A model generated the notes under the pieces. That model did not search any database. It was not told the origin of the DNA and was given only the letters and a program-made list of their open reading frames with translations. A stretch of 64,000 bases of DNA, taken from contig NZ_CP021780.1 of the NCBI RefSeq assembly GCF_002192415.1, forward strand, positions 2,356,001 to 2,420,000, in the 5' to 3' direction. Position numbers and translations under genes: made by a program. This DNA is from Paenibacillus donghaensis (GTDB taxonomy: Bacteria > Bacillota > Bacilli > Paenibacillales > Paenibacillaceae). Positions 1-64,000 of this stretch are shown here, in pieces; positions within the stretch are counted from its first letter, which is position 1; every line of letters begins with the position of its first letter.

Positions 1-75
1 GGTACCCCTCAGGAGGTGCTGATAGAGACGAAGAACCCGCGTGCGCTGCAGTTTCTCAGGCAGACTGAGCGGTGA
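1..75 (+). CDS. C-terminal tail of an amino-acid-type ABC transporter ATPase (partial)
   Basis: Frame 1 is open from the window edge to TGA at 73-75. The 24 visible residues begin GTPQEV and end NPRALQFLRQTER. This resembles the tail of GlnQ/HisP-type importer ATPases, where a G-T-P motif is followed about 12 residues later by N-P-R and F-L. All catalytic motifs lie outside the window, so the family is an inference from the tail alone. Such ATPases sit on the cytoplasmic face and power polar amino-acid uptake. Confidence 0.5.
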   Translation, partial: GTPQEVLIETKNPRALQFLRQTER

Positions 76-217
76 TGAGGGTAGCGAAGGTGGATGGTGG
101 ACGCTAACAGCTGGCTATCAACTGCTGACTGCTCCTTGGATTCTGCTGAACGTTGTTTAGCCAAGTATCCTGGTTAGGTTGCAAGACAAGTATTAGTACA
201 ATGGCGGGAGAGGTTGT

Positions 218-940
218 GTGGGTGTGAAGATGTGGAACGGGGAGGACACTGGAGTCTGTTGTGTTGAAATACCGGCTGATGTGGCGGAGCCGACCGTGCT
301 GCAGTTGATGTCAGCGCTGTCTGCCGCGAAGCAGCAGAAGATCAGGCGGTTGATGAGGCGGGAGGACGCGCTGAATGTGTTGATGGCGGACATCCTCTCC
401 AGGCTGTGCATCTGCCGGACACTGGGCATCAGGAACAGGGAGATTGAATTCGGTCAGAATGCGTATGGGAAACCCCATCTTATGGGACAGAATAGGCTTC
501 ATTTCAACCGTTCCCATTCCGGGTCCTGGGCAGCTGTGGCCGTATCGACCGAGAGTGTGGGAATTGATGTGGAACGGATAAGCAAGGCCGATCTAGGGGT
601 GGCTGAACGTTTTTTTGCGCCGCAGGAGTACAGGCAGCTGCTGCAGGTGGAAGGGGGGGAGAGGCAACGTTTCTTCTATGATCTGTGGACGCTGAAGGAG
701 AGTTATATCAAGGCAGCCGGACAAGGGTTGTCGCTGCCTTTGTCCTCGTTCTCGATTGATTTGCGCAGTGAGCAGATCACCCTGGAGACGGAGCATGAAT
801 GGAAGCCTTGTTACTTCCGCCAATATCCGATTGATCCCGCATATCGCTTATCACTCTGCTCGCCGCTGAACCGTTTGCCGGATGACGTGGAGATGATAGG
901 GCTGGCAGATCTGTGCGAGGAATTCTCACAGTATTTATAG
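218..940 (+). CDS. sfp: 4'-phosphopantetheinyl transferase, Sfp type
   Basis: This cytoplasmic enzyme moves the 4'-phosphopantetheine arm of CoA onto a serine of carrier proteins of non-ribosomal peptide, polyketide or fatty-acid synthases. The 240 residues match Sfp length. The family motifs are visible: FNRSHSG (about 96-102), the magnesium-binding GIDVERI (115-121) and WTLKESYIKA (157-166) with the catalytic Glu and Lys. The start is GTG at 218, about 5 nt after GGGAGAGG; an ATG at 230 lies too far from that site. Sfp-type enzymes usually serve secondary metabolism, but no synthetase gene is visible here. The gene stands alone and is followed by repeats. Confidence 0.9.
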   Translation: MGVKMWNGEDTGVCCVEIPADVAEPTVLQLMSALSAAKQQKIRRLMRREDALNVLMADILSRLCICRTLGIRNREIEFGQNAYGKPHLMGQNRLHFNRSHSGSWAAVAVSTESVGIDVERISKADLGVAERFFAPQEYRQLLQVEGGERQRFFYDLWTLKESYIKAAGQGLSLPLSSFSIDLRSEQITLETEHEWKPCYFRQYPIDPAYRLSLCSPLNRLPDDVEMIGLADLCEEFSQYL

Positions 941-982
941 GTCATTATAGGTATACATAAGATAACAGCAGGTTGGACAAGG

Positions 983-1094
983 AACCAACGAACCAACGAA
1001 CCAACGAACCAACGAACCAATGAACAACGAACGAACAAACGAACGAACGAGCCAACGAACCACAAACATACGAACCCGCGAGCCAACCAACCTC
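983..1094. repeat. 8-bp tandem repeat (AACCAACG) decaying into related units
   Basis: Four perfect AACCAACG units run from 983 to 1014, followed by one-base variants (AACCAATG, AACAACG, AACGAAC) to about 1094. The array lies directly after the sfp stop in non-coding sequence. Such arrays change copy number by slippage. No function is visible. Confidence 0.85.
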
Positions 1095-1097
1095 ACG

Positions 1098-1282
1098 ACG
1101 GACCGTTTAGCCCCTATTTCGTCATTTCTGCGTTATTTTGCTGCGTTACGGACCCTATAGACCTTATTCGTACACTTTAGGCTCCCAGCAGAGGGAATTA
1201 GGCCAAATAGGGGCAACTGAGTCTGTTAGCGCAGTGAAATATGCTGTTTTGCAACAGATAAGGGCTCCTCGGTCCGTTGTCC
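1098..1282. repeat. Family-B hairpin repeat (four-unit, 50-bp geometry), degenerate copy
   Basis: Direct units ACGGACCG (1098) and ACGGACCC (1148) lie 50 bp apart. Inverted units (TAGGGGCAACTGAGTCTGTT at 1208, and AAGGGCTCCTCGGTCCGTT near 1260) lie about 51 bp apart. This is the arrangement seen at 21061, 27795, 38212 and 49743. The flanking 13-bp inverted repeat found at other copies is missing here. Most of 941-1442 is this repeat plus the tandem array; no gene is supported there. Confidence 0.75.
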
Positions 1283-1442
1283 CTCAACGGCCACGGGGAA
1301 TAATGAGTTGGTTACTGGCGGGGTTCAGACTTATTCTGGAGAAACGGTAGTGTTCGCCTTTAACAGCGATTGGAAGAACCCTTCGAACCCGAATCGAGGC
1401 TTCATTCACAAGTAACCTACCGCTGATTTTGGTTTTGAACCG

Positions 1443-1486
1443 AAAAATTGACATCCAAACTTTTAATAGTTTGGATGTCAATTTTT
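1443..1486. terminator. Perfect 18-bp hairpin, terminator of the SLH gene
   Basis: Arms 1443-1460 and 1469-1486 are perfectly complementary around an 8-nt loop. The A/T-rich stem ends give a T tract on either strand. It lies 33 bp downstream of the minus-strand SLH gene. Confidence 0.8.
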
Positions 1487-1519
1487 GTTAGTATTGAATC
1501 CTTCTGGTTCATGGAAGGA

Positions 1520-2197
1520 TTATTCCGCTTCCAGAGCCGCAGCCTGCTGGGAGCTCAGGTAATCAAGTGCGTTATACAGCATTACTGCTGCTTCAGCGCG
1601 TGTGATTTCGCTTTTTGGATTAAATTTGCCCTTGGCATCCAGGCTGTTGATGTTGTACTTAAGGGAACGCTGGACGCTGCCCTGATAGTCAGGGGTCAAT
1701 TGATCTTCATCTGCGATCTTGGCAGGTACGATGTTGATCATTGGCAGGCCGCCAATTTGCTCAATCCCTTGCACAAGGAAGGAAGTGAACACTTCTTTGG
1801 TGATTAGCTTGGCAGGATCAATGTTCTCAGGAATCTGGATTCCGTTGTAGTGGGCATTGATGAACGCTTCCGCGTACCAGGCTTTGTCTTTCACTTTGGT
1901 GAACAAGGCGCTGGCAATCGGAGCCTTGTTGTAGTCAATGGCAGCCAGACTAAGCTGGAGACCGCCGGAGATAAACTGAATCCCCTGTGCTGTCGTAACC
2001 TTGGAGCCGGGCAGGAACTGGGTGTCCGAGATGCCTTTGATCAAGCCTTGTTCTTTAAGCGAGATGATCTTGTCTTTGCCGCTGGTGCTGCCAATATCCT
2101 TGAAGCTGTCTCCAGCAGCAAACATCTGGCTTCCCAGAGAGAAGGAGAGCAAGGTTACTGTTGTAATAGCCGCTAAGGTTCTTTTTCTCATATTCAT
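1520..2197 (-). CDS. Exported S-layer homology (SLH) domain protein
   Basis: This small exported protein probably binds cell-wall polymers through SLH motifs. A signal peptide (MRKRTLAAITT, then a hydrophobic stretch ending in FAAG) is followed by an SLH repeat (FKDIGSTSGKDKIISLKEQG, then LIKGISDTQFLPGSKVTTAQ). A second partial SLH repeat lies at the C-terminus (KFNPKSEITRAEAAVMLYNA). The middle (about residues 80-180) matches no domain I recognise. The open frame begins at 2203, but the ribosome site GAGGTGG is only 2 nt from that ATG. The ATG at 2197 has an 8-nt spacer and is preferred. Monocistronic, with a strong terminator. Confidence 0.82.
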   Translation of the reverse strand: MNMRKRTLAAITTVTLLSFSLGSQMFAAGDSFKDIGSTSGKDKIISLKEQGLIKGISDTQFLPGSKVTTAQGIQFISGGLQLSLAAIDYNKAPIASALFTKVKDKAWYAEAFINAHYNGIQIPENIDPAKLITKEVFTSFLVQGIEQIGGLPMINIVPAKIADEDQLTPDYQGSVQRSLKYNINSLDAKGKFNPKSEITRAEAAVMLYNALDYLSSQQAAALEAE

Positions 2198-2312
2198 GTT
2201 CATTCCACCTCATAGTTGGGTTTGGCCGGTTGGCCTTTATTACCATCTTTGACGGGGAGTTGAACCGAAAGGTTGCGGACCTCTACATATTTTATTCTTG
2301 TGCTCTAACCTT

Positions 2313-2888
2313 TCACATCATTTCACGAAAAAGCTGGTTGCGGTACGGGTATTTGCTGAAACGTGTCTTGAAGCTCATGAACACCCCATAGTCTGCTACG
2401 GTGACCGTTCTGAGCGCAGAGGTGGGGATTAAGCGCCTTACCATCGCCTCGACCGCGCCTGTATCCTTGCGCCGCAGAGCTGCAGCGAAAGACCTGGCGA
2501 AGGTGTAGCTGCCGGCCAGCTTGCGGTACAGCGGCAGCGCCGAGCGGGCAACATAGCGGTGTGCCCGGGTATTGAAGGTGAACTGCACCAGGCCGGTTGG
2601 GATGGTGGTGCCGCTAGTATAGTAAGCAACGGGTAGCGGGAATGGAAAGGCTATGAAATATCCAATTGCGTTGGTTCCATAGTCATCCTGCCGGGCCAGG
2701 GTTGGCAGCGTGGACAGCATCCGACCCATAAGATCCAGGTCTGCAGTAACGACGGCGGTTGTCCACTTACTGGCGAAGGGCTGATTTCCGGCAATCTTCC
2801 GGTAGAATGGCAGCATGGCTCTGGCAACCGTCTGCAGCACTTGTGCGGTCACCCGAAGCCGGGATTGCTGTTTCGTGCCATGGTTCAT
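2313..2888 (-). CDS. Conserved hypothetical protein with an internal duplication
   Basis: I do not recognise a family. The 191-residue protein is basic, with no clear signal peptide, and contains two similar segments. ARAMLPFYRKIAGNQPFASK near residue 22 matches ARSALPLYRKLAGSYTFARS near residue 115. Each is followed by a helix with D-x-x-x-M/V-x-x-M and a L-P-T or I-P-T turn. This suggests a duplicated two-helix unit. The start ATG has a clear GAGGAGG site 8 nt upstream. It is divergent from fur, and the shared upstream region carries a 40-bp inverted-repeat remnant. Confidence 0.6.
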   Translation of the reverse strand: MNHGTKQQSRLRVTAQVLQTVARAMLPFYRKIAGNQPFASKWTTAVVTADLDLMGRMLSTLPTLARQDDYGTNAIGYFIAFPFPLPVAYYTSGTTIPTGLVQFTFNTRAHRYVARSALPLYRKLAGSYTFARSFAAALRRKDTGAVEAMVRRLIPTSALRTVTVADYGVFMSFKTRFSKYPYRNQLFREMM

Positions 2889-2913
2889 ATGCGCATCCTC
2901 CTCATATTCGTTT

Positions 2914-2953
2914 CTATAAGATGAACTTCATTCTTAAGTTCACGTTCTATATA
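2914..2953. repeat. Joined arms of a short inverted-repeat element
   Basis: Positions 2929-2951 match, base for base over about 23 nt, the reverse complement of the left arm of the 107-bp inverted-repeat element at 21587-21693. Positions 2914-2928 resemble the reverse complement of its right arm. The centre of the element appears deleted, leaving only the arms, between the divergent 2313-2888 gene and fur. Confidence 0.6.
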
Positions 2954-3116
2954 AGGTATGGCAGGCGGGCTGGTGCGGGTATGGGCGGCTGCCGGGTGCC
3001 GGGTGCCGCGAAATATAGTTTCCATCGCTTGGGAACTAAGGCACTTTTCTTTGGCGGATAATTTTGTTATGCTTATATCGTAAGAATTACTGTTTGCGGA
3101 AAGGCTGGAAACCCAA

Positions 3117-3590
3117 ATGGACCCTATTGCCAACATTAGCCAGCAATTTGCGGCACAAAAGTATAAATTAACCCCCCAGCGCCAGGCGATTGTGAAGGTG
3201 CTGCTAGATAACGAGAAGGATCATCTGAGTGTGGAGGAAGTCTACATGATGGTGAAGAACAGCTATCCCCATCTGGGTCTCGCCACAGTGTACCGCACCC
3301 TGGAGCTGCTCTGTGAGCTGCATATTGTGGAGAAAATGAACTTCGGAGACGGCGTATCACGTTATGATCTGCGTGGCGGTGATCACGAGCATATGCATCA
3401 TCACCTAATCTGCAGCGTATGCGGCAGGTTGGAGGAGATCAAGGAGGATTGGCTGCTGGATCTGGAGAAGCGGCTGGAGCGGGAGTATGGGTTCCAGGTC
3501 TCAGACCATCGGCTGGATTTCAAGGGGACGTATAACACCTGCCAGAAAACGTCCTGCAAGCGCGAAAAGGCCAACAAGGCCGTTTCGTAA
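3117..3590 (+). CDS. fur: Ferric uptake regulator, Fur family
   Basis: This cytoplasmic Fe(II)-responsive repressor binds 7-1-7 boxes (TGATAATNATTATCA). The sequence follows Bacillus Fur: winged helix with YKLTPQRQAIVKVLL, recognition region LGLATVYRTLELL, NFGDGVSRYDL, then the metal-binding HEHMHHHLICSVCG. The structural-zinc CxxC (CSVC) is present. The C-terminal cysteine pair is C-x4-C (TCQKTSC) rather than the usual CxxC. PerR and Zur are less likely given the GDGVSRYD segment typical of Fur. Probable targets in this window are the boxes at 12584, 22847, 23857, 54108 and 55083. Confidence 0.9.
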   Translation: MDPIANISQQFAAQKYKLTPQRQAIVKVLLDNEKDHLSVEEVYMMVKNSYPHLGLATVYRTLELLCELHIVEKMNFGDGVSRYDLRGGDHEHMHHHLICSVCGRLEEIKEDWLLDLEKRLEREYGFQVSDHRLDFKGTYNTCQKTSCKREKANKAVS

Positions 3591-3605
3591 GCAGGGAAAC
3601 AGGAC

Positions 3606-3650
3606 AAAGGCTGCCCGTTCGCAAGGTTATCTTGCGAATAGGCAGCCTTT
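3606..3650. terminator. Terminator hairpin after fur
   Basis: Arms AAAGGCTGCC (3606-3615) and GGCAGCCTTT (3641-3650), with an inner TTCGCAAG/CTTGCGAA stem, form a long hairpin. It lies between fur and the convergent membrane-protein gene and may act on both strands. Confidence 0.8.
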
Positions 3651-3651
3651 G

Positions 3652-3735
3652 CTGCAAATATAAGAATGTTGAGGTACGAATGCCGACTCTTTCAGAGGAC
3701 GACAAAGCCGTTTCTTCTTGAAATATAAGAAAGTC
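3652..3735. repeat. Fragment of the dispersed REP-like element
   Basis: AAATATAAGAATG at the left and GCCGTTTCTTCTTGAAATATAA at the right match the ends of the 125-bp element at 5684-5808. The central palindrome is missing. It sits between two convergent genes, as most copies do. Confidence 0.6.
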
Positions 3736-4285
3736 AGATCTGCTTGTTCGCACTGCCTTTGGCCTGCTTGGGCCAGAATGTATAGCTGAGGCTGATGATC
3801 ATATCGATGGCCACGATCACTCCCCATATCTGAACCGTGCTGGATAAGTTCTCGGTCCGGGCGGCATCGCCGACAATGTAGTTGATGCCTGTGATCACGC
3901 CATAACAGATGGCATAAGCCAACAGGTGCAGCAGACAGCCTGTGCGTTCATGCTTCGCATGCTCCGGTCCATACTTGGGTTTCGCTGTCGGCGGCGGGCC
4001 GCCCGCGAAGCGATAGGCGAAACGTTCATCTGCCCAGCGGATCATCTTGTGTCCGAAAGCGATCGAAACCCCGATATATATCGCCGATAGGCTGTGAACG
4101 AAGGTAGCCGTGGCGCCATCCTTCAGATCATAAATAGTAGCAACAATCAGAGCCAGATCAATCAGCGGTGTGCAGAGCAGCAGAAGTGCGCCCAGCTTTT
4201 TTTGCTTGAAGATATAACGGGAGGTCAGTCCCCCCAACACAAACACCCAGAAGGCAATCTCACAGCCTACAATGAAATATCCCAT
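3734..4285 (-). CDS. Multi-pass membrane protein, YmcC-like
   Basis: This 183-residue protein has about five hydrophobic segments (near residues 5-22, 32-50, 62-78, 117-135 and 150-170). Between them lies the conserved-looking stretch GHKMIRWADERFAYRF. The size and the R-W-A-D-E-R-F segment resemble the uncharacterised YmcC family of Bacillus, recalled rather than searched. No catalytic motif is seen. The ribosome site is weak (AGGGGC about 13 nt upstream, or GGA directly before the ATG). It is convergent with fur. Confidence 0.65.
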   Translation of the reverse strand: MGYFIVGCEIAFWVFVLGGLTSRYIFKQKKLGALLLLCTPLIDLALIVATIYDLKDGATATFVHSLSAIYIGVSIAFGHKMIRWADERFAYRFAGGPPPTAKPKYGPEHAKHERTGCLLHLLAYAICYGVITGINYIVGDAARTENLSSTVQIWGVIVAIDMIISLSYTFWPKQAKGSANKQI

Positions 4286-4373
4286 TCCTAATCATTCAGC
4301 CCCTTTTAAATAATACAAACGTATTAAATAACCGAATTCATAGTAACACAGAAACATTCACAATTCAACTAAA

Positions 4374-4415
4374 TAAAAAAACTGCCCTGCGCAGCCATTT
4401 CTGCTTGCAGGACAG
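4374..4415 (-). terminator. Intrinsic terminator of the AIM24-like gene
   Basis: On the minus strand an imperfect stem (CTGTCCTGC.. with ..GCAGGGCAG) ends in seven T. It lies 20 bp past the stop of the 4436-5116 gene. Confidence 0.8.
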
Positions 4416-4435
4416 CTCGATAATGAAGCGGGTTC

Positions 4436-5116
4436 CTATGGACGGCTGGGAATGAACGACCTCATCCATGTGCCGAAGCTGCCAGGGTTACGGCTCTGTA
4501 CCAGCACAACACCCTCCCCGCGGAAGCGGCAGACCAGCGCTTCGCCGCTCGTGAAGCTGTTCAACCAGCCGGACGCCGCTTTTTCCACCTTGTAATCCAT
4601 ATAATCCGGCCAGGCCACAAGATGCCCGTTATCGATAATCATCTCTTCGCCAGCCTCAAGGTTGATGGCGTGAATCGCTCCGAAGGAGGAGAGAAATACG
4701 GTTCCGCTGCCGCTGATCTCTATAATAAAGAACCCCTCCCCCGAGAAGAGGCCCCGGCTCAGATTCTGCATCTTGGTGTTGACCTGTATGCCTGAGCTGC
4801 CCGCCAGGAAACCGTCCTTCTGCACAAACAGCTTGTACGATCCGTCCAGCTCTACGGCCTGCACATCGCCCAACGATCCGGGAGACAGCAGAACCTCGCT
4901 TTGACCGCGTGTGGCTGTAAGCTCCTGGAAGAAGAACTTCTCACCGCTCAGCATTCTTCCCAGCCCGCGCATAATGCCGCCGTCCACCGTACCGCGCAGC
5001 TCCACATTCGGCGACATCGCCACCATTGCGCCCATTTCTGCCTTGACACTTTCCCCGGAATTCAGATAAACCTTCAACATAGCAAATGCGCCTTCATATA
5101 ATACTTCATATTTCAT
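4436..5116 (-). CDS. AIM24/TIGR00266 family protein
   Basis: Members of this family are beta-rich proteins of unknown biochemical role, named after a yeast mitochondrial protein. Visible family features are an early V-x-A-E-M-G-A-M-V strand turn, GGIMRGLGRMLSGEKFFF, GEGFFIIEISGSGTVFLSS and GHLVAWPDYMDYKVEKA. There is no signal peptide. The frame is open further upstream, but GGAGG at 5126-5130 gives a 9-nt spacer to the ATG at 5116 and only 3 nt to the ATG at 5122, so 5116 is chosen. Monocistronic. Confidence 0.85.
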   Translation of the reverse strand: MKYEVLYEGAFAMLKVYLNSGESVKAEMGAMVAMSPNVELRGTVDGGIMRGLGRMLSGEKFFFQELTATRGQSEVLLSPGSLGDVQAVELDGSYKLFVQKDGFLAGSSGIQVNTKMQNLSRGLFSGEGFFIIEISGSGTVFLSSFGAIHAINLEAGEEMIIDNGHLVAWPDYMDYKVEKAASGWLNSFTSGEALVCRFRGEGVVLVQSRNPGSFGTWMRSFIPSRP

Positions 5117-5243
5117 AGTCATAATCCTCCGATTCCTATTGTAAATAATAGAGGGTTCTCTTCCAGTATCCATGCTTCGTTTAAGAAAGGCAAATATAGG
5201 TTATAAAAAGGATACAAGACGTCACATTATAAGAGGTGCAGCC

Positions 5244-5678
5244 ATGAACAGTCAACCCAAATGTACTGACCTGAATTACAGAACAGGATGTTATTCTTTA
5301 CTGCTGATGGTCCTGTCCGCTTTGCTGCTATTGTCAAATGCCCAGGATGCAGCTGCCAAGCCGGTGGATCAGGCGGCCGTGTCCACGTCTCAGAAACAGA
5401 GTTCTGCACAGAAAGACCATAAAGTCGTCAAGAAAACAGCTTTTGGCATCTATGAAGGCCAGGCAGACAGCCATACCGTTGAAATGTCCGTGTACGGCGA
5501 GGCGATTGCGCTGCAATTCGATGAGGAACTTGAACCACTGATCAGCAGCCTTGACGAAGGTGAAAAAATAGCATTTACGTATACAGAGCAGCAGGCGGGC
5601 GATGATCCGCATGTGATGCTGCGAGAGCTGATCTTCATCCGCAGAATTGCTGCGGGCAGCGACCTTTTTAAAATATAA
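5244..5678 (+). CDS. Exported hypothetical protein
   Basis: This 144-residue protein is not recognised. A hydrophobic signal sequence (YSLLLMVLSALLLLSN, ending near A-A-A-K-P) suggests export. A Lys/Ser/Gln-rich linker and a small beta-type domain (FGIYEGQADSHTVEM... ALQFDEELEP... GEKIAFTYTEQQ) follow. The start ATG at 5244 follows AGAGGTG by 6 nt; the open frame upstream to 5172 lacks a ribosome site. Divergent from the AIM24-like gene and followed directly by a REP-like element. Confidence 0.6.
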   Translation: MNSQPKCTDLNYRTGCYSLLLMVLSALLLLSNAQDAAAKPVDQAAVSTSQKQSSAQKDHKVVKKTAFGIYEGQADSHTVEMSVYGEAIALQFDEELEPLISSLDEGEKIAFTYTEQQAGDDPHVMLRELIFIRRIAAGSDLFKI

Positions 5679-5683
5679 GAATT

Positions 5684-5808
5684 TAAATGCTTCACGCCAT
5701 AAATTATCCTTCTATTTCTCGCAGAAACGGATGCCTGAAAGCGATACGTAGTATCGCTGCTTCGGAAGCATACGCTTTGCAGAGGACGGCGAAGCCGTTT
5801 CTACTTAT
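5684..5808. repeat. Dispersed REP-like palindromic element, complete copy
   Basis: The element begins AAATATAAGAATT and contains CTTCTATTTCTCGCAGAAAC. A central palindrome (GCGATACGTAGTATCGC) follows, then GGCGAAGCCGTTTCTACTT at the end. The AGAAACGG and CCGTTTCT segments are inverted relative to each other. Near-identical core sequence recurs at 13793-13900 and, inverted, at 25160-25262. Fragments lie at 3652, 16389, 18206, 35244 and 50404. Confidence 0.85.
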
Positions 5809-5896
5809 CATCAAGTGAGCGGGAGTATGCTACAATAGTTGAAGCTGGCCAATACAGAAGCTGGCAATACACCGTGATTAGGAGAGTGGTGCCAAA

Positions 5897-6172
5897 ATGG
5901 CACGAACCCAAACCCAGAAAGACCTGCGCAAGGCCGCACGCAGCGGCAGCAGAAGCCCGGCCGATAACCGCAGACTGAATGAGCACTACAGCGCAATCTC
6001 GCAGCATGTCCGGGTCACCCCGAGCAAGTCGCAGCAATTGAATAAACTGAAGTACAAGGAGCGGATCTATGTTGATGACGCTCCTTTTTCATGTCCATAT
6101 TTAAGCATGCAACTGCAAACGCCGATATATAAGAATTTCTCTTCGCGGCGCTCGATCAATATTCAGGTGTAG
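5897..6172 (+). CDS. Small basic hypothetical protein
   Basis: This 91-residue protein has an Arg/Lys-rich N-terminal half (TQKDLRKAARSGSRSPADNR, then a conserved-looking NKLKYKERIY). The N-terminal part resembles small basic proteins widespread in Bacillota that have no assigned role. From about residue 62 the composition changes and the DNA (ATATAAGAATTTC at 6127) resembles the end of the REP-like element, so the C-terminus may have been replaced. Ribosome site GGAGAG before ATG 5897. It overlaps the convergent AraC gene by 17 bp. Confidence 0.5.
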   Translation: MARTQTQKDLRKAARSGSRSPADNRRLNEHYSAISQHVRVTPSKSQQLNKLKYKERIYVDDAPFSCPYLSMQLQTPIYKNFSSRRSINIQV

Positions 6173-7007
6173 GTGCAGCACTGTTATACACAGTCTGTTC
6201 CCGGCTATGTATCCGAAATTGCTTAGGCGACATGCCAAACCTGCTGCGGAAGATACGGTGGAAATACGTGTAGTTCGCGAAACCGCAGGTTTCGGCTACG
6301 TGCTCCAGAGGCATCGGGCTGAAGGTGATCCGCTCTCTGGCCATCTCCAGCCTGACCTCATTTACATATTTAATGATCGTGGTCCCAAAAGCTTCCTTGA
6401 AAAGGTGGACTGCCCTGGAGACAGATATGTCAACATGTCCAGCCACATCCTCCAGCTGAAAAGGAAACGCGGCATGCTCTTCCACATACTGCTTCATACG
6501 GAAGGCCAAATATCCCCTCGGCGATACAGCGGGCTGATCCAGCATAAGCCGGTCTATTTCCATACATAATATCTGCAGGTAGCATGCGGAAATCTCCGGC
6601 GAGAAGTCAGATAAACGGCGTTGCTCCAGCACCAGCTGGCGGAACAGGCCTACGAAGCTGTCAATTTGCGGGATTGTAATCCGGGAGGGCGGCTTGCTGC
6701 GCACCCACCATTCTTCAATCCAGGCTCCTCCGCAGAAAATATGATAATCACCGCTCTCCACCCGTGGATTGCCTGCGGCATAGCTCTCCTTGTCAATACT
6801 GAGGTAATACGGGTCATGGGGGGCAAACAGCATCATATCCCCGCTCTCCACTGGCGAAATTACCCCGTTGATTAAGGCTCGGCTTCTGCCCTCGGTCTGC
6901 AGCCGGATCAGATAGTTCTGATTTCCTTGCTGCTCTGACATATGAAACGGCTTGCGGTGAAAAGAAAAGCCAGCTGAATAAACATAGCAGGTTGGGGTAG
7001 TGTTCAT
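6156..7007 (-). CDS. AraC-family transcriptional regulator
   Basis: This probable one-component sugar-responsive regulator has 283 residues. The N-terminal cupin-like part (about 1-150, including NYLIRLQTEGRSRALINGV and MMLFAPHDPYYLS) would bind the effector. The C-terminal double helix-turn-helix (about 178-278) shows the signature HVAETCGFANYTYFHRIFRS followed by FGMSPKQFR. AGGAGGACCC precedes the ATG. The gene is divergent from the 7332-11321 operon, which it most likely controls through the 324-bp shared intergenic region. Confidence 0.87.
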   Translation of the reverse strand: MNTTPTCYVYSAGFSFHRKPFHMSEQQGNQNYLIRLQTEGRSRALINGVISPVESGDMMLFAPHDPYYLSIDKESYAAGNPRVESGDYHIFCGGAWIEEWWVRSKPPSRITIPQIDSFVGLFRQLVLEQRRLSDFSPEISACYLQILCMEIDRLMLDQPAVSPRGYLAFRMKQYVEEHAAFPFQLEDVAGHVDISVSRAVHLFKEAFGTTIIKYVNEVRLEMARERITFSPMPLEHVAETCGFANYTYFHRIFRSRFGMSPKQFRIHSREQTVYNSAAPTPEY

Positions 7008-7331
7008 GGGTCCTCCTGGTGCATAAATTTTACCAGTTAAAAGATGAGCAGATTGTTCATGTTTAAACCATATTATTCATTTTAATATATACGCTTTCAT
7101 ATTACCATGAACCTAAGCTTAAAAGATATTATTATGGACTAAGCGGAGGGAGAACTGAGGAAATCAAGCCTGGTCAATGCCGGAAGTAAGATTTGGACAT
7201 CAATGAGGGTTGGATGATTACTTATCCAGGAGCAGCCTTTTTGTTCAGGTGATGCTTTACTTGCCCGTTCGAATAGGTACAGAGATGGAAAGACTAGGAA
7301 TAACTAATGATCGATAAAGGGAGCGATAAAA
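7008..7331. other. Divergent intergenic region between the AraC gene and the sugar operon
   Basis: No ORF with a ribosome site is visible. The region is A/T-rich around 7030-7130 and should hold both promoters and the AraC operator. A segment at 7087-7102 (ATATACGCTTTCATAT, reverse TGAAAGCGTATA) is a weak match to a catabolite-responsive element and is not claimed. Confidence 0.4.
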
Positions 7332-8099
7332 ATGCTGAAGATTGGCTTGCAATTGTATACGCTGAGAGAAGAGCTGGAACAGGATTTCGAGGGAACCTTG
7401 CGCAAGGTGGCTGCTCTTGGCTACAGCGGTGTGGAGTTCTATCATTTCTTCGGCCGTAGTAGCGCTGACATAAAGCAGCTGCTGGACGAGACCGGACTGG
7501 TTGCGCTGGGCGCGCATCGCCCGTATGACGCACTGCTGAATGAAACTGAACAAGAAATCGCCTACAACCTGGAGATTGGCAATAAACGTCTAGTCATACC
7601 TTATCTTACTGAAGAGCAGCGCAATTATCCTGAGGTTGCCGAGAACCTGAAGCTCATTGGACAGAAGTGCAAGGCGCACGGGGTAGTCCTGCTCTACCAT
7701 AACCATGATTTTGAGCTGATTGAACGCTTCGGCGAGCTTACAGCCTTTGACGGCTTATTTGCCGAGGTACCGGCTGAACTGCTGCAGGTGGAGATGGATA
7801 CATGCTGGGTGCATCACGCGGGTTATGATGCCATTGCTTATGTCAACAAATACGCCGGACGTCTGCCGGTTATCCACCTGAAGGATATGAAGAAGCAGGC
7901 AGACGGTTCTGCTGAAACCGTTGTGCTGGGCGAAGGTGAAGTAGATCTGGCCGGTATTGTGGAGGCCGCAGCAGAAGCGGGCACAGAGTGGGCCGTAGTG
8001 GAACAGGATTATTGCCGCCGTCCGGCGCTGGATAGTATTGCAGATAGTATGGAATGGCTGAGAACCTATGCGAATCAAGGAGGAAAAGTTCATGTCTAA
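7332..8099 (+). CDS. Sugar phosphate isomerase/epimerase-like TIM-barrel protein
   Basis: This member of the xylose-isomerase-like TIM-barrel superfamily (IolE/IolI/Hyi relatives) has 255 residues, the usual length. Visible strands are KIGLQLYTLREE at the start, YSGVEFYHFFG, GVVLLYHNHDFEL, LLQVEMDTCWVHHAGYD and PVIHLKDMKK. The E-x-D, H-x-x-D and H-L-K-D motifs are likely metal ligands. As first gene of the operon it probably isomerises or dehydrates the keto-sugar or cyclitol produced by the neighbouring dehydrogenases. The substrate cannot be read from sequence. Confidence 0.82.
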   Translation: MLKIGLQLYTLREELEQDFEGTLRKVAALGYSGVEFYHFFGRSSADIKQLLDETGLVALGAHRPYDALLNETEQEIAYNLEIGNKRLVIPYLTEEQRNYPEVAENLKLIGQKCKAHGVVLLYHNHDFELIERFGELTAFDGLFAEVPAELLQVEMDTCWVHHAGYDAIAYVNKYAGRLPVIHLKDMKKQADGSAETVVLGEGEVDLAGIVEAAAEAGTEWAVVEQDYCRRPALDSIADSMEWLRTYANQGGKVHV

Positions 8100-9189
8100 C
8101 AAATTAAAAATTGCTATTATCGGTTGCGGGGGAATCGCAAACGGGAAACATATGCCAAGCTTGTCCCGTCAGGCGGATGCTGAAATGGTGGCCTTCTGCG
8201 ATATTGTAGAGGAACGCGCTCAGGAAGCGGCCAAAACATATGGCTCCGAAGGAGCGGTGGTGTATACCGATTTCCGCAAGCTGTTGGCAGACGGTGGGTT
8301 TGATATTGTGCATGTGTGCACACCGAATGACAGCCACTCCGAGATTACGGTAGCTGCGCTTGAAGCAGGGAATCATGTGTTGTGTGAGAAGCCTATGGCC
8401 AAGACCACGGCGCAAGCCCAGGACATGCTGGACGCCGCACGCCGCACCGGCAAGAAGCTCTCCATCGCTTACCAGAACCGTTTCCGTTCGGACAGTGAAT
8501 ATATGAAAGCGTTGTGTGAGAATGGCGACCTTGGCGATATTTATTATGCCAAAGCGATTGCGCTCCGCCGCCGCGCGGTTCCAACCTGGGGTGTGTTTCT
8601 TGATGAAGACAAGCAGGGCGGCGGACCGCTGATCGATATCGGCACCCATGCGCTTGATCTTACCCTGTGGATGATGGACAACTACAAGCCGCGTTCCGTA
8701 ATGGGCAACACCTATCACAAGCTGGCCAAGAACGGGAATTCGGGCAATGCTTTTGGCCCATGGGACCCGGAGCAGTTCAAGGTGGAAGATTCTGCCTTCG
8801 CGTTCATTACGATGGAGAACGGCGCAACGATTGTACTTGAATCCAGCTGGGCACTGAACGTTTCGGAGTACGGGGAAGCGAGAACGATGCTGGCCGGTAC
8901 GGAAGGCGGAGCCGATATGGCTGACGGCCTGCGCATTAACGGCGATCGTGGCGGACGCCTGTATGAGACGAAGGTAGACTTGTCTGCGGGCGGGGTAGCC
9001 TTCTACAACGGCGGTGAAGAGGATGCCGCTGACCGTGAAGCCCGGCTGTGGCTGGAAGCGGTAAGGGAAGACAAGGAGCCGGTTGTGAAGCCGGAGCAGG
9101 CTTTTGTCGTGACCCAGATCCTCGAAGCGGTGTATGAATCGGCGCGAACCGGACGTGCAGTATATTTTGACGGAACATCCGATCTTTAA
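8092..9189 (+). CDS. Gfo/Idh/MocA-family NAD(P)-dependent oxidoreductase
   Basis: This cytoplasmic dehydrogenase probably oxidises a sugar or inositol hydroxyl. The N-terminal Rossmann fold shows KIAIIGCGGIANGKHMPSL. The family motif EKPMAKT (catalytic Lys) follows, then GGGPLIDIGTHALDLTLWMM with the Asp and His used for substrate. The open frame begins at 8068, but AAGGAGG ahead of ATG 8092 marks the start. That ATG overlaps the stop of the preceding gene by 8 bp, which suggests translational coupling. Confidence 0.88.
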   Translation: MSNKLKIAIIGCGGIANGKHMPSLSRQADAEMVAFCDIVEERAQEAAKTYGSEGAVVYTDFRKLLADGGFDIVHVCTPNDSHSEITVAALEAGNHVLCEKPMAKTTAQAQDMLDAARRTGKKLSIAYQNRFRSDSEYMKALCENGDLGDIYYAKAIALRRRAVPTWGVFLDEDKQGGGPLIDIGTHALDLTLWMMDNYKPRSVMGNTYHKLAKNGNSGNAFGPWDPEQFKVEDSAFAFITMENGATIVLESSWALNVSEYGEARTMLAGTEGGADMADGLRINGDRGGRLYETKVDLSAGGVAFYNGGEEDAADREARLWLEAVREDKEPVVKPEQAFVVTQILEAVYESARTGRAVYFDGTSDL

Positions 9190-9239
9190 TAGAATAATCT
9201 ATATATCATCAAGCTACCAGAGAAGCAGGAGTGGAGACC

Positions 9240-10313
9240 ATGAATACAAGCAAACATACTGTAGTTATTGTTGGTTATGGAGGAATGGGAAGCTATCACG
9301 CCGGATTAATCCGCGAGAATGACCGGCTGGAAGTAACAGGCACCTACGATCTGCTGGAAGAACGGCGCGCCGCTTCGGTGGAAGCGGGGTATAGAAGCTA
9401 CGCAAGCTTCGAGGAAGTGCTTGATGATTCAGCTGTGGAGATCGTATTGATTGCCACACCTAATGATGTGCACAAGGAGATTGCCATTCAGGCGCTGCAG
9501 GCTGGCAAACATGTGATCTGCGAGAAGCCGGTGGCTATGTCTTCCGATGAGTTCAAAGAGATGTTGGCCGCAGCCGGTGAAGCCGGACGCACGCTGATGG
9601 TGCATCAGAACAGACGCTGGGATGAAGATTTCCGGGTAATCAAGCAGATGTATGACAAGGAAACGATTGGCTCACTGTTCCAGCTGGAGTCGCGGGTTCA
9701 TGGAGCCAATGGGATTCCCGGCGACTGGCGTCACGTCAAGGAGCAGGGAGGAGGCATGCTGCTGGATTGGGGCGTCCACCTGCTGGACCAGCTGCTGTTT
9801 ATGATTGACAGTCGAATCACCAGTGTCAGCAGCAGCCTTAGCTTCATCCTGGGCAATGAAGTCGATGACGGTTTCGAAGCCGTGATTCAGTTCGAGAACG
9901 GAGTGAAAGCGATGGTTGAAGTCGGCACCACCAACTTCATTTCCCTGCCGAGATGGTATGTGAAGGGTAGCGAAGGAACGGCAGTGATCGAAGATTGGTC
10001 CCTTACCGGCAGATACGTAACCCGCAACAATGAAGGTGTGCGGGTGGAGCCGAAGCCGATCCGTGCCGGCGTAGGCTTGACCAAGACGATGGCGCCGCCA
10101 TCGGAAGGCGCGACAATTACTGAGGCGTTACCTGCTGCGGCCGAACTGCCCTCTTCCTTCTTCGATAACTTCGCCGATGTGATTGAGGGTACGGCTGAGC
10201 CGATCGTCAAGAACGCCGAAGTGCTGCGGGTGCAGCATCTGATTGAAGCTATTTTTGCAGCGGCTGAGAAGAATGAAGTGATCAAGAATTTCGACCTGTA
10301 CACGAGTAAGTAA
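9240..10313 (+). CDS. Second Gfo/Idh/MocA-family oxidoreductase
   Basis: It is paralogous in fold to the preceding gene but clearly diverged. Rossmann motif VVIVGYGGMGSYHAG, catalytic EKPVAMS, and GGGMLLDWGVHLLDQLLFM are visible. An earlier GTG at 9231 is in frame, but AGGAG at 9227-9231 fits the ATG at 9240 with an 8-nt spacer. It is co-directional, 50 bp after the first dehydrogenase, and probably performs a second redox step on the same pathway. Confidence 0.88.
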   Translation: MNTSKHTVVIVGYGGMGSYHAGLIRENDRLEVTGTYDLLEERRAASVEAGYRSYASFEEVLDDSAVEIVLIATPNDVHKEIAIQALQAGKHVICEKPVAMSSDEFKEMLAAAGEAGRTLMVHQNRRWDEDFRVIKQMYDKETIGSLFQLESRVHGANGIPGDWRHVKEQGGGMLLDWGVHLLDQLLFMIDSRITSVSSSLSFILGNEVDDGFEAVIQFENGVKAMVEVGTTNFISLPRWYVKGSEGTAVIEDWSLTGRYVTRNNEGVRVEPKPIRAGVGLTKTMAPPSEGATITEALPAAAELPSSFFDNFADVIEGTAEPIVKNAEVLRVQHLIEAIFAAAEKNEVIKNFDLYTSK

Positions 10314-10352
10314 TCCCCCAAATACATTTCTACGGATGAGAGGCGTTCAATA

Positions 10353-11321
10353 ATGAAACTCGGAGTATTTATGGTACTGTTCGGCGGACGCAAGCTGGAA
10401 GATGCCCTGGATTATGTAGCATCCAAGGGGCTGAAGGCGGTAGAGATCGGTACAGGCGGCAACCCTGGCAACAGCCACTGCGATCCTAAGCTGCTGCTGG
10501 AGAATGAGACGGCGCTGAAGGAATTCAAGCATGCAGTAGAATCCAGAGGGCTGATGATCAGTGCCTTGAGCTGTCACGGCAACCCGTTGCATCCGCAAAA
10601 GGAGCTGGCACGCAAGGACCATGACGATTTCGTTCATACGGTCAAACTGGCGCAGAAGCTGGGCGTAGAAGTAGTGAACACGTTCTCCGGGTGTCCGGGA
10701 GATCATGAGAATGCGAAATATCCGAACTGGCCGGTCGCTCCCTGGCCCAATGATTATCAGGAGATTCTGGCCTGGCAATGGGAGAACAAAGTCATTCCTT
10801 ACTGGCGCGAATGGGGTGCCTTCGCAGCTGAGCATGGGGTGAAGGTTGGACTGGAGCTGCATGGCGGATTCTCTGTACATACTCCAGCTACGCTGCTGCG
10901 GCTTAGAGAAGCGGCAGGTGAAGTGATCGGTGCGAATCTGGACCCAAGCCATATGTGGTGGCAGGGAATTGATCCGGTGCAGGCGATTCATATCCTGGGC
11001 CGTCAAGGTGCAATTCACCACTTCCATGCCAAGGACACTGTGATTGATCCGGTGAATGTCAACATGCATGGTCTGACAGATATGCAGTCTTATGAGAAAA
11101 TGCTGGACCGTGCCTGGCAGTTCCGTTCCGTAGGTTACGGACATGATATGAAGACATGGGCGGATATTATGAGTGCACTGCGCCTGGTCGGCTATGATTA
11201 TGTAGTCAGCATAGAACATGAGGATGGTTTGATGTCTGTAGAAGAAGGTTTCTCCAAAGCTGTGGACAATCTGCACCAGGTCCTTATTCAAGAGCCGCTC
11301 GCCGATATGTGGTGGGTCTAA
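10353..11321 (+). CDS. Sugar phosphate isomerase/epimerase-like TIM-barrel protein
   Basis: This 322-residue TIM-barrel protein is of the same broad superfamily as 7332-8099, but longer and of a different subgroup. Visible features are KLGVFMVLFGGRKLEDAL, KAVEIGTGGNPGNSH, GVKVGLELHGGFSVH (metal Glu), GANLDPSHMWWQGID (Asp/His) and YVVSIEHEDG (final Glu). The start ATG is preceded by GAGAGGCG. It closes the four-gene operon; a hairpin lies at 11371. Confidence 0.84.
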   Translation: MKLGVFMVLFGGRKLEDALDYVASKGLKAVEIGTGGNPGNSHCDPKLLLENETALKEFKHAVESRGLMISALSCHGNPLHPQKELARKDHDDFVHTVKLAQKLGVEVVNTFSGCPGDHENAKYPNWPVAPWPNDYQEILAWQWENKVIPYWREWGAFAAEHGVKVGLELHGGFSVHTPATLLRLREAAGEVIGANLDPSHMWWQGIDPVQAIHILGRQGAIHHFHAKDTVIDPVNVNMHGLTDMQSYEKMLDRAWQFRSVGYGHDMKTWADIMSALRLVGYDYVVSIEHEDGLMSVEEGFSKAVDNLHQVLIQEPLADMWWV

Positions 11322-11370
11322 GCGTTACTCTTTAATGACTAAAGATTACAATGAGCTGCACAATCATTTG

Positions 11371-11404
11371 CGGAAGTCGCCCTTAAGCTTGACGGCGGCT
11401 TCCT
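11371..11404 (+). terminator. Hairpin after the sugar operon
   Basis: GGAAGTCGCC and GGCGGCTTCC form a 10-bp stem (one G-U pair) with a 13-nt loop. Only a short T tract follows, so efficiency is uncertain. Confidence 0.5.
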
Positions 11405-11474
11405 TGTGCTGACATAAGGCTTGCAAATGTATGTCGTGGCTGTGGCGTACCTACATTACTGGGAGGAATTTGTT

Positions 11475-12443
11475 GTGGAGAGCTTCACGAAATCCAAATT
11501 GACAGAACAACAGCTGGTCATCCTGACTGCCGCTGCATTGGGGCCGGAGATCGGGATCATCAACAGCCGGGAGCTGACCGGAGGCATGTTCAATGCAGCT
11601 TATGAATTGGAGCTAAGTGACGGTCGAGCCGTTATTCTGAAGATAGCCCCGCCTTCGGGGGTTGAATTGTTGACCTATGAACACAATATTATGCAGGCTG
11701 AGGTCGCAGCCCTGCGTCTGGTGCATGCAGCCGGCAAGGTACCCGTGCCGGAGGTTTACGCTTATGATGACAGCCTGCAGCTGTACCCGTCGCCTTTTTT
11801 CTTCATGGAGAAGATTGATGGGCAGCCATATAATGAAGTCAAAGAAGAGCTGTCTGCGGAAACGCGTGCCAGTATCGAGACCCAGCTGGGAATCTACAAC
11901 CGCGAGATTAATGAGCTGCGCGGGGATCGGTTTGGCTATTTTGACAATACCGGTAAGCGGAATGAGCAAGACTGGAGAACTACATTTAAGGGAATGATCC
12001 TTGATATTCTGGAAGATGGTCAGCGACTGAACGCCTGGCTGCCTGCTCCGGTTGAGGAGATCAAGCTTGAGATTGACAAATATTTGCCTGCACTCGATGA
12101 GGTGACGGTTCCTCGCCTGGTGCACTGGGATTTATGGAACGGCAACTTGTTCGTCAAGGAGGGTGCGATATCGTCCATTATTGACTGGGAACGGGCGCTG
12201 TGGGGTGATGTGCTGCTGGAATATTATTTCCGTCATTTTGAGAACTCAGCAGCATTCCACAAGGGGTATGGCAGCGAATTTACTAGCCCGAACGAACAGC
12301 GACGGATTCGCTTATACGATTTCTACCTGGATCTCATCCTCTGCATCGAATGCTATTCCCGCCAGTATGAGGATCAGGACCACCGGAACTGGACTCAGGA
12401 TAATCTGCAGGACAGCTGGGAACGGTTCATAAATGAAGCTTAA
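11475..12443 (+). CDS. Phosphotransferase, APH/choline-kinase family
   Basis: This protein-kinase-fold small-molecule phosphotransferase has 322 residues from the chosen GTG. The catalytic loop VHWDLWNGNLFV (HxDxxxxN) and the metal-binding IIDWERALWGD (D-W-E) are intact. The ATP-binding strand region is GGMFNAAYELELSDGRAVILK (K = ATP Lys, written in parts: GGMFNAAYELEL, then VILKIAP). The open frame begins at 11421, but GGGAGG at 11461-11466 with an 8-nt spacer points to GTG 11475. Related proteins phosphorylate aminoglycosides, macrolides, sugars or amino acids. Sequence alone does not show drug resistance. Confidence 0.8.
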   Translation: MESFTKSKLTEQQLVILTAAALGPEIGIINSRELTGGMFNAAYELELSDGRAVILKIAPPSGVELLTYEHNIMQAEVAALRLVHAAGKVPVPEVYAYDDSLQLYPSPFFFMEKIDGQPYNEVKEELSAETRASIETQLGIYNREINELRGDRFGYFDNTGKRNEQDWRTTFKGMILDILEDGQRLNAWLPAPVEEIKLEIDKYLPALDEVTVPRLVHWDLWNGNLFVKEGAISSIIDWERALWGDVLLEYYFRHFENSAAFHKGYGSEFTSPNEQRRIRLYDFYLDLILCIECYSRQYEDQDHRNWTQDNLQDSWERFINEA

Positions 12444-12527
12444 ACAGGGAATCGCAGCTTGACTCTGGAAGCAAGCGAAGAACTGATAACAGCCAATGTA
12501 AGCATTTTCTCATATTTCAGAAAAATC

Positions 12528-12598
12528 TTGACTTAAACCTACAAAACTAGATACAATATTACTTATTGCTAATCATCATTAAATGAGAATTATTATCA
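12528..12598 (+). promoter_or_regulatory. Promoter with Fur box
   Basis: TTGACT (12528) - 18 nt - TACAAT (12552-12557) is a sigma-A-like promoter. It is followed at 12584-12598 by TGAGAATTATTATCA, a 7-1-7 Fur box with one mismatch. The identical 15-mer lies at 54108. This predicts iron-repressed transcription of the OppD-like gene. Confidence 0.7.
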
Positions 12599-12628
12599 TA
12601 ATTATCCAGAAATGGAGAGGGTGACAGG

Positions 12629-13696
12629 ATGGAGCGCCTTTTAGAGGTCAAAGATTTGGCAATTTCGTTCAGAACACGTGGTGGTGAAGTACAAGCGATC
12701 CGTGGTGTAAGCTTTCATGTGGACAAGGGTGAGACCCTTGCGATCGTAGGAGAATCCGGTTCCGGCAAAAGTGTAACTTCGCAGGCGGTAATGAAGCTGG
12801 TTCCCCAACCGATGGGCCATTACAAACGCGGCAAGATTATGTTTGACGGGCAGGAGCTGATCGCCAAAACCGAAAAGCAAATGCAGAAGATTCGCGGCAA
12901 GGAGATCGGTATGATCTTCCAGGACCCGATGACCTCGCTGAATCCGATGATGAAGGTCGGCAAACAGATTACCGAAGTATTGTTCAAGCATGAGGATATT
13001 TCCAAGGCGGATGCCTACAAACGCGGGATTGAGCTGCTCAATCTGGTGGGAATTCCTTCCCCTGAACGCCGTTTCCAGCAGTATCCGCATGAGTTCAGCG
13101 GCGGGATGCGTCAACGTGTGGTTATCGCCATGGCGCTTGCGGCCAACCCGAAGCTGCTGATTGCGGACGAGCCTACCACTGCGCTTGACGTAACGATCCA
13201 GGCTCAGATTCTTGATCTGATGAAGGATCTGCAGAAGAAAATTGACACCGCAATTATTTTCATTACCCATGATCTTGGCGTTGTAGCCCGCATGGCTGAC
13301 CGTGTAGCTGTAATGTATGCCGGACAGATTGTGGAAATGGGCACAGCTGCCGAAATTTTCTATGATCCAAGACATCCGTACACCTGGGGACTGCTGGCTT
13401 CGATGCCAAGTCTGGAGAGCAAAGGCTCCCAGCTTACGGCCATTCCGGGTACACCTCCCGATCTGATCAAGCCGCCTAAGGGCGATGCTTTTGCGCTCCG
13501 CAGCACCTATGCGATGCAGATCGATATGGAAAAAGAACCTCCTACCTACAAGGTATCGGATACACATCTGGTGAAATCCTGGCTGATGCACCCTATGGCA
13601 CCTGCAGTAGAGCCGCCGGATGTAGTTAAGAAGAGACGCCGCGTGCTGCCGAACGCTTATCCGGAGCCTGTATTGGTGGAGAATAACGAGTATTAA
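12629..13696 (+). CDS. OppD-like ABC transporter ATPase (orphan)
   Basis: This cytoplasmic ATPase belongs to the oligopeptide/dipeptide importer family. Walker A GESGSGKS (near residue 41), signature SGGMRQR, Walker B LLIADEPT and the H-loop ITHDLG are intact. The C-terminal oligopeptide-type extension starts with AIPGTPPDL. In that extension the four cysteine positions of DppD-type proteins read GDAF, LRS, QID and KSW, so no Fe-S ligands remain. I believe this is common in Bacillota OppD. Ribosome site GGAGAGGG. No permease, binding protein or OppF partner adjoins, and a terminator follows at once. A Fur box lies upstream. Confidence 0.85.
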   Translation: MERLLEVKDLAISFRTRGGEVQAIRGVSFHVDKGETLAIVGESGSGKSVTSQAVMKLVPQPMGHYKRGKIMFDGQELIAKTEKQMQKIRGKEIGMIFQDPMTSLNPMMKVGKQITEVLFKHEDISKADAYKRGIELLNLVGIPSPERRFQQYPHEFSGGMRQRVVIAMALAANPKLLIADEPTTALDVTIQAQILDLMKDLQKKIDTAIIFITHDLGVVARMADRVAVMYAGQIVEMGTAAEIFYDPRHPYTWGLLASMPSLESKGSQLTAIPGTPPDLIKPPKGDAFALRSTYAMQIDMEKEPPTYKVSDTHLVKSWLMHPMAPAVEPPDVVKKRRRVLPNAYPEPVLVENNEY

Positions 13697-13729
13697 TTTG
13701 TGTTCATCCGGACACGATAATTACAGAAG

Positions 13730-13758
13730 CGCCAGGCTGTCTTGCAGCCTGGCGTTTT
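13730..13758 (+). terminator. Intrinsic terminator of the OppD-like gene
   Basis: CGCCAGGCTG (13730-13739) pairs with CAGCCTGGCG (13745-13754), followed by TTTT. Confidence 0.88.
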
Positions 13759-13792
13759 GTTGAAATAGAAGAAAGTACAAGTTTCATCTGAT

Positions 13793-13900
13793 TCTTTATC
13801 CTTCTATTTCTCGCAGAAACGGATGCCTGAAAGCGATATTTAGTATCGCTGCTAAGGAAGCATACGCTTTTCAGAAGACGGCGAAGCCGTTTCTACTTGT
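13793..13900. repeat. Dispersed REP-like element, second copy
   Basis: It matches 5703-5808 over its whole length with only a few changes. The main ones are ATTT for ACGT in the central palindrome and TAAG for TTCG in the next loop. It has the same orientation as the 5.7-kb copy. Confidence 0.85.
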
Positions 13901-13965
13901 GGACCTGCCAAGCTGTGACTTTAACAAGACAAGCGTGGTACAATAGCTCGTAAAGGAGTGATAAT

Positions 13966-14235
13966 ATGTCCATTCAAATTGATGTCCAAACTACGCCGAA
14001 CCCGAATTCGATCAAAATCAACACCAACCAGACCTTGTTCGAAGGCCCTTCGAGCACATCGCTGAAGCAAGGCGACGCTACCGAGCATCCATTGGCCATT
14101 GCCCTGTTGGCTATTGAAGGCGTTGACAATATCTTCGGCATTCGTGATTTCGTAACCATCAGCAAAACTGCTGATGCCAGCTGGGATACCATCCTGCCGC
14201 AGGTTGAAGACGTTTTTGACAAAGTGTACGCATAG
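13966..14235 (+). CDS. Nfu/NifU N-terminal-domain protein
   Basis: This 89-residue stand-alone Nfu-N domain is recognised by TTPNPNSIKI near the start, a segment ending HPLAIALLAIEGVDNIFGI, and RDFVTISKTADASWDTILP. Full Nfu proteins add a C-terminal CxxC cluster-scaffold domain, which is absent here, as usual for the short Bacillota form. A role linked to Fe-S cluster handling is inferred only from the domain. Strong AAAGGAG site. Single gene between a REP-like element and a terminator. Confidence 0.8.
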   Translation: MSIQIDVQTTPNPNSIKINTNQTLFEGPSSTSLKQGDATEHPLAIALLAIEGVDNIFGIRDFVTISKTADASWDTILPQVEDVFDKVYA

Positions 14236-14270
14236 GACAGAAAAGACCGTTAAGATGGTGCAGATAATGA

Positions 14271-14311
14271 AGCCGGTTCATCGTGATTTGTGGCGATGGG
14301 CCGGTTTTTTT
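14271..14311 (+). terminator. Intrinsic terminator of the Nfu-N gene
   Basis: AAGCCGGTTCATCG pairs with CGATGGGCCGG (one bulge) and is followed by seven T. Confidence 0.85.
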
Positions 14312-14427
14312 CTGAAAATGTCAAAACCCTCCCAAGCCGACAACGCAGCCTGAGAGGGTGAGGAGGGAGAATCATGGGGGAATCAGAGGCGGATACGGTT
14401 GTAACTTAGAAAGTAGGTACTTAGAAA

Positions 14428-14715
14428 TTAGAAATCGGAAGTAGCGACTTCAATCGTGCCGAATACTGCGCCGGCAGCAGTACTGAGCAGAGCAGCTACT
14501 AGCAGCAGATTAACGGCAATAGTCAAGCTGTTTAATGCGGGAATCGTATAAGTGACCACTGGAGCGTTGACACGGTAAAGTACCAGATTTACTGGGAATG
14601 CCGAATTGTTATTAACAGTCACTGCGGCGTTGATGCCACCTGCCAGATTCTCATAATAGGATTTGCCAACTGACGGAGCCAGATTAAAGAATTGTTCCGG
14701 TAACAGGATTGCCAT
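14428..14715 (-). CDS. Small beta-rich hypothetical protein
   Basis: This 95-residue protein is not recognised. There is no signal peptide or cysteine. The middle (INAAVTVNNNSAFPVNLVLY) and the hydrophobic C-terminal half alternate like beta strands and end GTIEVATSDF. The short length and Asn/Val/Ala-rich strands recall small jelly-roll spore-surface subunits, but this is only an analogy. Ribosome site AAAGGAGG, 9 nt before the ATG. Monocistronic. Confidence 0.6.
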   Translation of the reverse strand: MAILLPEQFFNLAPSVGKSYYENLAGGINAAVTVNNNSAFPVNLVLYRVNAPVVTYTIPALNSLTIAVNLLLVAALLSTAAGAVFGTIEVATSDF

Positions 14716-14860
14716 AGTTAGAACCTCCTTTTCGTTTGATAGGATATACTATGCGGCAACTCTATTACAGCACTAGCGAATGACCCGTGGAGGTTAGCAC
14801 ATTCTCATAGAAAACCGGGCAAGCCATAGGGTAACGCCCTTGTTTATGCTGTCAGCGAGA

Positions 14861-15298
14861 TTAATCCCGGTTGTTTCGAATGCGCGTGATTACAACAACC
14901 GTCAGTATAACCACCGCCACAAGGACGGAGATTCCGGCCAGCGTCCACATGTCTGTCATTCTCTCTGCGGTGGTGCCGGAAGAGTTGCCCAGGAACAACG
15001 CAACTGTGCTGATGGCGACGAGGATTGCAACCGCCGCTCCCAGTGTTTTTTTGCCGAACAGGGCATTCCTGCTATTGCCGGGACCGGTGAAAGAGCCGAT
15101 CCAGATGATCCGAACCACATAGGAGCCGATGCTTACCATGAAGATAAAGTAATTGTTCAGCGGGTAGTCGAGCCACTGTATTCCCGAATCTTGCAGGCCC
15201 AGATCAGCGAGCAACAGACAAGCTACCAGCAGCAAGGTTTGATTCCCTACCTTGTTTCTTTTTTGCAGCTGCCGTTCATCCAGATGGGACTTGTTCAT
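14861..15298 (-). CDS. Four-helix membrane protein co-encoded with an XRE regulator
   Basis: This 145-residue protein begins MNKSHLDERQLQKRNKVGNQ and has four hydrophobic segments. The L-D-E-R-Q-x-x-x-R-N-K-x-G opening is typical of small Bacillota membrane proteins (DUF6773/DUF3796-like, recalled rather than searched) found after a compact XRE regulator. An ATG 9 nt upstream (15307) is in frame, but GGGAGGGTGAGAAGA fits ATG 15298. The gene overlaps the regulator's 3' end by 23 bp. No catalytic motif is seen. Confidence 0.7.
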   Translation of the reverse strand: MNKSHLDERQLQKRNKVGNQTLLLVACLLLADLGLQDSGIQWLDYPLNNYFIFMVSIGSYVVRIIWIGSFTGPGNSRNALFGKKTLGAAVAILVAISTVALFLGNSSGTTAERMTDMWTLAGISVLVAVVILTVVVITRIRNNRD

Positions 15299-15500
15299 TC
15301 TTCTCACCCTCCCAAAAAAGTTGGTCCAGCGTCAATCCGAGTGTCAGACAAATGTCGATGCAGAGCCTTATGGTGGGATTGTAATCCCCATTCTCGATAG
15401 CGATAATCGTCTGCCGGGTCACACCCACCGCTTCGGCTAGCTGCTTCTGCGACAGGTCTTTGGCCGCTCGGGCGGCTTTCAGTTTCAGGTTCTTACTCAT
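15276..15500 (-). CDS. Small XRE-family helix-turn-helix regulator
   Basis: This 74-residue protein is almost entirely one HTH_3 domain: LSQKQLAEAVGVTRQTIIAI followed by ENGDYNPTIRLCIDICLTLG. This is the compact YgzD/YozG-like class, usually paired with a small membrane protein as here. The start ATG at 15500 is preceded by GAGGTGAT. A 12-bp inverted repeat at 15518-15558 directly upstream is a likely operator. Confidence 0.85.
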   Translation of the reverse strand: MSKNLKLKAARAAKDLSQKQLAEAVGVTRQTIIAIENGDYNPTIRLCIDICLTLGLTLDQLFWEGEKNEQVPSG

Positions 15501-15517
15501 AAATCACCTCATGACCA

Positions 15518-15558
15518 ATGTAATATATACTATACCTAATGTCAAATATATATTACAT
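15518..15558. promoter_or_regulatory. Inverted repeat upstream of the XRE gene
   Basis: ATGTAATATATA (15518-15529) and TATATATTACAT (15547-15558) are perfect inverted 12-mers separated by 17 nt. They lie between the divergent XRE and exonuclease genes. An operator for the XRE protein is the simplest reading. Confidence 0.5.
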
Positions 15559-15621
15559 TTTTTGAGCGGCAAACTATGTTACACTGGTATAAATTCAACA
15601 GCAAGGAGAACCTGATCATAA

Positions 15622-16380
15622 ATGAAGCTGATATCATGGAATGTAAACGGCCTGCGGGCCTGTGTGAATAAAGGGTTTAATGAATATTTTGCCGCAAGCG
15701 ATGCGGATATCTTCTGTGTGCAGGAAACGAAACTGCAAGAAGGACAGATCACGCTTGAGCATGGGGAGGAGTACCGCCAGTATTGGAACTATGCAGTGAA
15801 AAAGGGGTATTCCGGCACGGCTGTGTTCACCCGGATTCCGCCGCTTTCGGTCTGGTACGGGTTAGAGGAAGATTCGGAGGCGGAAGGCCGGATGATCACG
15901 CTGGAATTTGAAAACTTCTATCTGGTGAACGTATACACGCCCAATGCGAAACGCGATTTGTCCCGGCTGGATTACCGGATGGAATGGGAGGACCGTTTCC
16001 GCAGCTATGTTCAGAAGCTGGATGCACAGAAACCGGTCCTGATCTGCGGGGATCTGAATGTGGCGCATGAGGAGATTGATCTGAAGAATGCCAAGCCCAA
16101 TATCGGCAATTCCGGCTTCACCCTTGAGGAAAGAGCCAAGATGAGCTCGCTGCTGGCGGCCGGCTTCATCGATACGTTCCGTCATTTCTACCCGGATAAG
16201 ACCGGCGCCTACTCCTGGTGGTCCTATATGCCCAAGGTGCGGGAACGGAATGTTGGCTGGCGGATCGATTATTTTCTGGCCTCGGCCAGACTTGCGGATC
16301 AACTGAAGGGCGCTTATATTGAATGTGATGTGATGGGCAGCGACCATTGCCCGGTAGTGCTGGAACTGGCGGATCTATAG
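15622..16380 (+). CDS. exoA: Exodeoxyribonuclease III / AP endonuclease
   Basis: This enzyme cleaves DNA 5' to abasic sites and has 3'-5' exonuclease activity in base-excision repair. The 252 residues match the ExoA/Xth length. Motifs are SWNVNGLRA (start), CVQETKLQEGQ (metal Glu), YTPNAKRDLSRLDYR, GDLNVAHEEIDL (catalytic Asp/Asn), GWRIDYFLAS and SDHCPVVLEL (catalytic Asp-His). The start ATG follows AAGGAGA by 14 nt. Single gene, divergent from the XRE pair. Confidence 0.93.
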   Translation: MKLISWNVNGLRACVNKGFNEYFAASDADIFCVQETKLQEGQITLEHGEEYRQYWNYAVKKGYSGTAVFTRIPPLSVWYGLEEDSEAEGRMITLEFENFYLVNVYTPNAKRDLSRLDYRMEWEDRFRSYVQKLDAQKPVLICGDLNVAHEEIDLKNAKPNIGNSGFTLEERAKMSSLLAAGFIDTFRHFYPDKTGAYSWWSYMPKVRERNVGWRIDYFLASARLADQLKGAYIECDVMGSDHCPVVLELADL

Positions 16381-16388
16381 GCTGTTCC

Positions 16389-16437
16389 TGCGAGAAATAG
16401 AAGGATAATTGATGGTGTTATACATTCTTATATTTTA
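16389..16437. repeat. Fragment of the REP-like element (inverted)
   Basis: GCGAGAAATAGAAGGATAAT and TTCTTATATTTTAAG match the left part of the element at 5684 in reverse orientation. It lies between two convergent genes. Confidence 0.7.
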
Positions 16438-16476
16438 AGAAAAGGCTGTGCAGTCCCCAGAGGATTGCACAGCCTG
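16438..16476 (-). terminator. Intrinsic terminator of the VanZ-RDD gene
   Basis: On the minus strand AGGCTGTGCA pairs with TGCACAGCCT and is followed by TTTTCTT. Confidence 0.85.
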
Positions 16477-16494
16477 TTCGTGCGTATTTACGTG

Positions 16495-17652
16495 TTATTG
16501 CGGTGTAATGGCTTCGTCTTGAGCAGGCGGGGCCGGAAGCGGTTCAGCTTCATGCGCAGCAAGCTTATCCGGCCAGGAGATGTTGTGTGCGGTCCGGCTC
16601 AGCCGCTCGTAGAACAGCAGCTCTTTCTTGAATACTGCGGCTACCAGATGGATCAGGAAGGCCATATCCATGACCATCAGCACAATCTGCAGCAGCATTC
16701 CCCAACCGGTCCCAAGCATCGGGCGGAAAAAAGGCTCCAGCAGCAGCACATGCAGGCCAAGCAGCACCCAATAGAGCAATCCATAGCGGATGATTAGCCC
16801 CCATAGTGGGTAACGCTCACTGCTGCCCTGGACATGAATGCGCACAATCCATTTGCCCAGAGTCCGGCCCTTGGTCAGCAGAGGAATCAGCATGAAGTAG
16901 ATCCCCGTTGTGAGCCAGAAGGCACCCGGAACGTTCAGCACATATAAGATGCCTGTTGAGAAAGACCATAAGGGACCGTCGATCATAAAAGCCAGTAAAC
17001 GGCGGGTATAGGTGACTCTTTTGGCAGCCAGATCCTCATTCGTATCCAGCTTCTCAATGCGCGGCAGCAGTCCGGAGATCCAGATGGCTATCCGGTATCC
17101 GAGCAGTCCGCCGAGTGTATTGGTAATCAGATCGTCGACATCAAACAGCCGGTAAGGATGATCATAGAAGCCAAAGATGCCGGTCACCTGAGTAATCTCG
17201 AAGGACAACGACAATAAGAACGACAATAGAACACAAATGACCCACCGGGTCCGGAAGTAATAACGCAGGAACATCCCGAACGGTACGGTTAACGCGACAT
17301 TAAAGAGTGCCAGCAATAGTGAAGGCTGACGCAGCAGCGATAAATAACTGCCCAGGCGGGCATTGTCAAGATCTACCCCCTTGAAAATATCCTGAATGAA
17401 CTGCAGCGGAATATACTGCATAATCGGACCGGTAGGGGCGGCATTATGCCGCGTTGGGGGCAGCGGAAGCAGCACCAGATAGAATGCGTTCATCAGGTAC
17501 AGCAGCAGCAGATACAGGATCAGTGCTCTGATCTTGTTGATGTAGCCATGACGGCGGTACTGGACCACCAGAAACGGCAGGGTGAACAGCAGTGCTGCTA
17601 CCGGAAAGGTTAAGAAGGCATAGGAAATGGGAAAAAGATACGTTTCGAACAT
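16495..17652 (-). CDS. VanZ-RDD two-domain membrane protein
   Basis: This 385-residue polytopic membrane protein has an N-terminal VanZ-like domain (about 30-195) with LSLSFEITQVTGIFG and FDVDDLITNTLGGLLGY. A C-terminal RDD domain (about 210-355) starts YTRRLLAFMIDGPL, where the Arg and Asp give the RDD name, and carries KGRTLGKWIVRI. The VanZ domain of enterococci gives low-level teicoplanin resistance; RDD domains are of unsettled transport function. The fusion occurs in Paenibacillus-type genomes, so no resistance claim is made. Monocistronic. Confidence 0.83.
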   Translation of the reverse strand: MFETYLFPISYAFLTFPVAALLFTLPFLVVQYRRHGYINKIRALILYLLLLYLMNAFYLVLLPLPPTRHNAAPTGPIMQYIPLQFIQDIFKGVDLDNARLGSYLSLLRQPSLLLALFNVALTVPFGMFLRYYFRTRWVICVLLSFLLSLSFEITQVTGIFGFYDHPYRLFDVDDLITNTLGGLLGYRIAIWISGLLPRIEKLDTNEDLAAKRVTYTRRLLAFMIDGPLWSFSTGILYVLNVPGAFWLTTGIYFMLIPLLTKGRTLGKWIVRIHVQGSSERYPLWGLIIRYGLLYWVLLGLHVLLLEPFFRPMLGTGWGMLLQIVLMVMDMAFLIHLVAAVFKKELLFYERLSRTAHNISWPDKLAAHEAEPLPAPPAQDEAITPQ

Positions 17653-17804
17653 GGGACACCTGCCATAATCGTTAATTTTGATAGGAAGACCTGAATCGGT
17701 GACACAGGTGTTCCCGGCTTATTATAGTTTTTTGACCCGTAGAACTCAACTTATTTATTGCCCGCTCCCGGCATACATATAGTCCATAAAGGAGCGTGAC
17801 AAGA

Positions 17805-18152
17805 ATGGAGAAAAAAGTGCAGCACTATTACCGCCTGAAGCAGAAGCAAAAAGAGCTGGAGCAGGAAGTGGCCGAGCTTCGCCGGGAGATTATGGCCTAC
17901 TGCAGTGAACAAGGACAGACGGAAACCGTGATCGGCAGTTATAAAGTCAAGCTGATCGCCCAGAACCGCAAGGAATATGATGACAGCAAGCTGTATGACA
18001 CGCTCACAGACCCGGAAGTCTGGCGGCTGCTGTCCAGAACCGACCCTTCCAAGGTGGCCAGTCTCACCAAGCTGAACGTAATCTCTGAAGAACAGATCAG
18101 GCACACCTATTCACTGAAGACGGTAACTCTGCTGCAGGTGGACAAAAAATAG
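17805..18152 (+). CDS. Coiled-coil hypothetical protein
   Basis: This 115-residue protein is not recognised. An N-terminal coiled coil (about 3-35, HYYRLKQKQKELEQEVAELR) precedes a small globular part containing GSYKVKLIAQNRKEYDDSKL, TDPEVWRLLSRTDPSKVASL and TKLNVISEEQI. The layout recalls phage-type accessory proteins, but no phage context exists. AAAGGAG lies 10 nt before ATG 17805; a GTG at 17796 is too close to it. Terminator at 18170. Confidence 0.6.
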   Translation: MEKKVQHYYRLKQKQKELEQEVAELRREIMAYCSEQGQTETVIGSYKVKLIAQNRKEYDDSKLYDTLTDPEVWRLLSRTDPSKVASLTKLNVISEEQIRHTYSLKTVTLLQVDKK

Positions 18153-18169
18153 CATAGTGGCAGTCAGCT

Positions 18170-18203
18170 GAAAACGGTATCCTTTAGGGGAGGCCGTTTT
18201 TTT
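18170..18203 (+). terminator. Intrinsic terminator
   Basis: AAAACGG and CCGTTTT flank a 16-nt loop and are followed by a run of T. Confidence 0.75.
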
Positions 18204-18205
18204 GT

Positions 18206-18246
18206 AAATATAAGAATGTATAGGCTTAACACCATAATTTATCCTA
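18206..18246. repeat. Left-end fragment of the REP-like element
   Basis: AAATATAAGAATGTATAGGC and CACCATAATTTATCCT match the left end of the 5684 copy. Confidence 0.6.
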
Positions 18247-18305
18247 GCACTGTGAAACATTTAGCCCGGCTGTAGCGTGTTTCAGTTGAAGGGAGTCGAA
18301 GACAC

Positions 18306-18797
18306 TTGAAGGAGCAGATGTCTTATTCGGAACAATATATCACGCAGCGGGTCCGAGACTACTCTGATATGGTGCTGCGGCTGGCATTCGCCTATCTCCG
18401 CAACAGGGCCGATGCACAGGATGTATGCCAGGATGTTTTTATCCGCTTGTTCAAGCAGCCCCGGACGTTTACGGATCATGAGCATGAGTGGTCCTGGATC
18501 ATCCGCGTGACAATCAACCGCTGCAAGGATATGTTGCGCAGTCCCTGGAAGCGGAAGAATATACTCACCCGGGAGGTCGATCTGCCTATCCGGGACAGCC
18601 AAGGCCGGGAGGTGGTTGCTTATGTACTGGAGCTGCCGGCTAAATACAGGCTGGTGATCCATCTCTATTATTTCGAGCATTACAGCACAGCTGAGGTTGC
18701 GGCGCTGCTTCAGCTGAAAGAAGCCACAGTCCGCACACAGCTGAGAAGAGCCAGAGAGCTGCTCAGAACCGCGATGGGAGGGACCGGTAATGCATAG
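18306..18797 (+). CDS. ECF-type RNA polymerase sigma factor
   Basis: This 163-residue group-4 sigma factor has region 2 with RLAFAYLRNRADAQDVCQDV and WIIRVTINRCKD. Region 4 has LPAKYRLVIHLYYFEHYSTA, EVAALLQLKEATVRTQL and RRARELL. It would direct transcription of a stress regulon and is probably held by the membrane protein encoded immediately downstream. The start is uncertain: TTG 18306 has GGGAG 11 nt upstream, while ATG 18318 has AAGGAG only 4 nt upstream. The stop overlaps the next start by 8 bp. Confidence 0.87.
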   Translation: MKEQMSYSEQYITQRVRDYSDMVLRLAFAYLRNRADAQDVCQDVFIRLFKQPRTFTDHEHEWSWIIRVTINRCKDMLRSPWKRKNILTREVDLPIRDSQGREVVAYVLELPAKYRLVIHLYYFEHYSTAEVAALLQLKEATVRTQLRRARELLRTAMGGTGNA

Positions 18798-19443
18798 ATA
18801 TGTACAAGGCATGAGCGAAATCAAAGCTTCTGCAGAGCTGGAGCAGAGGATCATTGCAGATGTGCTTCAAGGCAACCGCAAGTCACGGCGCTCAGAAAGC
18901 CAGCGACGTAGACTCTTCAGAACCGCGCTAACGGTGGTCGGACTGACCCTTGTTCTGTTTGCGGCGAGTCTCCTTACTATATTTAACCATACCACAGAAC
19001 CTGAACAAACCGGAACCCGGATGTTATGGAGTGAAAGGTTTAGTGTGAAGGTATTTGCAGCGGATGGACAGCACCCTCAGGTGGAGCCCAATGTGGAATT
19101 TCCCTTCGGGGATTATCGGGTGACGAACAGCCGAGCCCCGGGACATGCGCTCATCATTTCAGCTGAAGGAGCAGAAGAGATTAAGATTCAGGCTTCAACA
19201 GGGGGCCTGCTGCTGTGGAATCCGCCGGATTACAAGGTATACAATCAAGGGCAGGAGTTGACCATTAAGCCGGGGGAGCCGATCTATTGGTCGCCTCTAA
19301 GCGGACAGGACGGCAGCTACGGGGAAACCGCTAGACTAACCCTCACCGCTAATGACGATGGTCAAGCCGTAGGCTCTGCGTACATCGAGATCAGTATGGA
19401 TCAGATGGGCGTTTACCAAGGCAGGCTGGTGGAGGCGAAATGA
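18790..19443 (+). CDS. Membrane-anchored partner (putative anti-sigma factor) of the upstream ECF sigma
   Basis: This 217-residue protein has a basic cytoplasmic N-terminus (about 1-46), one transmembrane helix (ALTVVGLTLVLFAASLLTIF) and an extracytoplasmic domain of about 150 residues. That domain includes FPFGDYRVTNSRAPGHALII and a strand-rich C-terminus. No zinc-binding anti-sigma motif is visible. The anti-sigma role is inferred from the 8-bp overlap with the sigma gene and the topology. Confidence 0.65.
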   Translation: MHRYVQGMSEIKASAELEQRIIADVLQGNRKSRRSESQRRRLFRTALTVVGLTLVLFAASLLTIFNHTTEPEQTGTRMLWSERFSVKVFAADGQHPQVEPNVEFPFGDYRVTNSRAPGHALIISAEGAEEIKIQASTGGLLLWNPPDYKVYNQGQELTIKPGEPIYWSPLSGQDGSYGETARLTLTANDDGQAVGSAYIEISMDQMGVYQGRLVEAK

Positions 19444-19538
19444 GCGGTTTGCCGAACATCGGTGCAGCATTTTGATTTTTGCGTTAAAATAAGAGGTGAT
19501 GTTATAGAAGCAAAGATAGAGACGGAGGAAAACTACTG

Positions 19539-20771
19539 ATGAACGATTTCGAACTAATGCTGGAGAAATATGCGGATCTGGTGGTGAAGGTTGGCGTCAA
19601 TGTACAGCCAGGACAGGTGCTGATGGTACATGCCCCCTTGGAGACTGCGGAGCTGACCCGCCTGATTGTGGGCAAAGCCTATGAAGCTGGAGCCAAATAC
19701 GTAATGGTTGACTGGGATGATGAAGCCGTGACCCGAATCCGTTATGAGAAAGCGCCGGAAGATTCGTTTGGATTCTATCCGCAGTGGCATGCCGATATGC
19801 TGGAGCAATTCGCAGCGGTCAATGGGGCCGTTCTACATATTAAGGTACCGGATCCTGAGCTGTTTCAGGGCATTGACGGTAACAAGGTGTCCACTGCAGT
19901 GAAAGCCGCTGCCGTTGCCCGCAAGAAATACCAGCATTACACCCGTAATAACCAAATCAGCTGGTCGCTCGTCAAGGCGCCAACTCGTGCCTGGGCCAAT
20001 AAAGTATTCGCCGACCTTCCAGAGGAGGAGCGTGTGGATGCGATGTGGGAGGCGGTATTCCAGATGAACCGCGTCGGTAGCGATGATCCGGTTGCAGCCT
20101 GGCGCGAGCATATCGGCCAGCTGAAGCTGAGCCAGGACCGTATGAATGCCAAGCGCTACAAGAGTCTGCATTACCGCGCGCCCGGTACGGATCTGCGTGT
20201 GGAGATGCCGGAAGGCCATCTGTGGCGCGGCGGCGGTGGCGAGAATGCCAGCGGGGTGTATTTTGTAGCCAATATGCCTACTGAGGAAATCTACACTATG
20301 CCGCACCGCTTGGGCGTCAACGGTACCGTGCGCAGCACGCTGCCGCTGAACTTGAACGGCAGGCTGGTGGACGGCATTACAATTACGTTCAAGGACGGCA
20401 AGGTAACCGATTATGATGCCGTCTCCGGGCGTGAGCATCTGACCTCCCTGCTGGAAACGGATGAGGGGGCTTCTTATCTGGGCGAAATGGCGCTCGTGCC
20501 GCATGATTCACCAATCTCCCGTCTAGGCCGTGTGTTCTATAACACAGGAATCGACGAGAATGCGTCTTGCCACTTCGCTCTGGGCAGCGCCTATCCGGTG
20601 AATATTGAAGGCGGTACACAGATGAGCAGCGAAGAGCTGCTGGCGAAAGGCGCGAATGTCAGCCTGACGCATGTCGATTTCATGATCGGCTCCGGTGAGC
20701 TGGATATTGATGGTGAGCTGGCGGACGGAACGATCGAGCCGGTCTTCCGGCAGGGCAACTGGGTGCTGTAA
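19539..20771 (+). CDS. M29-family metallo-aminopeptidase
   Basis: This cytoplasmic leucyl-type aminopeptidase (AmpS/thermophilic aminopeptidase family) has 410 residues, the usual size. Family features are VVKVGVNVQPGQVLMVHAPL, GENASGVYFVANMPTEEIY (metal Glu), GEMALVPHDSPISRLGRVFY, the segment ENASCHFALGSAYP (metal His) and SLTHVDFMIGSGELDI. A clear GGAGG site precedes the ATG. Single gene with its own terminator; likely role is peptide turnover. Confidence 0.92.
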   Translation: MNDFELMLEKYADLVVKVGVNVQPGQVLMVHAPLETAELTRLIVGKAYEAGAKYVMVDWDDEAVTRIRYEKAPEDSFGFYPQWHADMLEQFAAVNGAVLHIKVPDPELFQGIDGNKVSTAVKAAAVARKKYQHYTRNNQISWSLVKAPTRAWANKVFADLPEEERVDAMWEAVFQMNRVGSDDPVAAWREHIGQLKLSQDRMNAKRYKSLHYRAPGTDLRVEMPEGHLWRGGGGENASGVYFVANMPTEEIYTMPHRLGVNGTVRSTLPLNLNGRLVDGITITFKDGKVTDYDAVSGREHLTSLLETDEGASYLGEMALVPHDSPISRLGRVFYNTGIDENASCHFALGSAYPVNIEGGTQMSSEELLAKGANVSLTHVDFMIGSGELDIDGELADGTIEPVFRQGNWVL

Positions 20772-20784
20772 AGTTTGCTTGTTT

Positions 20785-20827
20785 CACCAAAAAGCGTAAT
20801 TCCTTGGAGGAATTACGCTTTTTGGTG
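20785..20827 (+). terminator. Strong terminator of the aminopeptidase gene
   Basis: Perfect 19-bp arms 20785-20803 and 20809-20827 enclose a 5-nt loop. The right arm contains the T-rich CTTTTTGG. Confidence 0.85.
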
Positions 20828-20947
20828 TGGTAGGAGTGAGTCTATCTCCGATGAATTCGACGTGGCACAAGGAATGGCTGAATTTAATTGCGAAAGTGCA
20901 TCTAATTCGCGGATTTTTTACGTTTTGGAGCAAATAGATGCACTTTT

Positions 20948-21369
20948 GGTTACTACTTAGGACCCTGCGAAGATATAGAAGGTTTACTTGCGAAGGTTAG
21001 GGGATCGCACTACCGTAATCCAAACCCTCTCCTACCCGAACTACAGGTAACCTACGTCCTAACGGACCGTATAGCCTCTATTTCCTCATTTCTGCGCTGG
21101 TTTGGAATGTAACGGACCGCATAGCCTCTATATCGGAAAAACAGGCCTTACCTAGTGGGTTTCGGCTTGAATAGGGGCTCCTGAGTCCGTTAGAGCTGCA
21201 AAACAGCCTTTTTACAGCAAATAGGGGCTCCTGAGTCCGTTAATAGTCTGAAAGTTAATCGCTGGTTACCGGCGACAGCCTTTTATGCTTAGCCTCCTTG
21301 TCGCGCGGTGTGGTATGACAGGCTCGGACGAGTAACACATGGAACACAAGGGGGCTCTAAGTAGTAACC
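20948..21369. repeat. Family-B cassette bounded by 13-bp inverted repeats
   Basis: The ends are GGTTACTACTTAG (20948-20960) and CTAAGTAGTAACC (21357-21369), perfect inverted copies. Inside, direct units AACGGACCGTATAGCCTCTA (21061) and AACGGACCGCATAGCCTCTA (21111) lie 50 bp apart. Inverted units TAGGGGCTCCTGAGTCCGTT (21172, 21222) lie 50 bp apart. The rest of the cassette is about 85 percent alike, by eye, to the reverse complement of 38077-38496. Confidence 0.85.
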
Positions 21370-21488
21370 AAAAAGGCATCTAATTTGGCGTTCTGAGCGT
21401 TAGAGGTCAGATTTACTCGAGATTTAGTTGCAGAAACGCACTTAATGGCCCGCTGACGGGTGATTTGGCTGAAATTAGTTGCACTTTC

Positions 21489-21821
21489 GGTTACCACTTA
21501 GGACCTTGGTTTTACCCATATAGATTTGAGCGTTCTAAGTCCAAACACGTAGGTGGCTATGGGGAAAATCTACCGTTAACTCCCAGCTATAGAACGTGAA
21601 CTTAAGAATGTGACATACGGAGTTTCCAGGAAGTGCTATGCATCAGGCTTTCTGGCAACTCCACTACTCCATTCTTAAGTTCATCTTATATAGTGTTTGG
21701 TTTTCATGACATATAGGGAAAAGTTACCACTAAATTGTCTTTCGAGGGCATTATGAAGCGGATAGCACGTAATTAGCGGTAGATTTTCCCTATCATTCTT
21801 CGTTGGGCCTAAGTAGTAACC
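21489..21821. repeat. Family-C cassette bounded by the same 13-bp inverted repeats
   Basis: The ends are GGTTACCACTTAG (one mismatch) and CTAAGTAGTAACC. The interior carries GGGGAAAATCTACCGTTAA (about 21560), AGGGAAAAGTTACCACTA (about 21717) and TAGCGGTAGATTTTCCCTAT (about 21774). The 107-bp inverted-repeat element at 21587 is inserted in it. Compared with the intact copy at 49347-49627, the fourth unit has been lost. Confidence 0.8.
21587..21693. repeat. 107-bp inverted-repeat element nested in the family-C cassette
   Basis: Arms 21587-21610 and 21670-21693 match at 21 of 24 positions in inverted orientation (core GAACTTAAGAATG / CATTCTTAAGTTC). The interior shows no ORF. It resembles a miniature inverted-repeat element. 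An arms-only relative lies at 2914-2953. Confidence 0.7.
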
Positions 21822-22252
21822 ACTTCCGAATAATTCTTCTGAAAGCTCCATGGCACCATGTATCCTCGCTGGGACCTAAGCAGTAACCACTTTCGCATCT
21901 ATTTGCTCCGAGTGATCCAGAGTAGCATTCTAATTCTTCGCGGGAAGGTAAGTAGCAACCACAATCGCGTCTACTCCTATGCTGGTTGGCTACCCGGCTG
22001 AATTAGGTACATATTCGCAATCTAAACTACGTGGTGCGTGATTTCAGTATCCGCGCATACGGGTCCGCAGATCTTTGCGGTGAATGAATAATATCATGAA
22101 GGTCCGGTTCCTTTCGGCGCTGTAATAGGGGACAGTATACCATAGCAGGCCGGAAGATTACGAGTGTGCTGGCTTCAGAGGATTGTAATATTCACTCTCC
22201 CCGATATACTATTGTACAGGTATTCCAATAACATTACAGGAGGCGGTTACTG

Positions 22253-22813
22253 ATGAATATGGAGCTTCAGCCGATGGCACAGCTGATCCGGGAACGGAGG
22301 ACGGTCAGACAATTTAAGGACGATGCGGTACCGCAGGAGCTGCTGCTGTCCTTGCTGAATACAGCTAATTGGGCACCGAATCACGGTCTGCGGGAACCTT
22401 GGCGTTATATTCAATTCTCGGGTGATGCACGACAAGTTTTTACGGAGGCGGTGCTTGGGGCATTATCAGCAGAGGACAGACTGAAATATAAAGAACAACG
22501 TATGAAAGACTACATGACCATCCCCGTACATCTGCTGGTAGTCATGAAGGAAGATCCGCGTCCCAAGCAGTGGATGGAGGACTTCGGGGCAGTCTGCAGC
22601 TGGATTCAATGCTTCCAGCTGGCTGCCTGGGAGCAGGGACTTGGTGTGGTCTGGAAGACCAATGCTTATCAGAATGCTCCATCTTTCCGTGATATAGCGG
22701 GCGTGGGTCCGGGGGAGAAGGTTGTTGGAGTGCTGCACATCGGCTTCCCGGAAGTTATTCCCGCTTCCAGACCGCGGACGCCTGCTGAAGATAAGCTGAC
22801 TCTGTTCGAATAA
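22253..22813 (+). CDS. Nitroreductase-family flavoprotein
   Basis: This 186-residue FMN-dependent oxidoreductase belongs to the nitroreductase superfamily. The phosphate-binding RERRTVRQFKDDAVP motif is near the start, then NWAPNHGLREPWRYI, the dimer/FMN segment FGAVCSWIQCFQLAAWEQGL, and KVVGVLHIGFPE near the C-terminus. The closest pattern is the YdjA-type small nitroreductase. Natural substrate unknown. ACAGGAGG site 8 nt before the ATG. It lies upstream of the Fur-boxed AraC gene but has no such box itself. Confidence 0.87.
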   Translation: MNMELQPMAQLIRERRTVRQFKDDAVPQELLLSLLNTANWAPNHGLREPWRYIQFSGDARQVFTEAVLGALSAEDRLKYKEQRMKDYMTIPVHLLVVMKEDPRPKQWMEDFGAVCSWIQCFQLAAWEQGLGVVWKTNAYQNAPSFRDIAGVGPGEKVVGVLHIGFPEVIPASRPRTPAEDKLTLFE

Positions 22814-22839
22814 ACAAGAACGGCTAGATTGACTATCGG

Positions 22840-22868
22840 TTGCAATTGATAACGATTATCAATAGAAT
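22840..22868 (+). promoter_or_regulatory. Fur-controlled promoter of the first AraC/binding-protein ORF
   Basis: TTGCAA (22840-22845) - 17 nt - TAGAAT (22863-22868). The Fur box TGATAACGATTATCA (22847-22861, one mismatch to the 7-1-7 consensus) fills the spacer exactly, so bound Fur would exclude RNA polymerase. Confidence 0.8.
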
Positions 22869-22921
22869 AAGAGTAATGTGCTGGGTAGACAAACAGCCAA
22901 AGATTATAGTAGGAGTGAAGT

Positions 22922-24916
22922 ATGGCGATGAACTTGCAGGAGCACATCCAATTGTGGAACCAGGCAACACTGAAGGTGCTTGATATCCGCCATAGGATTA
23001 TTCCGCCGGGGCAGGGTCTGCTTGCCTACCAGCTCCCATCCAGTGTTTTCTTGTACGGACTGCGGGGCAAGGCCAGAATCCGATTGGATGGCGTGGAGTA
23101 TTCCGCCGTACAAGGTTATCTCTGCCATGCGGGCAAAGGAGCCTATCTGGAAATCTCTGAAATTACAGAATCCTTTGAATATTATCTGATCTTCTACCGG
23201 GCGGTGCTGACAAAGCCTTGCCGTCAAGAGCTGCTGGTGATGCTGGAACGCAGCAAGCCATTCCAAGTTCAATACGGATTTACGCCTCAGCATCCTGCCT
23301 TGCTCTACCCCAAGCTTGATCAGATGCAGCGGGAATGGAGCAAGCCCGGCGCGATAGACAAGCTGCGTACCAAAACCATGTTCTATCAATTTCTGTGCGA
23401 ACTGCTGGAGCAGCTTGCTGCCCAGCAGGTGGCCACTGGACTTCCTGATCTATCCGTTCAAGCAATACGGTATATGGAGGAGCATTATGCGGAACCGATT
23501 ACGCTGGAAGCCATAGCGGACAGGCTCCTGTGCAGCCCCAGACAGCTGCAAAGACAGTTCAAATCCAAGCTGAGGTCCGGCCCCATTGACTACCTGCTCC
23601 AGCTTAGAATGGATAAAGCGAGGGAACTGCTGCTTCATACAGCTGCCCCGATCAAAGCGGTTTCGGAGGCTGTAGGATACACAGACAGCTATCATTTCAG
23701 CCGGATGTTCAAAAGAATAGTGGGCATTCCGCCCACCACCTACAGGCTGCAAGCTGCAGGGGCGGATATTGTACACGGTCGTCAGAATCCAGCCGGGCTG
23801 TCGTCATATGCCATTGCTGCGAAGGGAGGGGCCCGTTATATTGGTGTAAGTGATGATGAGAATGATTATCATCTACAAAGATATAATGGAGGGACCACAT
23901 CTATGTTCAGAAATTCAAGAGCAGGCTGGGCTGTCAGCCTGTTGCTCAGTCTTACTCTTATTCTGGCCGCATGCTCCGGCACACCGGCGGGCAGCGGGCC
24001 TTCCGGCAATGGCAGTTCGGAGAATAGGAATACCGTCGTGGTACAAACGGCTTCGCCGGCCAATACAGCTGAAGCTGCTAAGAGCAGCCCGCAAACGATC
24101 AAGCATATGAAAAGCGAACTGCTGCTGAAGCAGACCCCGGCCAAGATTGTAGTGCTGGATACGCAGTTTATTGATCAGATGGTGACGCTGGGCGGGCAGC
24201 CGACCGGCAGTGTGATTGTCACCAGCGATACTGCGGAGTTCCCGGATTTCCTGGCTGATCAATTGCAGGGCGTAACGGTGCTGGGCACCAAGGAAGAGCC
24301 TAACCTTGAAGCCATTGTTGGCCTTAGTCCCGATCTCATTATCTGCACTGAATTCTCGGAAGAAATCTATGAAGAACTGCAGAAAATCGCCCCTACTCTG
24401 ATGTTTGAACGTAATGAGGATTGGCGGATTACGCTGCAGAGCTTCGGACAAATTATGGGCAAGCAGCAGGAAGCGAAGCAGGTTCTGGATGAATATACCG
24501 ATAAGGTGAACACCCTAAGCCTGGCTTTGAAAGAGAAGCTGGGCAACAGCACGGTAGCTATGATCCGTCCCCGTGACGGCCAGGTCCGGCTGCATACAAC
24601 AGCCCACCGTACAGCGGCTATCCTCTATCAGGATCTGGGTCTGAATCCGCCGCCGATGGCGGTGGACGACACCGAAACAAGCCAGACTTTGTCACTTGAA
24701 ATATTGCCGGAGTTAAATGTTGACCATCTGTTTGTGCTTACTGATGACAAAACAATGAAGCTGACCGGGGAGTTTCAGGAAACCTCCATCTGGCAGAACC
24801 TAGAGGCTGTGAAGTCAGAGCAGGTGCATACTGTAAACACAACACTGTGGATTGCATATTACGGGCCGGTTGCGATGAGTCTGATCGTGGACCAGATATC
24901 GGAAGCCCTGCTGTAG
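22922..24916 (+). CDS. AraC-family regulator fused in frame to a siderophore-binding lipoprotein
   Basis: One 664-residue frame holds two proteins. Residues about 1-285 form an AraC regulator: cupin-like sensor (AYQLPSSVFLYGLRGKARIR), then a double helix-turn-helix ending AVGYTDSYHFSRMFKRIVGI and PPTTYRLQ. After a linker of about 40 residues comes MFRNSRAG, a signal sequence with lipobox LILAACSG, and a FecB/FeuA-type domain (KIVVLDTQFIDQMVTLG... NLEAIVGLSPDLIICTEFSE). No stop separates the halves. Bacillus Btr also joins AraC and FeuA-like domains, but its binding domain has no export signal. Start ATG 22922 follows GTAGGAGTG. A Fur-boxed promoter lies upstream and another inside. Confidence 0.85.
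   Translation: MAMNLQEHIQLWNQATLKVLDIRHRIIPPGQGLLAYQLPSSVFLYGLRGKARIRLDGVEYSAVQGYLCHAGKGAYLEISEITESFEYYLIFYRAVLTKPCRQELLVMLERSKPFQVQYGFTPQHPALLYPKLDQMQREWSKPGAIDKLRTKTMFYQFLCELLEQLAAQQVATGLPDLSVQAIRYMEEHYAEPITLEAIADRLLCSPRQLQRQFKSKLRSGPIDYLLQLRMDKARELLLHTAAPIKAVSEAVGYTDSYHFSRMFKRIVGIPPTTYRLQAAGADIVHGRQNPAGLSSYAIAAKGGARYIGVSDDENDYHLQRYNGGTTSMFRNSRAGWAVSLLLSLTLILAACSGTPAGSGPSGNGSSENRNTVVVQTASPANTAEAAKSSPQTIKHMKSELLLKQTPAKIVVLDTQFIDQMVTLGGQPTGSVIVTSDTAEFPDFLADQLQGVTVLGTKEEPNLEAIVGLSPDLIICTEFSEEIYEELQKIAPTLMFERNEDWRITLQSFGQIMGKQQEAKQVLDEYTDKVNTLSLALKEKLGNSTVAMIRPRDGQVRLHTTAHRTAAILYQDLGLNPPPMAVDDTETSQTLSLEILPELNVDHLFVLTDDKTMKLTGEFQETSIWQNLEAVKSEQVHTVNTTLWIAYYGPVAMSLIVDQISEALL
23814..23871 (+). promoter_or_regulatory. 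Intragenic promoter and Fur box in the AraC-lipoprotein linker
   Basis: TTGCTG (23814-23819) - 17 nt - TATATT (23837-23842), followed 14 nt later by the Fur box TGAGAATGATTATCA (23857-23871, one mismatch). It lies inside the reading frame, 32 bp before a ribosome site and internal ATG. The same arrangement recurs at 55043-55097. Confidence 0.7.
23903..24916 (+). CDS. Internal start: iron-siderophore-binding lipoprotein
   Basis: The ATG at 23903 is in frame with the 22922 ORF and has its own GGAGGG site (23888-23893, 9-nt spacer). Translation from here gives a normal 337-residue lipoprotein: basic n-region (MFRNSRAG), hydrophobic core, lipobox LAAC, a Ser/Gly/Asn-rich tether, then the two-lobed periplasmic-binding domain of ferric-siderophore systems. 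It would be tethered outside the membrane and deliver Fe-siderophore to a FecCD permease. No permease is adjacent, so it may share the one at 56229-58230. Separate expression is inferred from signals, not proven. Confidence 0.65.
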   Translation: MFRNSRAGWAVSLLLSLTLILAACSGTPAGSGPSGNGSSENRNTVVVQTASPANTAEAAKSSPQTIKHMKSELLLKQTPAKIVVLDTQFIDQMVTLGGQPTGSVIVTSDTAEFPDFLADQLQGVTVLGTKEEPNLEAIVGLSPDLIICTEFSEEIYEELQKIAPTLMFERNEDWRITLQSFGQIMGKQQEAKQVLDEYTDKVNTLSLALKEKLGNSTVAMIRPRDGQVRLHTTAHRTAAILYQDLGLNPPPMAVDDTETSQTLSLEILPELNVDHLFVLTDDKTMKLTGEFQETSIWQNLEAVKSEQVHTVNTTLWIAYYGPVAMSLIVDQISEALL

Positions 24917-24943
24917 CATCTATCAGAACGCCGCAGAACCAGA

Positions 24944-24977
24944 AACCGGCAAGCCATAAATAGGCTTGCCGGTTTTT
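24944..24977 (+). terminator. Intrinsic terminator
   Basis: AACCGGCAAGCC (24944-24955) pairs with GGCTTGCCGGTT (24963-24974), followed by T residues. Confidence 0.9.
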
Positions 24978-25159
24978 GGCATGCAGCTCAGGTGCAAGCT
25001 GCTTTTTCAAATATTAGAATATTTAGGAGCACGCTATATCAAATCCATCTATTACCTATGAAGTGTGCAGCTTTGTCCTTTGGAATTGCAGGATTCGCTG
25101 AGTCCGGCAATGGTTGTGAAATGCTCGGATACCCTGCCGTCCAGAGAATACCGGACCAT

Positions 25160-25262
25160 ATCATATACCTCCGAAGCAGCGATACTACGTATCGCTTTCA
25201 GGTATCCGTTTCTGCGAGATATAGAAGGATATACCATCAGGTTAAGCTTATACTTTCTGATA
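25160..25262. repeat. REP-like element, inverted copy
   Basis: CCGAAGCAGCGATACTACGT, CTTTCAGGTATCCGTTTCTG and CGAGATATAGAAGGATA match the reverse complement of the 5703-5808 core. The remainder of 24978-25330 shows no gene. Confidence 0.8.
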
Positions 25263-25330
25263 TTTTGTGAAAAAAACTGTTTCTGGCGGCTGTCCGTCTT
25301 AATCTATAGAATGTGGAGAGGAGAGGGGTT

Positions 25331-25867
25331 ATGGCATTGTCCGAGACTCAGATGAAAAGGGTGATCCTGGTGAATACCCGCGACGAGACAGAATTCTATG
25401 ATTCGATCATGCTCTACCGAGAGCAGCTCTATAGTATTGCTTACAGCTATCTGCGCAGCCGCAATGACGCACTGGAAGCAATGCAGGAAATGACTTGCAG
25501 AGCTTGGACCAAGAGGAGAACATTGAAAGAGCCCAAAGCTTTTAAATCGTGGCTGATCCGCATCCTGATCTATGTGTGCATTGATGAACAGAGACGAAGG
25601 AAACGGGTGCTTCCGCTCGTATCAGAGAACCTGGAGGGGCTGGTCATGAAGCCTGACTCCTCCAGAATGGAGATGCTCTGGGCGCTTGACCAGGTAAAGC
25701 CGAAATACCGTCATGTTCTGCTGCTGAAATATTATCATGATCTGACGTTGTCCGATATTGCCGCTGTACTGAAGAAACCTGAGGGTACCGTGAAGACCTG
25801 GCAGCACAAAGGGCTTAATCAGTTAAGGGGAATTATGAAGAATCGGGAGGAGTGGAATCATGAGTAG
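25331..25867 (+). CDS. ECF-type sigma factor
   Basis: This 178-residue sigma factor resembles the SigV/SigM type. Region 2 shows LYSIAYSYLRSRNDALEAMQ and FKSWLIRILIYVCIDEQRR. Region 4 shows VKPKYRHVLLLKYYHDLTLS, DIAAVLKKPEGTVKTW and QHKGLNQLRG. The open frame begins at 25313, but AGGAGAGG fits ATG 25331. The stop overlaps the ATG of the next gene by 8 bp, which suggests coupled translation with its anti-sigma factor. Confidence 0.87.
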   Translation: MALSETQMKRVILVNTRDETEFYDSIMLYREQLYSIAYSYLRSRNDALEAMQEMTCRAWTKRRTLKEPKAFKSWLIRILIYVCIDEQRRRKRVLPLVSENLEGLVMKPDSSRMEMLWALDQVKPKYRHVLLLKYYHDLTLSDIAAVLKKPEGTVKTWQHKGLNQLRGIMKNREEWNHE

Positions 25868-26965
25868 CCGCGAAGAAGTGAAGATGTGGGAGGAAGCCGC
25901 GCAGTGGCCGCTAGAGATGCAGCCTGCCGATGCCGCAGCACAGAGCAGAGCAATCAGAGCAGGAATTGTACGGGGTCAAAAGAAAAGCAGAAGGCGGCTG
26001 CTCGCCGGCAGCGCGGGCGGACTGATTGCCGCGGCTGTGCTTGCGGCAGGTCTGCTGCTGTTTAACCCGGCTGAATGGTTTCAGCCGCCCGTTGCTGCCG
26101 TAGAGGAGAAGGTAGAATGGGGCACGCTGGAGCTTTTTAAAGATAATCTTTTCTATGATTCTGCCGTTCTACCGTATGTGCTTAAGCATGATTACATTCA
26201 GTCAATCGATCAATCAGCCGAAAGCAAAGGGTTCACAATTAATGTAAACGCCGTGTTCGCCGACGAGAATGTGCTTACGATGTTATATACGGCTTCCACG
26301 ACTACTGACTATGAAATCTATAATGTATCCAGCTCCCTGCTAAAGGACTTGTCTACCGGGGGGATATCGGTGATGGAAATAGAAGTACGAGCAGTTTGCA
26401 TGTCAAAGAAAACAAGCAACTGTACATCGGACGGACCACTTTACCGCTAAACCGTGCAGAGCCTGCGCTAGATCAAGTGGAAGCGGAATTTCAAATCGCC
26501 TACGTAGACCCAGGCAAGCTGGCTGGTCCGAAGACCGGTACGATTATGAAAGACATGCACTACACACAGAAGATGAAGCTCAGTTTCGCCATCGACCCAA
26601 AATTCTGGGCAACACCAACTGAAATTGTGCCTGTCAATCAATCATTTGTAATAGATGGGGAAAAAGTTACCTTGACTGAAATTGAGCGCTCACCAGTACA
26701 GACTTTAACCAGATTCAAATTCTCTGATGAAGTAAACGCGGATTGGGAACGTAAGCAAAACATCATATCTGACTTACTCTTCAACCTGTCCTACATTAGG
26801 GGCGGCGTAAAGACTGAGCTGGTTCCCTATCGAGGTAATGGAACGGATGAAGGCTACGAAAACATGTTCGAAGGGAATTCATTGGATACAGTGGATGCGC
26901 TGCTGCTGGAGCTGATCAGATCAGAGCCGAAGCAACAGATCCGGGTGGACTTGAACCAGAAATAA
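25860..26965 (+). pseudogene. DUF4179-type membrane anti-sigma factor, frameshifted
   Basis: The first frame (25860-26450) gives a cytoplasmic N-terminus, a transmembrane helix (LIAAAVLAAGLLLF) and the start of a DUF4179-like outer domain, ending in out-of-family residues. The rest of the domain continues in another frame from about 26360 to 26965 (GDGNRSTSSLHVKENKQLYI, GRTTLPLNRAEPALDQVEAE). The frames meet at a run of six G (26358-26363). Seven G would restore S-T-G-G-D-I-G-D-G-N. It is a single-base deletion, a sequencing error, or slippage-controlled expression. Role: inhibitor of the sigma factor encoded just upstream. Confidence 0.75.
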
Positions 26966-27049
26966 TTCTGTTTGGAATTCCCTGGAATCGGGTAACTCAT
27001 GTTAGGTTTGCTGAAATCCAACATAAGTTATTAACGAATGGGAGTGGAC

Positions 27050-27649
27050 ATGATGAAACACAACAAATGTTACCTGGTGATCTCAGCCGTAGTCTTGACG
27101 TTTGCGCTTAGCGCCTGCAGCAATAATAACAATGCATCAACCAATACAGCTGCTACCGAGCCGCCTGCTGCCGGGGCTGTTACAGCTGCCCCTGCTGCTT
27201 CGCCGGAAGCTACCACTTCTCCGGTGGTGGAAGGCGGTGCTACCGCAGCGCCGCAGGTTACGGCAGCACCGGAAGCGTCAACTGCAGCCGAGAACTCGGC
27301 TGAACCGGGATCAAGCGGCACCGCCGAACGCCCCGAATATTTGCCGGAGGACTTCCCGCTGCCTGAAGACAGCAAGATTGAGACATCGAACTCAGGATTG
27401 TCCGAGGACAAGAAATACGCCATGTTGATTTATACAACCGAACAAGACATGGCTGCAGTCACCAAGCTGTACAAGGATTACTTCAAAGCAAAAAACTTAA
27501 GTGATGCAGGCCAGACGATCGATGACAAGAACCTGATTATCCAGGGAGTGGATGAGCAGAACAAACAGAGCTGGTCCCTGATTGGTGGTGTAATGGCATC
27601 CTCTGAGCACAAGGTAATTGAATTAACCCTTACTTGGATGGAAATGTAG
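27050..27649 (+). CDS. Lipoprotein with a long Ala/Pro/Thr-rich linker
   Basis: This 199-residue exported lipoprotein has a signal sequence ending LSACSNNN (lipobox). A low-complexity Ala/Thr/Pro/Glu tether (about residues 30-95) leads to a small C-terminal domain (PLPEDSKIETSNSGLSEDKK... VTKLYKDYFKAKNL...). The tail domain resembles small hypothetical domains of Bacillota lipoproteins; no function is assigned. Starts at 27038, 27050 and 27053 are in frame; GGGAG at 27040-27044 excludes the first and fits 27050 or 27053. It lies downstream of the sigma/anti-sigma pair and could belong to its regulon. Confidence 0.7.
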   Translation: MMKHNKCYLVISAVVLTFALSACSNNNNASTNTAATEPPAAGAVTAAPAASPEATTSPVVEGGATAAPQVTAAPEASTAAENSAEPGSSGTAERPEYLPEDFPLPEDSKIETSNSGLSEDKKYAMLIYTTEQDMAAVTKLYKDYFKAKNLSDAGQTIDDKNLIIQGVDEQNKQSWSLIGGVMASSEHKVIELTLTWMEM

Positions 27650-27718
27650 GCCATACCGCACGCAGGAAAGCTCGGGGCGCCTTTAGCGGGTTGATTGAGA
27701 GATTCAAGGTATAAAAAC

Positions 27719-27764
27719 AAAGCAGCGATTCTCTGGTTAATGGAGTGAGAGTCGCTGCTTTATT
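27719..27764 (+). terminator. Intrinsic terminator
   Basis: AAAGCAGCGA (27719-27728) and TCGCTGCTTT (27752-27761) form a perfect 10-bp stem followed by a T-rich stretch. Confidence 0.85.
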
Positions 27765-27794
27765 TATGTCAGATTGCGGATTGGGTTAACAGTT

Positions 27795-27978
27795 GCGGAC
27801 CGTAAAGACCTTATTTTCCGATTTATGGCTGATTTGCACTGCTTGCGGACTCAGATGCCCTTATATACTTCAAACTCTTCGTTTTCTAGCCTCATTCAGT
27901 GCGATAGCGGCCATACAGTCCGTAACTTACCCGAAAAGACCCGAAATCTGCAAATAGAGGCTATAGGGTCCGCAGCTG
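27795..27978. repeat. Family-B hairpin repeat, copy without outer inverted repeats
   Basis: Direct units GCGGACCG (27795) and GCGGACTC (27845) are exactly 50 bp apart. Inverted units starting TAGCGG (27905) and TAGAGG (27955) are exactly 50 bp apart. It sits between two convergent genes. The rest of 27650-28010 holds only the terminator. Confidence 0.8.
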
Positions 27979-28010
27979 CTGCATAAGAAGAGTGATCGGC
28001 TAGGCGCTTA

Positions 28011-28808
28011 CTACTTAACCTGCAGGAACCTCTTGACCTCTGCGATAAATTGCTGCGGCTGCTCCAGGTGGGGGTAATGCCCGCAATCCTCCAGTGTAAT
28101 CAGCCTGGCAGCCGGAAGCTGCTGCTCCAGCAGACGGCAGGTCTGTCTATTGAAGGGGAGATCGCGTCCGGCCTCCAGGATCAACACCGGCATACGGAGC
28201 TCGCCAAGCCGTCCGCTGGCCAGGGGCATCAGCGGACGCTGCAGCGAAGGTTTGCTCTGATAGAAGCCCGGATTTCCCAGATAGAGCTGCTTGAATTCCG
28301 CCCTGGTCTGTGCTTCCTGTGGAACAAGATAACGCCAGAAGCGGTTGTTCATGAAATGGTCCGCCGCCTTCTCTATACCGCTTCGCTGCACCCGGAGGAA
28401 GTCCTTGACTCCTTCCCAGCTGAGGCGCAGCGGATATTTGCGTCCATTGAGAGAAGGAGCTACAAGGATCAGCTTGTTCACCCGTTCAGGGTAGGCGAGT
28501 GCAAAATCAATGGCCGCGCTGCCCCCGAAGGAGGAGGCGGCAATATGCGTCCGGGCGATGCCCAGATGATCCAGCACCGCGCGAATATCTTCATAATAAG
28601 AGAAGGGAGCAGCGGGCGGTTCGGTGCGCCCGTATCCCCGCTGGTCATAACGGATCATTCGGAAGTCCTCGGCTAATGGCGCAGCATGTCTGTTCCATAC
28701 CTCCAAGTTCGAATAGCCTCCATGAAGCAGCAGCAGCGGTTCGCCTTCACCTTGCATATCAAGGTTGAAGTTGATTCCGTTAATATTGTGCAGCTGTGGT
28801 TGGTTCAT
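28011..28808 (-). CDS. Alpha/beta-hydrolase
   Basis: This 265-residue alpha/beta-hydrolase-fold enzyme has an oxyanion segment LLLLHGGYSNLEVWNRH, DQRGYGRTEPP, a nucleophile elbow AASSFGGSAA, an acid region LILEAGRDLPF and the catalytic His in DCGHYPHLEQP. Substrate unknown. It is the second gene of an operon; its ATG overlaps the stop of the PadR gene (ATGA-type overlap, 4 bp), so it is probably the target of that regulator. Confidence 0.85.
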   Translation of the reverse strand: MNQPQLHNINGINFNLDMQGEGEPLLLLHGGYSNLEVWNRHAAPLAEDFRMIRYDQRGYGRTEPPAAPFSYYEDIRAVLDHLGIARTHIAASSFGGSAAIDFALAYPERVNKLILVAPSLNGRKYPLRLSWEGVKDFLRVQRSGIEKAADHFMNNRFWRYLVPQEAQTRAEFKQLYLGNPGFYQSKPSLQRPLMPLASGRLGELRMPVLILEAGRDLPFNRQTCRLLEQQLPAARLITLEDCGHYPHLEQPQQFIAEVKRFLQVK

Positions 28809-29374
28809 TTCGTTTCACCCTTTCTGTCCTCATCCGGTATCCTGGCTAACAGCAGGAGCGCTTCCCGGCACCACTGAAGTCTTGTTTCTGAAGAGAGTAA
28901 TCCATAACGCAGCGTCAGGCTCCAGAACGGATATTGCTCCTGGTGTTTATGCAGCAGCAGTTCTGCTTCCTGTTGTTTGTAAGCGGCGATGCTCTGTGTA
29001 AGGTCCGTCTGTTCCCGTTCGAACAAGGCTGCCAGCGCAGGGGCATCCTTGGGGCGGGCGAAGAACACGCGCAGCAGCAGCTCATCCCGGTAATTCAGCG
29101 GGTTCACAGGGCTGGCCAGCCAAGTGCTGAAATGCTCCAGGCCTGCGTTCGTGATCTCATATTTCTTCTGTTTCCGTGAATGGTTGGGGTAACTGACCTC
29201 AGCCGCATATCCCTGGGCTACGATTTCCTTAAGTGCCGGATAGATCTGACCGTAGCTTTCGCTCCAGAAATGCCGCAGCGATTCGGAGAAATGCTTGCGG
29301 ATATCGTATCCTGAGCAGGGGCCTTTGGTCAGAACACCAAGGACGGCAAATAGGGTATTGCTGGTTTTTGCCAT
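28805..29374 (-). CDS. PadR-family transcriptional regulator
   Basis: This 189-residue regulator has an N-terminal winged helix (FAVLGVLTKGPCSGYDIRKH, then FWSESYGQIYPALKEIVAQG and SRKQKKYEITNAG). The C-terminal helical dimerisation domain (about 100-185) places it in the longer PadR/Vir-type subgroup. These repressors respond to small phenolic or drug-like molecules. Ribosome site AAGGAGG. A perfect 51-bp palindrome immediately upstream is the likely autoregulatory operator for this gene and the downstream hydrolase. Confidence 0.88.
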   Translation of the reverse strand: MAKTSNTLFAVLGVLTKGPCSGYDIRKHFSESLRHFWSESYGQIYPALKEIVAQGYAAEVSYPNHSRKQKKYEITNAGLEHFSTWLASPVNPLNYRDELLLRVFFARPKDAPALAALFEREQTDLTQSIAAYKQQEAELLLHKHQEQYPFWSLTLRYGLLSSETRLQWCREALLLLARIPDEDRKGETK

Positions 29375-29389
29375 AGGAAGTACACCTCC

Positions 29390-29440
29390 TTATTATGTAT
29401 CTAAAAGATATATATAATATATCTTTTAGATACATAATAA
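29390..29440. promoter_or_regulatory. 51-bp perfect palindrome upstream of padR
   Basis: Arms 29390-29413 and 29417-29440 are perfectly complementary (24 bp each) around a 3-nt centre. The arms begin TTATTATGTATC and end GATACATAATAA, giving the ATGT...ACAT signature of PadR operators. The proximal end overlaps the ribosome site of the PadR gene. Confidence 0.75.
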
Positions 29441-29602
29441 CTGCTTGGGACAAATCAGTCAATATCCCTTGAGCAGCAAGATCTGCTATCTGGAACATCT
29501 GTATTTGCCTCTAAGAGTGACAGCGCGGAAACAGCCGGCATCAGAGTGGTAAGGAAACCTCTAATGTCGGCATGCAAATGCGGCAAACGGCCTCTATAAT
29601 TA

Positions 29603-30184
29603 TCAGCGGTGTTTACCGCTCCAGCGTTCTGTGCGCGCTTCGGGTTCATCCTCCAGTATGGCGGCTGCGTCTTCCCATTGCTTGCTTTTGTAGCATTCGA
29701 TCAGTTCGATTAGATCATTGCGGTCAAGCAGCAGCACGCCGTTCACCCCGGCGAGAATCCGGCAGGCTTCCGTGTAACGTCCCGAGGTGAGGACAACTGC
29801 CCGTTCAGCCTCATAATACCTCATGGAGCTATAGACCTCCTGAACTGCGCTAAGTCCGACCGGATGGCTCTGACTGTAGCGTTTAGCCTGCACTACGGTG
29901 CGTTTGCCCTGGCTGTCGGTGAAGACCAGATCTGCACCGAAATCCCGGCTGCTGGTTGTTTTATGTACTTCCTTGTACCCCAGGCCTGAAACGAAGCGGA
30001 ACAAATATTGCTCGAATTCGCTGCCGTCCGTCATCTGGTCGATATCACGGATACTGATCTTGCGCGGGTTGGCATCACTAAGCCGTCTGCGCCGGCGGCT
30101 TATGCGCATGCGAAGCAGAACAACCAGCAACAGAATAGCGAAGATTATTCCATAGATGTAGAATGGGATCTGTTCGAAAACCAT
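29603..30184 (-). CDS. Membrane-anchored Mrr-like restriction endonuclease
   Basis: This 193-residue protein has an N-terminal transmembrane helix (IYGIIFAILLLVVLLRM), a basic stretch (RISRRRRR) and an Mrr_cat domain. The PD-(D/E)xK core is DFGADLVFTDSQG...VVQAKRY (D, then Q-x-K), preceded by FEQYLFRFVSGLGYKEV. Single-domain anchored Mrr-like nucleases are common in Firmicutes; whether they restrict methylated DNA or act in repair is not known. No methylase is nearby. Ribosome site AGGAAGG. Confidence 0.85.
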   Translation of the reverse strand: MVFEQIPFYIYGIIFAILLLVVLLRMRISRRRRRLSDANPRKISIRDIDQMTDGSEFEQYLFRFVSGLGYKEVHKTTSSRDFGADLVFTDSQGKRTVVQAKRYSQSHPVGLSAVQEVYSSMRYYEAERAVVLTSGRYTEACRILAGVNGVLLLDRNDLIELIECYKSKQWEDAAAILEDEPEARTERWSGKHR

Positions 30185-30237
30185 GGGCTCAACCTTCCTG
30201 TCCTAAAAATGCGAAACATGTGTTTGTGTATAAGTAT

Positions 30238-30270
30238 ACTAAAAAACCGGGCCGTTTAGGGCCCGGGGGT
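30238..30270 (-). terminator. Intrinsic terminator
   Basis: On the minus strand CCGGGCC and GGCCCGG flank a short loop and are followed by six T. It ends the 30286-31377 gene. Confidence 0.88.
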
Positions 30271-30285
30271 AAGATTGCCCGCAGC

Positions 30286-31377
30286 TTATTTAGCAGGAGC
30301 AGCTTCCTTGTAGATCAGACAGCGCAGGGTTTGGTCCGGATACCTCATCTCAGCAGTATACGTGCTGCCGTCCTCCAGCGTGATCTTCACATTCACCATT
30401 CCCCGTTTCTCATCCTCCGCACTCTTGACCAGGGAGGCACTGCTAATCTTGCGGGTCTCCCCCTGCTTCTCCGTTACAATCCTGCGTGCGGCTTCAATCC
30501 AGCTCTTGTCCTTAGAGATCTTCTTGCTGGCGGCTGCCGATATTGGTGTTCTCACAGCATCGTAGTTAACAACCGTTGTGTCCACCACAGTGCCTGTTAG
30601 TGAATCAACAATGACATTATAACTTAGAAAAGAGACACCGTTGGCAAGCAAGGTCTTCATTTTGTAGGGCCGGTAAGAAATCCACCAGTTGCCTTTCTGC
30701 GCGGGTCCAAAGCGGTTGAAGCTTGCTTTGGTCTCTAGCTTGGACACATCTGCATCAAAAATTCTGGCTACACTTGCCTTGGCTGCGGAGAGGGCAGCGG
30801 TCTTGCTGATGTCCTTTGTGTCGGGCTGCTGCGGCTTCCACTGCTGTGACAGAGCAAAATTTTCCCGCCAGTTCCAATCGACAAATTGCAGTAATTCTTC
30901 GTCTGTCAGCGCTCTGGCAGGCAACATAAAGGAGCCTTGCTGCATATCGATATAGAACTCGTTGTTGCCCTTCTGCAACGGTATAGAACTGGCAGGACGA
31001 AGCCCGTCATATTGATAGTTCTCATCCAGAATGTCGCGGCGTTTCACTTCGGCTTCTGACATATCACGGCTCATATCCAGACCGCTGTTTCTAATGTTGA
31101 AGTAATCCGTTATTTTCTTGATCTCTGCCGGCGTCATCTGCTCTTTCAAGTATTCTTCCACGGTAGAGACCGGAGTTGCGGCTTCTACCTTGAGCACAGG
31201 GATGTTGCCGCTGTCCAGCTTCACCTTCGTTATGGATTGCTCCTGCACTGCGGGGATGCGCTCGGCTGCGACAGCTTGCTGTTTCACCAGTCCCGGCACG
31301 CTTAATGCACTGAGGGTCAGCAATCCCCCTGAAATGGCAAATACGGTAATGGCTGCGGTGATTCTCTTAGATTTCAT
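30286..31377 (-). CDS. Exported hypothetical protein with PepSY-like region
   Basis: This 363-residue protein has a signal sequence (RITAAITVFAISGGLLTLSA). A middle region includes YIDMQQGSFMLPARALTDEE. A segment at about 210-290 (AALSAAKASVARIFDADVSK, then an FNRFGPAQKGNWWISYRPYK strand pair and VDSLTGTVVDTTVVNYD) resembles a PepSY/YpeB-type inhibitory fold. A second weak PepSY-like unit follows. No enzyme motif is seen. It lies just downstream of, and in the same direction as, the two-component genes, and may be their output or an accessory sensor. Confidence 0.6.
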   Translation of the reverse strand: MKSKRITAAITVFAISGGLLTLSALSVPGLVKQQAVAAERIPAVQEQSITKVKLDSGNIPVLKVEAATPVSTVEEYLKEQMTPAEIKKITDYFNIRNSGLDMSRDMSEAEVKRRDILDENYQYDGLRPASSIPLQKGNNEFYIDMQQGSFMLPARALTDEELLQFVDWNWRENFALSQQWKPQQPDTKDISKTAALSAAKASVARIFDADVSKLETKASFNRFGPAQKGNWWISYRPYKMKTLLANGVSFLSYNVIVDSLTGTVVDTTVVNYDAVRTPISAAASKKISKDKSWIEAARRIVTEKQGETRKISSASLVKSAEDEKRGMVNVKITLEDGSTYTAEMRYPDQTLRCLIYKEAAPAK

Positions 31378-31455
31378 AGTTTGATGTTACCTCCATCTTC
31401 TTGATTAGGCTTGGCCTGCACCTAATGTAAGCTAAAGATGTTATAGAGTTAGAGC

Positions 31456-32841
31456 TTAGTTGTTATGGAGTTGTAAAAAGATACGGATGCGCGTTCCCTG
31501 ATGCTTCACGGATTCGAGCACAAGTCTTGCTCCATGCGCATCGGCGATCTGGCGGCATAACGACAACCCGAGTCCGGCTCCGCCATGCTCCCGGGAACGG
31601 GCCTGATCGGCGCGGTAGAAGGGTTCGAACGCCCGTTCCACCTGCTCTGGCGTCATGCCTGTTCCACAGTCCCGTACTTCCAGTACCGCGGCGTCATCCT
31701 CCTCATAGGCCAGCAGCCGGATTTCTGCTCCAGCCGGAGAAGCATGAACCGCATTGTCTATGCAGTTGATCAGCCAGGAGGCCAGCAGGTCGGGATCTCC
31801 CCATATGCGCTCAATGGACAGCTCCTGGACAAGCGTAAGATCGGCGTTCTTCAGCTGTGCGCTTTCGGTCTGCCGGACAGCCTGGAACAAAGCCTGGATG
31901 TTAACGCTGCCTGGCTTCAGCACCTGATGGCGGACCGCCGACAGCTCAAGCAGCTTAAAGGCCAGATTCTTAAGCCTAACTGTCTCACTCAGAATATACT
32001 GGCTGGCCGTTCTGCGGTCTTCTTCCCCGATATTTGCCGCATTCAGGTATTCGGCGAAACCCAGCATGCCTGTTAAGGGGGTCCGCAGCTCATGGGCCAG
32101 ATTGTCGACGATCCGCTGCTTCTCTACTGCCATCTCCGACAGCTCTGTCACATGCTGCTCTACCGCTTCTGTCATCTGGTTGAAGCTGCGGGCCAGCTCA
32201 CCGAACTCGTCATTGCTGCGGATGTGGACTCTTTCGGCATAATTCCCGCCTGCGATATCCCTGGTGGTGGCCGTCAGCTGGCGCAGCGGCCGGGTCAGTT
32301 GTCTGATCATTAGGAACAGAGCAAGAACGAGTAGGGGACCCACTGTGAAATTAATAATTACAAACAGGCGGTTCAGCTCATTCTGCTGGTCATATAGCTC
32401 CTCGATATTCCGCTGGTATACAAGCAGAAGATTATTGTAGGGAGCGGGGAGGAGGTTCGAGCTGCGGATATAACGCACCCCGTCGATCTCCAGCTGTTCA
32501 TAGAGCAGTTGGGGTTTCCGCTGCACCTCTGTTTCCGCCGGGTACAGCAGCCGGTCTCCATCCCACAGCTGAATGCCAATATCTTGCTGCTTGTAATAAT
32601 CGGCATAGGAGGAGGCAACCTCCAGCAGCATCTGCTCGGTAACCCGGGTTCCACGGGATTCAATCGAATTCAGGTTCTCATAGATATTGTTGGCAATCAG
32701 CGTCTGATCGCTGGCCGCTCGCTCTGTTTCCCGCTGCAGGCTCAGCTGCAGACTGCGGTTCATCATAATCAGGACACTCACATCCAGCGCGGTAATGAAC
32801 AGAACCAGCACGAGCAGAAGGGTTTTGTGCCAGAATTTCAT
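31456..32841 (-). CDS. Sensor histidine kinase
   Basis: This 461-residue membrane kinase has two transmembrane helices (near 10-28 and 165-185) around an extracellular sensor of about 135 residues. A HAMP segment follows (RQLTRPLRQLTATTRDIAGG), then HisKA with NLAHELRTPLTGM (phospho-His) and HATPase_c (INCIDNAVHASPAG, GLGLSLCRQIADAHG). The open frame extends upstream to 32970, but GGAGGG fits ATG 32841, only 4 bp after the response-regulator stop. Signal unknown. Confidence 0.9.
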   Translation of the reverse strand: MKFWHKTLLLVLVLFITALDVSVLIMMNRSLQLSLQRETERAASDQTLIANNIYENLNSIESRGTRVTEQMLLEVASSYADYYKQQDIGIQLWDGDRLLYPAETEVQRKPQLLYEQLEIDGVRYIRSSNLLPAPYNNLLLVYQRNIEELYDQQNELNRLFVIINFTVGPLLVLALFLMIRQLTRPLRQLTATTRDIAGGNYAERVHIRSNDEFGELARSFNQMTEAVEQHVTELSEMAVEKQRIVDNLAHELRTPLTGMLGFAEYLNAANIGEEDRRTASQYILSETVRLKNLAFKLLELSAVRHQVLKPGSVNIQALFQAVRQTESAQLKNADLTLVQELSIERIWGDPDLLASWLINCIDNAVHASPAGAEIRLLAYEEDDAAVLEVRDCGTGMTPEQVERAFEPFYRADQARSREHGGAGLGLSLCRQIADAHGARLVLESVKHQGTRIRIFLQLHNN

Positions 32842-32845
32842 AACT

Positions 32846-33505
32846 TCAGCCCTCCACTTCGAGACGGTAGCCCAGCTTAAAGATCGTCTTGATCCGTTCC
32901 TCCCAGCCCAGCTTCCTGCGCAGCTGGCGGATGTGAACATCCACCGTCCGGGTCTCGCCTTCGTAATCAAACCCCCAGGCCAGCTCCAGCAACTTCTCTC
33001 TGGACAAGGCGATATTCCGGTTCTGAATCAGCACCTCCAGCAGCTCGAATTCCCTTGCCGTCAGCTCCACCGGGTGCCCGTCCTTCCATACCTTACGTTC
33101 CTGCAGCCGGACCTCAACCTGATCCAGCGCGAAGACGGAGCTTGGCTGGTCTTGGTGGCGGAGTGCCACATTAATTCTCGCCAGCAGCTCCAGGATCTCA
33201 AACGGCTTGATGATATAGTCATCTGCTCCCAGCTCAAAACCGGTAATCCGGTCGGCTAATGAATCTTTGGCAGTAATAAAGATGACGGCCATATTCCTAG
33301 GCTGAATCTCCTTCATCAGCTCAAACCCGTTCATTTCAGGCAGCATCACATCCAGCAGAACCAGATCGACCTGTTCCTTCTCCAGGATGTTCAGAGCCTC
33401 TACACCATTGTAGGCTTTATAGAATTGATGGCCCACCAGCTTCAGGTTCATCGTAATTAAATCGCTGATTGATTTTTCGTCTTCAACTACCAGGATGCTT
33501 GCCAT
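32846..33505 (-). CDS. OmpR-family response regulator
   Basis: This 219-residue regulator has a receiver domain with the acidic pair VVEDEKS, phospho-Asp in LLDVMLPEMNGFEL, FITAKDS and the Lys in YIIKPFE. The C-terminal winged helix shows VELTAREFELLEVL and GETRTVDVHIRQLRRKLG. It is the first gene of the kinase operon. DNA-binding targets are not evident. Confidence 0.92.
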   Translation of the reverse strand: MASILVVEDEKSISDLITMNLKLVGHQFYKAYNGVEALNILEKEQVDLVLLDVMLPEMNGFELMKEIQPRNMAVIFITAKDSLADRITGFELGADDYIIKPFEILELLARINVALRHQDQPSSVFALDQVEVRLQERKVWKDGHPVELTAREFELLEVLIQNRNIALSREKLLELAWGFDYEGETRTVDVHIRQLRRKLGWEERIKTIFKLGYRLEVEG

Positions 33506-33710
33506 TGTCTAACCCTCCGGAAATGTAATGTTTAGGTATTCGGGAGCAGTGGTCATGTTTCCTTCTGAGAAGTTTAGAGTGGATTACAATAAACGAGTAA
33601 TTTGTCATTTTATAGCGTGATTATCGCGAAAAAACTAGAAAAATGATGTAAAGTGCAAGAAAACCTCAAAAGAGTCAAAGAATTTGTCGATAGTAGTTAA
33701 GAGGTAAATC

Positions 33711-34142
33711 ATGGGAAAGCAAATTTTCCCAGAGATGCAGCATAGAGAGACACAAAAAAAAGGACAGGAGATGTACCCGAAAATGATTGCAGAAACAAAG
33801 ATGTACCCAGAGTTTAACACCATTTTTATCAGCTTGCATGGTTTCGCCGAACTGCAGGAAACCATCGCTGAAGTAGACAAGTTTGAAGCTTCAATGCCAT
33901 CGCTGCCGCTGAAGGAGATGTCATTGATCATTGACTGCCATGATATGTCCCCATTCAAACCGGACATTCTGCCGGTACTGGAGCGTTGCTATGTAATGTA
34001 CAACGAATTCAAGCACACGGTGCTTGTGAACCCCAAGAAAGTGGTTGCCAAATCTCAACTGCAGAGAGTAGCACCCAATGCCAATTTCAAGGGTCATTTC
34101 GTAGATACGGTTGAAGAAGCTTGGGCTATCATCAAAGCATAA
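33711..34142 (+). CDS. STAS-like (SpoIIAA-like) small protein
   Basis: This protein has up to 143 residues. The core after M21 alternates strands and helices as in STAS/SpoIIAA-like domains: NTIFISLHGFAELQETIAEV, a LKEMSLIIDCHDMSPFKPD strand and loop, then KHTVLVNPKKVVAKSQLQRV and a final helix. The conserved phospho-Ser position of SpoIIAA is not clear. Two starts are possible: ATG 33711 (AAGAGGT, 5-nt spacer) and ATG 33771 (AAAGGA, 6-nt spacer). It is followed within 35 bp by a FabH-like gene, so the two proteins probably work together. Confidence 0.6.
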   Translation: MGKQIFPEMQHRETQKKGQEMYPKMIAETKMYPEFNTIFISLHGFAELQETIAEVDKFEASMPSLPLKEMSLIIDCHDMSPFKPDILPVLERCYVMYNEFKHTVLVNPKKVVAKSQLQRVAPNANFKGHFVDTVEEAWAIIKA

Positions 34143-34176
34143 ACATACATCAACTTGCAAAGGGTGGTCAAACTTG

Positions 34177-35172
34177 GTGAACGTGAAAATAATAGGCACC
34201 GAAGTGTACCATCCGGCCACTAAAATCAGCAATGAGGAGCTGGCTCAGACCGCCGGCGAATCGGCAGCAAAGCTGATTGGCATCTGGGAATATTTCGGAC
34301 GCAAGGACCGTTATTATGCTACGAATGATGAGGAAAGCACGCTCATGATGGGCATTGAAGCAGCCAAAGCCGTACTGAAGGCGCATGGCTTAAGCGGCAG
34401 TGATCTGGATATGATTGTGTTCTCTTCCGGAACACATGATTTCAGCGCGCCTACCGATGCGGCTCTGGTGCATCAGGCTCTCGAAGGTAAAGACACTTGT
34501 ATTGTTTATGACAGCAACGCCAACTGTGTAGGCATGGTTGTGGCCGCCGATCAGGCAGCCCGCGCAATGACCACCAATAACAAAATGAAATATGCGCTGA
34601 TCGTAGGTTCCGAGCAGATTGCCCGCTTCTATAAAGAGGGAGATCTGGCCTCCAAGGGGCTCTGCGGCGATGCGGCATGTGCGGTTCTGCTGGAACGTAT
34701 AGAGGAAGGGGATCAGGGCTTGATTGATTCCGCCTACTATACCAATTCTCAAAAAGCCGAGGATATGCTGTTTCCGTACGGAGGCATGACACAGATGTTC
34801 AGCGAGCAGCTGACGCTCGAAGAGAAGAAGATTTATCTTCACCCCGAGTATAATGTCAATGTGGCTTTCCCGACAGCGGTAAGCAATATCGAGCTGCTGC
34901 TGCGGGAGCATGGGCTGGAAAAAAGCGATATCACGCACTATATGCTCAGCCAGCTGAACTTGAGTGTGATCAAGGATATTGCCGGCAAGCTGGGAGAAGA
35001 GCTGGATAAATTCCCTTATGTAGGCGATATCTACGGGTATACCGGCACTAGCAGCCCCTTCCTCACGCTGCACCATGCGATCCAAGCCGGAACCCTTGTT
35101 CGCGGTGATCTGTTCTTCATGTGGTCCGTGGGAGCCGGTATTACCAGCTGTGCTACACTGTGGAGATTGTAA
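34177..35172 (+). CDS. FabH-like ketoacyl-synthase III homologue with altered active site
   Basis: This thiolase-fold protein has 331 residues, the length of FabH. The nucleophilic Cys is present (DSNANCVGMVVAAD). The catalytic His motif (normally P-H-Q-A-N) reads LSQLN, and the catalytic Asn motif (normally G-N-T-S) reads YGYTGTSS. His and Asn are thus replaced by Ser and Tyr. Decarboxylative condensation is unlikely; acyl transfer or a regulatory role is possible. The start is GTG 34177 or TTG 34174 after AAAGGGTGG; the frame is open further upstream without a better site. Co-directional with the STAS-like gene. Confidence 0.78.
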   Translation: MNVKIIGTEVYHPATKISNEELAQTAGESAAKLIGIWEYFGRKDRYYATNDEESTLMMGIEAAKAVLKAHGLSGSDLDMIVFSSGTHDFSAPTDAALVHQALEGKDTCIVYDSNANCVGMVVAADQAARAMTTNNKMKYALIVGSEQIARFYKEGDLASKGLCGDAACAVLLERIEEGDQGLIDSAYYTNSQKAEDMLFPYGGMTQMFSEQLTLEEKKIYLHPEYNVNVAFPTAVSNIELLLREHGLEKSDITHYMLSQLNLSVIKDIAGKLGEELDKFPYVGDIYGYTGTSSPFLTLHHAIQAGTLVRGDLFFMWSVGAGITSCATLWRL

Positions 35173-35199
35173 TTGTACACAAGCTTTGCTCTATAGAAG

Positions 35200-35228
35200 A
35201 AAGGCCCGCGAATTACTGCGGGCCTTTT
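35200..35228 (+). terminator. Intrinsic terminator
   Basis: AAAGGCCCGC (35200-35209) pairs with GCGGGCCTTT (35218-35227), followed by T. Confidence 0.88.
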
Positions 35229-35243
35229 GTTTGCTTGGCAGAG

Positions 35244-35283
35244 TCGGATACCGCTCTTATAGTAGCGGCAAAGCCATTTCTTC
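35244..35283. repeat. Short fragment of the REP-like element
   Basis: CGGATACCGCTCTTATAGTA and GCGGCAAAGCCATTTCTTCC match pieces of the ends and centre of the element with deletions. Confidence 0.45.
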
Positions 35284-35306
35284 CTAAGTCGGGCGATGAG
35301 CCTGCG

Positions 35307-35684
35307 TTAGCGGACGATGATTTTGCGTTCACCGGCAAGCAGCCGCAGCTCGCGCGGAAGCCGGTCACGGTCATGCTCGGGGATATCCAACTGTACTCCG
35401 TAATGAAACCTGGAGTCCTTCTCGAAGTTCCATTTCAGTGTTCCCTCCAGATAGATAGGCTCTTCATGCAGCACCATCTCCATGCCAACACGGATCTGGT
35501 TCTGCTCCGCCTGCATATTCAGCAGAAGCGACAGGCGGCAGCCGGAGCGGCTGATATCATGCAGCAAGGCGCTGACAGGCTTGGAGGGAACATTGTTCCC
35601 GTTAATGCTGAGAATATAAAGCTCAAAGGAAGCCGGTTCAACAAGATCATAACGAAAGGGCTCGGTTCTGCGGTTAGTGGTCAT
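35307..35684 (-). CDS. PilZ-domain protein
   Basis: This 125-residue protein is probably a c-di-GMP receptor. The N-terminal basic motif RRTEPFRYDL and DISRSGCRLSL (D-x-S-x-x-G) match PilZ, although the arginines are spaced R-x4-R rather than R-x3-R, which weakens the case for ligand binding. A final strand region RFHYGVQLDIPE follows. The open frame begins with ATG ATG at 35699, but GGAGG inside it fits ATG 35684. Target process (motility or envelope) unknown. Single gene. Confidence 0.75.
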   Translation of the reverse strand: MTTNRRTEPFRYDLVEPASFELYILSINGNNVPSKPVSALLHDISRSGCRLSLLLNMQAEQNQIRVGMEMVLHEEPIYLEGTLKWNFEKDSRFHYGVQLDIPEHDRDRLPRELRLLAGERKIIVR

Positions 35685-35760
35685 CTGTTCCTCCATCAAT
35701 GTTCGGTTTAGACTTTTATATATCTATCGACCATAATGTGGAATAAATGAAGAGCAGATA

Positions 35761-37329
35761 TCAATCCTTGGCAGCACCCTCCGGCAGCTCGAAGCTCCAG
35801 GCAACATTTGTATATTTTTTGTCGGTAAGGGTGCGGGTTAAGGTGAGCTCCTTGGGCAATGTCTTTACATTCTTGGCGATCAAATAAATGAGATTGGTAT
35901 GATCATCGGTTTGGCCAAAGGTTACATCTTCTCCGATACTGTAGGATCCGCGCCGTACCACCTCATACTTTTGACCGAGTTCATCGCGAGCTATCCATTG
36001 GTCTCCAGCTAATCGGTTGAAGTACTGTCCACTTATCGCCATCCAGGCCGAAGGTCCGGGTTCATCAGCGGTTTCCGTAATCTTGATGTCATGTACTTTA
36101 AGGAGGTCGCCCTGAGCATTGAAAATAGCCGGCTGCTGCTTCAGCATCTGTGGCCGAACCGTGAAGGAATCCTCTGATGTAACGGGTATGGCGTAACCGT
36201 CGAGAATGAAACGAACAGGACCGCTGTCACTGTCATAAGGCAGGTCGTTTACATAATAGCTCCAGCGTAATTTGTCAGGTGTATTGCTCTGATGCTTGGT
36301 GTAAACTGCGCCATGACTGCTAACTATTGGACTCAACACCTCATTCTTGGCATTCTCAAAATGAAACATGAGTTCCAAATCGTCCCTGAGCTCCGCCGGT
36401 GTCCGTGCTTGGGCTTGATCCGTAAGCAACGTGGTGAACTCCAGTTTAACTCCGGCAGGTGACCGCACAATATTCTCCATCTCTAGAGATAACCCTTCTG
36501 GAGTGGTATAGGTGTTATCCAGCTTCGTGGTTTGGGTTAGAGCGTTCGCCTTGGTCATATCGACCTTGTAGCTGAAGCCCCAATCGCCTGTAACAACTTT
36601 TCCCCGCTTGGAATCGACAGTCAGTTCATTCACCTCAGCCTCAATAACCACGGTCTCTCCAGGCTCCTCATTAGGGAAAATATAAGACATTAGCAGATAC
36701 TCCTGCTTGAATGTTCCGTTCTCTGACCTGCTTTCCATAGGAACAGTCATAGTTCCTTTCCCGATAATCTGTCCTGCTTCATTGCGAAGCTTAAGCCAGC
36801 TTGAGCTGAACATCGACATGGCATTGTTAGCGGGTTGACCTGAACGGTCGGTAATTCGCAGGTTGATCACCATACGGTTTGGATCGGCCACCACCTCCTG
36901 CAAGGAAAGGGTATATCCTTGATCGTAGACCTGAATATCAGGCTGCTGAATGATTCCAAGCTCCTTGGCCTTCATTAGGTGAAGATCAGTCCATTCCTTA
37001 GGCAGGATAACCCTTGAGCCGGGGGAAGGAGTGGTGTTGGCGGGACTCAGAAGAGAAGGGCTGTACAGGATAGCCGAAGCGGCAATAACAGTGCCGAGCG
37101 TCACAGCCATACCCCAAGTCCAGGCTCGTCTGGCCGATTGGCTTATCTGTTTATGTCTTAACCATGGTACTTGGATACGATGAGCAGGGAGTATCTCTGC
37201 GCCCCGCACCTGCTCCATGACTCGGGCAGTGAAATCATCCGGCAGGGGTTGCTCTCCGCTGAATTGCAGAGCGGCGTTCCAATTGTCTTCTGTGGTATTA
37301 AGGGGTTTGCCGTAATCCGATGGTTTCAT
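35761..37329 (-). CDS. DUF4179-type membrane anti-sigma factor
   Basis: This 522-residue protein has a cytoplasmic N-terminus (about 1-85) containing LPDDFTARVMEQVRGAEI, one transmembrane helix (WGMAVTLGTVIAASAILYS) and a large extracellular part. That part carries the DUF4179 region (ELGIIQQPDIQVYDQGYTLS, LQEVVADPNRMVINLRI) and a C-terminal DUF5643-like section. It overlaps the sigma gene by 32 bp. It presumably holds the sigma factor at the membrane until an envelope signal arrives. Confidence 0.82.
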   Translation of the reverse strand: MKPSDYGKPLNTTEDNWNAALQFSGEQPLPDDFTARVMEQVRGAEILPAHRIQVPWLRHKQISQSARRAWTWGMAVTLGTVIAASAILYSPSLLSPANTTPSPGSRVILPKEWTDLHLMKAKELGIIQQPDIQVYDQGYTLSLQEVVADPNRMVINLRITDRSGQPANNAMSMFSSSWLKLRNEAGQIIGKGTMTVPMESRSENGTFKQEYLLMSYIFPNEEPGETVVIEAEVNELTVDSKRGKVVTGDWGFSYKVDMTKANALTQTTKLDNTYTTPEGLSLEMENIVRSPAGVKLEFTTLLTDQAQARTPAELRDDLELMFHFENAKNEVLSPIVSSHGAVYTKHQSNTPDKLRWSYYVNDLPYDSDSGPVRFILDGYAIPVTSEDSFTVRPQMLKQQPAIFNAQGDLLKVHDIKITETADEPGPSAWMAISGQYFNRLAGDQWIARDELGQKYEVVRRGSYSIGEDVTFGQTDDHTNLIYLIAKNVKTLPKELTLTRTLTDKKYTNVAWSFELPEGAAKD

Positions 37330-37879
37330 GGGAATCCTCCTTGGAATGTGACCATTGTTTTCTCAGCTTCAACCTGGCGCGGTGAAGGCGATTCTTGACC
37401 TGATGAATCGTCAGACCCGTTACCGCAGCAATTTCCTCATAAGACAGCTCATTGGTATAGCGCAGCAGCAGTACAATCCGGTAACGTTCCGGCAGCTTCG
37501 CCAGCTTCTGCTGCATGTCAAGCTGTGCTTCCTTACGCATATACTGCTCTTCCGGATTTAAGGCATCTTCTTTCTTCTGCAGCAGTGATTGCTCGACGAA
37601 TCCGAACGTGCGGCGCCGCTTCTGGGACCGGAACAGATTGATCGCAATCGTATACAGCCAGGAGGCGAAGCTGGATTGCTCCCTGTGATCCCGCAGCTTC
37701 CGGTAGGCCTTGATGAACGTCTCCTGGGCCAGATCCTGCGCGTCCTGATGCGACGCACCCATTCCCAGCAGCAGGCCGTATAAGGCGGACTTGTATTTGT
37801 CCACCAGCCCTGCGAAGGCTTCAGGATCTCCATTCAATACTTGCTGTATGATCCATTTCTCATTTGACTGATCCTCCAT
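37298..37879 (-). CDS. ECF-type sigma factor, SigW-like
   Basis: This 193-residue sigma factor has region 2 with LLLGMGASHQDAQDLAQETF, IKAYRKL, FASWLYTIAINLFRSQKRR. Region 4 has LPERYRIVLLLRYTNELSYE and EIAAVTGLTIHQVKNRLHRA. A GTG six bases upstream (37885) is in frame but abuts the GGAGGG site; ATG 37879 fits. The long 32-bp overlap with the anti-sigma gene indicates translational coupling. Confidence 0.88.
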   Translation of the reverse strand: MEDQSNEKWIIQQVLNGDPEAFAGLVDKYKSALYGLLLGMGASHQDAQDLAQETFIKAYRKLRDHREQSSFASWLYTIAINLFRSQKRRRTFGFVEQSLLQKKEDALNPEEQYMRKEAQLDMQQKLAKLPERYRIVLLLRYTNELSYEEIAAVTGLTIHQVKNRLHRARLKLRKQWSHSKEDSHETIGLRQTP

Positions 37880-37885
37880 GTACAC

Positions 37886-38800
37886 CCTCCAAGCCTTTCT
37901 ATTTATGTATAAGACGCTGCAAGCTCTGCTAATTTCTCACTTTTATATGAAATTGAACCCTCGCAGCTGGATGCTCACGGGTTGGCGAGGCAGTTTAAAA
38001 TAGGTGTTTTATTGAATTGCATTGTGCATCTAATTTCAGCTGAAACCTCTCTCAGAAGGCGATTAAGTGCGATATTGGTTACTACTTAGAGCCCCCTTGT
38101 GTTCCTTGTGTTACTCGTCCGAGCCTGTCATACCACACCGCACGACAAGGAGGCTAAGCATAACAAAGGAAGGCTGTCGCCAGTAACCAGCGCTTAACTT
38201 TCAGACTACTAACGGACTCAGGAGCCTCTATTTGCTGTAAAAAGGCTGTTTTGCAGGTCTAACGGACTCAGGAGCCTCTATTCAGGCAAAAACCCACTAG
38301 TTAGGGCCTGTTTTTCCAATATAGAGGTTATGCGGTCCGCTAGACTCCAAACCATCGCAGGAATGCGGAAATAGGAGCTATAAGGTCCGCTAGGACGTGG
38401 GTTACCTGAAGGGGGAGGGTTTGGATTACGGTAGTGCGATCCCCTAACCTTCGCAAGTAAACCTTCTATATCCTCGCAGGGGCCTAAGTAGTAACCGCTT
38501 TTGCAACTAATTCATTGGCTCGGACTTATGAAACCACTATTGCATCCATTTATTCCGTGAGTTCCAAAGCCATACCTGAATTTGCATAGTTTAACACAGG
38601 GCGGCTAGTGAATAGCCTCTATTAATTCGTTTAGTCCCTAAGAGTTATTTTATTTCACCAGATGTGTTGCGATAGGAGAGGCGGAGGATGTTACAGGGTG
38701 AGCAGAGGTCCATACAATTTAAATTTAAGGAATATGGTTGACAGCAGCTTACTTCCCGTGTAACATATGAACAGTCGTCAACACAACATTTGCATAATTT
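37886..38800. other. Gene-free region with a family-B cassette
   Basis: Apart from the cassette at 38077-38496 and isolated GCATCTAATT- and CTAAGTAGTAACC-like fragments (for example near 38030), no coding signal is seen. 38500-38790 is A/T-rich and should contain the promoter of the riboswitch-led transporter gene. Confidence 0.7.
38077..38496. repeat. Family-B cassette bounded by 13-bp inverted repeats
   Basis: GGTTACTACTTAG (38077-38089) and CTAAGTAGTAACC (38484-38496) are the ends. Direct units ACGGACTC lie at 38212 and 38262, and inverted units at 38322 and 38372, each pair 50 bp apart. It is the inverse orientation of the 20948 cassette and the same length within 2 bp. Confidence 0.85.
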
Positions 38801-38924
38801 TCTCGTATAACCTCGCAGCGGGCTGGTCCCGACAAGGGCGAGGGTTTCTACAGGAAGCCTACTCTTCCTAACTACGATGATAAGGTCAGCCTCACTACAC
38901 CTTATCCCGGAGTTAGGTTTATTT
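38800..38924 (+). ncRNA. Purine-riboswitch-like leader with overlapping terminator
   Basis: A three-way junction resembling the purine aptamer can be drawn: TATAA (J1/2), P2 CCTCGC/GCGAGG (38811-38816, 38838-38843), GTTTCTAC (J2/3, 38844-38851), P3 GGAAG/CTTCC (38853-38857, 38864-38868) and AACTACGA (J3/1). J3/1 carries C at the specificity position, as in guanine-type switches. Unlike the classical class, P2 is capped by a 21-nt insert with its own CGGG-CCCG hairpin, and L3 is CCTACT. CCTAACT (38867-38873) from P3/J3/1 also pairs with AGTTAGG (38911-38917) ahead of TTTATTT, so aptamer and terminator exclude each other (ON switch). Ligand unverified. Confidence 0.6.
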
Positions 38925-38965
38925 GTGTGTTGCGGCCGAATGAATTGATTCGGGAGGATTAAACC

Positions 38966-39922
38966 ATGAAAGATATGAAATACCTAATATCCGTGCTGGT
39001 CGGAGCGATGAGTTACGGCATTCTATCAACGATTGTAGTACTTGCTTATGGAAAAGGATATTCGCTGGGGGAAGTTGTCGGCACACAGCTGCTGACCGGA
39101 TTTATCCTCGCCTGGCTGCTGGCGCTCTATACCAAGCTTAAAGAAAACCGCAAACACGCTAAGGGGGGCGCAGGTTCTGCCGCTTACGCCAAAGCTTCAA
39201 CTCCTATAACCTGGAAGCAAAGAATTTTGCTGATGCTGGCCGGTGCGCCGACAGTGGTGACAGGCCTTGTCTACTATCAGTCCTTGCGTTATATTCCGGC
39301 TTCGCTGGCCATTATCCTATTATTCCAGTTTACCTGGATCAGCGTGCTGATTCAGTCCGTCAGCAGACGTCAGCGTCCCAATAAGGTGACCTTGCTGACC
39401 TTGCTGGTACTGTTCGGAGGAACCTTGCTTGCTGCCGGAATCTTCGATCAGGGCGCAGCACATTTCAATCCGCTCGGAATTACTCTGGGCTTGCTCTCGG
39501 CAGTAAGTTATTCCATGTTCATCATCTTCAGCGGCAAAGCGGTGCCTTCTGTGCATCCGGCATACCGCAGTGCCTGGATGATTACAGGCGGCTTCCTTCT
39601 GCTATGCATTTTGTTCCCGCCAACCTTTATTTTCAGCGGATTGCTGTGGAGCCAGCTGCTTTTCTACGGCTTCCTGCTGGGATTGTTTGGTGCCTTCATT
39701 CCGCCTGTGCTGTTCGCCATTGGCGTACCGCATATCGGCGGGGGGATGGCCGGAATTCTGGGCGCGGCCGAGCTGCCGGTTGCCGTACTCCTGTCTTCCT
39801 TCGTGCTGCATGAGCAGGTGAGCATGCTGCAGTGGGTCGGCGTAGGGCTGGTACTGCTGGGGGTAGTGCTTCCTGAACTGCACAAGGTGAAATGGGGCAA
39901 CAGCAAGGCCATCATTCATTAA
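38966..39922 (+). CDS. EamA/DMT-superfamily transporter
   Basis: This 318-residue protein has about ten transmembrane helices arranged as two EamA repeats (first from YLISVLVGAMSYGILSTIVV, second from LGITLGLLSAVSYSMFIIFS). The repeat ends LGAAELPVAVLLSSFVLHEQ and GVGLVLLGVVLPE are typical. A charged loop (KLKENRKHAKGGAGS) lies after helix 2. DMT proteins export or import small metabolites. The purine-riboswitch-like leader suggests a nucleobase, nucleoside or related compound as substrate, but this is inference. Ribosome site GGGAGGA. Confidence 0.87.
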   Translation: MKDMKYLISVLVGAMSYGILSTIVVLAYGKGYSLGEVVGTQLLTGFILAWLLALYTKLKENRKHAKGGAGSAAYAKASTPITWKQRILLMLAGAPTVVTGLVYYQSLRYIPASLAIILLFQFTWISVLIQSVSRRQRPNKVTLLTLLVLFGGTLLAAGIFDQGAAHFNPLGITLGLLSAVSYSMFIIFSGKAVPSVHPAYRSAWMITGGFLLLCILFPPTFIFSGLLWSQLLFYGFLLGLFGAFIPPVLFAIGVPHIGGGMAGILGAAELPVAVLLSSFVLHEQVSMLQWVGVGLVLLGVVLPELHKVKWGNSKAIIH

Positions 39923-39954
39923 TTCCAGTTTGCTTAAATAGCCTGCTTTATATC

Positions 39955-39990
39955 GACGTGGAGTCCCTGACGGGCTTCACGTCTTTTTTT
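39955..39990 (+). terminator. Intrinsic terminator of the DMT transporter gene
   Basis: GACGTGGAG (39955-39963) pairs with CTTCACGTC (39975-39983, one G-U pair), followed by a run of T. Confidence 0.88.
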
Positions 39991-40023
39991 GTCGCGAGTA
40001 GGGGATAACGGCAATTAGCAGTT

Positions 40024-40076
40024 TTGACAATAATAACTTACCGCGATACAATAAAACGTGTATTAAACGCGTTTAA
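40024..40076 (+). promoter_or_regulatory. Sigma-A promoter with palindromic operator
   Basis: TTGACA (40024-40029) - 17 nt - TACAAT (40047-40052) is a near-consensus promoter. The perfect palindrome TTAAACGCGTTTAA (40063-40076) begins just after the expected start point and is a good candidate operator for the TetR regulator of the same operon. Confidence 0.75.
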
Positions 40077-40124
40077 ATTTAAACTGATAATCGGATTTAT
40101 AAAGACCAAGAAAGGATGATTAAG

Positions 40125-41207
40125 ATGACTCCGAAATTGGACTTAGCGCAGTACCTCAACAACGGCGTGGAAAGAATTATTAGAGACGCATTGAAAGCAA
40201 CGCTAAAAGCGCCAAGAGAAAGCGTTTTTCTGGTTCGATATGCCGTAGCAGCAGCGAAGGCAAAAAAACGGAGAGCAGAGCTGGCAGCGCAAAACGAGCA
40301 TATTCCGCCATTTCTGATTGCCAGCATTACTAGCCGCTGCAATCTGTGGTGTGCGGGCTGCTATGCCCACCATGAGCATGCCTGTGCCGATGCTCCTGCG
40401 CGCGGCGAGCTTCATGAAACTGAATGGGAGCGTATTTTTACGGAGGCTTCCGAGCTTGGGGTCAGCTTCATCCTGCTTGCAGGCGGAGAGCCGCTGATAC
40501 GAAGGGATGTACTGGAGCAGGCCTCGGCTCACCGGGATATCCTGTTTCCTGTATTTACAAACGCCACGATGCTTGACGGCACATACCTTTCCTTATTTGA
40601 TTCGGCCCGCAATCTGGTACCCGTTCTAAGTATTGAAGGCGATCGCAGTATGACTGATGCACGCAGAGGCAGCGGCGTCTATCAAAGGCTGACAGAAGTG
40701 ATGGAGGCATTGCAGAGTAAAAGCATTCTGTACGGGGTCTCTGTTACGGTCACAGTAGAAAATCTTGCCTATGTCACCGGAGATCAGTTTCTAACCCAAT
40801 TACAGCAGAGCGGCTGCAGGGTTGTGATTTATGTAGAGTATGTGCCCGTAGATCCAGGAACCCAGGATCTCGCGCCTACCCATGCGGAACGCGCATATCT
40901 TGCACAGCGGCTTACGGCGCTGCGCAGCGGAGACGCGGGGATGGTTATGATATCCTTCCCTGGGGATGAGTTGGCCTCAGGAGGCTGCCTTGCCGCAGGC
41001 CGCGGATTCTTCCACATTAACGCGCATGGCGGAGTTGAGCCGTGCCCATTCTCGCCTTATTCGGATACTTCGCTACGCGAGGGAACATTAAGGGACGCCC
41101 TGCATTCCCCGCTGTTTGCCAAGCTGAGCAGCGGGGAACTGCTGCAGCACCATACGGGAGGTTGTGTTTTGTTTGAGCAGCAAGAAATGGTTCGGCGGCT
41201 GCTATAA
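40125..41207 (+). CDS. Radical SAM protein
   Basis: This 360-residue radical SAM enzyme has the cluster motif CNLWCAGC (C-x3-C-x2-C, near residue 70) with upstream IASITSRC, LLAGGEPLIRRDVL (SAM-binding G-G-E) and a short C-terminal segment with two or three cysteines (GGCLAAGRGFFHINAHGGVE, PCPF). This recalls a reduced SPASM/HemZ-like tail. No peptide substrate gene is evident. ATG 40116 is also in frame, but AAAGGA gives an 8-nt spacer to ATG 40125. It is encoded with a TetR regulator 41 bp downstream. Confidence 0.82.
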   Translation: MTPKLDLAQYLNNGVERIIRDALKATLKAPRESVFLVRYAVAAAKAKKRRAELAAQNEHIPPFLIASITSRCNLWCAGCYAHHEHACADAPARGELHETEWERIFTEASELGVSFILLAGGEPLIRRDVLEQASAHRDILFPVFTNATMLDGTYLSLFDSARNLVPVLSIEGDRSMTDARRGSGVYQRLTEVMEALQSKSILYGVSVTVTVENLAYVTGDQFLTQLQQSGCRVVIYVEYVPVDPGTQDLAPTHAERAYLAQRLTALRSGDAGMVMISFPGDELASGGCLAAGRGFFHINAHGGVEPCPFSPYSDTSLREGTLRDALHSPLFAKLSSGELLQHHTGGCVLFEQQEMVRRLL

Positions 41208-41248
41208 GTTTGCGCTTTGAAAGAAATATAGAATCTGGAGGATGCACA

Positions 41249-41845
41249 ATGCCAGCTGAACATGCCAAGGAACAAATACTAGGCGCTACAATCCATCTTT
41301 TAAATCAAGAAGGGAACACAAGTAATATCACAGCCCGCAAGATTGCGGCAGAGGCCCATGTGAATCTGGCTATGATTAACTACTACTTTGGCTCCAAGGA
41401 TGCCTTGATACATTCGGCTGTCGATACAATTATTAATGAACGCGCACAGGAGTTGAAGCAGGCCGATCCGCCGGATGCTTCGGCTCGGGATAAACTGAAG
41501 AATTTCCTTACGCAGTTATCAGATCTAACGCTCAAATATACCAAGCTGACCAAGGCATCGATTCCCTATGTCTTGCTGCAGGGTGACATCGATCTTCCCC
41601 ATTACATTCTGCCCTTTATCCGGGAGCATTATAGAGAATCCCGCAGCGAAACGGAATGCAGAATCATTGCCTATCAACTGATATCCTTTTGTCAGCTGGC
41701 ATTCTATCGGTCAACGGATTTCATGAGGTACCTGAGTTTAGATGTCAGCGATAAACTGCAGCGAGATGATATGCTGGACACCCTTCTGAAATTGCATCTG
41801 CCGTTTGACGAGAAAGAGGGTAATGAAGAAGGAGGGCGGCAGTAA
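41249..41845 (+). CDS. TetR/AcrR-family regulator
   Basis: This 198-residue regulator has an N-terminal helix-turn-helix (KEQILGATIHLLNQEGNTSN, ITARKIAAEAHVNLAMINYY, FGSKDALIHSA) and a variable ligand-binding C-terminus. TGGAGGATGCACA precedes ATG 41249; the open frame upstream (from 41210) lacks a site. It probably autoregulates the radical SAM operon through the palindrome at 40063. Confidence 0.87.
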   Translation: MPAEHAKEQILGATIHLLNQEGNTSNITARKIAAEAHVNLAMINYYFGSKDALIHSAVDTIINERAQELKQADPPDASARDKLKNFLTQLSDLTLKYTKLTKASIPYVLLQGDIDLPHYILPFIREHYRESRSETECRIIAYQLISFCQLAFYRSTDFMRYLSLDVSDKLQRDDMLDTLLKLHLPFDEKEGNEEGGRQ

Positions 41846-42053
41846 GATTGCCGTAGAACAGACCCTCGAAACTCTCTATGAGCGGCAAAAGAGTCTGCCT
41901 GTGCGCATAGACAGCATTTATATAGAGACCAAAGAAGGTGACGGGATAAGCAGATGCTTACGCCCGGACAACAGCTACAAGGACCGTAAGAAGCAATACA
42001 GCTACGCTGAGTTTAGGCAGCAACCGGAATGCGAGCAGACCGGGGACCACTAG
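41823..42053 (+). CDS. Small hypothetical ORF between TetR and phosphotransferase genes
   Basis: This 76-residue frame starts ATG AAG AAG inside the TetR 3' end (GAGGGTA just before it) and ends 16 bp before the next gene. It is charged, with KIAVEQTLETLYERQKSLPV and IDSIYIETKEGDGISR, and unlike anything I recognise. The overlap and operon position support it. The lack of a recognisable domain and the odd C-terminus leave it uncertain. Confidence 0.4.
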   Translation: MKKEGGSKIAVEQTLETLYERQKSLPVRIDSIYIETKEGDGISRCLRPDNSYKDRKKQYSYAEFRQQPECEQTGDH

Positions 42054-42069
42054 AAGGGAGCAATGAAAG

Positions 42070-43068
42070 ATGCAAGCTATACTTCACCGGCATTGGCCGG
42101 ACTGGGAAGGACAGGTGCTCAAACGGGAGGGCGGCTGGAATAATACGACTTATTTCGTGGAGCAAGGCGGGCGGAGGGCTGTACTGCGCATCTATGATAC
42201 GCATAAGGATCGAACCAAAATCGAATTCGAGCACGCGGTGCTTCAAGCGCTGGCCCCGCTGCAGCTGCCGTTCAACGTGCCTGTGGTTATCCGTACGGTT
42301 GCGGGGGATACCGTAGCGCAGCTGCAGGATGGTAGCGGTAAATATGCCTGCCTATTCGTCTACATGGAGGGTGATTCACCTGCGGCGCAGGCTGTGGACT
42401 ATATGTATTCCTTTGGAGATGCGGCGGGGATCCTGTCGTCAGCACTAGCTGAGGTTCAGATCGGCAGGACTCCTGTTTACCGCCCTTACTACGCACTTGC
42501 ACAGGCTTACCCGCTGTGTACCCGAGAAGTCATTGAGCAGCTGTGCTTAACTCCCCCAGAACCTCTGAAAGAGGTGCAGGCCGAGCTGCAGATTCTGTAT
42601 GAGGCCTATCTGGAAATCGCAGATTCGCTCCAGGGGCTGGAGCAGCTGCCCCATCAGCTGGTGCACGGAGACTTGAATGCCTCCAATCTGCTTCTCCAGC
42701 AGAACGATGTTAGCCAGGTGGCTGCGCTGCTCGATTTCGAGTTCTGCACCTTCGATGTGCGCGCCATGGAGCCGGCAGTCATTCTGTCGGCACTGCTGGA
42801 GCAGCCTGCAGCGGTAAGGGACTTCTGCCGGGGATTCACCCGTCATATCTCTTTAAGCGCTGATGAGATCAATGCCCTGCCTCTGTTGATGAAGCTGCGC
42901 AAGGTCGATGTGTTTCTGCATTTTGTCAGCCGCTTCCTGGAGGGGACCGATGGGCCGAAGGTGCTGCTGGAACAGGCAGTCCAGCTCTCTGCAGAGCTCA
43001 ACCGATTGACAGAAGATTGTGGCTGGGTGCAGGAGGAGCTGAGAAGGGCTAAATTTCGGGTACAATGA
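42070..43068 (+). CDS. Phosphotransferase, APH/homoserine-kinase-like family
   Basis: This 332-residue protein has the kinase-like fold. The glycine-loop region is GGWNNTTYFVEQGGRRAVL with R-I-Y-D, the catalytic loop LVHGDLNASNLLL (HxDxxxxN), and the metal motif ALLDFEFCTFDVR (D-F-E). It is closest in pattern to the ThrB2/YtmP-like spore or metabolite kinases rather than drug kinases. Ribosome site AGAAGGGAG. It is probably the last member of the 40125-43068 operon. Confidence 0.8.
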   Translation: MQAILHRHWPDWEGQVLKREGGWNNTTYFVEQGGRRAVLRIYDTHKDRTKIEFEHAVLQALAPLQLPFNVPVVIRTVAGDTVAQLQDGSGKYACLFVYMEGDSPAAQAVDYMYSFGDAAGILSSALAEVQIGRTPVYRPYYALAQAYPLCTREVIEQLCLTPPEPLKEVQAELQILYEAYLEIADSLQGLEQLPHQLVHGDLNASNLLLQQNDVSQVAALLDFEFCTFDVRAMEPAVILSALLEQPAAVRDFCRGFTRHISLSADEINALPLLMKLRKVDVFLHFVSRFLEGTDGPKVLLEQAVQLSAELNRLTEDCGWVQEELRRAKFRVQ

Positions 43069-43112
43069 TCCGATAACATAAGAGAGTTTACTTATTTTAG
43101 GAGAATTGGAGG

Positions 43113-43364
43113 TTGTGGAATGAACGTATCATTTCCCTCGCACCCAAGGTCCTCCCAGACATCAGGTTATTCACTATCGCAGCAAGGGAAGACATTGTCC
43201 TCAAGGCCAGAGCAGGAGGACTCCCGTGGTGGAGCACGGATGCAGAGCAAGCAGAGGAGGAGATCCAGGAGAATCCTCAGCTGCAGCAAGAACTCCTTGC
43301 CTACACCGATGCTGCTGGGGTAGGCAAGGAGAGCGTTCGAACCATACTGGATACGTTTATATGA
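43113..43364 (+). CDS. Short hypothetical protein with uncertain start
   Basis: The frame from TTG 43113 (AGGAG at 43099-43103, 9-nt spacer) gives 83 residues with protein-like composition: LAPKVLPDIRLFTIAAREDI, then VLKARAGGLPWWSTDAEQAE and a helical acidic tail. An ATG at 43120 in another frame has a better placed GGAGG but gives a Ser/Arg-rich product that looks like a shadow. A frameshift near 43140-43155 joining the ATG start to the TTG-frame body is also possible. Not recognised. Confidence 0.4.
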   Translation: MWNERIISLAPKVLPDIRLFTIAAREDIVLKARAGGLPWWSTDAEQAEEEIQENPQLQQELLAYTDAAGVGKESVRTILDTFI

Positions 43365-43389
43365 GGAACGTCCGTACATAGAGCTGTGG

Positions 43390-44529
43390 TTATAAACCCA
43401 GTCGCTGGCCTTTCTCCAGCCGGACAATATGCTGCTCCCCTTGATCGGCCAGCGCTCTGAACTGTTCAATGGTCTCACGCATGGCAGGGAGCGCCTCCTG
43501 CTTGTAGCTGCTAATGGAATCGAGCGCAGAGAGGACGTCGGTGAAGGCTTGTTTTAATGTGTCAACGGAAATACTGCTTTCCAGCGATTGGTTGTGAATG
43601 GCGGCACCCTGATCCTTTAACATTTTGGAGGTGCCGCTGATCAGCTGGTCCGTGGTTTGATTGAGCAGCTCGATCTTGCGCAGTACAATCTTCTGGTTAT
43701 ATAGGGCGCTGGCTACGGTGACCGATATTTTGAGCGCGGAAACCGTAACATTGCGCGCCCGGTCCACACCGCGGATCAGTTCTTTATTGTTGCGGATGAC
43801 CACCTCAATCGCCATAATGCCCTGCTGGTTCACGACCAGCATCTGCTGCAGATCCATCACCCGCTGGCGCAGCGGAAACAGCACCTCCTCCGTAATAAAG
43901 CGGACCTTATCCTCCGATTCACTGCGAGCTTTAGCCGCCTCAATCTGTGTCTCGATCTGTTCATCCATCAGCATGCCCAGCTGTATTTCCTTCTTCAGCC
44001 GTTTGGTCAGCTCCCGCAGGGACTGCTGCTCGAATTCCAGGGTGGTGTTGTCATTTCTCAGGACGGCCTTGCCTTTATCCAGCGAAGTGATGATGTCCGA
44101 GATCACAGCATCAGCTTTCTGGTATTTGGCGAAGTAGGCGCGCAGGGGATTGAAGAATTTGCCCAGGAAACCACTTTTGGCAAAATCAACAACGCTCGGG
44201 TCCAGATCCTTCAACTGCAGCTGAAGTTCCGTCAACCCTTTGGCGACCTGGCCGCCTTCATCGCCTGTTTTGGATAGATGACCTACGGACACCTGCAACA
44301 GCGCGTTTTTATCCGAGGAGGATCGCATGGTGTTCATCCCGAAGCTGTCGATGGCTTGCAGCACATTTTTACGTTTCTCCAGAGACTCGATATCCAGCTC
44401 CAGGATCGTGGCAACATTGCTTGCAGCCAACTGCTTCAGCTCAGATATTTCCTCCGGCTCGGGTGTAACCTCCACTTCGATCGCCGATTTAAGCTGCTCC
44501 GTACTGATGACTTCCATCGTAAAAGACAT
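43390..44529 (-). CDS. TelA/YaaN-family protein (toxic anion resistance family)
   Basis: This 379-residue all-helical cytoplasmic protein has the TelA signature blocks: FGMNTMRSSSDKNALLQVSV, GLTELQLQLKDLDPS, RAYFAKYQKADAVISDIITS, MDLQQMLVVNQQGIMAIEVV and IRNNKELIRGVDRARNVTVS. Members are linked to tellurite and envelope-stress resistance, usually next to XpaC-like genes. It is the last gene of the 47005-43390 operon (XpaC, VWA protein, TelA). Confidence 0.9.
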   Translation of the reverse strand: MSFTMEVISTEQLKSAIEVEVTPEPEEISELKQLAASNVATILELDIESLEKRKNVLQAIDSFGMNTMRSSSDKNALLQVSVGHLSKTGDEGGQVAKGLTELQLQLKDLDPSVVDFAKSGFLGKFFNPLRAYFAKYQKADAVISDIITSLDKGKAVLRNDNTTLEFEQQSLRELTKRLKKEIQLGMLMDEQIETQIEAAKARSESEDKVRFITEEVLFPLRQRVMDLQQMLVVNQQGIMAIEVVIRNNKELIRGVDRARNVTVSALKISVTVASALYNQKIVLRKIELLNQTTDQLISGTSKMLKDQGAAIHNQSLESSISVDTLKQAFTDVLSALDSISSYKQEALPAMRETIEQFRALADQGEQHIVRLEKGQRLGL

Positions 44530-44556
44530 GACTAATCCTCCTTGTATCCCTGTGAA

Positions 44557-46245
44557 TTACATTTGCACATTAAGCAGATTGCCGATTTTGTAGACTACAT
44601 CATCCGTATCCGCATTGATGCTATTCGCTTCATTGATGCTTGAGATGCTTTCCAGCGCCTGAATATTGGCATTGTAACCAATCGTATAGATCGGGATGCG
44701 GTAAGTCTCGATCAACTCCCGGATCTCATTGAGCGAATGTCCCTGATTGGTTTCTCCGTCGCTCAGCACAAAGATCACAGGCTTCAGCCCCGGATGCTGC
44801 GCCAGCTCTGCTTGCAGCATATGGATGGCCACCGCAATGCCGTCAAAAGTAGCCGTTCCCCCGTTCGCCTGCAGACTGTTGATCGCGCCCACAAACATCG
44901 ACTGTTGATTGGTATCATATACGCCGATAGGCAGCTGGATTGAAACGTTGTCCGAATAGGATACGAAGCCGATGCTGTTGTCCCGGCCGAGAAACTTCTG
45001 GCCTTTCAATAGCGATTCTTTCAATCGCTGCAGCGGCTCCCCGCTCATACTCCCGGATACATCAGCTACGAACACGGCGGCAATGGGCTGCTGCGCATTT
45101 TTCTTCTCCTTCCATACCTTCTGGGCAGCCGTCAGAGTCGCGCCGTCCACCGGCGCCAGCTCGGAGACATAATCGTCCAGTCCGTTGAATCCTTTGTCTG
45201 CCGCCAGCTTCTGATACTTCTCCTGCTCTGCAAATGCGGCGAAGGTAGTGAGGATATCCAGCTTCTCCTGCGGCAGCTCACCCAAGGCATACAACGGACT
45301 GTCATGACGCACCCCAAACGGAGTGAAGACATAACCGCTCTTCAGGTCTGGCGTATTGGCATAGGTCTGGTATTCCAGCACAAAAGCATCCAGCATCCCG
45401 GTTGTGGCTGCATCCCTCATCTGGAGCGTCGTTGAGGCAATAAAAGGCACATTGGCCTGGAATTTCTCGAAGCCTGCCACAGCCTGCGCACTCAGCAGAT
45501 TGCTGCTGTCGAACGTGCCCAGCGCAGACACCAGGAAATTTAAGCCTGTTGAACTGGCAAAAGGGTCGGTGTAGCCCATCGCCAGCTCATTGTCGGCAAT
45601 CGCCTCCGTGATTGTTTTGACGTTAAGCGAGCCGTATTTCTCAACCAACTTGTTGTATTTGGCCTCATTGGTGACCACTCCGGCTACATTTCCCGCCAGT
45701 CGTTTGGAGATCTGCTGGACGTTTATGCCCGCTGCTGCGACCATTTCACCCCACAGCTCATTGGAAGGGGTGAAGGCGTCAGGCACGTATTTGCCGGAGC
45801 GGATATAATCGGCGGCTGTGCCTGAGGCGATATTGCGGATACGGACGGACACGGTGTTCCCGTTCACCTGCGGGCTGCCCGAGTTGAAGGCTGCCGCGAC
45901 CTCATTCAGCCAGCCGTCATTGCCGGTCCCGGATTTCTCGGTAGAGGAGAAGATTTCTACGAAATGCTCCGATGCATTGGGTACGGAAACCGCAAACTTG
46001 GAGATATCCGGCAAGGATTCGGCCACATCTACCGGATCAAGGTCAATCTGACCCTTGACGGGGTCTGCTACAGTAACGTTAATATTGCGGTAGAGCTTAT
46101 CCAGCTGTTTCGCGGCATCCTCTGCTGTGATCTGTGTGCTGCTTTTGCCCCAATTGGAGGTGAAGCGGATGCCGAAGTAGATCAGCGCAAAAACAGCGAG
46201 CGCAATCACCCCCAGCAGGGCCAAGGCTTTTCCTTTCCTAAGCAT
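44557..46245 (-). CDS. Solute-binding-like plus VWA domain membrane-anchored protein
   Basis: This 562-residue protein has an N-terminal anchor (ALALLGVIALAVFALIYFGI). A domain resembling extracellular solute-binding proteins (about 95-370; NDGWLNEVAAAFNSG, VRIRNIASGTAADYIRSGK, LAMGYTDPFASSTGLNFL) follows. A C-terminal VWA domain (about 390-560) has an intact MIDAS: FVADVSGSMSG, then T in GGTATFDG, and D in VLSDGETNQGHS. It is presumably extracellular and metal-dependent in binding. The ATG at 46251 is too close to GAGAGG; 46245 fits better. It lies between XpaC and TelA genes. Confidence 0.82.
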   Translation of the reverse strand: MLRKGKALALLGVIALAVFALIYFGIRFTSNWGKSSTQITAEDAAKQLDKLYRNINVTVADPVKGQIDLDPVDVAESLPDISKFAVSVPNASEHFVEIFSSTEKSGTGNDGWLNEVAAAFNSGSPQVNGNTVSVRIRNIASGTAADYIRSGKYVPDAFTPSNELWGEMVAAAGINVQQISKRLAGNVAGVVTNEAKYNKLVEKYGSLNVKTITEAIADNELAMGYTDPFASSTGLNFLVSALGTFDSSNLLSAQAVAGFEKFQANVPFIASTTLQMRDAATTGMLDAFVLEYQTYANTPDLKSGYVFTPFGVRHDSPLYALGELPQEKLDILTTFAAFAEQEKYQKLAADKGFNGLDDYVSELAPVDGATLTAAQKVWKEKKNAQQPIAAVFVADVSGSMSGEPLQRLKESLLKGQKFLGRDNSIGFVSYSDNVSIQLPIGVYDTNQQSMFVGAINSLQANGGTATFDGIAVAIHMLQAELAQHPGLKPVIFVLSDGETNQGHSLNEIRELIETYRIPIYTIGYNANIQALESISSINEANSINADTDDVVYKIGNLLNVQM

Positions 46246-46258
46246 ATTCATCTTCCTC

Positions 46259-47005
46259 TCAGGACTTGTAGGCTTTGGTCTGCCTTATCAAAGCTTCGAT
46301 TTCCTTCATACCGGGCATATCCGCCGCCGCTTGCACCTCCGCACTGCCCAGCAGCGAAAGCTCCAGCAGCAATTGATCCAGCTTCAGCAGGATCTCTTCA
46401 TTGATCCGCAGATAACCTGAAATGTGACCAATATACTCGTTGTAGAGCTGTGTTCTCGCTTGAATAAGCGTGGCCGGCAGCTGCGGCTGTGTCTCTTGAT
46501 TGGTGAAATCTGAGAACTGTGACGCTTCAACCACGCTTAGCTTATTTACAATCCCACGGATATTCGCATAGAACAGCTTCTCGACCTCGCCAATCACGGC
46601 CATAAACTTTTTGTAGCTTAGCTCCATCGGCTCAAACCGCCCGCGCAGCAGCTCTGTGAGGAGATGTACTTTCTTTTGCATCCGTTCCAGCTGGCTTATA
46701 GCAAGCGATACATCCGATTTCAGTAGTTTAATTCTGCGGAAGCGGGTGAGTGCGGCAGTATATTCCTCAGGGGTGGCCGGGTTCTGAACAGGAATTAGGG
46801 GGACAGGCCTCAGCAGCAGAGAGTAACTCCCATAGAGCATAACCAGCAGGCTGATGAACAGTACAGTCAAGCCTGAAGCGGTTTCGAGAGCGCTTGAACC
46901 TCCAAGCTGTAGGCCTATGAGGCCAGGGGAAAGCACAACAATATTGACGATCACCGTCACGGCGACCAGGGCTGTAAGTTTCATGTATTTCGCGCTGTTC
47001 CTCAT
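46259..47005 (-). CDS. XpaC-like (5-bromo-4-chloroindolyl phosphate hydrolysis family) protein
   Basis: This 248-residue membrane protein has two N-terminal helices (LTALVAVTVIVNIVVLSPGL; TVLFISLLVMLYGSYSLLL) and a long helical cytoplasmic part (SDVSLAISQLERMQKKVHLL, FYANIRGIVNKLSVVEASQF). This matches the XpaC family that regularly accompanies TelA. The family name comes from an old plate phenotype; no hydrolase motif is present. GGAGG 8 nt before ATG 47005; a GTG at 47014 is rejected. First gene of the operon. Confidence 0.82.
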   Translation of the reverse strand: MRNSAKYMKLTALVAVTVIVNIVVLSPGLIGLQLGGSSALETASGLTVLFISLLVMLYGSYSLLLRPVPLIPVQNPATPEEYTAALTRFRRIKLLKSDVSLAISQLERMQKKVHLLTELLRGRFEPMELSYKKFMAVIGEVEKLFYANIRGIVNKLSVVEASQFSDFTNQETQPQLPATLIQARTQLYNEYIGHISGYLRINEEILLKLDQLLLELSLLGSAEVQAAADMPGMKEIEALIRQTKAYKS

Positions 47006-47132
47006 ACTTTCCACCTCCAGAGCGGCGGCGCTGCCGCGGGCGTCTGTTAGATGGATATGCTCCGGTTAATCCTGTAATGACAGTAACCTCAGATCAGGGG
47101 CTTCATTTGACGCAGGGGGAGATGATTCTGTC

Positions 47133-47161
47133 TTGACAGACAAATGTTATGGCTCCATAAT
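47133..47161 (+). promoter_or_regulatory. Promoter placing the transcription start at the MarR start codon
   Basis: TTGACA (47133-47138) - 17 nt - CATAAT (47156-47161). The expected start point, six or seven bases downstream, coincides with the A of ATG 47168, implying a leaderless transcript. No ribosome site precedes that ATG. Confidence 0.6.
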
Positions 47162-47167
47162 ATTTTT

Positions 47168-47602
47168 ATGGGAAAAAATTCAATATCACTGATTCGGGCA
47201 TGGGTCCGTTATGATGAAGCGATGAATGCCTATAACCAGCTGCTGCGCAGGCAGTTTCAAATCTCCGGCCTGCAGCTTGCCATTCTGCGAATGGTTGCCG
47301 AGCATGCGCCCTTGCGCCTCCGGGAACTGCGGTCACAGCTGTCGCTTCATCCGGCAACACTTGGACAGGCTGTGGACAGTCTTGTGAAGAAAGAGCTGCT
47401 GGAGCGTTATGCTGATCCGCAGGATGCCAGAGGCAGAGTAGTAGCCGTTACCGCTTCGGGGAAGGAGTTAATCGCCGCCGCTCCGCTGGCGGGTCCGGTC
47501 CGTATCCGTTATGCGCCGGAGGATGCCGAGAAATACGAGCGCTTGGAGCATGCGCTGAATGAGCTGGTGGAGTTGTTTGGGTTAGAGCCGTGGAGCAAGT
47601 GA
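47168..47602 (+). CDS. MarR-family regulator
   Basis: This 144-residue winged-helix regulator shows NAYNQLLRRQFQISGLQLAI, LRMVAEHAPLRLRELRSQLS, LHPATLGQAVDSLVKKELLE and the wing RYADPQDARGRVVAVTASG. An ATG at 47144 is in frame, but it lies upstream of the predicted -10 box and has no ribosome site. ATG 47168 at the predicted transcript start is preferred. Target unknown; the co-directional VOC gene 60 bp downstream is the best candidate. Confidence 0.82.
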   Translation: MGKNSISLIRAWVRYDEAMNAYNQLLRRQFQISGLQLAILRMVAEHAPLRLRELRSQLSLHPATLGQAVDSLVKKELLERYADPQDARGRVVAVTASGKELIAAAPLAGPVRIRYAPEDAEKYERLEHALNELVELFGLEPWSK

Positions 47603-47662
47603 GCAGGCCAGATGTGCAAGAAATGCGAGTAGACAAGTAACCTTATGAGGGAGAGGATTAGC

Positions 47663-48064
47663 ATGAATATGCTGGGTGTGGATAATATTTTTCTGCAGGT
47701 GGGAGATCTTGCGCTTGCGCTGGCTCATTACGTCGATGGTTTAGGATTTGAACTAAAATGGAAGATGGAAGACAAGGGGATGGCCATTCTGAAGATCGGT
47801 GAGGAGACACCGGGATTGATCATAAGAGTGAATCCAGCCGCAGGTAATGCGGGAAGCACCGCCGCTGCGAGTTTCTGGGTGGAGGTCTCCGATGCAGCTG
47901 AAGCTGCCAATGAACTGGAGCAGCGTGGTATTACGCTGAACGGTCCACCTTTTCAGATTGGAACAGGATGGGTAGTAGAGGCCGCAGACCCTTGGGGCAA
48001 TGTGGTTGGATTTACTGATTATCTGCTGCGTCCGCAGCTTGGACGTCTGAGTGGTCAAGGGTAA
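47663..48064 (+). CDS. VOC-superfamily (glyoxalase-like) protein
   Basis: This 133-residue protein has the paired beta-alpha-beta-beta-beta modules of the vicinal-oxygen-chelate fold: DNIFLQVGDLALALAHYVDG, LGFELKWKMEDKGMAILKIG and, at the end, GWVVEAADPWGNVVGFTDYL. The metal-ligand pattern is incomplete, so it may bind rather than transform a ligand, as bleomycin-resistance-like members do. GGGAGAGG precedes ATG 47663; the frame upstream to 47645 lacks a site. Confidence 0.82.
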   Translation: MNMLGVDNIFLQVGDLALALAHYVDGLGFELKWKMEDKGMAILKIGEETPGLIIRVNPAAGNAGSTAAASFWVEVSDAAEAANELEQRGITLNGPPFQIGTGWVVEAADPWGNVVGFTDYLLRPQLGRLSGQG

Positions 48065-48083
48065 GTTACAAGGAGGTTAGCCC

Positions 48084-48257
48084 ATGGGCTGGGAATATGG
48101 AGTTATCGTTACGGAGACAGCCGAGATCCCCCAGCTGATCGGGCAGCTGGCAGAAGCGCTGCAGGGTGCAGGAGGTTACCAGACCATGCAGCAGGCGGAG
48201 CGCGGTTTTGTGCTGCAGCAGGAGAATGAGAAGTGGCCGGCGGCCCTTCAGGTTTGA
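48084..48257 (+). CDS. 57-residue hypothetical protein with strong ribosome site
   Basis: AAGGAGG at 48069-48075 lies 8 nt before ATG 48084, 20 bp after the VOC gene stop. The product begins MGWEYGVIVTETAEIPQLIG and continues as a short helical protein to TGA at 48255-48257. No family is recognised. The excellent ribosome site and tight spacing indicate a real third gene of the MarR/VOC operon. Confidence 0.6.
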   Translation: MGWEYGVIVTETAEIPQLIGQLAEALQGAGGYQTMQQAERGFVLQQENEKWPAALQV

Positions 48258-48398
48258 GTTATAGGCTGGCCTAGACCCAGGCTTCAGAAAGCAGCGGTAG
48301 GATCAAACTTCGAAACCACCATTGAAGTAGATTCAGTTTCTCCCAATAGGTGTAATGATTCTCACAAACTCAATATAGCAGGAGGAGGCAAGAAGCAG

Positions 48399-49148
48399 AT
48401 GTCTTTACAGCAGTTACTAATCGATCATTCCATGTCGCTATCACAGGAACTTATACATATGCTGGAGCTGCATAGAGCAAGCCGGCAGGGATTAGATCAA
48501 GTGGATGATGATACAAATGAAGTGAATGAGTGTTTTCGCTGCATGACTGACGGCGAGGTGGCGGAGATGCTGGGGCTGTTTGCGGCCATGGAGGTCTATC
48601 AGGATATTGTGCCATTCTGGACGGATGATCAATCCAATTACATTGGGATATATGGGCGTGGACCGTTGGCCTGCCGTGTCTGCCACATCTCACACGAGGA
48701 AACGGATGTTGCGCCTGCTTACCGGAACGTAGAGTCCTTGATAGCGGAGCTGGAGCAGCATCCGGAAGCCGAATGGGAGGAACTCTCTAAGGATTATCCG
48801 GCGTTGACACCGGCAGAAACAGCAGTGGAAGAAGCCGATTTGGCGGCGGTCCGGGAATTGGAACATCAGCTGGAGGTTAAGCAGCCGGATGATGATGTGC
48901 GGTGTCAATGGATTAATAGTATTCTCGCTGTGATGCCCCGTGCGAATGCTGCTGAGCTGCTCAAGTATCTGAACGATGAGGATATGTTTGTGCAGGAGTG
49001 GACTGCTGAGCTGATGGGCTTATACGGACTGCAGGAAGCGGAAGCTCCCTTGCAGGAGCTGTCCTTGAGCGGCATACCCAATGCTGCACCTGCAGCCACA
49101 CGGGCCTTGGTGGCGATCCGCAAGGCGCGATATATGAAAGAGAGCTGA
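48399..49148 (+). CDS. SMI1/KNR4 (SUKH)-like protein with HEAT-like C-terminus
   Basis: This 249-residue cytoplasmic protein has an N-terminal part (about 1-115) that fits the SUKH pattern, with VPFWTDDQSNYIGIYGRGPL and CRVCHISHEETDVAPAYRNV. The C-terminal part (about 165-245) resembles HEAT-type helical repeats (LLKYLNDEDMFVQEWTAELM, GLYGLQEAEAPLQELSLSG). SUKH proteins are often immunity proteins to polymorphic toxins, but stand-alone copies with other roles are common and no toxin gene adjoins. Ribosome site GGAGGAGG. Confidence 0.7.
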   Translation: MSLQQLLIDHSMSLSQELIHMLELHRASRQGLDQVDDDTNEVNECFRCMTDGEVAEMLGLFAAMEVYQDIVPFWTDDQSNYIGIYGRGPLACRVCHISHEETDVAPAYRNVESLIAELEQHPEAEWEELSKDYPALTPAETAVEEADLAAVRELEHQLEVKQPDDDVRCQWINSILAVMPRANAAELLKYLNDEDMFVQEWTAELMGLYGLQEAEAPLQELSLSGIPNAAPAATRALVAIRKARYMKES

Positions 49149-49188
49149 AGGGTGAAGAAGTATATCTAAATGTTATTTTATTACATTT

Positions 49189-49225
49189 ATTACAAACAGC
49201 AGCCGATTCCGGTTGCTGTTTGTAG
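49189..49225 (+). terminator. Hairpin after the SUKH-like gene
   Basis: ACAAACAGCAGCC and GGTTGCTGTTTGT pair imperfectly around GATTCC. Only a short T-rich stretch follows. Confidence 0.6.
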
Positions 49226-49346
49226 TTTGAATATATGGCTAAAACGCCCATTTCGTTACTACTTATGCCTCCATTTGATTTGAATTTAGAAGATTTAACT
49301 TCGCAGTGGTTTCCTAAGTCCAGACCCATAAATTAGTTGCAAAACT

Positions 49347-49627
49347 GGTTACTACTTAGGACCCCAGCCATCCCCAAGTAGGTTTGCGCCTTCGGAGTAG
49401 TACAACAGAAGTGGCTATGGGGAAAAACTACCGTTAATACCTGGCTCATGCTCGATTGTCGTGGCTTGTAGGGAAAAGTTACCACTACATCGTCCATTTA
49501 GGGTTTTTCGGAGCGTTTAGGACCTCATTAGTGGTAAAAATTCCCTATAAGTCACCAGAACGCCCAACCTTCGTCCAACTAGCGGTAGAATTTCCCTATC
49601 ATTCCTCACTGGACCTAAGTAGTAACC
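49347..49627. repeat. Family-C cassette bounded by 13-bp inverted repeats
   Basis: The ends are GGTTACTACTTAG (49347-49359) and CTAAGTAGTAACC (49615-49627). Direct units GGGAAAAACTACCGTTA (49420) and GGGAAAAGTTACCACTA (49471) lie 51 bp apart. Inverted units TAGTGGTAAAAATTCCCTA (49530) and TAGCGGTAGAATTTCCCTA (49580) lie 50 bp apart. This is the intact form of the copy at 21489. Confidence 0.82.
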
Positions 49628-49683
49628 AAAACTGCATCTAATCACCTGATTTTTCACGTTTTGGAGCAAATAGTTGCAAAAAG

Positions 49684-49983
49684 GGTTACTACTTAGGCCC
49701 CCGCGAGACTCCAAGCCCTTGAACTAGGTAACCTGCATTCTAGCGGACCGTATAGCCCCTATTTCCTCCTATCTGCGATCTTTTGACGTCTTACGGACCG
49801 TATAGCCCCTAAGTCGTCAAAACAGGCTCTAAAGCGAGGGTTTTCTGTGATATAGAGGCTCCTGGGTCCGTTAATCCTGCAAAACGGCCTATGTACAGCA
49901 AATAGAGGCTCCTGAGTCCGCAACCATCTGAAATCGAAGCGAGGGTTACGAGCGAAGAGGGCTAGGGGACCTAAGTAGTAACC
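49684..49983. repeat. Family-B cassette, 300-bp form
   Basis: The ends are GGTTACTACTTAG (49684-49696) and CTAAGTAGTAACC (49971-49983). Direct units GCGGACCG (49743) and ACGGACCG (49793), and inverted units starting TAGAGGCT (49853, 49903), have exactly 50-bp spacing. It is shorter than the 420-bp forms because the flank beside one end is missing. The interval to the preceding cassette (49628-49683) is a copy of the GCATCTAAT module. Confidence 0.82.
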
Positions 49984-49989
49984 AAAAAG

Positions 49990-50400
49990 GCACTTAATTC
50001 GAAGAAGGAGGCTGTTCATGATCGTTACTATTTCTATTCAATTATGGATGGAGAACCGGATGAGTCTGAAATTATGTCGAGTTACGGCTTGAAAGCTCAA
50101 TATGCGCGCAAGCAGGTAAATGAAGAGTTATCTATCCTTAACGATAATATATCGGAGTATAACAATGGTAACTTATTAGTTTACGAAATAAGCAAAGACG
50201 TTGAGAACGTTGATAATTCTAATAAAATTGTTGAATTTCTAAAGAGCAAAAATGTCAATTCCGGTAAGGTATTGATTGTCAATCTGGAGGGCCGAATGAA
50301 TCTGGAGTTTTATCTTCCCATTGGCAATCAAACGGCCGAAATCCTATTTACGGTTGAAGATCTGGACGGATTAGCTAGGTTTGTAAGTCAGTCCCCTTAA
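49990..50400 (+). pseudogene. Apparently 5'-truncated gene abutting the repeat cluster
   Basis: A frame starting with ATG 50044 gives 118 residues, but protein-like sequence in the same frame extends upstream (KEAVHDRYYFYSI before MDGEPDESEIMSSYG) to the edge of the repeat at about 49995, with no start codon. The C-terminal part (LNDNISEYNNGNLLVYEISK, VNSGKVLIVNLEGRMNLEFY) is acidic and A/T-richer than neighbouring genes. A GAAGGAGG stretch at 50003-50010 precedes an out-of-frame ATG. The simplest reading is a remnant whose 5' part was replaced by repeats. Family not recognised. Confidence 0.5.
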
Positions 50401-50403
50401 TTT

Positions 50404-50464
50404 CATCCTATTTCTGCAGAAACGGATGCCGCCTCTTTCAAAGTACGGCGAAGCCATATCTTCT
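50404..50464. repeat. Shortened REP-like element
   Basis: CATCCTATTTCTGCAGAAAC, CGGATGCCG and GGCGAAGCCATATCTTCTT match both ends of the 5703-5808 core, with the central palindrome deleted. Confidence 0.65.
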
Positions 50465-50552
50465 TGGCCTAATTTGTTTACATTTCGTGTAATATATATA
50501 TACTTATAATTTAAAGAGTTTCATATCCGGGAAACCGGCAGAGGGGGATAAG

Positions 50553-51536
50553 ATGAGTTCATTCATTAAAGTAGGGATTGTAGGTTACGGTAATTTGGGC
50601 AAAGGTGTACAGCAGGCTATTGCGCAGAATCCGGATATGGAGTTGGTGGCGATTTTTACGCGCAGAGATCCGCAGCAGCTTGCTGAGTTGACCGGCGTAG
50701 TTACGGAGCATATTTCTGCAGCCGAACGATACATAGGCCAAATCGATGTGATGATTCTGTGCGGCGGTTCGGCTACGGATTTGCCGGAGCAGACGCCGCA
50801 ACTTGCCGCGATGTTCAACACAGTGGACAGCTTCGATACGCATGCCAGAATTCCCGAGTTCTTCAGCGAGGTGAATCAGGCTGCCCTCAACGGAGGAAAT
50901 GTCAGTGTTATTTCTACAGGCTGGGACCCAGGGTTGTTCTCGATGAACCGGCTGCTGCTGCAGTCGATCCTGCCGGAGGGTGAAGAATATACCTTCTGGG
51001 GCACTGGTGTGAGCCAGGGACATTCCGATGCGATCCGCCGTGTGCCTGGCGTGAGGGCAGGGGTCCAATATACCGTTCCGGTACAAGCGGTAATCGATGG
51101 CATCCGTGCCGGTGAAACCCCACAGCTGACTACCCGCGAGAAACACCGCCGGGAATGTTACGTGGTAGCGGAAGAGGGTGCAGATCGCGGAGAGATCACC
51201 AACACCATCGTGAACATGCCGAATTACTTCGCAGATTATGATACAACCGTCAGTTTCATAACTGAGGAGCAGCTGGCGAAGGAGCATGCAGGCATGCCGC
51301 ATGGCGGATTCGTTATCCGCAGCGGTGTCACAGGGACTGGAAGCAAGCAGATTGCCGAGTTTGGGCTGAAGCTGGACAGCAATCCAGAATTTACAGCCAG
51401 CGTGCTGGCAGCCTACGCCAGAGCCGCTGTGCGCTTTAGCCGTGAAGGGGCCGCAGGTGCCAAGACGGTGTTTGATATTCCGCTCGGCTACCTGTCTCCC
51501 CGGTCTGCCGAGGAACTGCGCCGGGAATTGCTGTAA
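50553..51536 (+). CDS. ddh: meso-Diaminopimelate dehydrogenase
   Basis: This NADP-dependent enzyme converts tetrahydrodipicolinate, ammonia and NADPH to meso-diaminopimelate in one step, for lysine and peptidoglycan synthesis. The 327 residues match the family. Visible are the Rossmann motif VGIVGYGNLGKGVQQAI, ILCGGSATDLPEQTPQLAAM, FDTHARIPEF, STGWDPGLFSMNRLL, FWGTGVSQGHSDAIRRVPGV and MPHGGFVIRSGVTG. Ribosome site AGAGGGGG. Single gene with its own strong hairpin. No lysine riboswitch is seen upstream. Confidence 0.93.
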   Translation: MSSFIKVGIVGYGNLGKGVQQAIAQNPDMELVAIFTRRDPQQLAELTGVVTEHISAAERYIGQIDVMILCGGSATDLPEQTPQLAAMFNTVDSFDTHARIPEFFSEVNQAALNGGNVSVISTGWDPGLFSMNRLLLQSILPEGEEYTFWGTGVSQGHSDAIRRVPGVRAGVQYTVPVQAVIDGIRAGETPQLTTREKHRRECYVVAEEGADRGEITNTIVNMPNYFADYDTTVSFITEEQLAKEHAGMPHGGFVIRSGVTGTGSKQIAEFGLKLDSNPEFTASVLAAYARAAVRFSREGAAGAKTVFDIPLGYLSPRSAEELRRELL

Positions 51537-51551
51537 GGACAAGCTGAAATA

Positions 51552-51603
51552 GCAAGCAGAAGCGGGTGCCATCCTCTGGGGGAAGGCACCCGCTTCTGCT
51601 TGC
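51552..51603 (+). terminator. Strong hairpin after ddh
   Basis: Perfect 19-bp arms 51552-51570 and 51585-51603 enclose a 14-nt loop. Few T follow. Confidence 0.75.
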
Positions 51604-52440
51604 AATCGGTGTCCAGCTTAGGACATCGCCTGCTTCTGTGATTTTGCTGCACAAGCTTTTACTACTTCGGCCTTGGAATGAGGAGGCTATCGATGACAGC
51701 ACTATGGTGGTTTCCTAAGTACAAACCGCAAACTAGTGATTTAGTTGCGTAAGCGCAACTAAATTGTGGATTTCTTCCGTTTTGGAGGAAATAAGTGTGA
51801 AAAGGCATCTAATTTGAGTAAATGAGCGTAAAAGGCTTGATTTACTCAGAATTAGTTGCAGATTTGCACTTATTCGCCATCTGGCCCGTGATCGGCTGGA
51901 AATAGATGCACTTTTGCAGTTATTTACGCCGAACGTTCCAGAGCAACTTTTTTAAAGTTGACTGGGACTAAATAGTAACTGCATTGTTACTACTTAGAGC
52001 CCCCTTGTGTTCCATGTGTTCCTCGTCCGAGCCTGTCATACAACACTGCGCGACAAGGAGGCTAAGAATAACAAATGAAGGCCGTCGCCAGTAACCCCGC
52101 TTAACTTTCATACTACTAACGGACTCAGGCGCCCCTATTCAAGCCGAACCCCACTAGTTAAGGCCTGTTTTTCCGACATAGCGGCTATGCGGTCCGTTAG
52201 ATTCCAAACCAGCGCAGAAATGAGGAAATTGGAGCTATACGGTCCGCTAGGACGTGGGTTACCTGAAGTTCGGGTGGGGGGGATGGGTTAAGGTACCGCG
52301 ATACCCTAACCTTCTCGAGTAACCTTCTACATCCTCGCAGGGCCCTAAGTAGTAACCACATTTGCAGCTATTTGCTCCGAACGTTCCAGAGTAACATTTT
52401 TAATGCGGGCTGGCAGTCTTAAAAATGAGTTTACTATTTA
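51604..52440. other. Gene-free repeat cluster
   Basis: It contains the GCATCTAATT/AATTAGTTGC module (about 51755-51880, homologous to 21370-21480), a family-B cassette (51985-52357) and tail fragments alike to 21880-21920 (CTATTTGCTCCGA, GTTCCAGAGTAAC). No supported ORF. Confidence 0.75.
51985..52357. repeat. Family-B cassette lacking one 50-bp unit
   Basis: The ends are TGTTACTACTTAG (one mismatch) and CTAAGTAGTAACC (52345-52357). It has one direct unit ACGGACTC (52119) and two inverted units (52179, 52229; 50 bp apart). It is 373 bp long, 47 bp shorter than the 420-bp copy at 38077, consistent with loss of one direct unit. Same orientation as that copy. Confidence 0.82.
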
Positions 52441-52463
52441 TGAATGGCATGGAAGACACCCAA

Positions 52464-52517
52464 AAGACCCGCTGAAGACCTTGCCAATAATCAGGCAGAT
52501 CTCCTAGCGGGTCTTGC
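52464..52517 (-). terminator. Terminator of the glutamate dehydrogenase gene
   Basis: On the minus strand AAGACCCGCT and AGCGGGTCTT flank a 34-nt loop and are followed by TTGGG. The T tract is short. Confidence 0.6.
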
Positions 52518-52540
52518 TGTATCTAGAGGGGCGCTAACGC

Positions 52541-53992
<1,452 letters not shown>

Positions 53993-54100
53993 TTATAAAA
54001 CCTGACATCAATTTACCAATCAATTCTTTTTGGCACGGCCATCAAAAAAATCTATGAATCTAACATAATGTGTTATAAATATACACTTTTTAAATATTTG

Positions 54101-54130
54101 TTGCCACTGAGAATTATTATCACCTATAAT
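54101..54130 (+). promoter_or_regulatory. Fur-controlled promoter of the second AraC/binding-protein ORF
   Basis: TTGCCA (54101-54106) - 18 nt - TATAAT (54125-54130). The Fur box TGAGAATTATTATCA (54108-54122, one mismatch) lies inside the spacer, the same geometry as at 22840-22868. Confidence 0.82.
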
Positions 54131-54156
54131 AAAAGTCATGTCTGATATAGAAGAAG

Positions 54157-56148
54157 GTGAGGGAAACGGTACAATTAACAGACCATTTAATGTTATGGAA
54201 TCATGCCTCTATCTTGGTTAAGGATGTGCGTCATGCGATGATGGAGATTGGAGAGCAATTCTCCTACCGTTTGCCTACTAGCGTGTTCCTCTATACGATC
54301 AAGGGCAATGCCCGCCTGAAGCTGGATGGGTCGGAGCATGCCGTCAGCGGCTTTCATGTGCTGCATGGAGGCAAGGGTGGGGTTCTTGATATTGTCGCCG
54401 AAAGTCTTTTCGAATATGTTCTGATCCTCTATAGAGCCCATTTACCGCTTCCGGGCCGCCGGGAACTGCTTCGAATGCTGGAGGCCAGCAATCCTTTTCA
54501 GATGCAATATGCATTCCATCCCCAGCACCCGCTGGTTCTATTCGATACCATAACCATGATGAACAAGGTCTGGCACCGGTCTAATTCCCTGGAGAAACTG
54601 CATGTCAAAATTATGTTCTATCAGTTTGTGGTAGAGGTGATGGGCCAGCTGTCAGAGGAGCGCATACATCCACAGAAGCCGGATCTGGCCGCGCAGGCCA
54701 TCCGTTACATACATGAGCATTACGATGAACAGATTACGCTTGCTAATTTGACAGAGATCCTTGACTGCAGTTCTAGACAGCTACTGAGGATGTTTAAGAG
54801 TAGGGAGAATACCAGCCCCATTGATTATCTGATCCGATTCCGCATGAACAAAGCTCAGGAACTGCTGCTCGGCACCGACGCTACACTCCAGGAAATTGCC
54901 CAGCGGGTAGGGTACGCAGACAGCTATTATTTCAGCAGATTGTTCAAAAAGGTGGTAGGCTTGTCTCCCTCCCGATTCAAGGATACTGTTCATAGCGCAC
55001 CCGGCCGTCGGGATAATCCATTCGATGTGTCGATATCCTCTATTGTTGATCAAAAGCTGCAACGGTATATTGATAGTGAATATGATAATCATTATCAATA
55101 TAAAAGGGGAGATTTACGAGTGTTCAAAAAGCAACGCACACCTATGACAGTTACCGTAATGATCGTTTTAATCTTGTTGATGAGCGCTTGTACAGCCGGA
55201 ACGGCTAACAATAAAACAGCCTCGAACGGGAATCCGGCAGCAGGCAGCAATTCGGCGGCAGTGGCAGCATCAGCAACACCTGCTGCAGCAAGCGACGGCG
55301 AAACACCTCGGATGGTGAAGCATGCGATGGGAGAAGAGGAACTGACAGGCACCCCGGCACGGGTTGTTATTCTGACGAACGAAGGAACCGAAGCGCTGCT
55401 GACTCTCGGCATCAAGCCCATTGGCGCGGTGCAATCCTGGGTGGGCGATCCGTGGTATGACCATATCAAGGATGAAATGCAGGATGTAACGGTGGTGGGG
55501 GATGAGCTACAGCCCAATATTGAGCTGATTGCCAGCCTGAAGCCGGATCTGATCATTGGCAACAAGGTCAGACAGGAGAAAATCTACGAGCAGCTGAAGC
55601 AGATTGCGCCTACCATTTTCTCGGACGATTTGGCCGGTGATTGGAAGATTAACTTCAAGCTGTATTCCGAAGCTGTGAACAAGCAGGCCGAAGGTGAGCA
55701 GGCTATGGCCGCCTTCGACAAGCGCGTTGCCGATGTCAGCGCCAAGCTGGGCAGCAAAGCGGAAACGAAGGTATCCATTGTACGTTTCTCGGCAGCGCAG
55801 GTACGGATTTATCAGAAGCAATCGTTCTCCGGCGTGCTGCTGGAGCAACTGGGGATAGCCCGTCCGGCCTCTCAGGATAAGGACAGCTTCATGGAGGTCA
55901 TGTCCAAAGAAACGATTCCAAGTATGGATGGCGATGTGCTCTTCTATTTCGTTACGGAAGCGGCAGGCAGCACAGAAGCGGCAGCGGTAGTTGAGGAGTG
56001 GAAGAATGATCCGCTGTTCAAGAATCTGAATGTCTCCAAGAATGACAAGGTCATTCAAGTGAACGAGGCCATCTGGAACACAGCCGGTGGTTATGAAGCG
56101 GCCAATCTGCTGCTGGATGAGCTGGTAGCCTATTTCGAAGTGGAGTAA
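54157..56148 (+). CDS. AraC-family regulator fused in frame to a siderophore-binding lipoprotein (second copy)
   Basis: This 663-residue frame is paralogous end to end with 22922-24916. AraC half: FSYRLPTSVFLYTIKGNARL, then LEKLHVKIMFYQFVVEVMGQ and the double helix-turn-helix ending RVGYADSYYFSRLFKKVVGL and SPSRFKD. The linker of about 50 residues is followed by VFKKQRTPMTVTV, lipobox LLMSACTAG and a FecB-type domain (RVVILTNEGTEALLTLGIKP, IELIASLKPDLIIGNKVRQE). Start GTG 54157 aligns with the paralogue's N-terminus, but its ribosome site (AAGAAGG) directly abuts it. The locus, with two permeases downstream, parallels Bacillus btr-feuABC. Confidence 0.85.
   Translation: MRETVQLTDHLMLWNHASILVKDVRHAMMEIGEQFSYRLPTSVFLYTIKGNARLKLDGSEHAVSGFHVLHGGKGGVLDIVAESLFEYVLILYRAHLPLPGRRELLRMLEASNPFQMQYAFHPQHPLVLFDTITMMNKVWHRSNSLEKLHVKIMFYQFVVEVMGQLSEERIHPQKPDLAAQAIRYIHEHYDEQITLANLTEILDCSSRQLLRMFKSRENTSPIDYLIRFRMNKAQELLLGTDATLQEIAQRVGYADSYYFSRLFKKVVGLSPSRFKDTVHSAPGRRDNPFDVSISSIVDQKLQRYIDSEYDNHYQYKRGDLRVFKKQRTPMTVTVMIVLILLMSACTAGTANNKTASNGNPAAGSNSAAVAASATPAAASDGETPRMVKHAMGEEELTGTPARVVILTNEGTEALLTLGIKPIGAVQSWVGDPWYDHIKDEMQDVTVVGDELQPNIELIASLKPDLIIGNKVRQEKIYEQLKQIAPTIFSDDLAGDWKINFKLYSEAVNKQAEGEQAMAAFDKRVADVSAKLGSKAETKVSIVRFSAAQVRIYQKQSFSGVLLEQLGIARPASQDKDSFMEVMSKETIPSMDGDVLFYFVTEAAGSTEAAAVVEEWKNDPLFKNLNVSKNDKVIQVNEAIWNTAGGYEAANLLLDELVAYFEVE
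55043..55097 (+). promoter_or_regulatory. Intragenic promoter and perfect Fur box
   Basis: TTGTTG (55043-55048) - 17 nt - TATATT (55066-55071), then the perfect 7-1-7 box TGATAATCATTATCA (55083-55097). It lies inside the 54157 frame, 23 bp before the lipoprotein start. Layout and promoter hexamers match 23814-23871. Confidence 0.75.
55120..56148 (+). CDS. Internal start: iron-siderophore-binding lipoprotein
   Basis: GTG 55120 is in frame with the 54157 ORF and follows AGGGGAG (55105-55111) by 8 nt. The 342-residue product has a basic n-region (VFKKQRTP), a hydrophobic core, lipobox MSAC, an Ala/Ser/Asn-rich tether and the two-lobed siderophore-binding fold. With the permeases at 56229 and 57232 it makes a FeuABC-like importer that lacks its own ATPase, as in Bacillus, where YusV is shared. 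Expression as a free lipoprotein is inferred from promoter, ribosome site and signal sequence together. Confidence 0.7.
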   Translation: MFKKQRTPMTVTVMIVLILLMSACTAGTANNKTASNGNPAAGSNSAAVAASATPAAASDGETPRMVKHAMGEEELTGTPARVVILTNEGTEALLTLGIKPIGAVQSWVGDPWYDHIKDEMQDVTVVGDELQPNIELIASLKPDLIIGNKVRQEKIYEQLKQIAPTIFSDDLAGDWKINFKLYSEAVNKQAEGEQAMAAFDKRVADVSAKLGSKAETKVSIVRFSAAQVRIYQKQSFSGVLLEQLGIARPASQDKDSFMEVMSKETIPSMDGDVLFYFVTEAAGSTEAAAVVEEWKNDPLFKNLNVSKNDKVIQVNEAIWNTAGGYEAANLLLDELVAYFEVE

Positions 56149-56159
56149 CTTATGAGGAC

Positions 56160-56206
56160 AAGGAGCAAGCTGAGCACCGCTACCCGGCGGCTTCAGCTTG
56201 CTCCTT
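56160..56206 (+). promoter_or_regulatory. Intercistronic stem-loop between binding-protein and permease genes
   Basis: Perfect 14-bp arms 56160-56173 and 56193-56206 around a 19-nt loop, without a following T run. It is placed where stem-loops often stabilise the upstream binding-protein mRNA and lower permease expression. Confidence 0.6.
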
Positions 56207-56228
56207 GCTATGGAAGGGATTAAGGCCG

Positions 56229-57239
56229 ATGAACGTAATGATTCGCAGCCGCAGCCGCAAGCTTGCGGGTTTGGCTGCTGGCATGATACTGCTGGCTGTA
56301 ATGATGCTGTCAAGCATCCTGTTTGGCCTCCAGCAGTTTGGAATACAAGAGTTGTGGCAGGCCTATGCTGCCTTTGACGGCTCGAACGAACATCTGATTC
56401 TGACGACTACCCGAGTGCCGAGGACTTTGATTGCCGCCGCTGTCGGAGCTTCGCTGGCCGTGGCGGGAACGCTGATGCAGGCGTTAACCCGGAATCCGCT
56501 GGCATCGCCCTCCCTGTTTGGCGTGAACTCCGGCGCTTCCCTGTTTATTGTGATCGGCATTGTTGCTTTTGGCCCATCGCTTACGCTTGGCAGCATGATC
56601 TGGATTGCCTTTGCCGGAGCGGCAATGACCTCTATGCTCGTATATGCGCTAGGCGCAGGTGGGCGGAGGGGATTTGAACCGGTAAGACTCACCTTGGCCG
56701 GGGCAGCTGTCGCCGCATTTGCCTCCTCTGTTACCTCAGGCCTGATTCTGATCAACAAGCAGTCCCTGGAATCTGCACTCTTCTGGATGATTGGCTCTGT
56801 CTCGGGCAGGAAGCTGGAGCACCTGCTGATTGTGGCTCCCTACATGGCAGCCGGACTGCTGTTGTCGCTGCTGCTCTCCGGCGCGCTGAACGTAATGGCG
56901 CTGGGTGAAGAAAGTGCGCGTGGATTGGGGCAGCGAATGCTGCTGCTGCGGGCATGGACTGCTCTGGCAGTGGTCCTGCTGGCCGGGAGTGCTGTAGCTG
57001 CGGCAGGACCAATTGCTTTTGTCGGGCTGGTCATTCCCCATCTGTGCAGGTCGCTCGTCGGCAATAATCACCGCTGGCTGCTGCCTTATTGCGCGCTGAC
57101 CGGCGCATTGCTGCTGGTCAGCGCCGACTTGGCTTCCCGGTTTGTTCTCATGCCGAAGGAAATTCCGGTTGGTGTGGCAACAGCCTTAATCGGTGTGCCC
57201 TTCCTGATCTATATCGCAAGGAGGGGCAGATATGAATAA
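56229..57239 (+). CDS. FecCD-family iron-siderophore ABC permease
   Basis: This 336-residue permease has about nine or ten transmembrane helices. FecCD hallmarks are RVPRTLIAAAVGASLAVAGT, LMQALTRNPLASPSLFGVNS, LTLAGAAVAAFASSVTSGLI, the ATPase-contact LGEESARGLGQRM, and GPIAFVGLVIPHLCRSLVGN. AAGGGAT precedes ATG 56229; the open frame from 56205 overlaps the intercistronic stem-loop and lacks a site. Partner of the next gene; the ATPase must come from elsewhere in the genome. Confidence 0.9.
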   Translation: MNVMIRSRSRKLAGLAAGMILLAVMMLSSILFGLQQFGIQELWQAYAAFDGSNEHLILTTTRVPRTLIAAAVGASLAVAGTLMQALTRNPLASPSLFGVNSGASLFIVIGIVAFGPSLTLGSMIWIAFAGAAMTSMLVYALGAGGRRGFEPVRLTLAGAAVAAFASSVTSGLILINKQSLESALFWMIGSVSGRKLEHLLIVAPYMAAGLLLSLLLSGALNVMALGEESARGLGQRMLLLRAWTALAVVLLAGSAVAAAGPIAFVGLVIPHLCRSLVGNNHRWLLPYCALTGALLLVSADLASRFVLMPKEIPVGVATALIGVPFLIYIARRGRYE

Positions 57240-58230
57240 GCAGCGAAGAGGGCGACCTGTAATACTGCTGCTGACACTCGCAGCGCTAACGATAGGTTTA
57301 AGCCTAGTATGTTTGTCCGTTGGGTCGGTGAGCGTACCCGTGAAGGAAGTTATATCTGCTTTACTCGGACTCCATCCGCAGAGCAGTGAGTTGATTGTAA
57401 TGCAGCTGCGGCTGCCGCGGGTGCTGGCTGCCCTGCTGGTCGGCGCGGCTCTGGCCGTTGCAGGCACCTTACTGCAGGGCGTTATCCGCAACCCGCTCGC
57501 TTCACCGGACCTGCTCGGCGTCTCCGGCGGCGCTTCGGTGGCGGTGGTTGCTTTTATGATGTTGGTGACCGGCTCCAGTGTCCACTGGGTTCCGGTCATT
57601 GCGATTGGCGGAGCTTGTATAACCGCATTGATTAATTACACACTGGCTTGGAAACATGGAGTCTCTCCTTATCGCCTGGTGCTGATTGGGCTGGGAATAT
57701 CCACCGCTACCGGCGCATTGACCATGTTCTTGTTGATCAGCGGACCGGCTTATCTGGCTGCCCAGGTGCTGAACTGGATGACGGGCAGTGTATATGGAAC
57801 CAACTGGACTTATATTCAGGCGCTCTGGCCATGGATGGTCGGGATCATTCCTTTATCGATGTTCTACGCCAGAGAGTTGAACATTCAGGCTTTGGGTGAA
57901 GGGACCGCTATCGGACTTGGCAGCAGGCTGCAGATCAGCAGGGCGGTCGTGCTGTTCTTCAGCGTTGCACTGGCAGGTGCGGCCGTGGGAGTAGCTGGTA
58001 CGCTGTCTTTCATCGGCCTGCTGGCCCCGCATATCGGCAGGAGGATTGCCGGACATTCCTACACGCTGCTTATACCGGTGTCCGCCTGTCTGGGGGCGAT
58101 TATTCTGCTGCTGGCGGATCTGGCCGGACGTATGCTGTTTCAGCCGCTTGACATTCCGGCAGGGGTATTCACGGCAGGAGTAGGGGCTCCGTTTTTTATG
58201 TTTCTGTTGTTCCGGGGCAAACGAGACTAA
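57232..58230 (+). CDS. FecCD-family iron-siderophore ABC permease, second subunit
   Basis: This 332-residue permease is a paralogue of the preceding gene: LRLPRVLAALLVGAALAVAG, TLLQGVIRNPLASPDLLGVS, YRLVLIGLGISTATGALTMF, LNIQALGEGTAIGLGSRL and GTLSFIGLLAPHIGRRIAG. Its ATG overlaps the stop of the first permease by 8 bp, so the two subunits are probably made in equal amounts. It ends the Fur-controlled import operon. Confidence 0.9.
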   Translation: MNKQRRGRPVILLLTLAALTIGLSLVCLSVGSVSVPVKEVISALLGLHPQSSELIVMQLRLPRVLAALLVGAALAVAGTLLQGVIRNPLASPDLLGVSGGASVAVVAFMMLVTGSSVHWVPVIAIGGACITALINYTLAWKHGVSPYRLVLIGLGISTATGALTMFLLISGPAYLAAQVLNWMTGSVYGTNWTYIQALWPWMVGIIPLSMFYARELNIQALGEGTAIGLGSRLQISRAVVLFFSVALAGAAVGVAGTLSFIGLLAPHIGRRIAGHSYTLLIPVSACLGAIILLLADLAGRMLFQPLDIPAGVFTAGVGAPFFMFLLFRGKRD

Positions 58231-58261
58231 TACCTAACCGAACGGCAGGAAGATTTAAACC

Positions 58262-58417
58262 ACTATTGAATCGTGGTATTATGCGCCGGATACGCTGGAA
58301 TGGGAGTCTGCCGAACTGGCCTATTCCGGCTTTCTCGGCTGGCTGGCGGAAGGAGCTCTGAAGCTGTTTTACCGGCACCGCCGCTGTTATTCCTCGACAG
58401 CCTGCATGAGCTTATAG
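58262..58417 (+). pseudogene. C-terminal fragment of a DUF2625-like gene
   Basis: An open stretch without start codon encodes YYAPDTLEWESAELAYSGFL followed by GWLAEGALKLFYRHRR. This matches the C-terminal pattern of DUF2625 proteins (Y-F-x-P-D-T-L-E-W-E, then F-Y). A TAA lies in frame just upstream at 58256. The rest of the gene is gone. It overlaps the 3' end of the convergent DUF1697 gene. Confidence 0.55.
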
Positions 58418-58932
58418 ATCTGCCGTGTTGTATTGACATTTCGGATTGTCATTTGCATGTACAGCTTGGTGCCGATAAGCTTGTTCATCCCGCTGCGGGT
58501 TACATCCTCCCTGCTGACGGAATAAAGCACGGCTCCGGGAATATACAGCACGGTGCCTACACCCGGCTTCAAAGGAAGCAACTCCAGGATGGAGACCTCA
58601 TCGACTTCCTTCCACAGGAACATCACATCGCTTTTCATCTGATCATCATTGGTCCAGGAATCCGGCAGTGCTTCAATGACTGTGCGGATTTCTTCGATTG
58701 TACGGACAATCACGCGGATCTGCAGCCCGAACTCGGCAGCGATCGCCTCCTCCAGCTTCAGCGGCAGCTCCAGAGCGGACATCTCCTGATTCGAAAAAAC
58801 AATATTGCCCGAATTGATATAGGTCTTCACATGGTTCATGCCTGCTTGTTCAAAGGTTGTCTTCAGCACCTTCATGTTGACCGGATTGTTCCCGCCTACG
58901 TTAATGCCCCGTAATAAAGCAATATAGATCAT
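58387..58932 (-). CDS. DUF1697-family protein
   Basis: This 181-residue protein has the family opening YIALLRGINVGGNNPVNM, then VKTYINSGNIVFSNQE, IRVIVRTIEEIRTVIE and a C-terminal TRSGMNKLIGTKLYMQMTIR with NVNTTRQIYKL. Function unknown. It is a stand-alone cytoplasmic protein common in soil bacteria. Start ATG at 58932 with only a weak site (AGGGATAAAG). Confidence 0.85.
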   Translation of the reverse strand: MIYIALLRGINVGGNNPVNMKVLKTTFEQAGMNHVKTYINSGNIVFSNQEMSALELPLKLEEAIAAEFGLQIRVIVRTIEEIRTVIEALPDSWTNDDQMKSDVMFLWKEVDEVSILELLPLKPGVGTVLYIPGAVLYSVSREDVTRSGMNKLIGTKLYMQMTIRNVNTTRQIYKLMQAVEE

Positions 58933-58989
58933 CTTTATCCCTACATTTCCTGTGGTTTGTCTTGTCCATACTCGGTTTTATTATACAAA

Positions 58990-59556
58990 TGATCGTGCCC
59001 GCAGGCCAGTGGGGCAAGCGGCAGAAGAGAGGGGCTGCTTGAATTCGGCAGCCTTGGCGAAGTCGGGCAGCTGACCGCTGTGTCCACAGAGCAGGGCATT
59101 TCTGAATCCTACACTCCCGCCGTCGTTGAAGCCATCCAGCCTTATATTGAGGAAGCGGTGGCAAGCTTGTGTGAAGACCATCCCGCGCGGAGCACTACTA
59201 TACGGTTGCCCTCGAGAAAGGCTGGGAAGGCAGTCATTATCAAGTCAACCCGGAAGAGGCTTCCAACAAGAAGATCGGATGTCATGTGAATAAATAACCG
59301 TCTGCTGGACTCAGGTAAAGGATCGTCTCTGAAGAGGAAACGGCGTATCGTGAAGCGATAGACTATATCTGCGGACTATGCTGAGCTTGCGATGGAGGAG
59401 TTCACTTGGCTGGTGGAGGCGGAAGCCAAGGAGGATTATGAGCGGGAACAGGTGATTTATCGGCTGTTTGGCGGGGAGAAGAAGCTCGCTGACCTGCTGA
59501 AGAAGGCAGAAGGCCCGCTCAGGAAACAGCTTGCGTTGCTGGTGAAGGAAGGGTGA
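58990..59556 (+). pseudogene. Decayed gene remnants in several frames
   Basis: Protein-like pieces appear in different frames. One reads AVVEAIQPYIEEAVASLCED (about 59110-59180). Another reads EHYYTVALEKGWEGSHYQVN and ends HVNK with a stop near 59297. A third reads EEETAYREAIDYI (about 59325-59365). The last reads DYAELAMEEFTWLVEAEAKE and continues to a stop at 59554-59556, with an ATG at 59392. No frame has a start with a ribosome site over useful length. At least two frameshifts are needed. Family not recognised; it may be the remains of one or two genes. Confidence 0.5.
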
Positions 59557-59695
59557 TTGACAATCCGCTGGACCTAAAGATATTCTAAGCTGGCCTAAAA
59601 CACACTATAACAGTTAGAATATAAATAGTAGCAATAGACGCAATCAAGTGGACAGGCTGGGTCTGCCCACAATTATCGGAAGCCAGGTGAACAGA

Positions 59696-60475
59696 ATGAC
59701 GGACAAAAGTATTATTTTTTTTGATATTGACGGTACGCTGCTGGATGAGGAGAAGAAACTTCCACCCACAACCAAACAAGCGATCCTTGAGCTGAAGGCT
59801 TGTGGCCATGATGTGGCCATCGCTACCGGGCGGGCCCCTTTTATGTTTGAGGAGCTTCGCCAGGAACTGGACATTGATACATTTGTCTGCTACAACGGCC
59901 AATATGCCGTGCTGCGGGGAGAGGTGATCCATAAGCACCCTCTGGACCCGCTGTCGCTGCAGGTCTTGACCGATGTGGCGTTATTACATAATCATGCAAT
60001 TGTGTATATGGATCACATGGATATGAAAGCCAATGTTCCAAACAATGAATTTATTGCCAGCAGTTTTGGCACGTTCAAGACCAATCTGCTGCCTGCCCAT
60101 GATGCGAACTATTATAAGGACAGAGAGATTTATCAGTCCCTGCTTCTCTGTCAGGAATTAGAAGAGTCCTATTATGAAGAGGTCTTCCCCTCGCTCCACT
60201 TCGTCCGCTGGCATGCTAATGCCGTGGATGTTGTGCCTACCGGTGGCTCCAAGGCCAAGGGCATTGCCAAAATCACAGAACTGCTGGGCATCGCGCCGGA
60301 GCATCAATATGCTTTTGGCGATGCGTTAAACGATGTCGAGATGCTTAGCACTATCGTCAACAGCGTGGCTATGGGCAACGGGATGCCCGAAGCCAAAGCG
60401 GCCGCCAAATATATCACGAAGCCGGTTCATGAAGACGGAATCTGGCATGGGCTGCGAATGGTTGGCCTGCTGTAA
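59696..60475 (+). CDS. Cof-type HAD-IIB phosphatase
   Basis: This 259-residue haloacid-dehalogenase-superfamily hydrolase has motif I FFDIDGTLLDEE (nucleophile Asp), motif II IATGRAPF, a type IIB cap (about 80-185), motif III Lys in GGSKAKGIAKITELLG and motif IV FGDALNDVEMLS. Substrates of this group are sugar phosphates or FMN-like phosphates. The open frame begins at 59648, but AGGTGAACAG fits ATG 59696. Single gene with terminator. Confidence 0.88.
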   Translation: MTDKSIIFFDIDGTLLDEEKKLPPTTKQAILELKACGHDVAIATGRAPFMFEELRQELDIDTFVCYNGQYAVLRGEVIHKHPLDPLSLQVLTDVALLHNHAIVYMDHMDMKANVPNNEFIASSFGTFKTNLLPAHDANYYKDREIYQSLLLCQELEESYYEEVFPSLHFVRWHANAVDVVPTGGSKAKGIAKITELLGIAPEHQYAFGDALNDVEMLSTIVNSVAMGNGMPEAKAAAKYITKPVHEDGIWHGLRMVGLL

Positions 60476-60495
60476 GCCCACCTCAAGTGCGCGCA

Positions 60496-60533
60496 AGCCC
60501 ATCTCGCTAAATTGGAGTGGGCTTTTTTGCTGT
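60496..60533 (+). terminator. Intrinsic terminator of the HAD gene
   Basis: AAGCCCATCTC pairs with GAGTGGGCTT (one mismatch or bulge), followed by six T. Confidence 0.85.
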
Positions 60534-60556
60534 GAGCTTCGAGTGAAATTCCTCGC

Positions 60557-60741
60557 AACTGCATTTAGTGCAGCTATTCAAGGCGGAAATCGGCCAAAAC
60601 TTCATTTTAACTGTATTCGCTGCAGCTATTCCTGGCCAAAACTCGCTTTTTTCTCAAAAGGGGCCGTTGCAACTGCACGGAATACAGCTAAACCGCCTCC
60701 AAGCCCTCAAATCGCTAATATAGCTGCACGAAATGCAGTTA
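60557..60741. repeat. Family-D hairpin repeat with the same four-unit 50-bp geometry
   Basis: The units are AACTGCATTTAGTGCAGCTA (60557) and AACTGTATTCGCTGCAGCTA (60609), then inverted AACTGCACGGAATACAGCTA (60671) and TAGCTGCACGAAATGCAGTT (60721). Spacings are 51-52 and 50 bp. Each unit is itself nearly palindromic. The sequence is unrelated to families B and C. No gene lies in 60540-60849. Confidence 0.8.
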
Positions 60742-60849
60742 ACGCTCCTGCTGCCTCTATGACAACCAGGCAAGTGGAGCAGCCGCAGCAATTCTGGCCG
60801 GTGATGTAGTCACAGGAGGCTCAGAGCTGAACAGTTCAGATAACCGGAT

Positions 60850-61685
60850 TTATCCCCTCACTTGTTGCAACAGCTGGTCGAAACAGCTATAGAATTCTTC
60901 CGGATTCCCCAGATACACGTTATGGTGCGGGTGCGACATTTCAAAGGCTATACAGTTTGGGATCAGCTCCTGCATTCTGTAATAATCCTTATCCGGAACG
61001 GCTTCATTATGTTTGGCTCTGACCAGCAATACCGGACAAACGATCTCCGGCAATAAGGAGTACCAGTCCACATTGTAAGCCATATTGGCCGCCATGGCCT
61101 GGGAGCTGAACATCATCTGATACCCCGCGGACGTTTCGGTCAGGCTGCTCAGGAAATACTGGGAGCTTAACTCGGAATCCAGTGCTTCCCGGATATATCT
61201 CTGGGCATCGCTTAAGCTCGCAAAAGGCAACGGCCAATCCTGAGTCACCGGATCAAGCGCCGGGATCTGTTGCAGCGGCATTTCACTTCGTGTGACCGGA
61301 CCGGACGCAGATTTATCAAGCAGAGCCAAGCCCCGTATGTACTGTGGAAACTGCGCCGCCACATAACCGGCTACTTGCGCGCCCATGGAATGGCCGGCGA
61401 GTATAACCGAATCGATATGCAGAAAGTCCAGAAGCTCGACCATATCCTGCGCCATTTCTTCTGCCGTATATTTGGAGACAGGTTTGCTGCTTAAGCCATG
61501 CCCCGTTGATCAGGCGCTATGACTCTGTAGTGATCACCATAATGCTTCATGAAATCGACCCAGGTTTCCGCTCGTCCCCATCTGCCATGCAGACAGAGGA
61601 TGACTGGACCTTCCGTTTGGGTATCCAGATAAAAAAGTTCAACGTTGTTCAGCTTAGCGATATTGCGGTAAATTTGTACGGACAT
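60850..61685 (-). pseudogene. Alpha/beta-hydrolase gene with a single-base frameshift
   Basis: The 5' frame (61685-61491) encodes VELFYLDTQTEGPVILCLHG, then RWGRAETWVDFMKHYGDHYR and VIAPDQRGMA before a stop. The next frame continues with H-G-L-S-S-K-P-V-S-K-Y-T-A-E-E before MAQDMVELLDFLHIDSVILA and GHSMGAQVAGYVA (nucleophile) to the catalytic-His region MSHPHHNVYL. The join is at a C4 run (61501-61504). Five C would restore D-Q-R-G-H-G-L. The full product would be about 278 residues. Recent mutation or sequencing error. Confidence 0.75.
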
Positions 61686-61799
61686 AAAGCACCTCCCGGG
61701 TAAAATGTTAGAGGTTTAATTATATCACCCTTTGGATAATTATGGGAACGTATGTTTTTGTTAAAGCTTATATTTTATGCACTATAGCCAGCTGCAAAC

Positions 61800-61890
61800 T
61801 TTACAAACAGTATCGGAATAGATATAATTAGATATAACTTATTGGGTTTATAGTCATACAGAAGGGCCTAACGCCATTAGGCTCTTTTTG
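61800..61890 (+). promoter_or_regulatory. Promoter and leader terminator ahead of the stress-domain/mrp genes
   Basis: TTTACA (61800-61805) - 17 nt - TATAAT (61823-61828) is a strong promoter. About 30 nt into the transcript, AGGGCCTAA and TTAGGCTCT pair around CGCCA and are followed by five T (61862-61889). This is a terminator 27 bp before the coding region, so premature termination probably controls the operon. Confidence 0.6.
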
Positions 61891-61916
61891 TATTTCATGA
61901 ACTATGTTACAGGAGG

Positions 61917-62552
61917 GTGAAGGTCATTCACAGGGAAAAAATTATGGTGTGTGTTCATTATGGTCCACACGGGGAACGTTTGATCCGTCGCGGGGTCCAG
62001 CTGTCTGAGATGATTGGAGCGCCATTGTTCGTATTGAACGTGGATAGTTCGGACTGCGATGAATATAATCAGAGCAAAGAAATGTTTATGACGGTCTGGA
62101 AGCGTCTAGCCGAGGAAGCTGGTGCTGAATTTATGATCCGGAAGCGCCAGGGACGCAAAACCACGGATGTGATTGTTGAAGCAGCTATGGAGAAGGAAGT
62201 TACTCAGATTATAGTCGGACAATCCGCACAGACGCGGTGGCAAGAGCTTACGAAACGCAATTTCATTAATGAACTTATTGGCAAAATGAATATGATTGAT
62301 CTGCATGTCGTAGCCGTACAGCGCATGCGTGCCGGGCTGGAAGAAACGCATGAAGAAGGCGTGATCTCCTACCTGGTTAAGGAAGGCAACGATTATTATC
62401 TTAGCGACGAACCTAATGGCGACACTCCGCTGAAGGGCAAGTTTTTTCACGAGCTGCATACCGAATTTGAGAATGGCTTGTTCAGAATTGAGCAGGACGG
62501 CAAGGCTAGGTACTTGCATATTTGCGAAGGAAGATTAACAGATCCATTATAG
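61917..62552 (+). CDS. Universal-stress/KdpD-type sensor-domain protein
   Basis: This 211-residue cytoplasmic protein has a USP-like fold as in the KdpD sensor: KIMVCVHYGPHGERLIRRGV, LFVLNVDSSDCDEYNQSKEM, then GRKTTDVIVEAAMEKEVTQI and IVGQSAQTRWQEL. A C-terminal region of about 60 residues has no known role. The start is uncertain: GTG 61917 abuts AGGAGG, an ATT at 61926 has a 9-nt spacer, and ATG 61944 has a weak AGGGA 7 nt upstream. It precedes mrpA and may sense ions or nucleotides for the antiporter. Confidence 0.75.
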   Translation: MKVIHREKIMVCVHYGPHGERLIRRGVQLSEMIGAPLFVLNVDSSDCDEYNQSKEMFMTVWKRLAEEAGAEFMIRKRQGRKTTDVIVEAAMEKEVTQIIVGQSAQTRWQELTKRNFINELIGKMNMIDLHVVAVQRMRAGLEETHEEGVISYLVKEGNDYYLSDEPNGDTPLKGKFFHELHTEFENGLFRIEQDGKARYLHICEGRLTDPL

Positions 62553-62567
62553 CTTAACCTGCGGCAT

Positions 62568-62601
62568 ATCCAGAAGAGGGCTGCTACTTCGGGCCCTCTC
62601 A
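62568..62601 (+). terminator. Intercistronic hairpin
   Basis: AGAGGGC and GCCCTCT form a stem around a 10-nt loop, with a weak T-rich tail. It lies between the stress-domain gene and mrpA, so some read-through is likely. Confidence 0.5.
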
Positions 62602-62689
62602 ATTTAATGTATGATCTTGTGCTTTTGGTGAAAAAGTAAGTACCAATGTTCACAACTTGATATATTCAAGTGGAAAAGGAGGTTTGCCT

Positions 62690-64000
62690 TTGCTTCATGT
62701 AACCGTACTCGTTCCGTTTCTACTGGCTCTATTGATCGCACTTATGACCAGAAGGGCACCCACGCTTCATAGGGGATGGCTAGTTATCCCTGGTCCACTC
62801 GCATTATTCATCTATTTCTTGACCCGTATTCCCGTTGTTAGAGGTGGGGATGCCGGGTATGACACGATCTCATGGATTCCTTCATTGGGAATTGACTTGG
62901 TCTTCCATCTGGATGGGTTGAGCTTGCTGTTTACCCTGTTAATTACCGGAATGGGAACGCTTGTCGTCATTTATTCGATTTATTACTTAGACAGGCGCAA
63001 AGAAGAATTGACGCCGTTCTATATCTACCTCCTGTTGTTTATGGGAGCGATGCTAGGAGTGGTGCTCTCCGATAATCTGATGGTGCTGTACGGCTTCTGG
63101 GAATTGACGAGCGTATCGTCCTTTCTGTTGATTGCGTTCTGGCATCGGAGACAGAAGTCGCGATATGGTGCGCAGAAGTCCATGCTGATTACCGTCTTCG
63201 GCGGTCTGGCGATGTTTGCCGGTTTCCTGATGCTGTATGTGATGACCGGCACCTTCAGCATCCGCGAGATTTGGAGTGAGGTCGGCGATATTAGCGGACA
63301 TATGCTGTTTATTCCGGCCATGCTGCTGATTCTGCTGGGAGCTTTCACCAAATCAGCCCAGTTTCCGTTCCATATTTGGTTGCCGGACGCCATGGAGGCA
63401 CCGACTCCGGTCAGTGCGTATCTGCACTCCGCAACCATGGTCAAAGCAGGTTTGTATTTGGTCGCACGTTTCAGCCCGATTTTTGCAGGGCAACATGAGT
63501 GGTTCTGGATTGTGTCAGGCGTCGGTTTGATCACCTTGATCTATGGTTCGATCCAGGCGATGAAGCAGACGGACCTGAAGGCTCTGTTAGCCTATTCTAC
63601 GATCAGTCAACTGGGATTGATTATGGGATTGCTTGGAATGGGCTCGGCCGCCGCATTTTATACGGGAGAAGAGTCTGTATTCTATACCGCTGCAACAACG
63701 GCGGCGCTGTTCCACCTTATTAACCATGCAATCTTTAAAGGTTCGCTATTTATGGTGGTCGGGATTGTCGACCATGAGACGAACACACGTGACCTGCGCA
63801 AGCTGGGCGGTCTGATCTCCCTGATGCCGGTTACCTTTACGCTGGCGATGATCGGCAGCTTCTCGATGGCAGGCTTGCCGCCTTTTGCCGGCTTCCTCAG
63901 CAAGGAGATGTTCTTCACGGCTGTGCTGAATATCAGACAGCTGGATATCTTCAGTATTCCTGCGTTATTTACGCTCTTCCCGCTAATCGCCTGGATTGCC
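62690..64000 (+). CDS. mrpA: Na+/H+ antiporter subunit A, MrpA (partial, runs off the window)
   Basis: TTG 62690 follows AAAAGGAGG by about 7 nt and opens a frame that is still open at the window end (437 codons). The product has many transmembrane helices and the NuoL/MrpA core: FHLDGLSLLFTLLITGMGTL, YGFWELTSVSSFLLIAFWHR, the proton-path Lys region AFTKSAQFPFHIWLPDAMEA, SAYLHSATMVKAGLYLVARF, LKALLAYSTISQLGLIMG and FHLINHAIFKGSLFM. Mrp complexes exchange cytoplasmic Na+ for H+ and are encoded as six- or seven-gene operons; the rest should follow. Confidence 0.92.
   Translation, partial: MLHVTVLVPFLLALLIALMTRRAPTLHRGWLVIPGPLALFIYFLTRIPVVRGGDAGYDTISWIPSLGIDLVFHLDGLSLLFTLLITGMGTLVVIYSIYYLDRRKEELTPFYIYLLLFMGAMLGVVLSDNLMVLYGFWELTSVSSFLLIAFWHRRQKSRYGAQKSMLITVFGGLAMFAGFLMLYVMTGTFSIREIWSEVGDISGHMLFIPAMLLILLGAFTKSAQFPFHIWLPDAMEAPTPVSAYLHSATMVKAGLYLVARFSPIFAGQHEWFWIVSGVGLITLIYGSIQAMKQTDLKALLAYSTISQLGLIMGLLGMGSAAAFYTGEESVFYTAATTAALFHLINHAIFKGSLFMVVGIVDHETNTRDLRKLGGLISLMPVTFTLAMIGSFSMAGLPPFAGFLSKEMFFTAVLNIRQLDIFSIPALFTLFPLIAWIA

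What the first reader, a model, noticed from the sequence alone, without database searches (positions are those of the whole stretch)
22922..24916. One reading frame, two proteins: AraC regulator joined to an export-competent siderophore-binding lipoprotein
The frame runs without a stop from a complete AraC regulator into a complete lipoprotein with its own GGAGGG site, ATG, signal peptide and lipobox. A paralogue at 54157-56148 keeps the same design, so it is not a chance loss of a stop codon. Either the lipoprotein is also made alone (nested gene), or the full-length chain inserts in the membrane with the DNA-binding part inside and the siderophore sensor outside. That would be a one-chain transmembrane iron regulator. 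Bacillus Btr has related domains but keeps its binding domain in the cytoplasm.
Basis: partly seen in the sequence, partly recalled or inferred. Interest (0 to 1): 0.85.

Follow-up and report, generated by a model that had tools for sequence, protein, structure and literature searches.

The report
Regulator gene hiding a lipoprotein gene
One bacterial gene appears to encode both an iron-uptake regulator and, from a hidden switch inside it, a separate iron-scavenging surface lipoprotein, so one stretch of DNA seems to be protein code and control region at once.

Summary
22922-24916 is one open frame: AraC regulator, then siderophore-binding lipoprotein. The paralogue 54157-56148 is built alike.

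The coding linker is, by sequence, also a control region: a 22-bp direct repeat (likely AraC operator), a promoter (TTG, 17 bp, TATANT), a Fur box, a Shine-Dalgarno site and a start codon. Of 218 fused frames examined, all 179 with a lipobox have an in-phase Fur box. Codon choice there exceeds what the amino acids require. The 22-bp period is not a multiple of 3, so a protein repeat cannot cause it.

Best reading: two products. A 74-kDa AraC-binding-protein chain is the regulator; a 37-kDa lipoprotein comes from a Fur-repressed, AraC-activated promoter inside the same gene. The frame is open in fusions but closed in 20 of 20 lone-lipoprotein controls. Distant relatives have two genes. A soluble Btr-like regulator branches inside the nested clade.

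No expression data were available.

The parts
22847..22861 (+). Fur box upstream of the long form (TGATAACGATTATCA, 13 of 14)
   Evidence: in 108 of 134 loci a score >=11 upstream of AraC vs 9 of 134 control stretches inside AraC
22922..24916 (+). Long form: AraC regulator - linker - siderophore-binding domain, 664 aa, 74 kDa
23513..23746 (+). AraC-type DNA-binding domain (HTH_18, residues 198-275)
23778..23792 (+). Operator-like half-site 1 of the 22-bp direct repeat (GTCGTCAGAATCCAG)
   Evidence: repeat test; AraC binding inferred
23800..23814 (+). Operator-like half-site 2 (GTCGTCATATGCCAT), abutting the -35
   Evidence: AraC binding inferred
23814..23819 (+). -35 element TTGCTG of internal promoter
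   Evidence: not called by the generic scanner
23837..23842 (+). -10 element TATATT, 17-bp spacer
23857..23871 (+). Internal Fur box TGAGAATGATTATCA (13 of 14), read in frame as ENDYH
23888..23893 (+). Shine-Dalgarno GGAGGG of the short form
   Evidence: family-wide SD energy test
23903..24916 (+). Short form (nested gene): siderophore-binding lipoprotein, 337 aa, 36.8 kDa
23903..23974 (+). Lipoprotein signal peptide and lipobox LAAC (Cys codon 23972-23974)
   Evidence: signal peptide pN/pS 0.18
24212..24832 (+). Siderophore-binding domain (Peripla_BP_2, residues 431-637); nearest fold YfiY 3tny
54108..54122 (+). Paralogue: Fur box upstream of long form (TGAGAATTATTATCA)
54157..56148 (+). Paralogue long form, 663 aa, 74.4 kDa
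55007..55043 (+). Paralogue: 22-bp direct repeat (half-sites 55007-55021 and 55029-55043)
   Evidence: AraC binding inferred
55043..55071 (+). Paralogue: internal promoter TTGTTG - 17 bp - TATATT
55083..55097 (+). Paralogue: internal Fur box TGATAATCATTATCA (14 of 14), read as DNHYQ
55102..55112 (+). Paralogue: SD AAAAGGGGAGA
55120..56148 (+). Paralogue short form (nested lipoprotein gene, GTG start, 342 aa, 37 kDa; Cys 55189-55191)
56205..58230 (+). FecC- and FecD-type permease genes after the paralogue (frames 56205-57239 and 57232-58230, first possible starts)
   Evidence: named by reading and used as queries, not tested against a family library; no other binding-protein frame lies between

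Best explanation
The reading frame yields two proteins. (1) The long form (74 kDa), transcribed from a Fur-repressed promoter upstream, is the regulator: an AraC DNA-binding half whose C-terminal siderophore-binding domain serves as sensor, as in Btr. (2) The short form (37 kDa) is the exported binding lipoprotein, transcribed and translated from signals inside the coding linker: a 22-bp direct repeat that the gene's own AraC half most likely binds, a -35/-10 promoter directly abutting it, a Fur box over the start region, a Shine-Dalgarno site and ATG. Proposed working: iron shortage removes Fur from both promoters; a little long form is made; loaded with its ferric siderophore it binds the repeat in its own gene and switches on the lipoprotein (and downstream permeases where present). 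The operator lies downstream of the long form's own promoter, so the loop should amplify the lipoprotein and not the regulator. Shown by sequence and selection: the internal signals and the open frame. Inferred: AraC and Fur binding, sensor role, presence of both proteins. Membrane insertion of the long form is left open.
For: Fur box in the linker of 179 of 179 lipobox fusions, always the same codon phase. Fur-box codons far from ORF-wide usage: GAT 89 of 89, AAT 126 of 130, CAT 91 of 91, TAT 123 of 123, vs 67, 67, 77, 68%. Strict promoter next to it in 89 of 134, vs 8.8% of synonymous shuffles and 5 of 3537 other windows; SD energy at the lipoprotein start median -8.6 vs -2.5 at 5018 other in-frame start codons. 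Synonymous divergence falls to 0.159 in the promoter part and 0.048 in the Fur box vs 0.356 in AraC (53 pairs). 22-bp direct repeat: 9.31 of 15 identical vs 2.88-4.65 at the other offsets from 12 to 32 and 5.10 in synonymous shuffles; half-sites covary within a locus (0 of 2000 permutations); repeat similarity tracks DNA-binding-domain similarity (r 0.746; partial 0.641, spacer control 0.345). No copy upstream of AraC. A pattern for this clade's operator, 3 mismatches allowed, has two hits in the 8.5-Mb genome, both in the window's two linkers. Frame open in 185 of 185 fusions but closed in 20 of 20 lone-lipoprotein controls, whose Fur-box phases are mixed. Soluble AraC-SBP regulators beside separate lipoproteins keep the binding domain.
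Against: No transcript, ribosome or protein data. The generic promoter scan does not call the internal promoter, and the strict promoter is missing in 51 of 185 loci. The SD test against synonymous shuffles is weak (4.82 vs 4.58); the SD energy test took the best-pairing start codon in its stretch, which favours it. The GTCG-type operator consensus, derived from these same loci, scores below 13 of 22 in 31 of 185. pN/pS in the linker is 0.51-0.66, against 0.26 in AraC and 0.12 in the binding domain, so protein-level constraint on the linker is weak. L196 has a frameshift between the halves and L006 a TAG in the AraC part, so the long form can be lost. L324 is an exported-type fusion without Fur box. 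Loci are related, so counts are not independent. Fusions are defined by one frame holding both domains and were mostly found with a full-length query.
Confidence: 0.72

Rival explanations
1. Only the short form and an AraC protein matter: the frame is open by history, and the read-through long form has no function of its own.
For: Distant relatives are two separate genes, some with a Fur-box-like site between them. L196 is split, with the AraC frame and the lipoprotein frame each unbroken. The linker is predicted disordered and its pN/pS is 0.51-0.66.
Against: 185 of 185 fusions open vs 20 of 20 lone-lipoprotein controls closed, though fusions are in frame by definition; 78 of 80 strong hits of the AraC-only query are in fused frames. 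When the lipoprotein is encoded separately, the AraC protein still carries its own binding domain without signal peptide.
Confidence: 0.14
2. One chain only: the full-length protein sits in the membrane, DNA-binding half inside and siderophore sensor outside, a ToxR-like one-component receptor; no separate lipoprotein is made.
For: One hydrophobic helix (model residues 331-348, pLDDT 63-67) between the two well-predicted halves. The open frame itself.
Against: Internal promoter, Fur box and start signals under DNA-level selection. The paralogue precedes FecCD-type permeases with no other binding-protein frame between. The lipobox Cys is nearly invariant (90% or more of 59 aligned proteins), which a mere anchor would not need.
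Confidence: 0.05
3. One primary product, two by processing: the long form is inserted, lipidated at the internal Cys and cleaved by signal peptidase II, freeing AraC half and lipoprotein.
For: Intact lipobox inside the long form.
Against: Does not explain the internal control region. The stop in L006 and the frameshift in L196 leave the lipoprotein part unbroken.
Confidence: 0.06

Closest known systems
Btr (bacillibactin transport regulator, NCBIfam NF049932)
   Same: AraC DNA-binding part followed by a Peripla_BP_2 domain in one chain; the two window proteins score 124.3 and 116 bits with the Btr model.
   Different: Curated cut-off 900 bits not reached. Btr-type (signal-less) loci here lack signal peptide and internal promoter, and all but L214 lack the linker Fur box; those inspected sit beside a separate lipoprotein gene.
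Siderophore-binding lipoproteins of the YfiY/SirA/FeuA kind
   Same: PF01497, lipobox, fold (3tny: TM 0.90 on the target).
   Different: Here the gene lies wholly inside, and in frame with, a regulator gene.
In-frame genes-within-genes such as Rpn (PMC10327210; start of abstract and passages seen)
   Same: A short C-terminal product translated from an internal start; that paper's Fig. 1 legend also marks an internal promoter.
   Different: Here the coding linker also appears to carry a Fur box and the binding site of the protein it belongs to; the products are a regulator and an exported lipoprotein.
HTH_18 + Peripla_BP_2 proteins counted in PMC13293324 (section 22 and passages read)
   Same: That survey lists 229 of 6,023 Peripla_BP_2 genes in siderophore clusters with a second domain, 98.7% of them HTH_18.
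   Different: In the parts read, no analysis of linker, nesting or internal promoter; 'AraC', 'fused' and 'intragenic' do not occur in its main text.
ToxR/CadC-type transmembrane one-component regulators (recalled)
   Same: DNA-binding part, single hydrophobic segment, outer sensor would be the same layout if the long form inserts.
   Different: AraC instead of winged helix; segment is a lipoprotein signal peptide; topology untested.

Membership tests
Btr (NF049932) | Curated family score (900 bits) | tested here: not met
   124.3 and 116 bits
Btr (NF049932) | AraC part followed by Peripla_BP_2 in one chain | tested here: met
Btr (NF049932) | No export signal between the domains (cytoplasmic sensor; recalled for Btr) | tested here: not met
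   signal peptide and lipobox in both window genes
AraC/XylS regulators | HTH_18 / HTH_AraC above Pfam cut-off | tested here: met
   84.3 vs 33.6 bits; 47.3 vs 26.6 bits
AraC/XylS regulators | Cupin-like N-terminal domain | tested here: inconclusive
   confident beta-rich model of residues 13-118; no Pfam match to residues 1-148
AraC/XylS regulators | Binds a direct-repeat operator next to the -35 of its target (recalled habit) | tested here: inconclusive
   22-bp repeat abutting the -35 found by sequence; binding not tested
Siderophore-binding lipoprotein | Peripla_BP_2 above cut-off, signal peptide, lipobox Cys | tested here: met
   85.8 vs 27.5 bits; lipobox
In-frame nested gene | Internal start with ribosome site and own promoter | tested here: met
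   by sequence and selection only
In-frame nested gene | Two separate protein products | not testable with these tools
   needs western blot or ribosome profiling
Transmembrane one-component regulator | DNA-binding half inside, sensor outside in one chain | not testable with these tools
   one hydrophobic helix predicted; topology and stability unknown

The most novel reading that the evidence does not exclude
A transcription factor whose own coding sequence contains its operator, the promoter it controls and a Fur site, and whose full-length form is moreover a membrane-spanning siderophore receptor (DNA-binding half inside, lipobox-anchored sensor outside) that on binding its siderophore switches on the lipoprotein nested in its own gene.
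Probability: 0.3. Interest if true: 0.92.

Novelty: new variant of a known kind. Interest (0 to 1): 0.82.

Why it matters
Among the public names listed these genes are mostly called 'AraC family transcriptional regulator' or 'substrate-binding protein', so in each the other product, and the internal promoter, is overlooked. If true, one stretch of DNA is protein code, operator, promoter and Fur site at once, and is kept so in at least six families of one class. It gives many natural regulator-operator pairs in one molecule, at least one clade where a nested gene seems to have gone back to two genes, and a clear hypothesis for how Paenibacillus runs many private siderophore-uptake loops.

Tried and rejected
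A second TATAAT at about 23882 beside the SD: rejected as -10, because transcripts from it would start after the SD (reading). Operator upstream of the AraC gene: searched, not found. I first took the repeat period as 21 bp; that shuffle test was negative and the scan over offsets showed 22. The anchor at the -35 was chosen after seeing the alignment. The SD test by synonymous shuffles was weak and was followed by an energy test at start codons. Fixed FecCD operon: only 15 of 62 loci with at least 700 nt downstream have FecCD there. Ten literature searches listed no paper that I recognised as describing this nested design; of the papers listed I opened two. Only open-licence PMC papers are in that library. 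Not every match was fetched: two full-length matches listed (G037:C183, G049:C1) and most of those were left out. Of 23 loci given to the lone-lipoprotein test, 20 passed its coordinate filter; L196, a frameshifted pair, is one of the 20. Six of the 185 exported-type loci (L220-L223, L225, L243) were admitted by Fur score because my lipobox pattern missed them; the 179 were not. L214 was set aside from the 185. Some of the 185 frames are broken outside the linker (L006, L073, L107, L245) or cut by the locus end (second frames of L252, L254, L257). The stricter hydrophobicity rule calls L123, L243, L266, L299 and L330 signal-less, whereas the lipobox patterns pass L123, L299 and L330. L312 was misclassed as exported. 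The model's pTM is 0.47, so the relative placement of the halves is not used.
Full report
What is in the window. The frame 22922-24916 is open from an AraC-type regulator into a siderophore-binding lipoprotein, and 54157-56148 repeats the design. The own genome (8.54 Mb, one contig) holds six full-length copies; one (L006) has a TAG in its AraC part but keeps linker and lipoprotein open. It also holds a shorter, signal-less AraC-SBP gene next to a lone lipoprotein (L008/L009, L005).

How widespread. Full-length queries found matches (fused genes or lone lipoproteins) in 49 of 100 genomes of the genus at E<=1e-60, 150 of 295 of the family at 1e-55, 117 of 246 of the order at 1e-45 and 69 of 398 of the class at 1e-40; these samples overlap. 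Part of the matches was fetched. From these searches and I examined 218 fused frames. 179 have a lipobox; 6 more (L220-L223, L225, L243) have a similar stretch without a canonical lipobox and were admitted by Fur score. The 185 come from 111 genomes, 18 genera and 6 families. A named set of 80 loci, in part the same genes, gave 65 exported-type frames, 63 of them with the in-phase Fur box. Of the other two, L312 is misclassed. L324 (Scatolibacter) has no Fur box, though its linker has a 22-bp repeat of 12 of 15. Names in public sources are mostly 'AraC family transcriptional regulator' or 'ABC transporter substrate-binding protein'.

The linker is a control region. A Fur box (14 scored positions of a recalled 7-1-7 consensus) with 11-14 matches lies in the linker of all 179 lipobox fusions, always in the codon phase that reads D-N-H-Y-Q or variants. 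Its codons are nearly invariant although the same residues use the alternative codon in 23-33% of cases over the whole genes. Just upstream lies TTGNNN - 17 bp - TATANT: 89 of 134 unique linkers, none with 16 or 18 bp, against 8.8% of synonymous shuffles and 5 of 3537 other windows; in the full set 134 of 185. All 134 linkers have an ATG (110), GTG (17) or TTG (7) before the signal peptide with strong SD pairing (99% at -6 kcal/mol or better, vs 12% of 5018 other in-frame start codons); the best-pairing start codon of the stretch was taken, which favours this test. In 53 close pairs synonymous divergence is 0.356 in AraC and 0.367 in the binding domain, but 0.159 in the promoter stretch and 0.048 in the Fur box. 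Upstream of the AraC start a Fur box of 11 or more is found in 108 of 134, against 9 of 134 control stretches. The generic scan lists a weak promoter-like site at 22840-22868 around that upstream Fur box in the window, no more sites than chance gives, and does not list the internal promoter.

The operator. Anchored on the -35, the linker shows a tandem element, GTCGnnATAATCCAT then GTCGnnATATCCAT in the clade of the window genes, directly abutting the -35. The same element stands before the lone lipoprotein genes L127, L131, L214 and L215, where the frame is closed within 75 nt upstream of the Fur box. Over 74 linker clusters (under 80% identity, strict promoter present; 98 clusters in all) the repeat peaks sharply at 22 bp: 9.31 of 15 identical, against 2.88 to 4.65 at the other offsets from 12 to 32. 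Synonymous shuffles give 5.10, and partners within a locus match better than across loci (9.31 vs 7.41; 0 of 2000 permutations). As 22 is not a multiple of 3, a protein repeat cannot cause it. Similarity of the element follows similarity of the DNA-binding domain (r 0.746, partial 0.641 given the binding domain; spacer control 0.345). Upstream of the AraC start there is no copy (own 14.70, unrelated 14.65 of 30). In the own genome a pattern written for this clade, 3 mismatches allowed, has two hits, both in the window's two linkers, and none for the reversed control; the other four fused copies carry other variants, so this test speaks for the window pair only. That the AraC half binds the element is inference from these facts and from the known habit of AraC activators to bind direct repeats next to the -35 (recalled).

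Is the long form real? The distance from HTH end to the inner start takes 14 values, in frame by definition of the set. The frame is open in 185 of 185 fusions and closed in 20 of 20 lone-lipoprotein controls within 75 nt upstream of the Fur box (18 of 20 within 60 nt), where Fur-box phases are 9, 9 and 2. Fusions were largely found with a full-length query; the AraC-only query lessens that bias (78 of 80 strong hits in fused frames, two of them with a stop in the AraC part). The linker's pN/pS of 0.51-0.66 shows only weak protein-level constraint and is confounded by the DNA-level one. The best argument is that regulators beside a separate lipoprotein still carry their own binding domain, without signal peptide. 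33 signal-less frames stand among the 218, with Fur scores of 9 or lower in all but L214; some genes count two or three times there through overlapping loci, and some are less related AraC-SBP genes of the own genome.

History. Distant relatives have two genes, AraC then lipoprotein, with a Fur-box-like site between them in L336, L337 and L339; in L339 the AraC frame ends in SRNNPS inside the operator-like stretch. In a tree of 150 AraC parts seven such rows (from L329, L334, L337, L339, L340) form one clade (100%) at an unresolved basal fork shared with a few nested rows; the root is a midpoint, so that two genes came first is plausible but not shown. The soluble forms L127, L131, L215 and L286, with L214 as their sister, lie inside the clade of locus 1 (98% and 96% SH-aLRT). 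L214 lacks the signal peptide but keeps a 13-of-14 Fur box in its coding linker and has a lone lipoprotein gene behind it. L266 is a second signal-loss case with promoter and Fur box still present. So a nested gene seems able to return to a two-gene state. The tree is a quick one with LG+G4, and 44 of 147 inner branches are weak.

Structure and ligand. The model (59 sequences, mean pLDDT 85.3, pTM 0.47; its residue numbers are 2 lower than the frame's) has a beta-rich N-terminal domain, the HTH domain, a disordered linker (283-332), one helix (331-348), a disordered stretch and the binding fold. The binding fold is nearest YfiY with schizokinen (TM 0.90 on target) and SirA with staphyloferrin B (0.83), which suggests, and no more, a carboxylate or mixed citrate siderophore (ligand chemistry recalled).

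Verdict. Nested in-frame genes with internal promoters are known (Rpn), and AraC-SBP regulators are known (Btr, NCBIfam), so I file it as a new variant of a known kind. In the ten searches of open-licence papers I found no description of it. All claims are from sequence; none was tested at the bench.

Noticed in passing
window 56156-56210: Very stable hairpin (region 56140-56235 folds at -40.4 kcal/mol, z -4.04) between the paralogue's lipoprotein stop and the likely FecC start; may set the ratio of binding protein to permease.
   Followed up: partly
window 24938-24978: Strong terminator-like hairpin after locus 1 (region folds at -35.8 kcal/mol, z -7.68), so locus 1 probably is a single-gene unit.
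   Followed up: partly
L006 (own genome, 2872327-2874252): A fused copy with an in-frame TAG in the AraC part while linker signals and lipoprotein stay open.
   Followed up: partly
L196 1001-2925: Family member split by a frameshift after the Fur box; the AraC stop overlaps the lipoprotein ATG as ATGA.
   Followed up: yes
L324 3815-3860 (Scatolibacter): Exported-type fusion from outside Bacilli without Fur box but with a 22-bp direct repeat (12 of 15) in its linker; perhaps the same design under another master regulator.
   Followed up: no
L220-L223, L225, L243: Copies with in-phase Fur box whose signal-like stretch has an odd (LSVC) or missing lipobox; the binding protein may be secreted and not lipid-anchored.
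   Followed up: no
L005 and L209, upstream of the lone lipoprotein: Two TGTCGCA elements 22 bp apart before the Fur box, perhaps the operator of the neighbouring soluble Btr-type regulator (seen by eye).
   Followed up: no
window 12584-12598: Fur-box-like TGAGAATTATTATCA just before the frame at 12629, which reads as an ABC-transporter ATPase; a Fur-family protein seems encoded at 3117-3590 (both named by eye).
   Followed up: no
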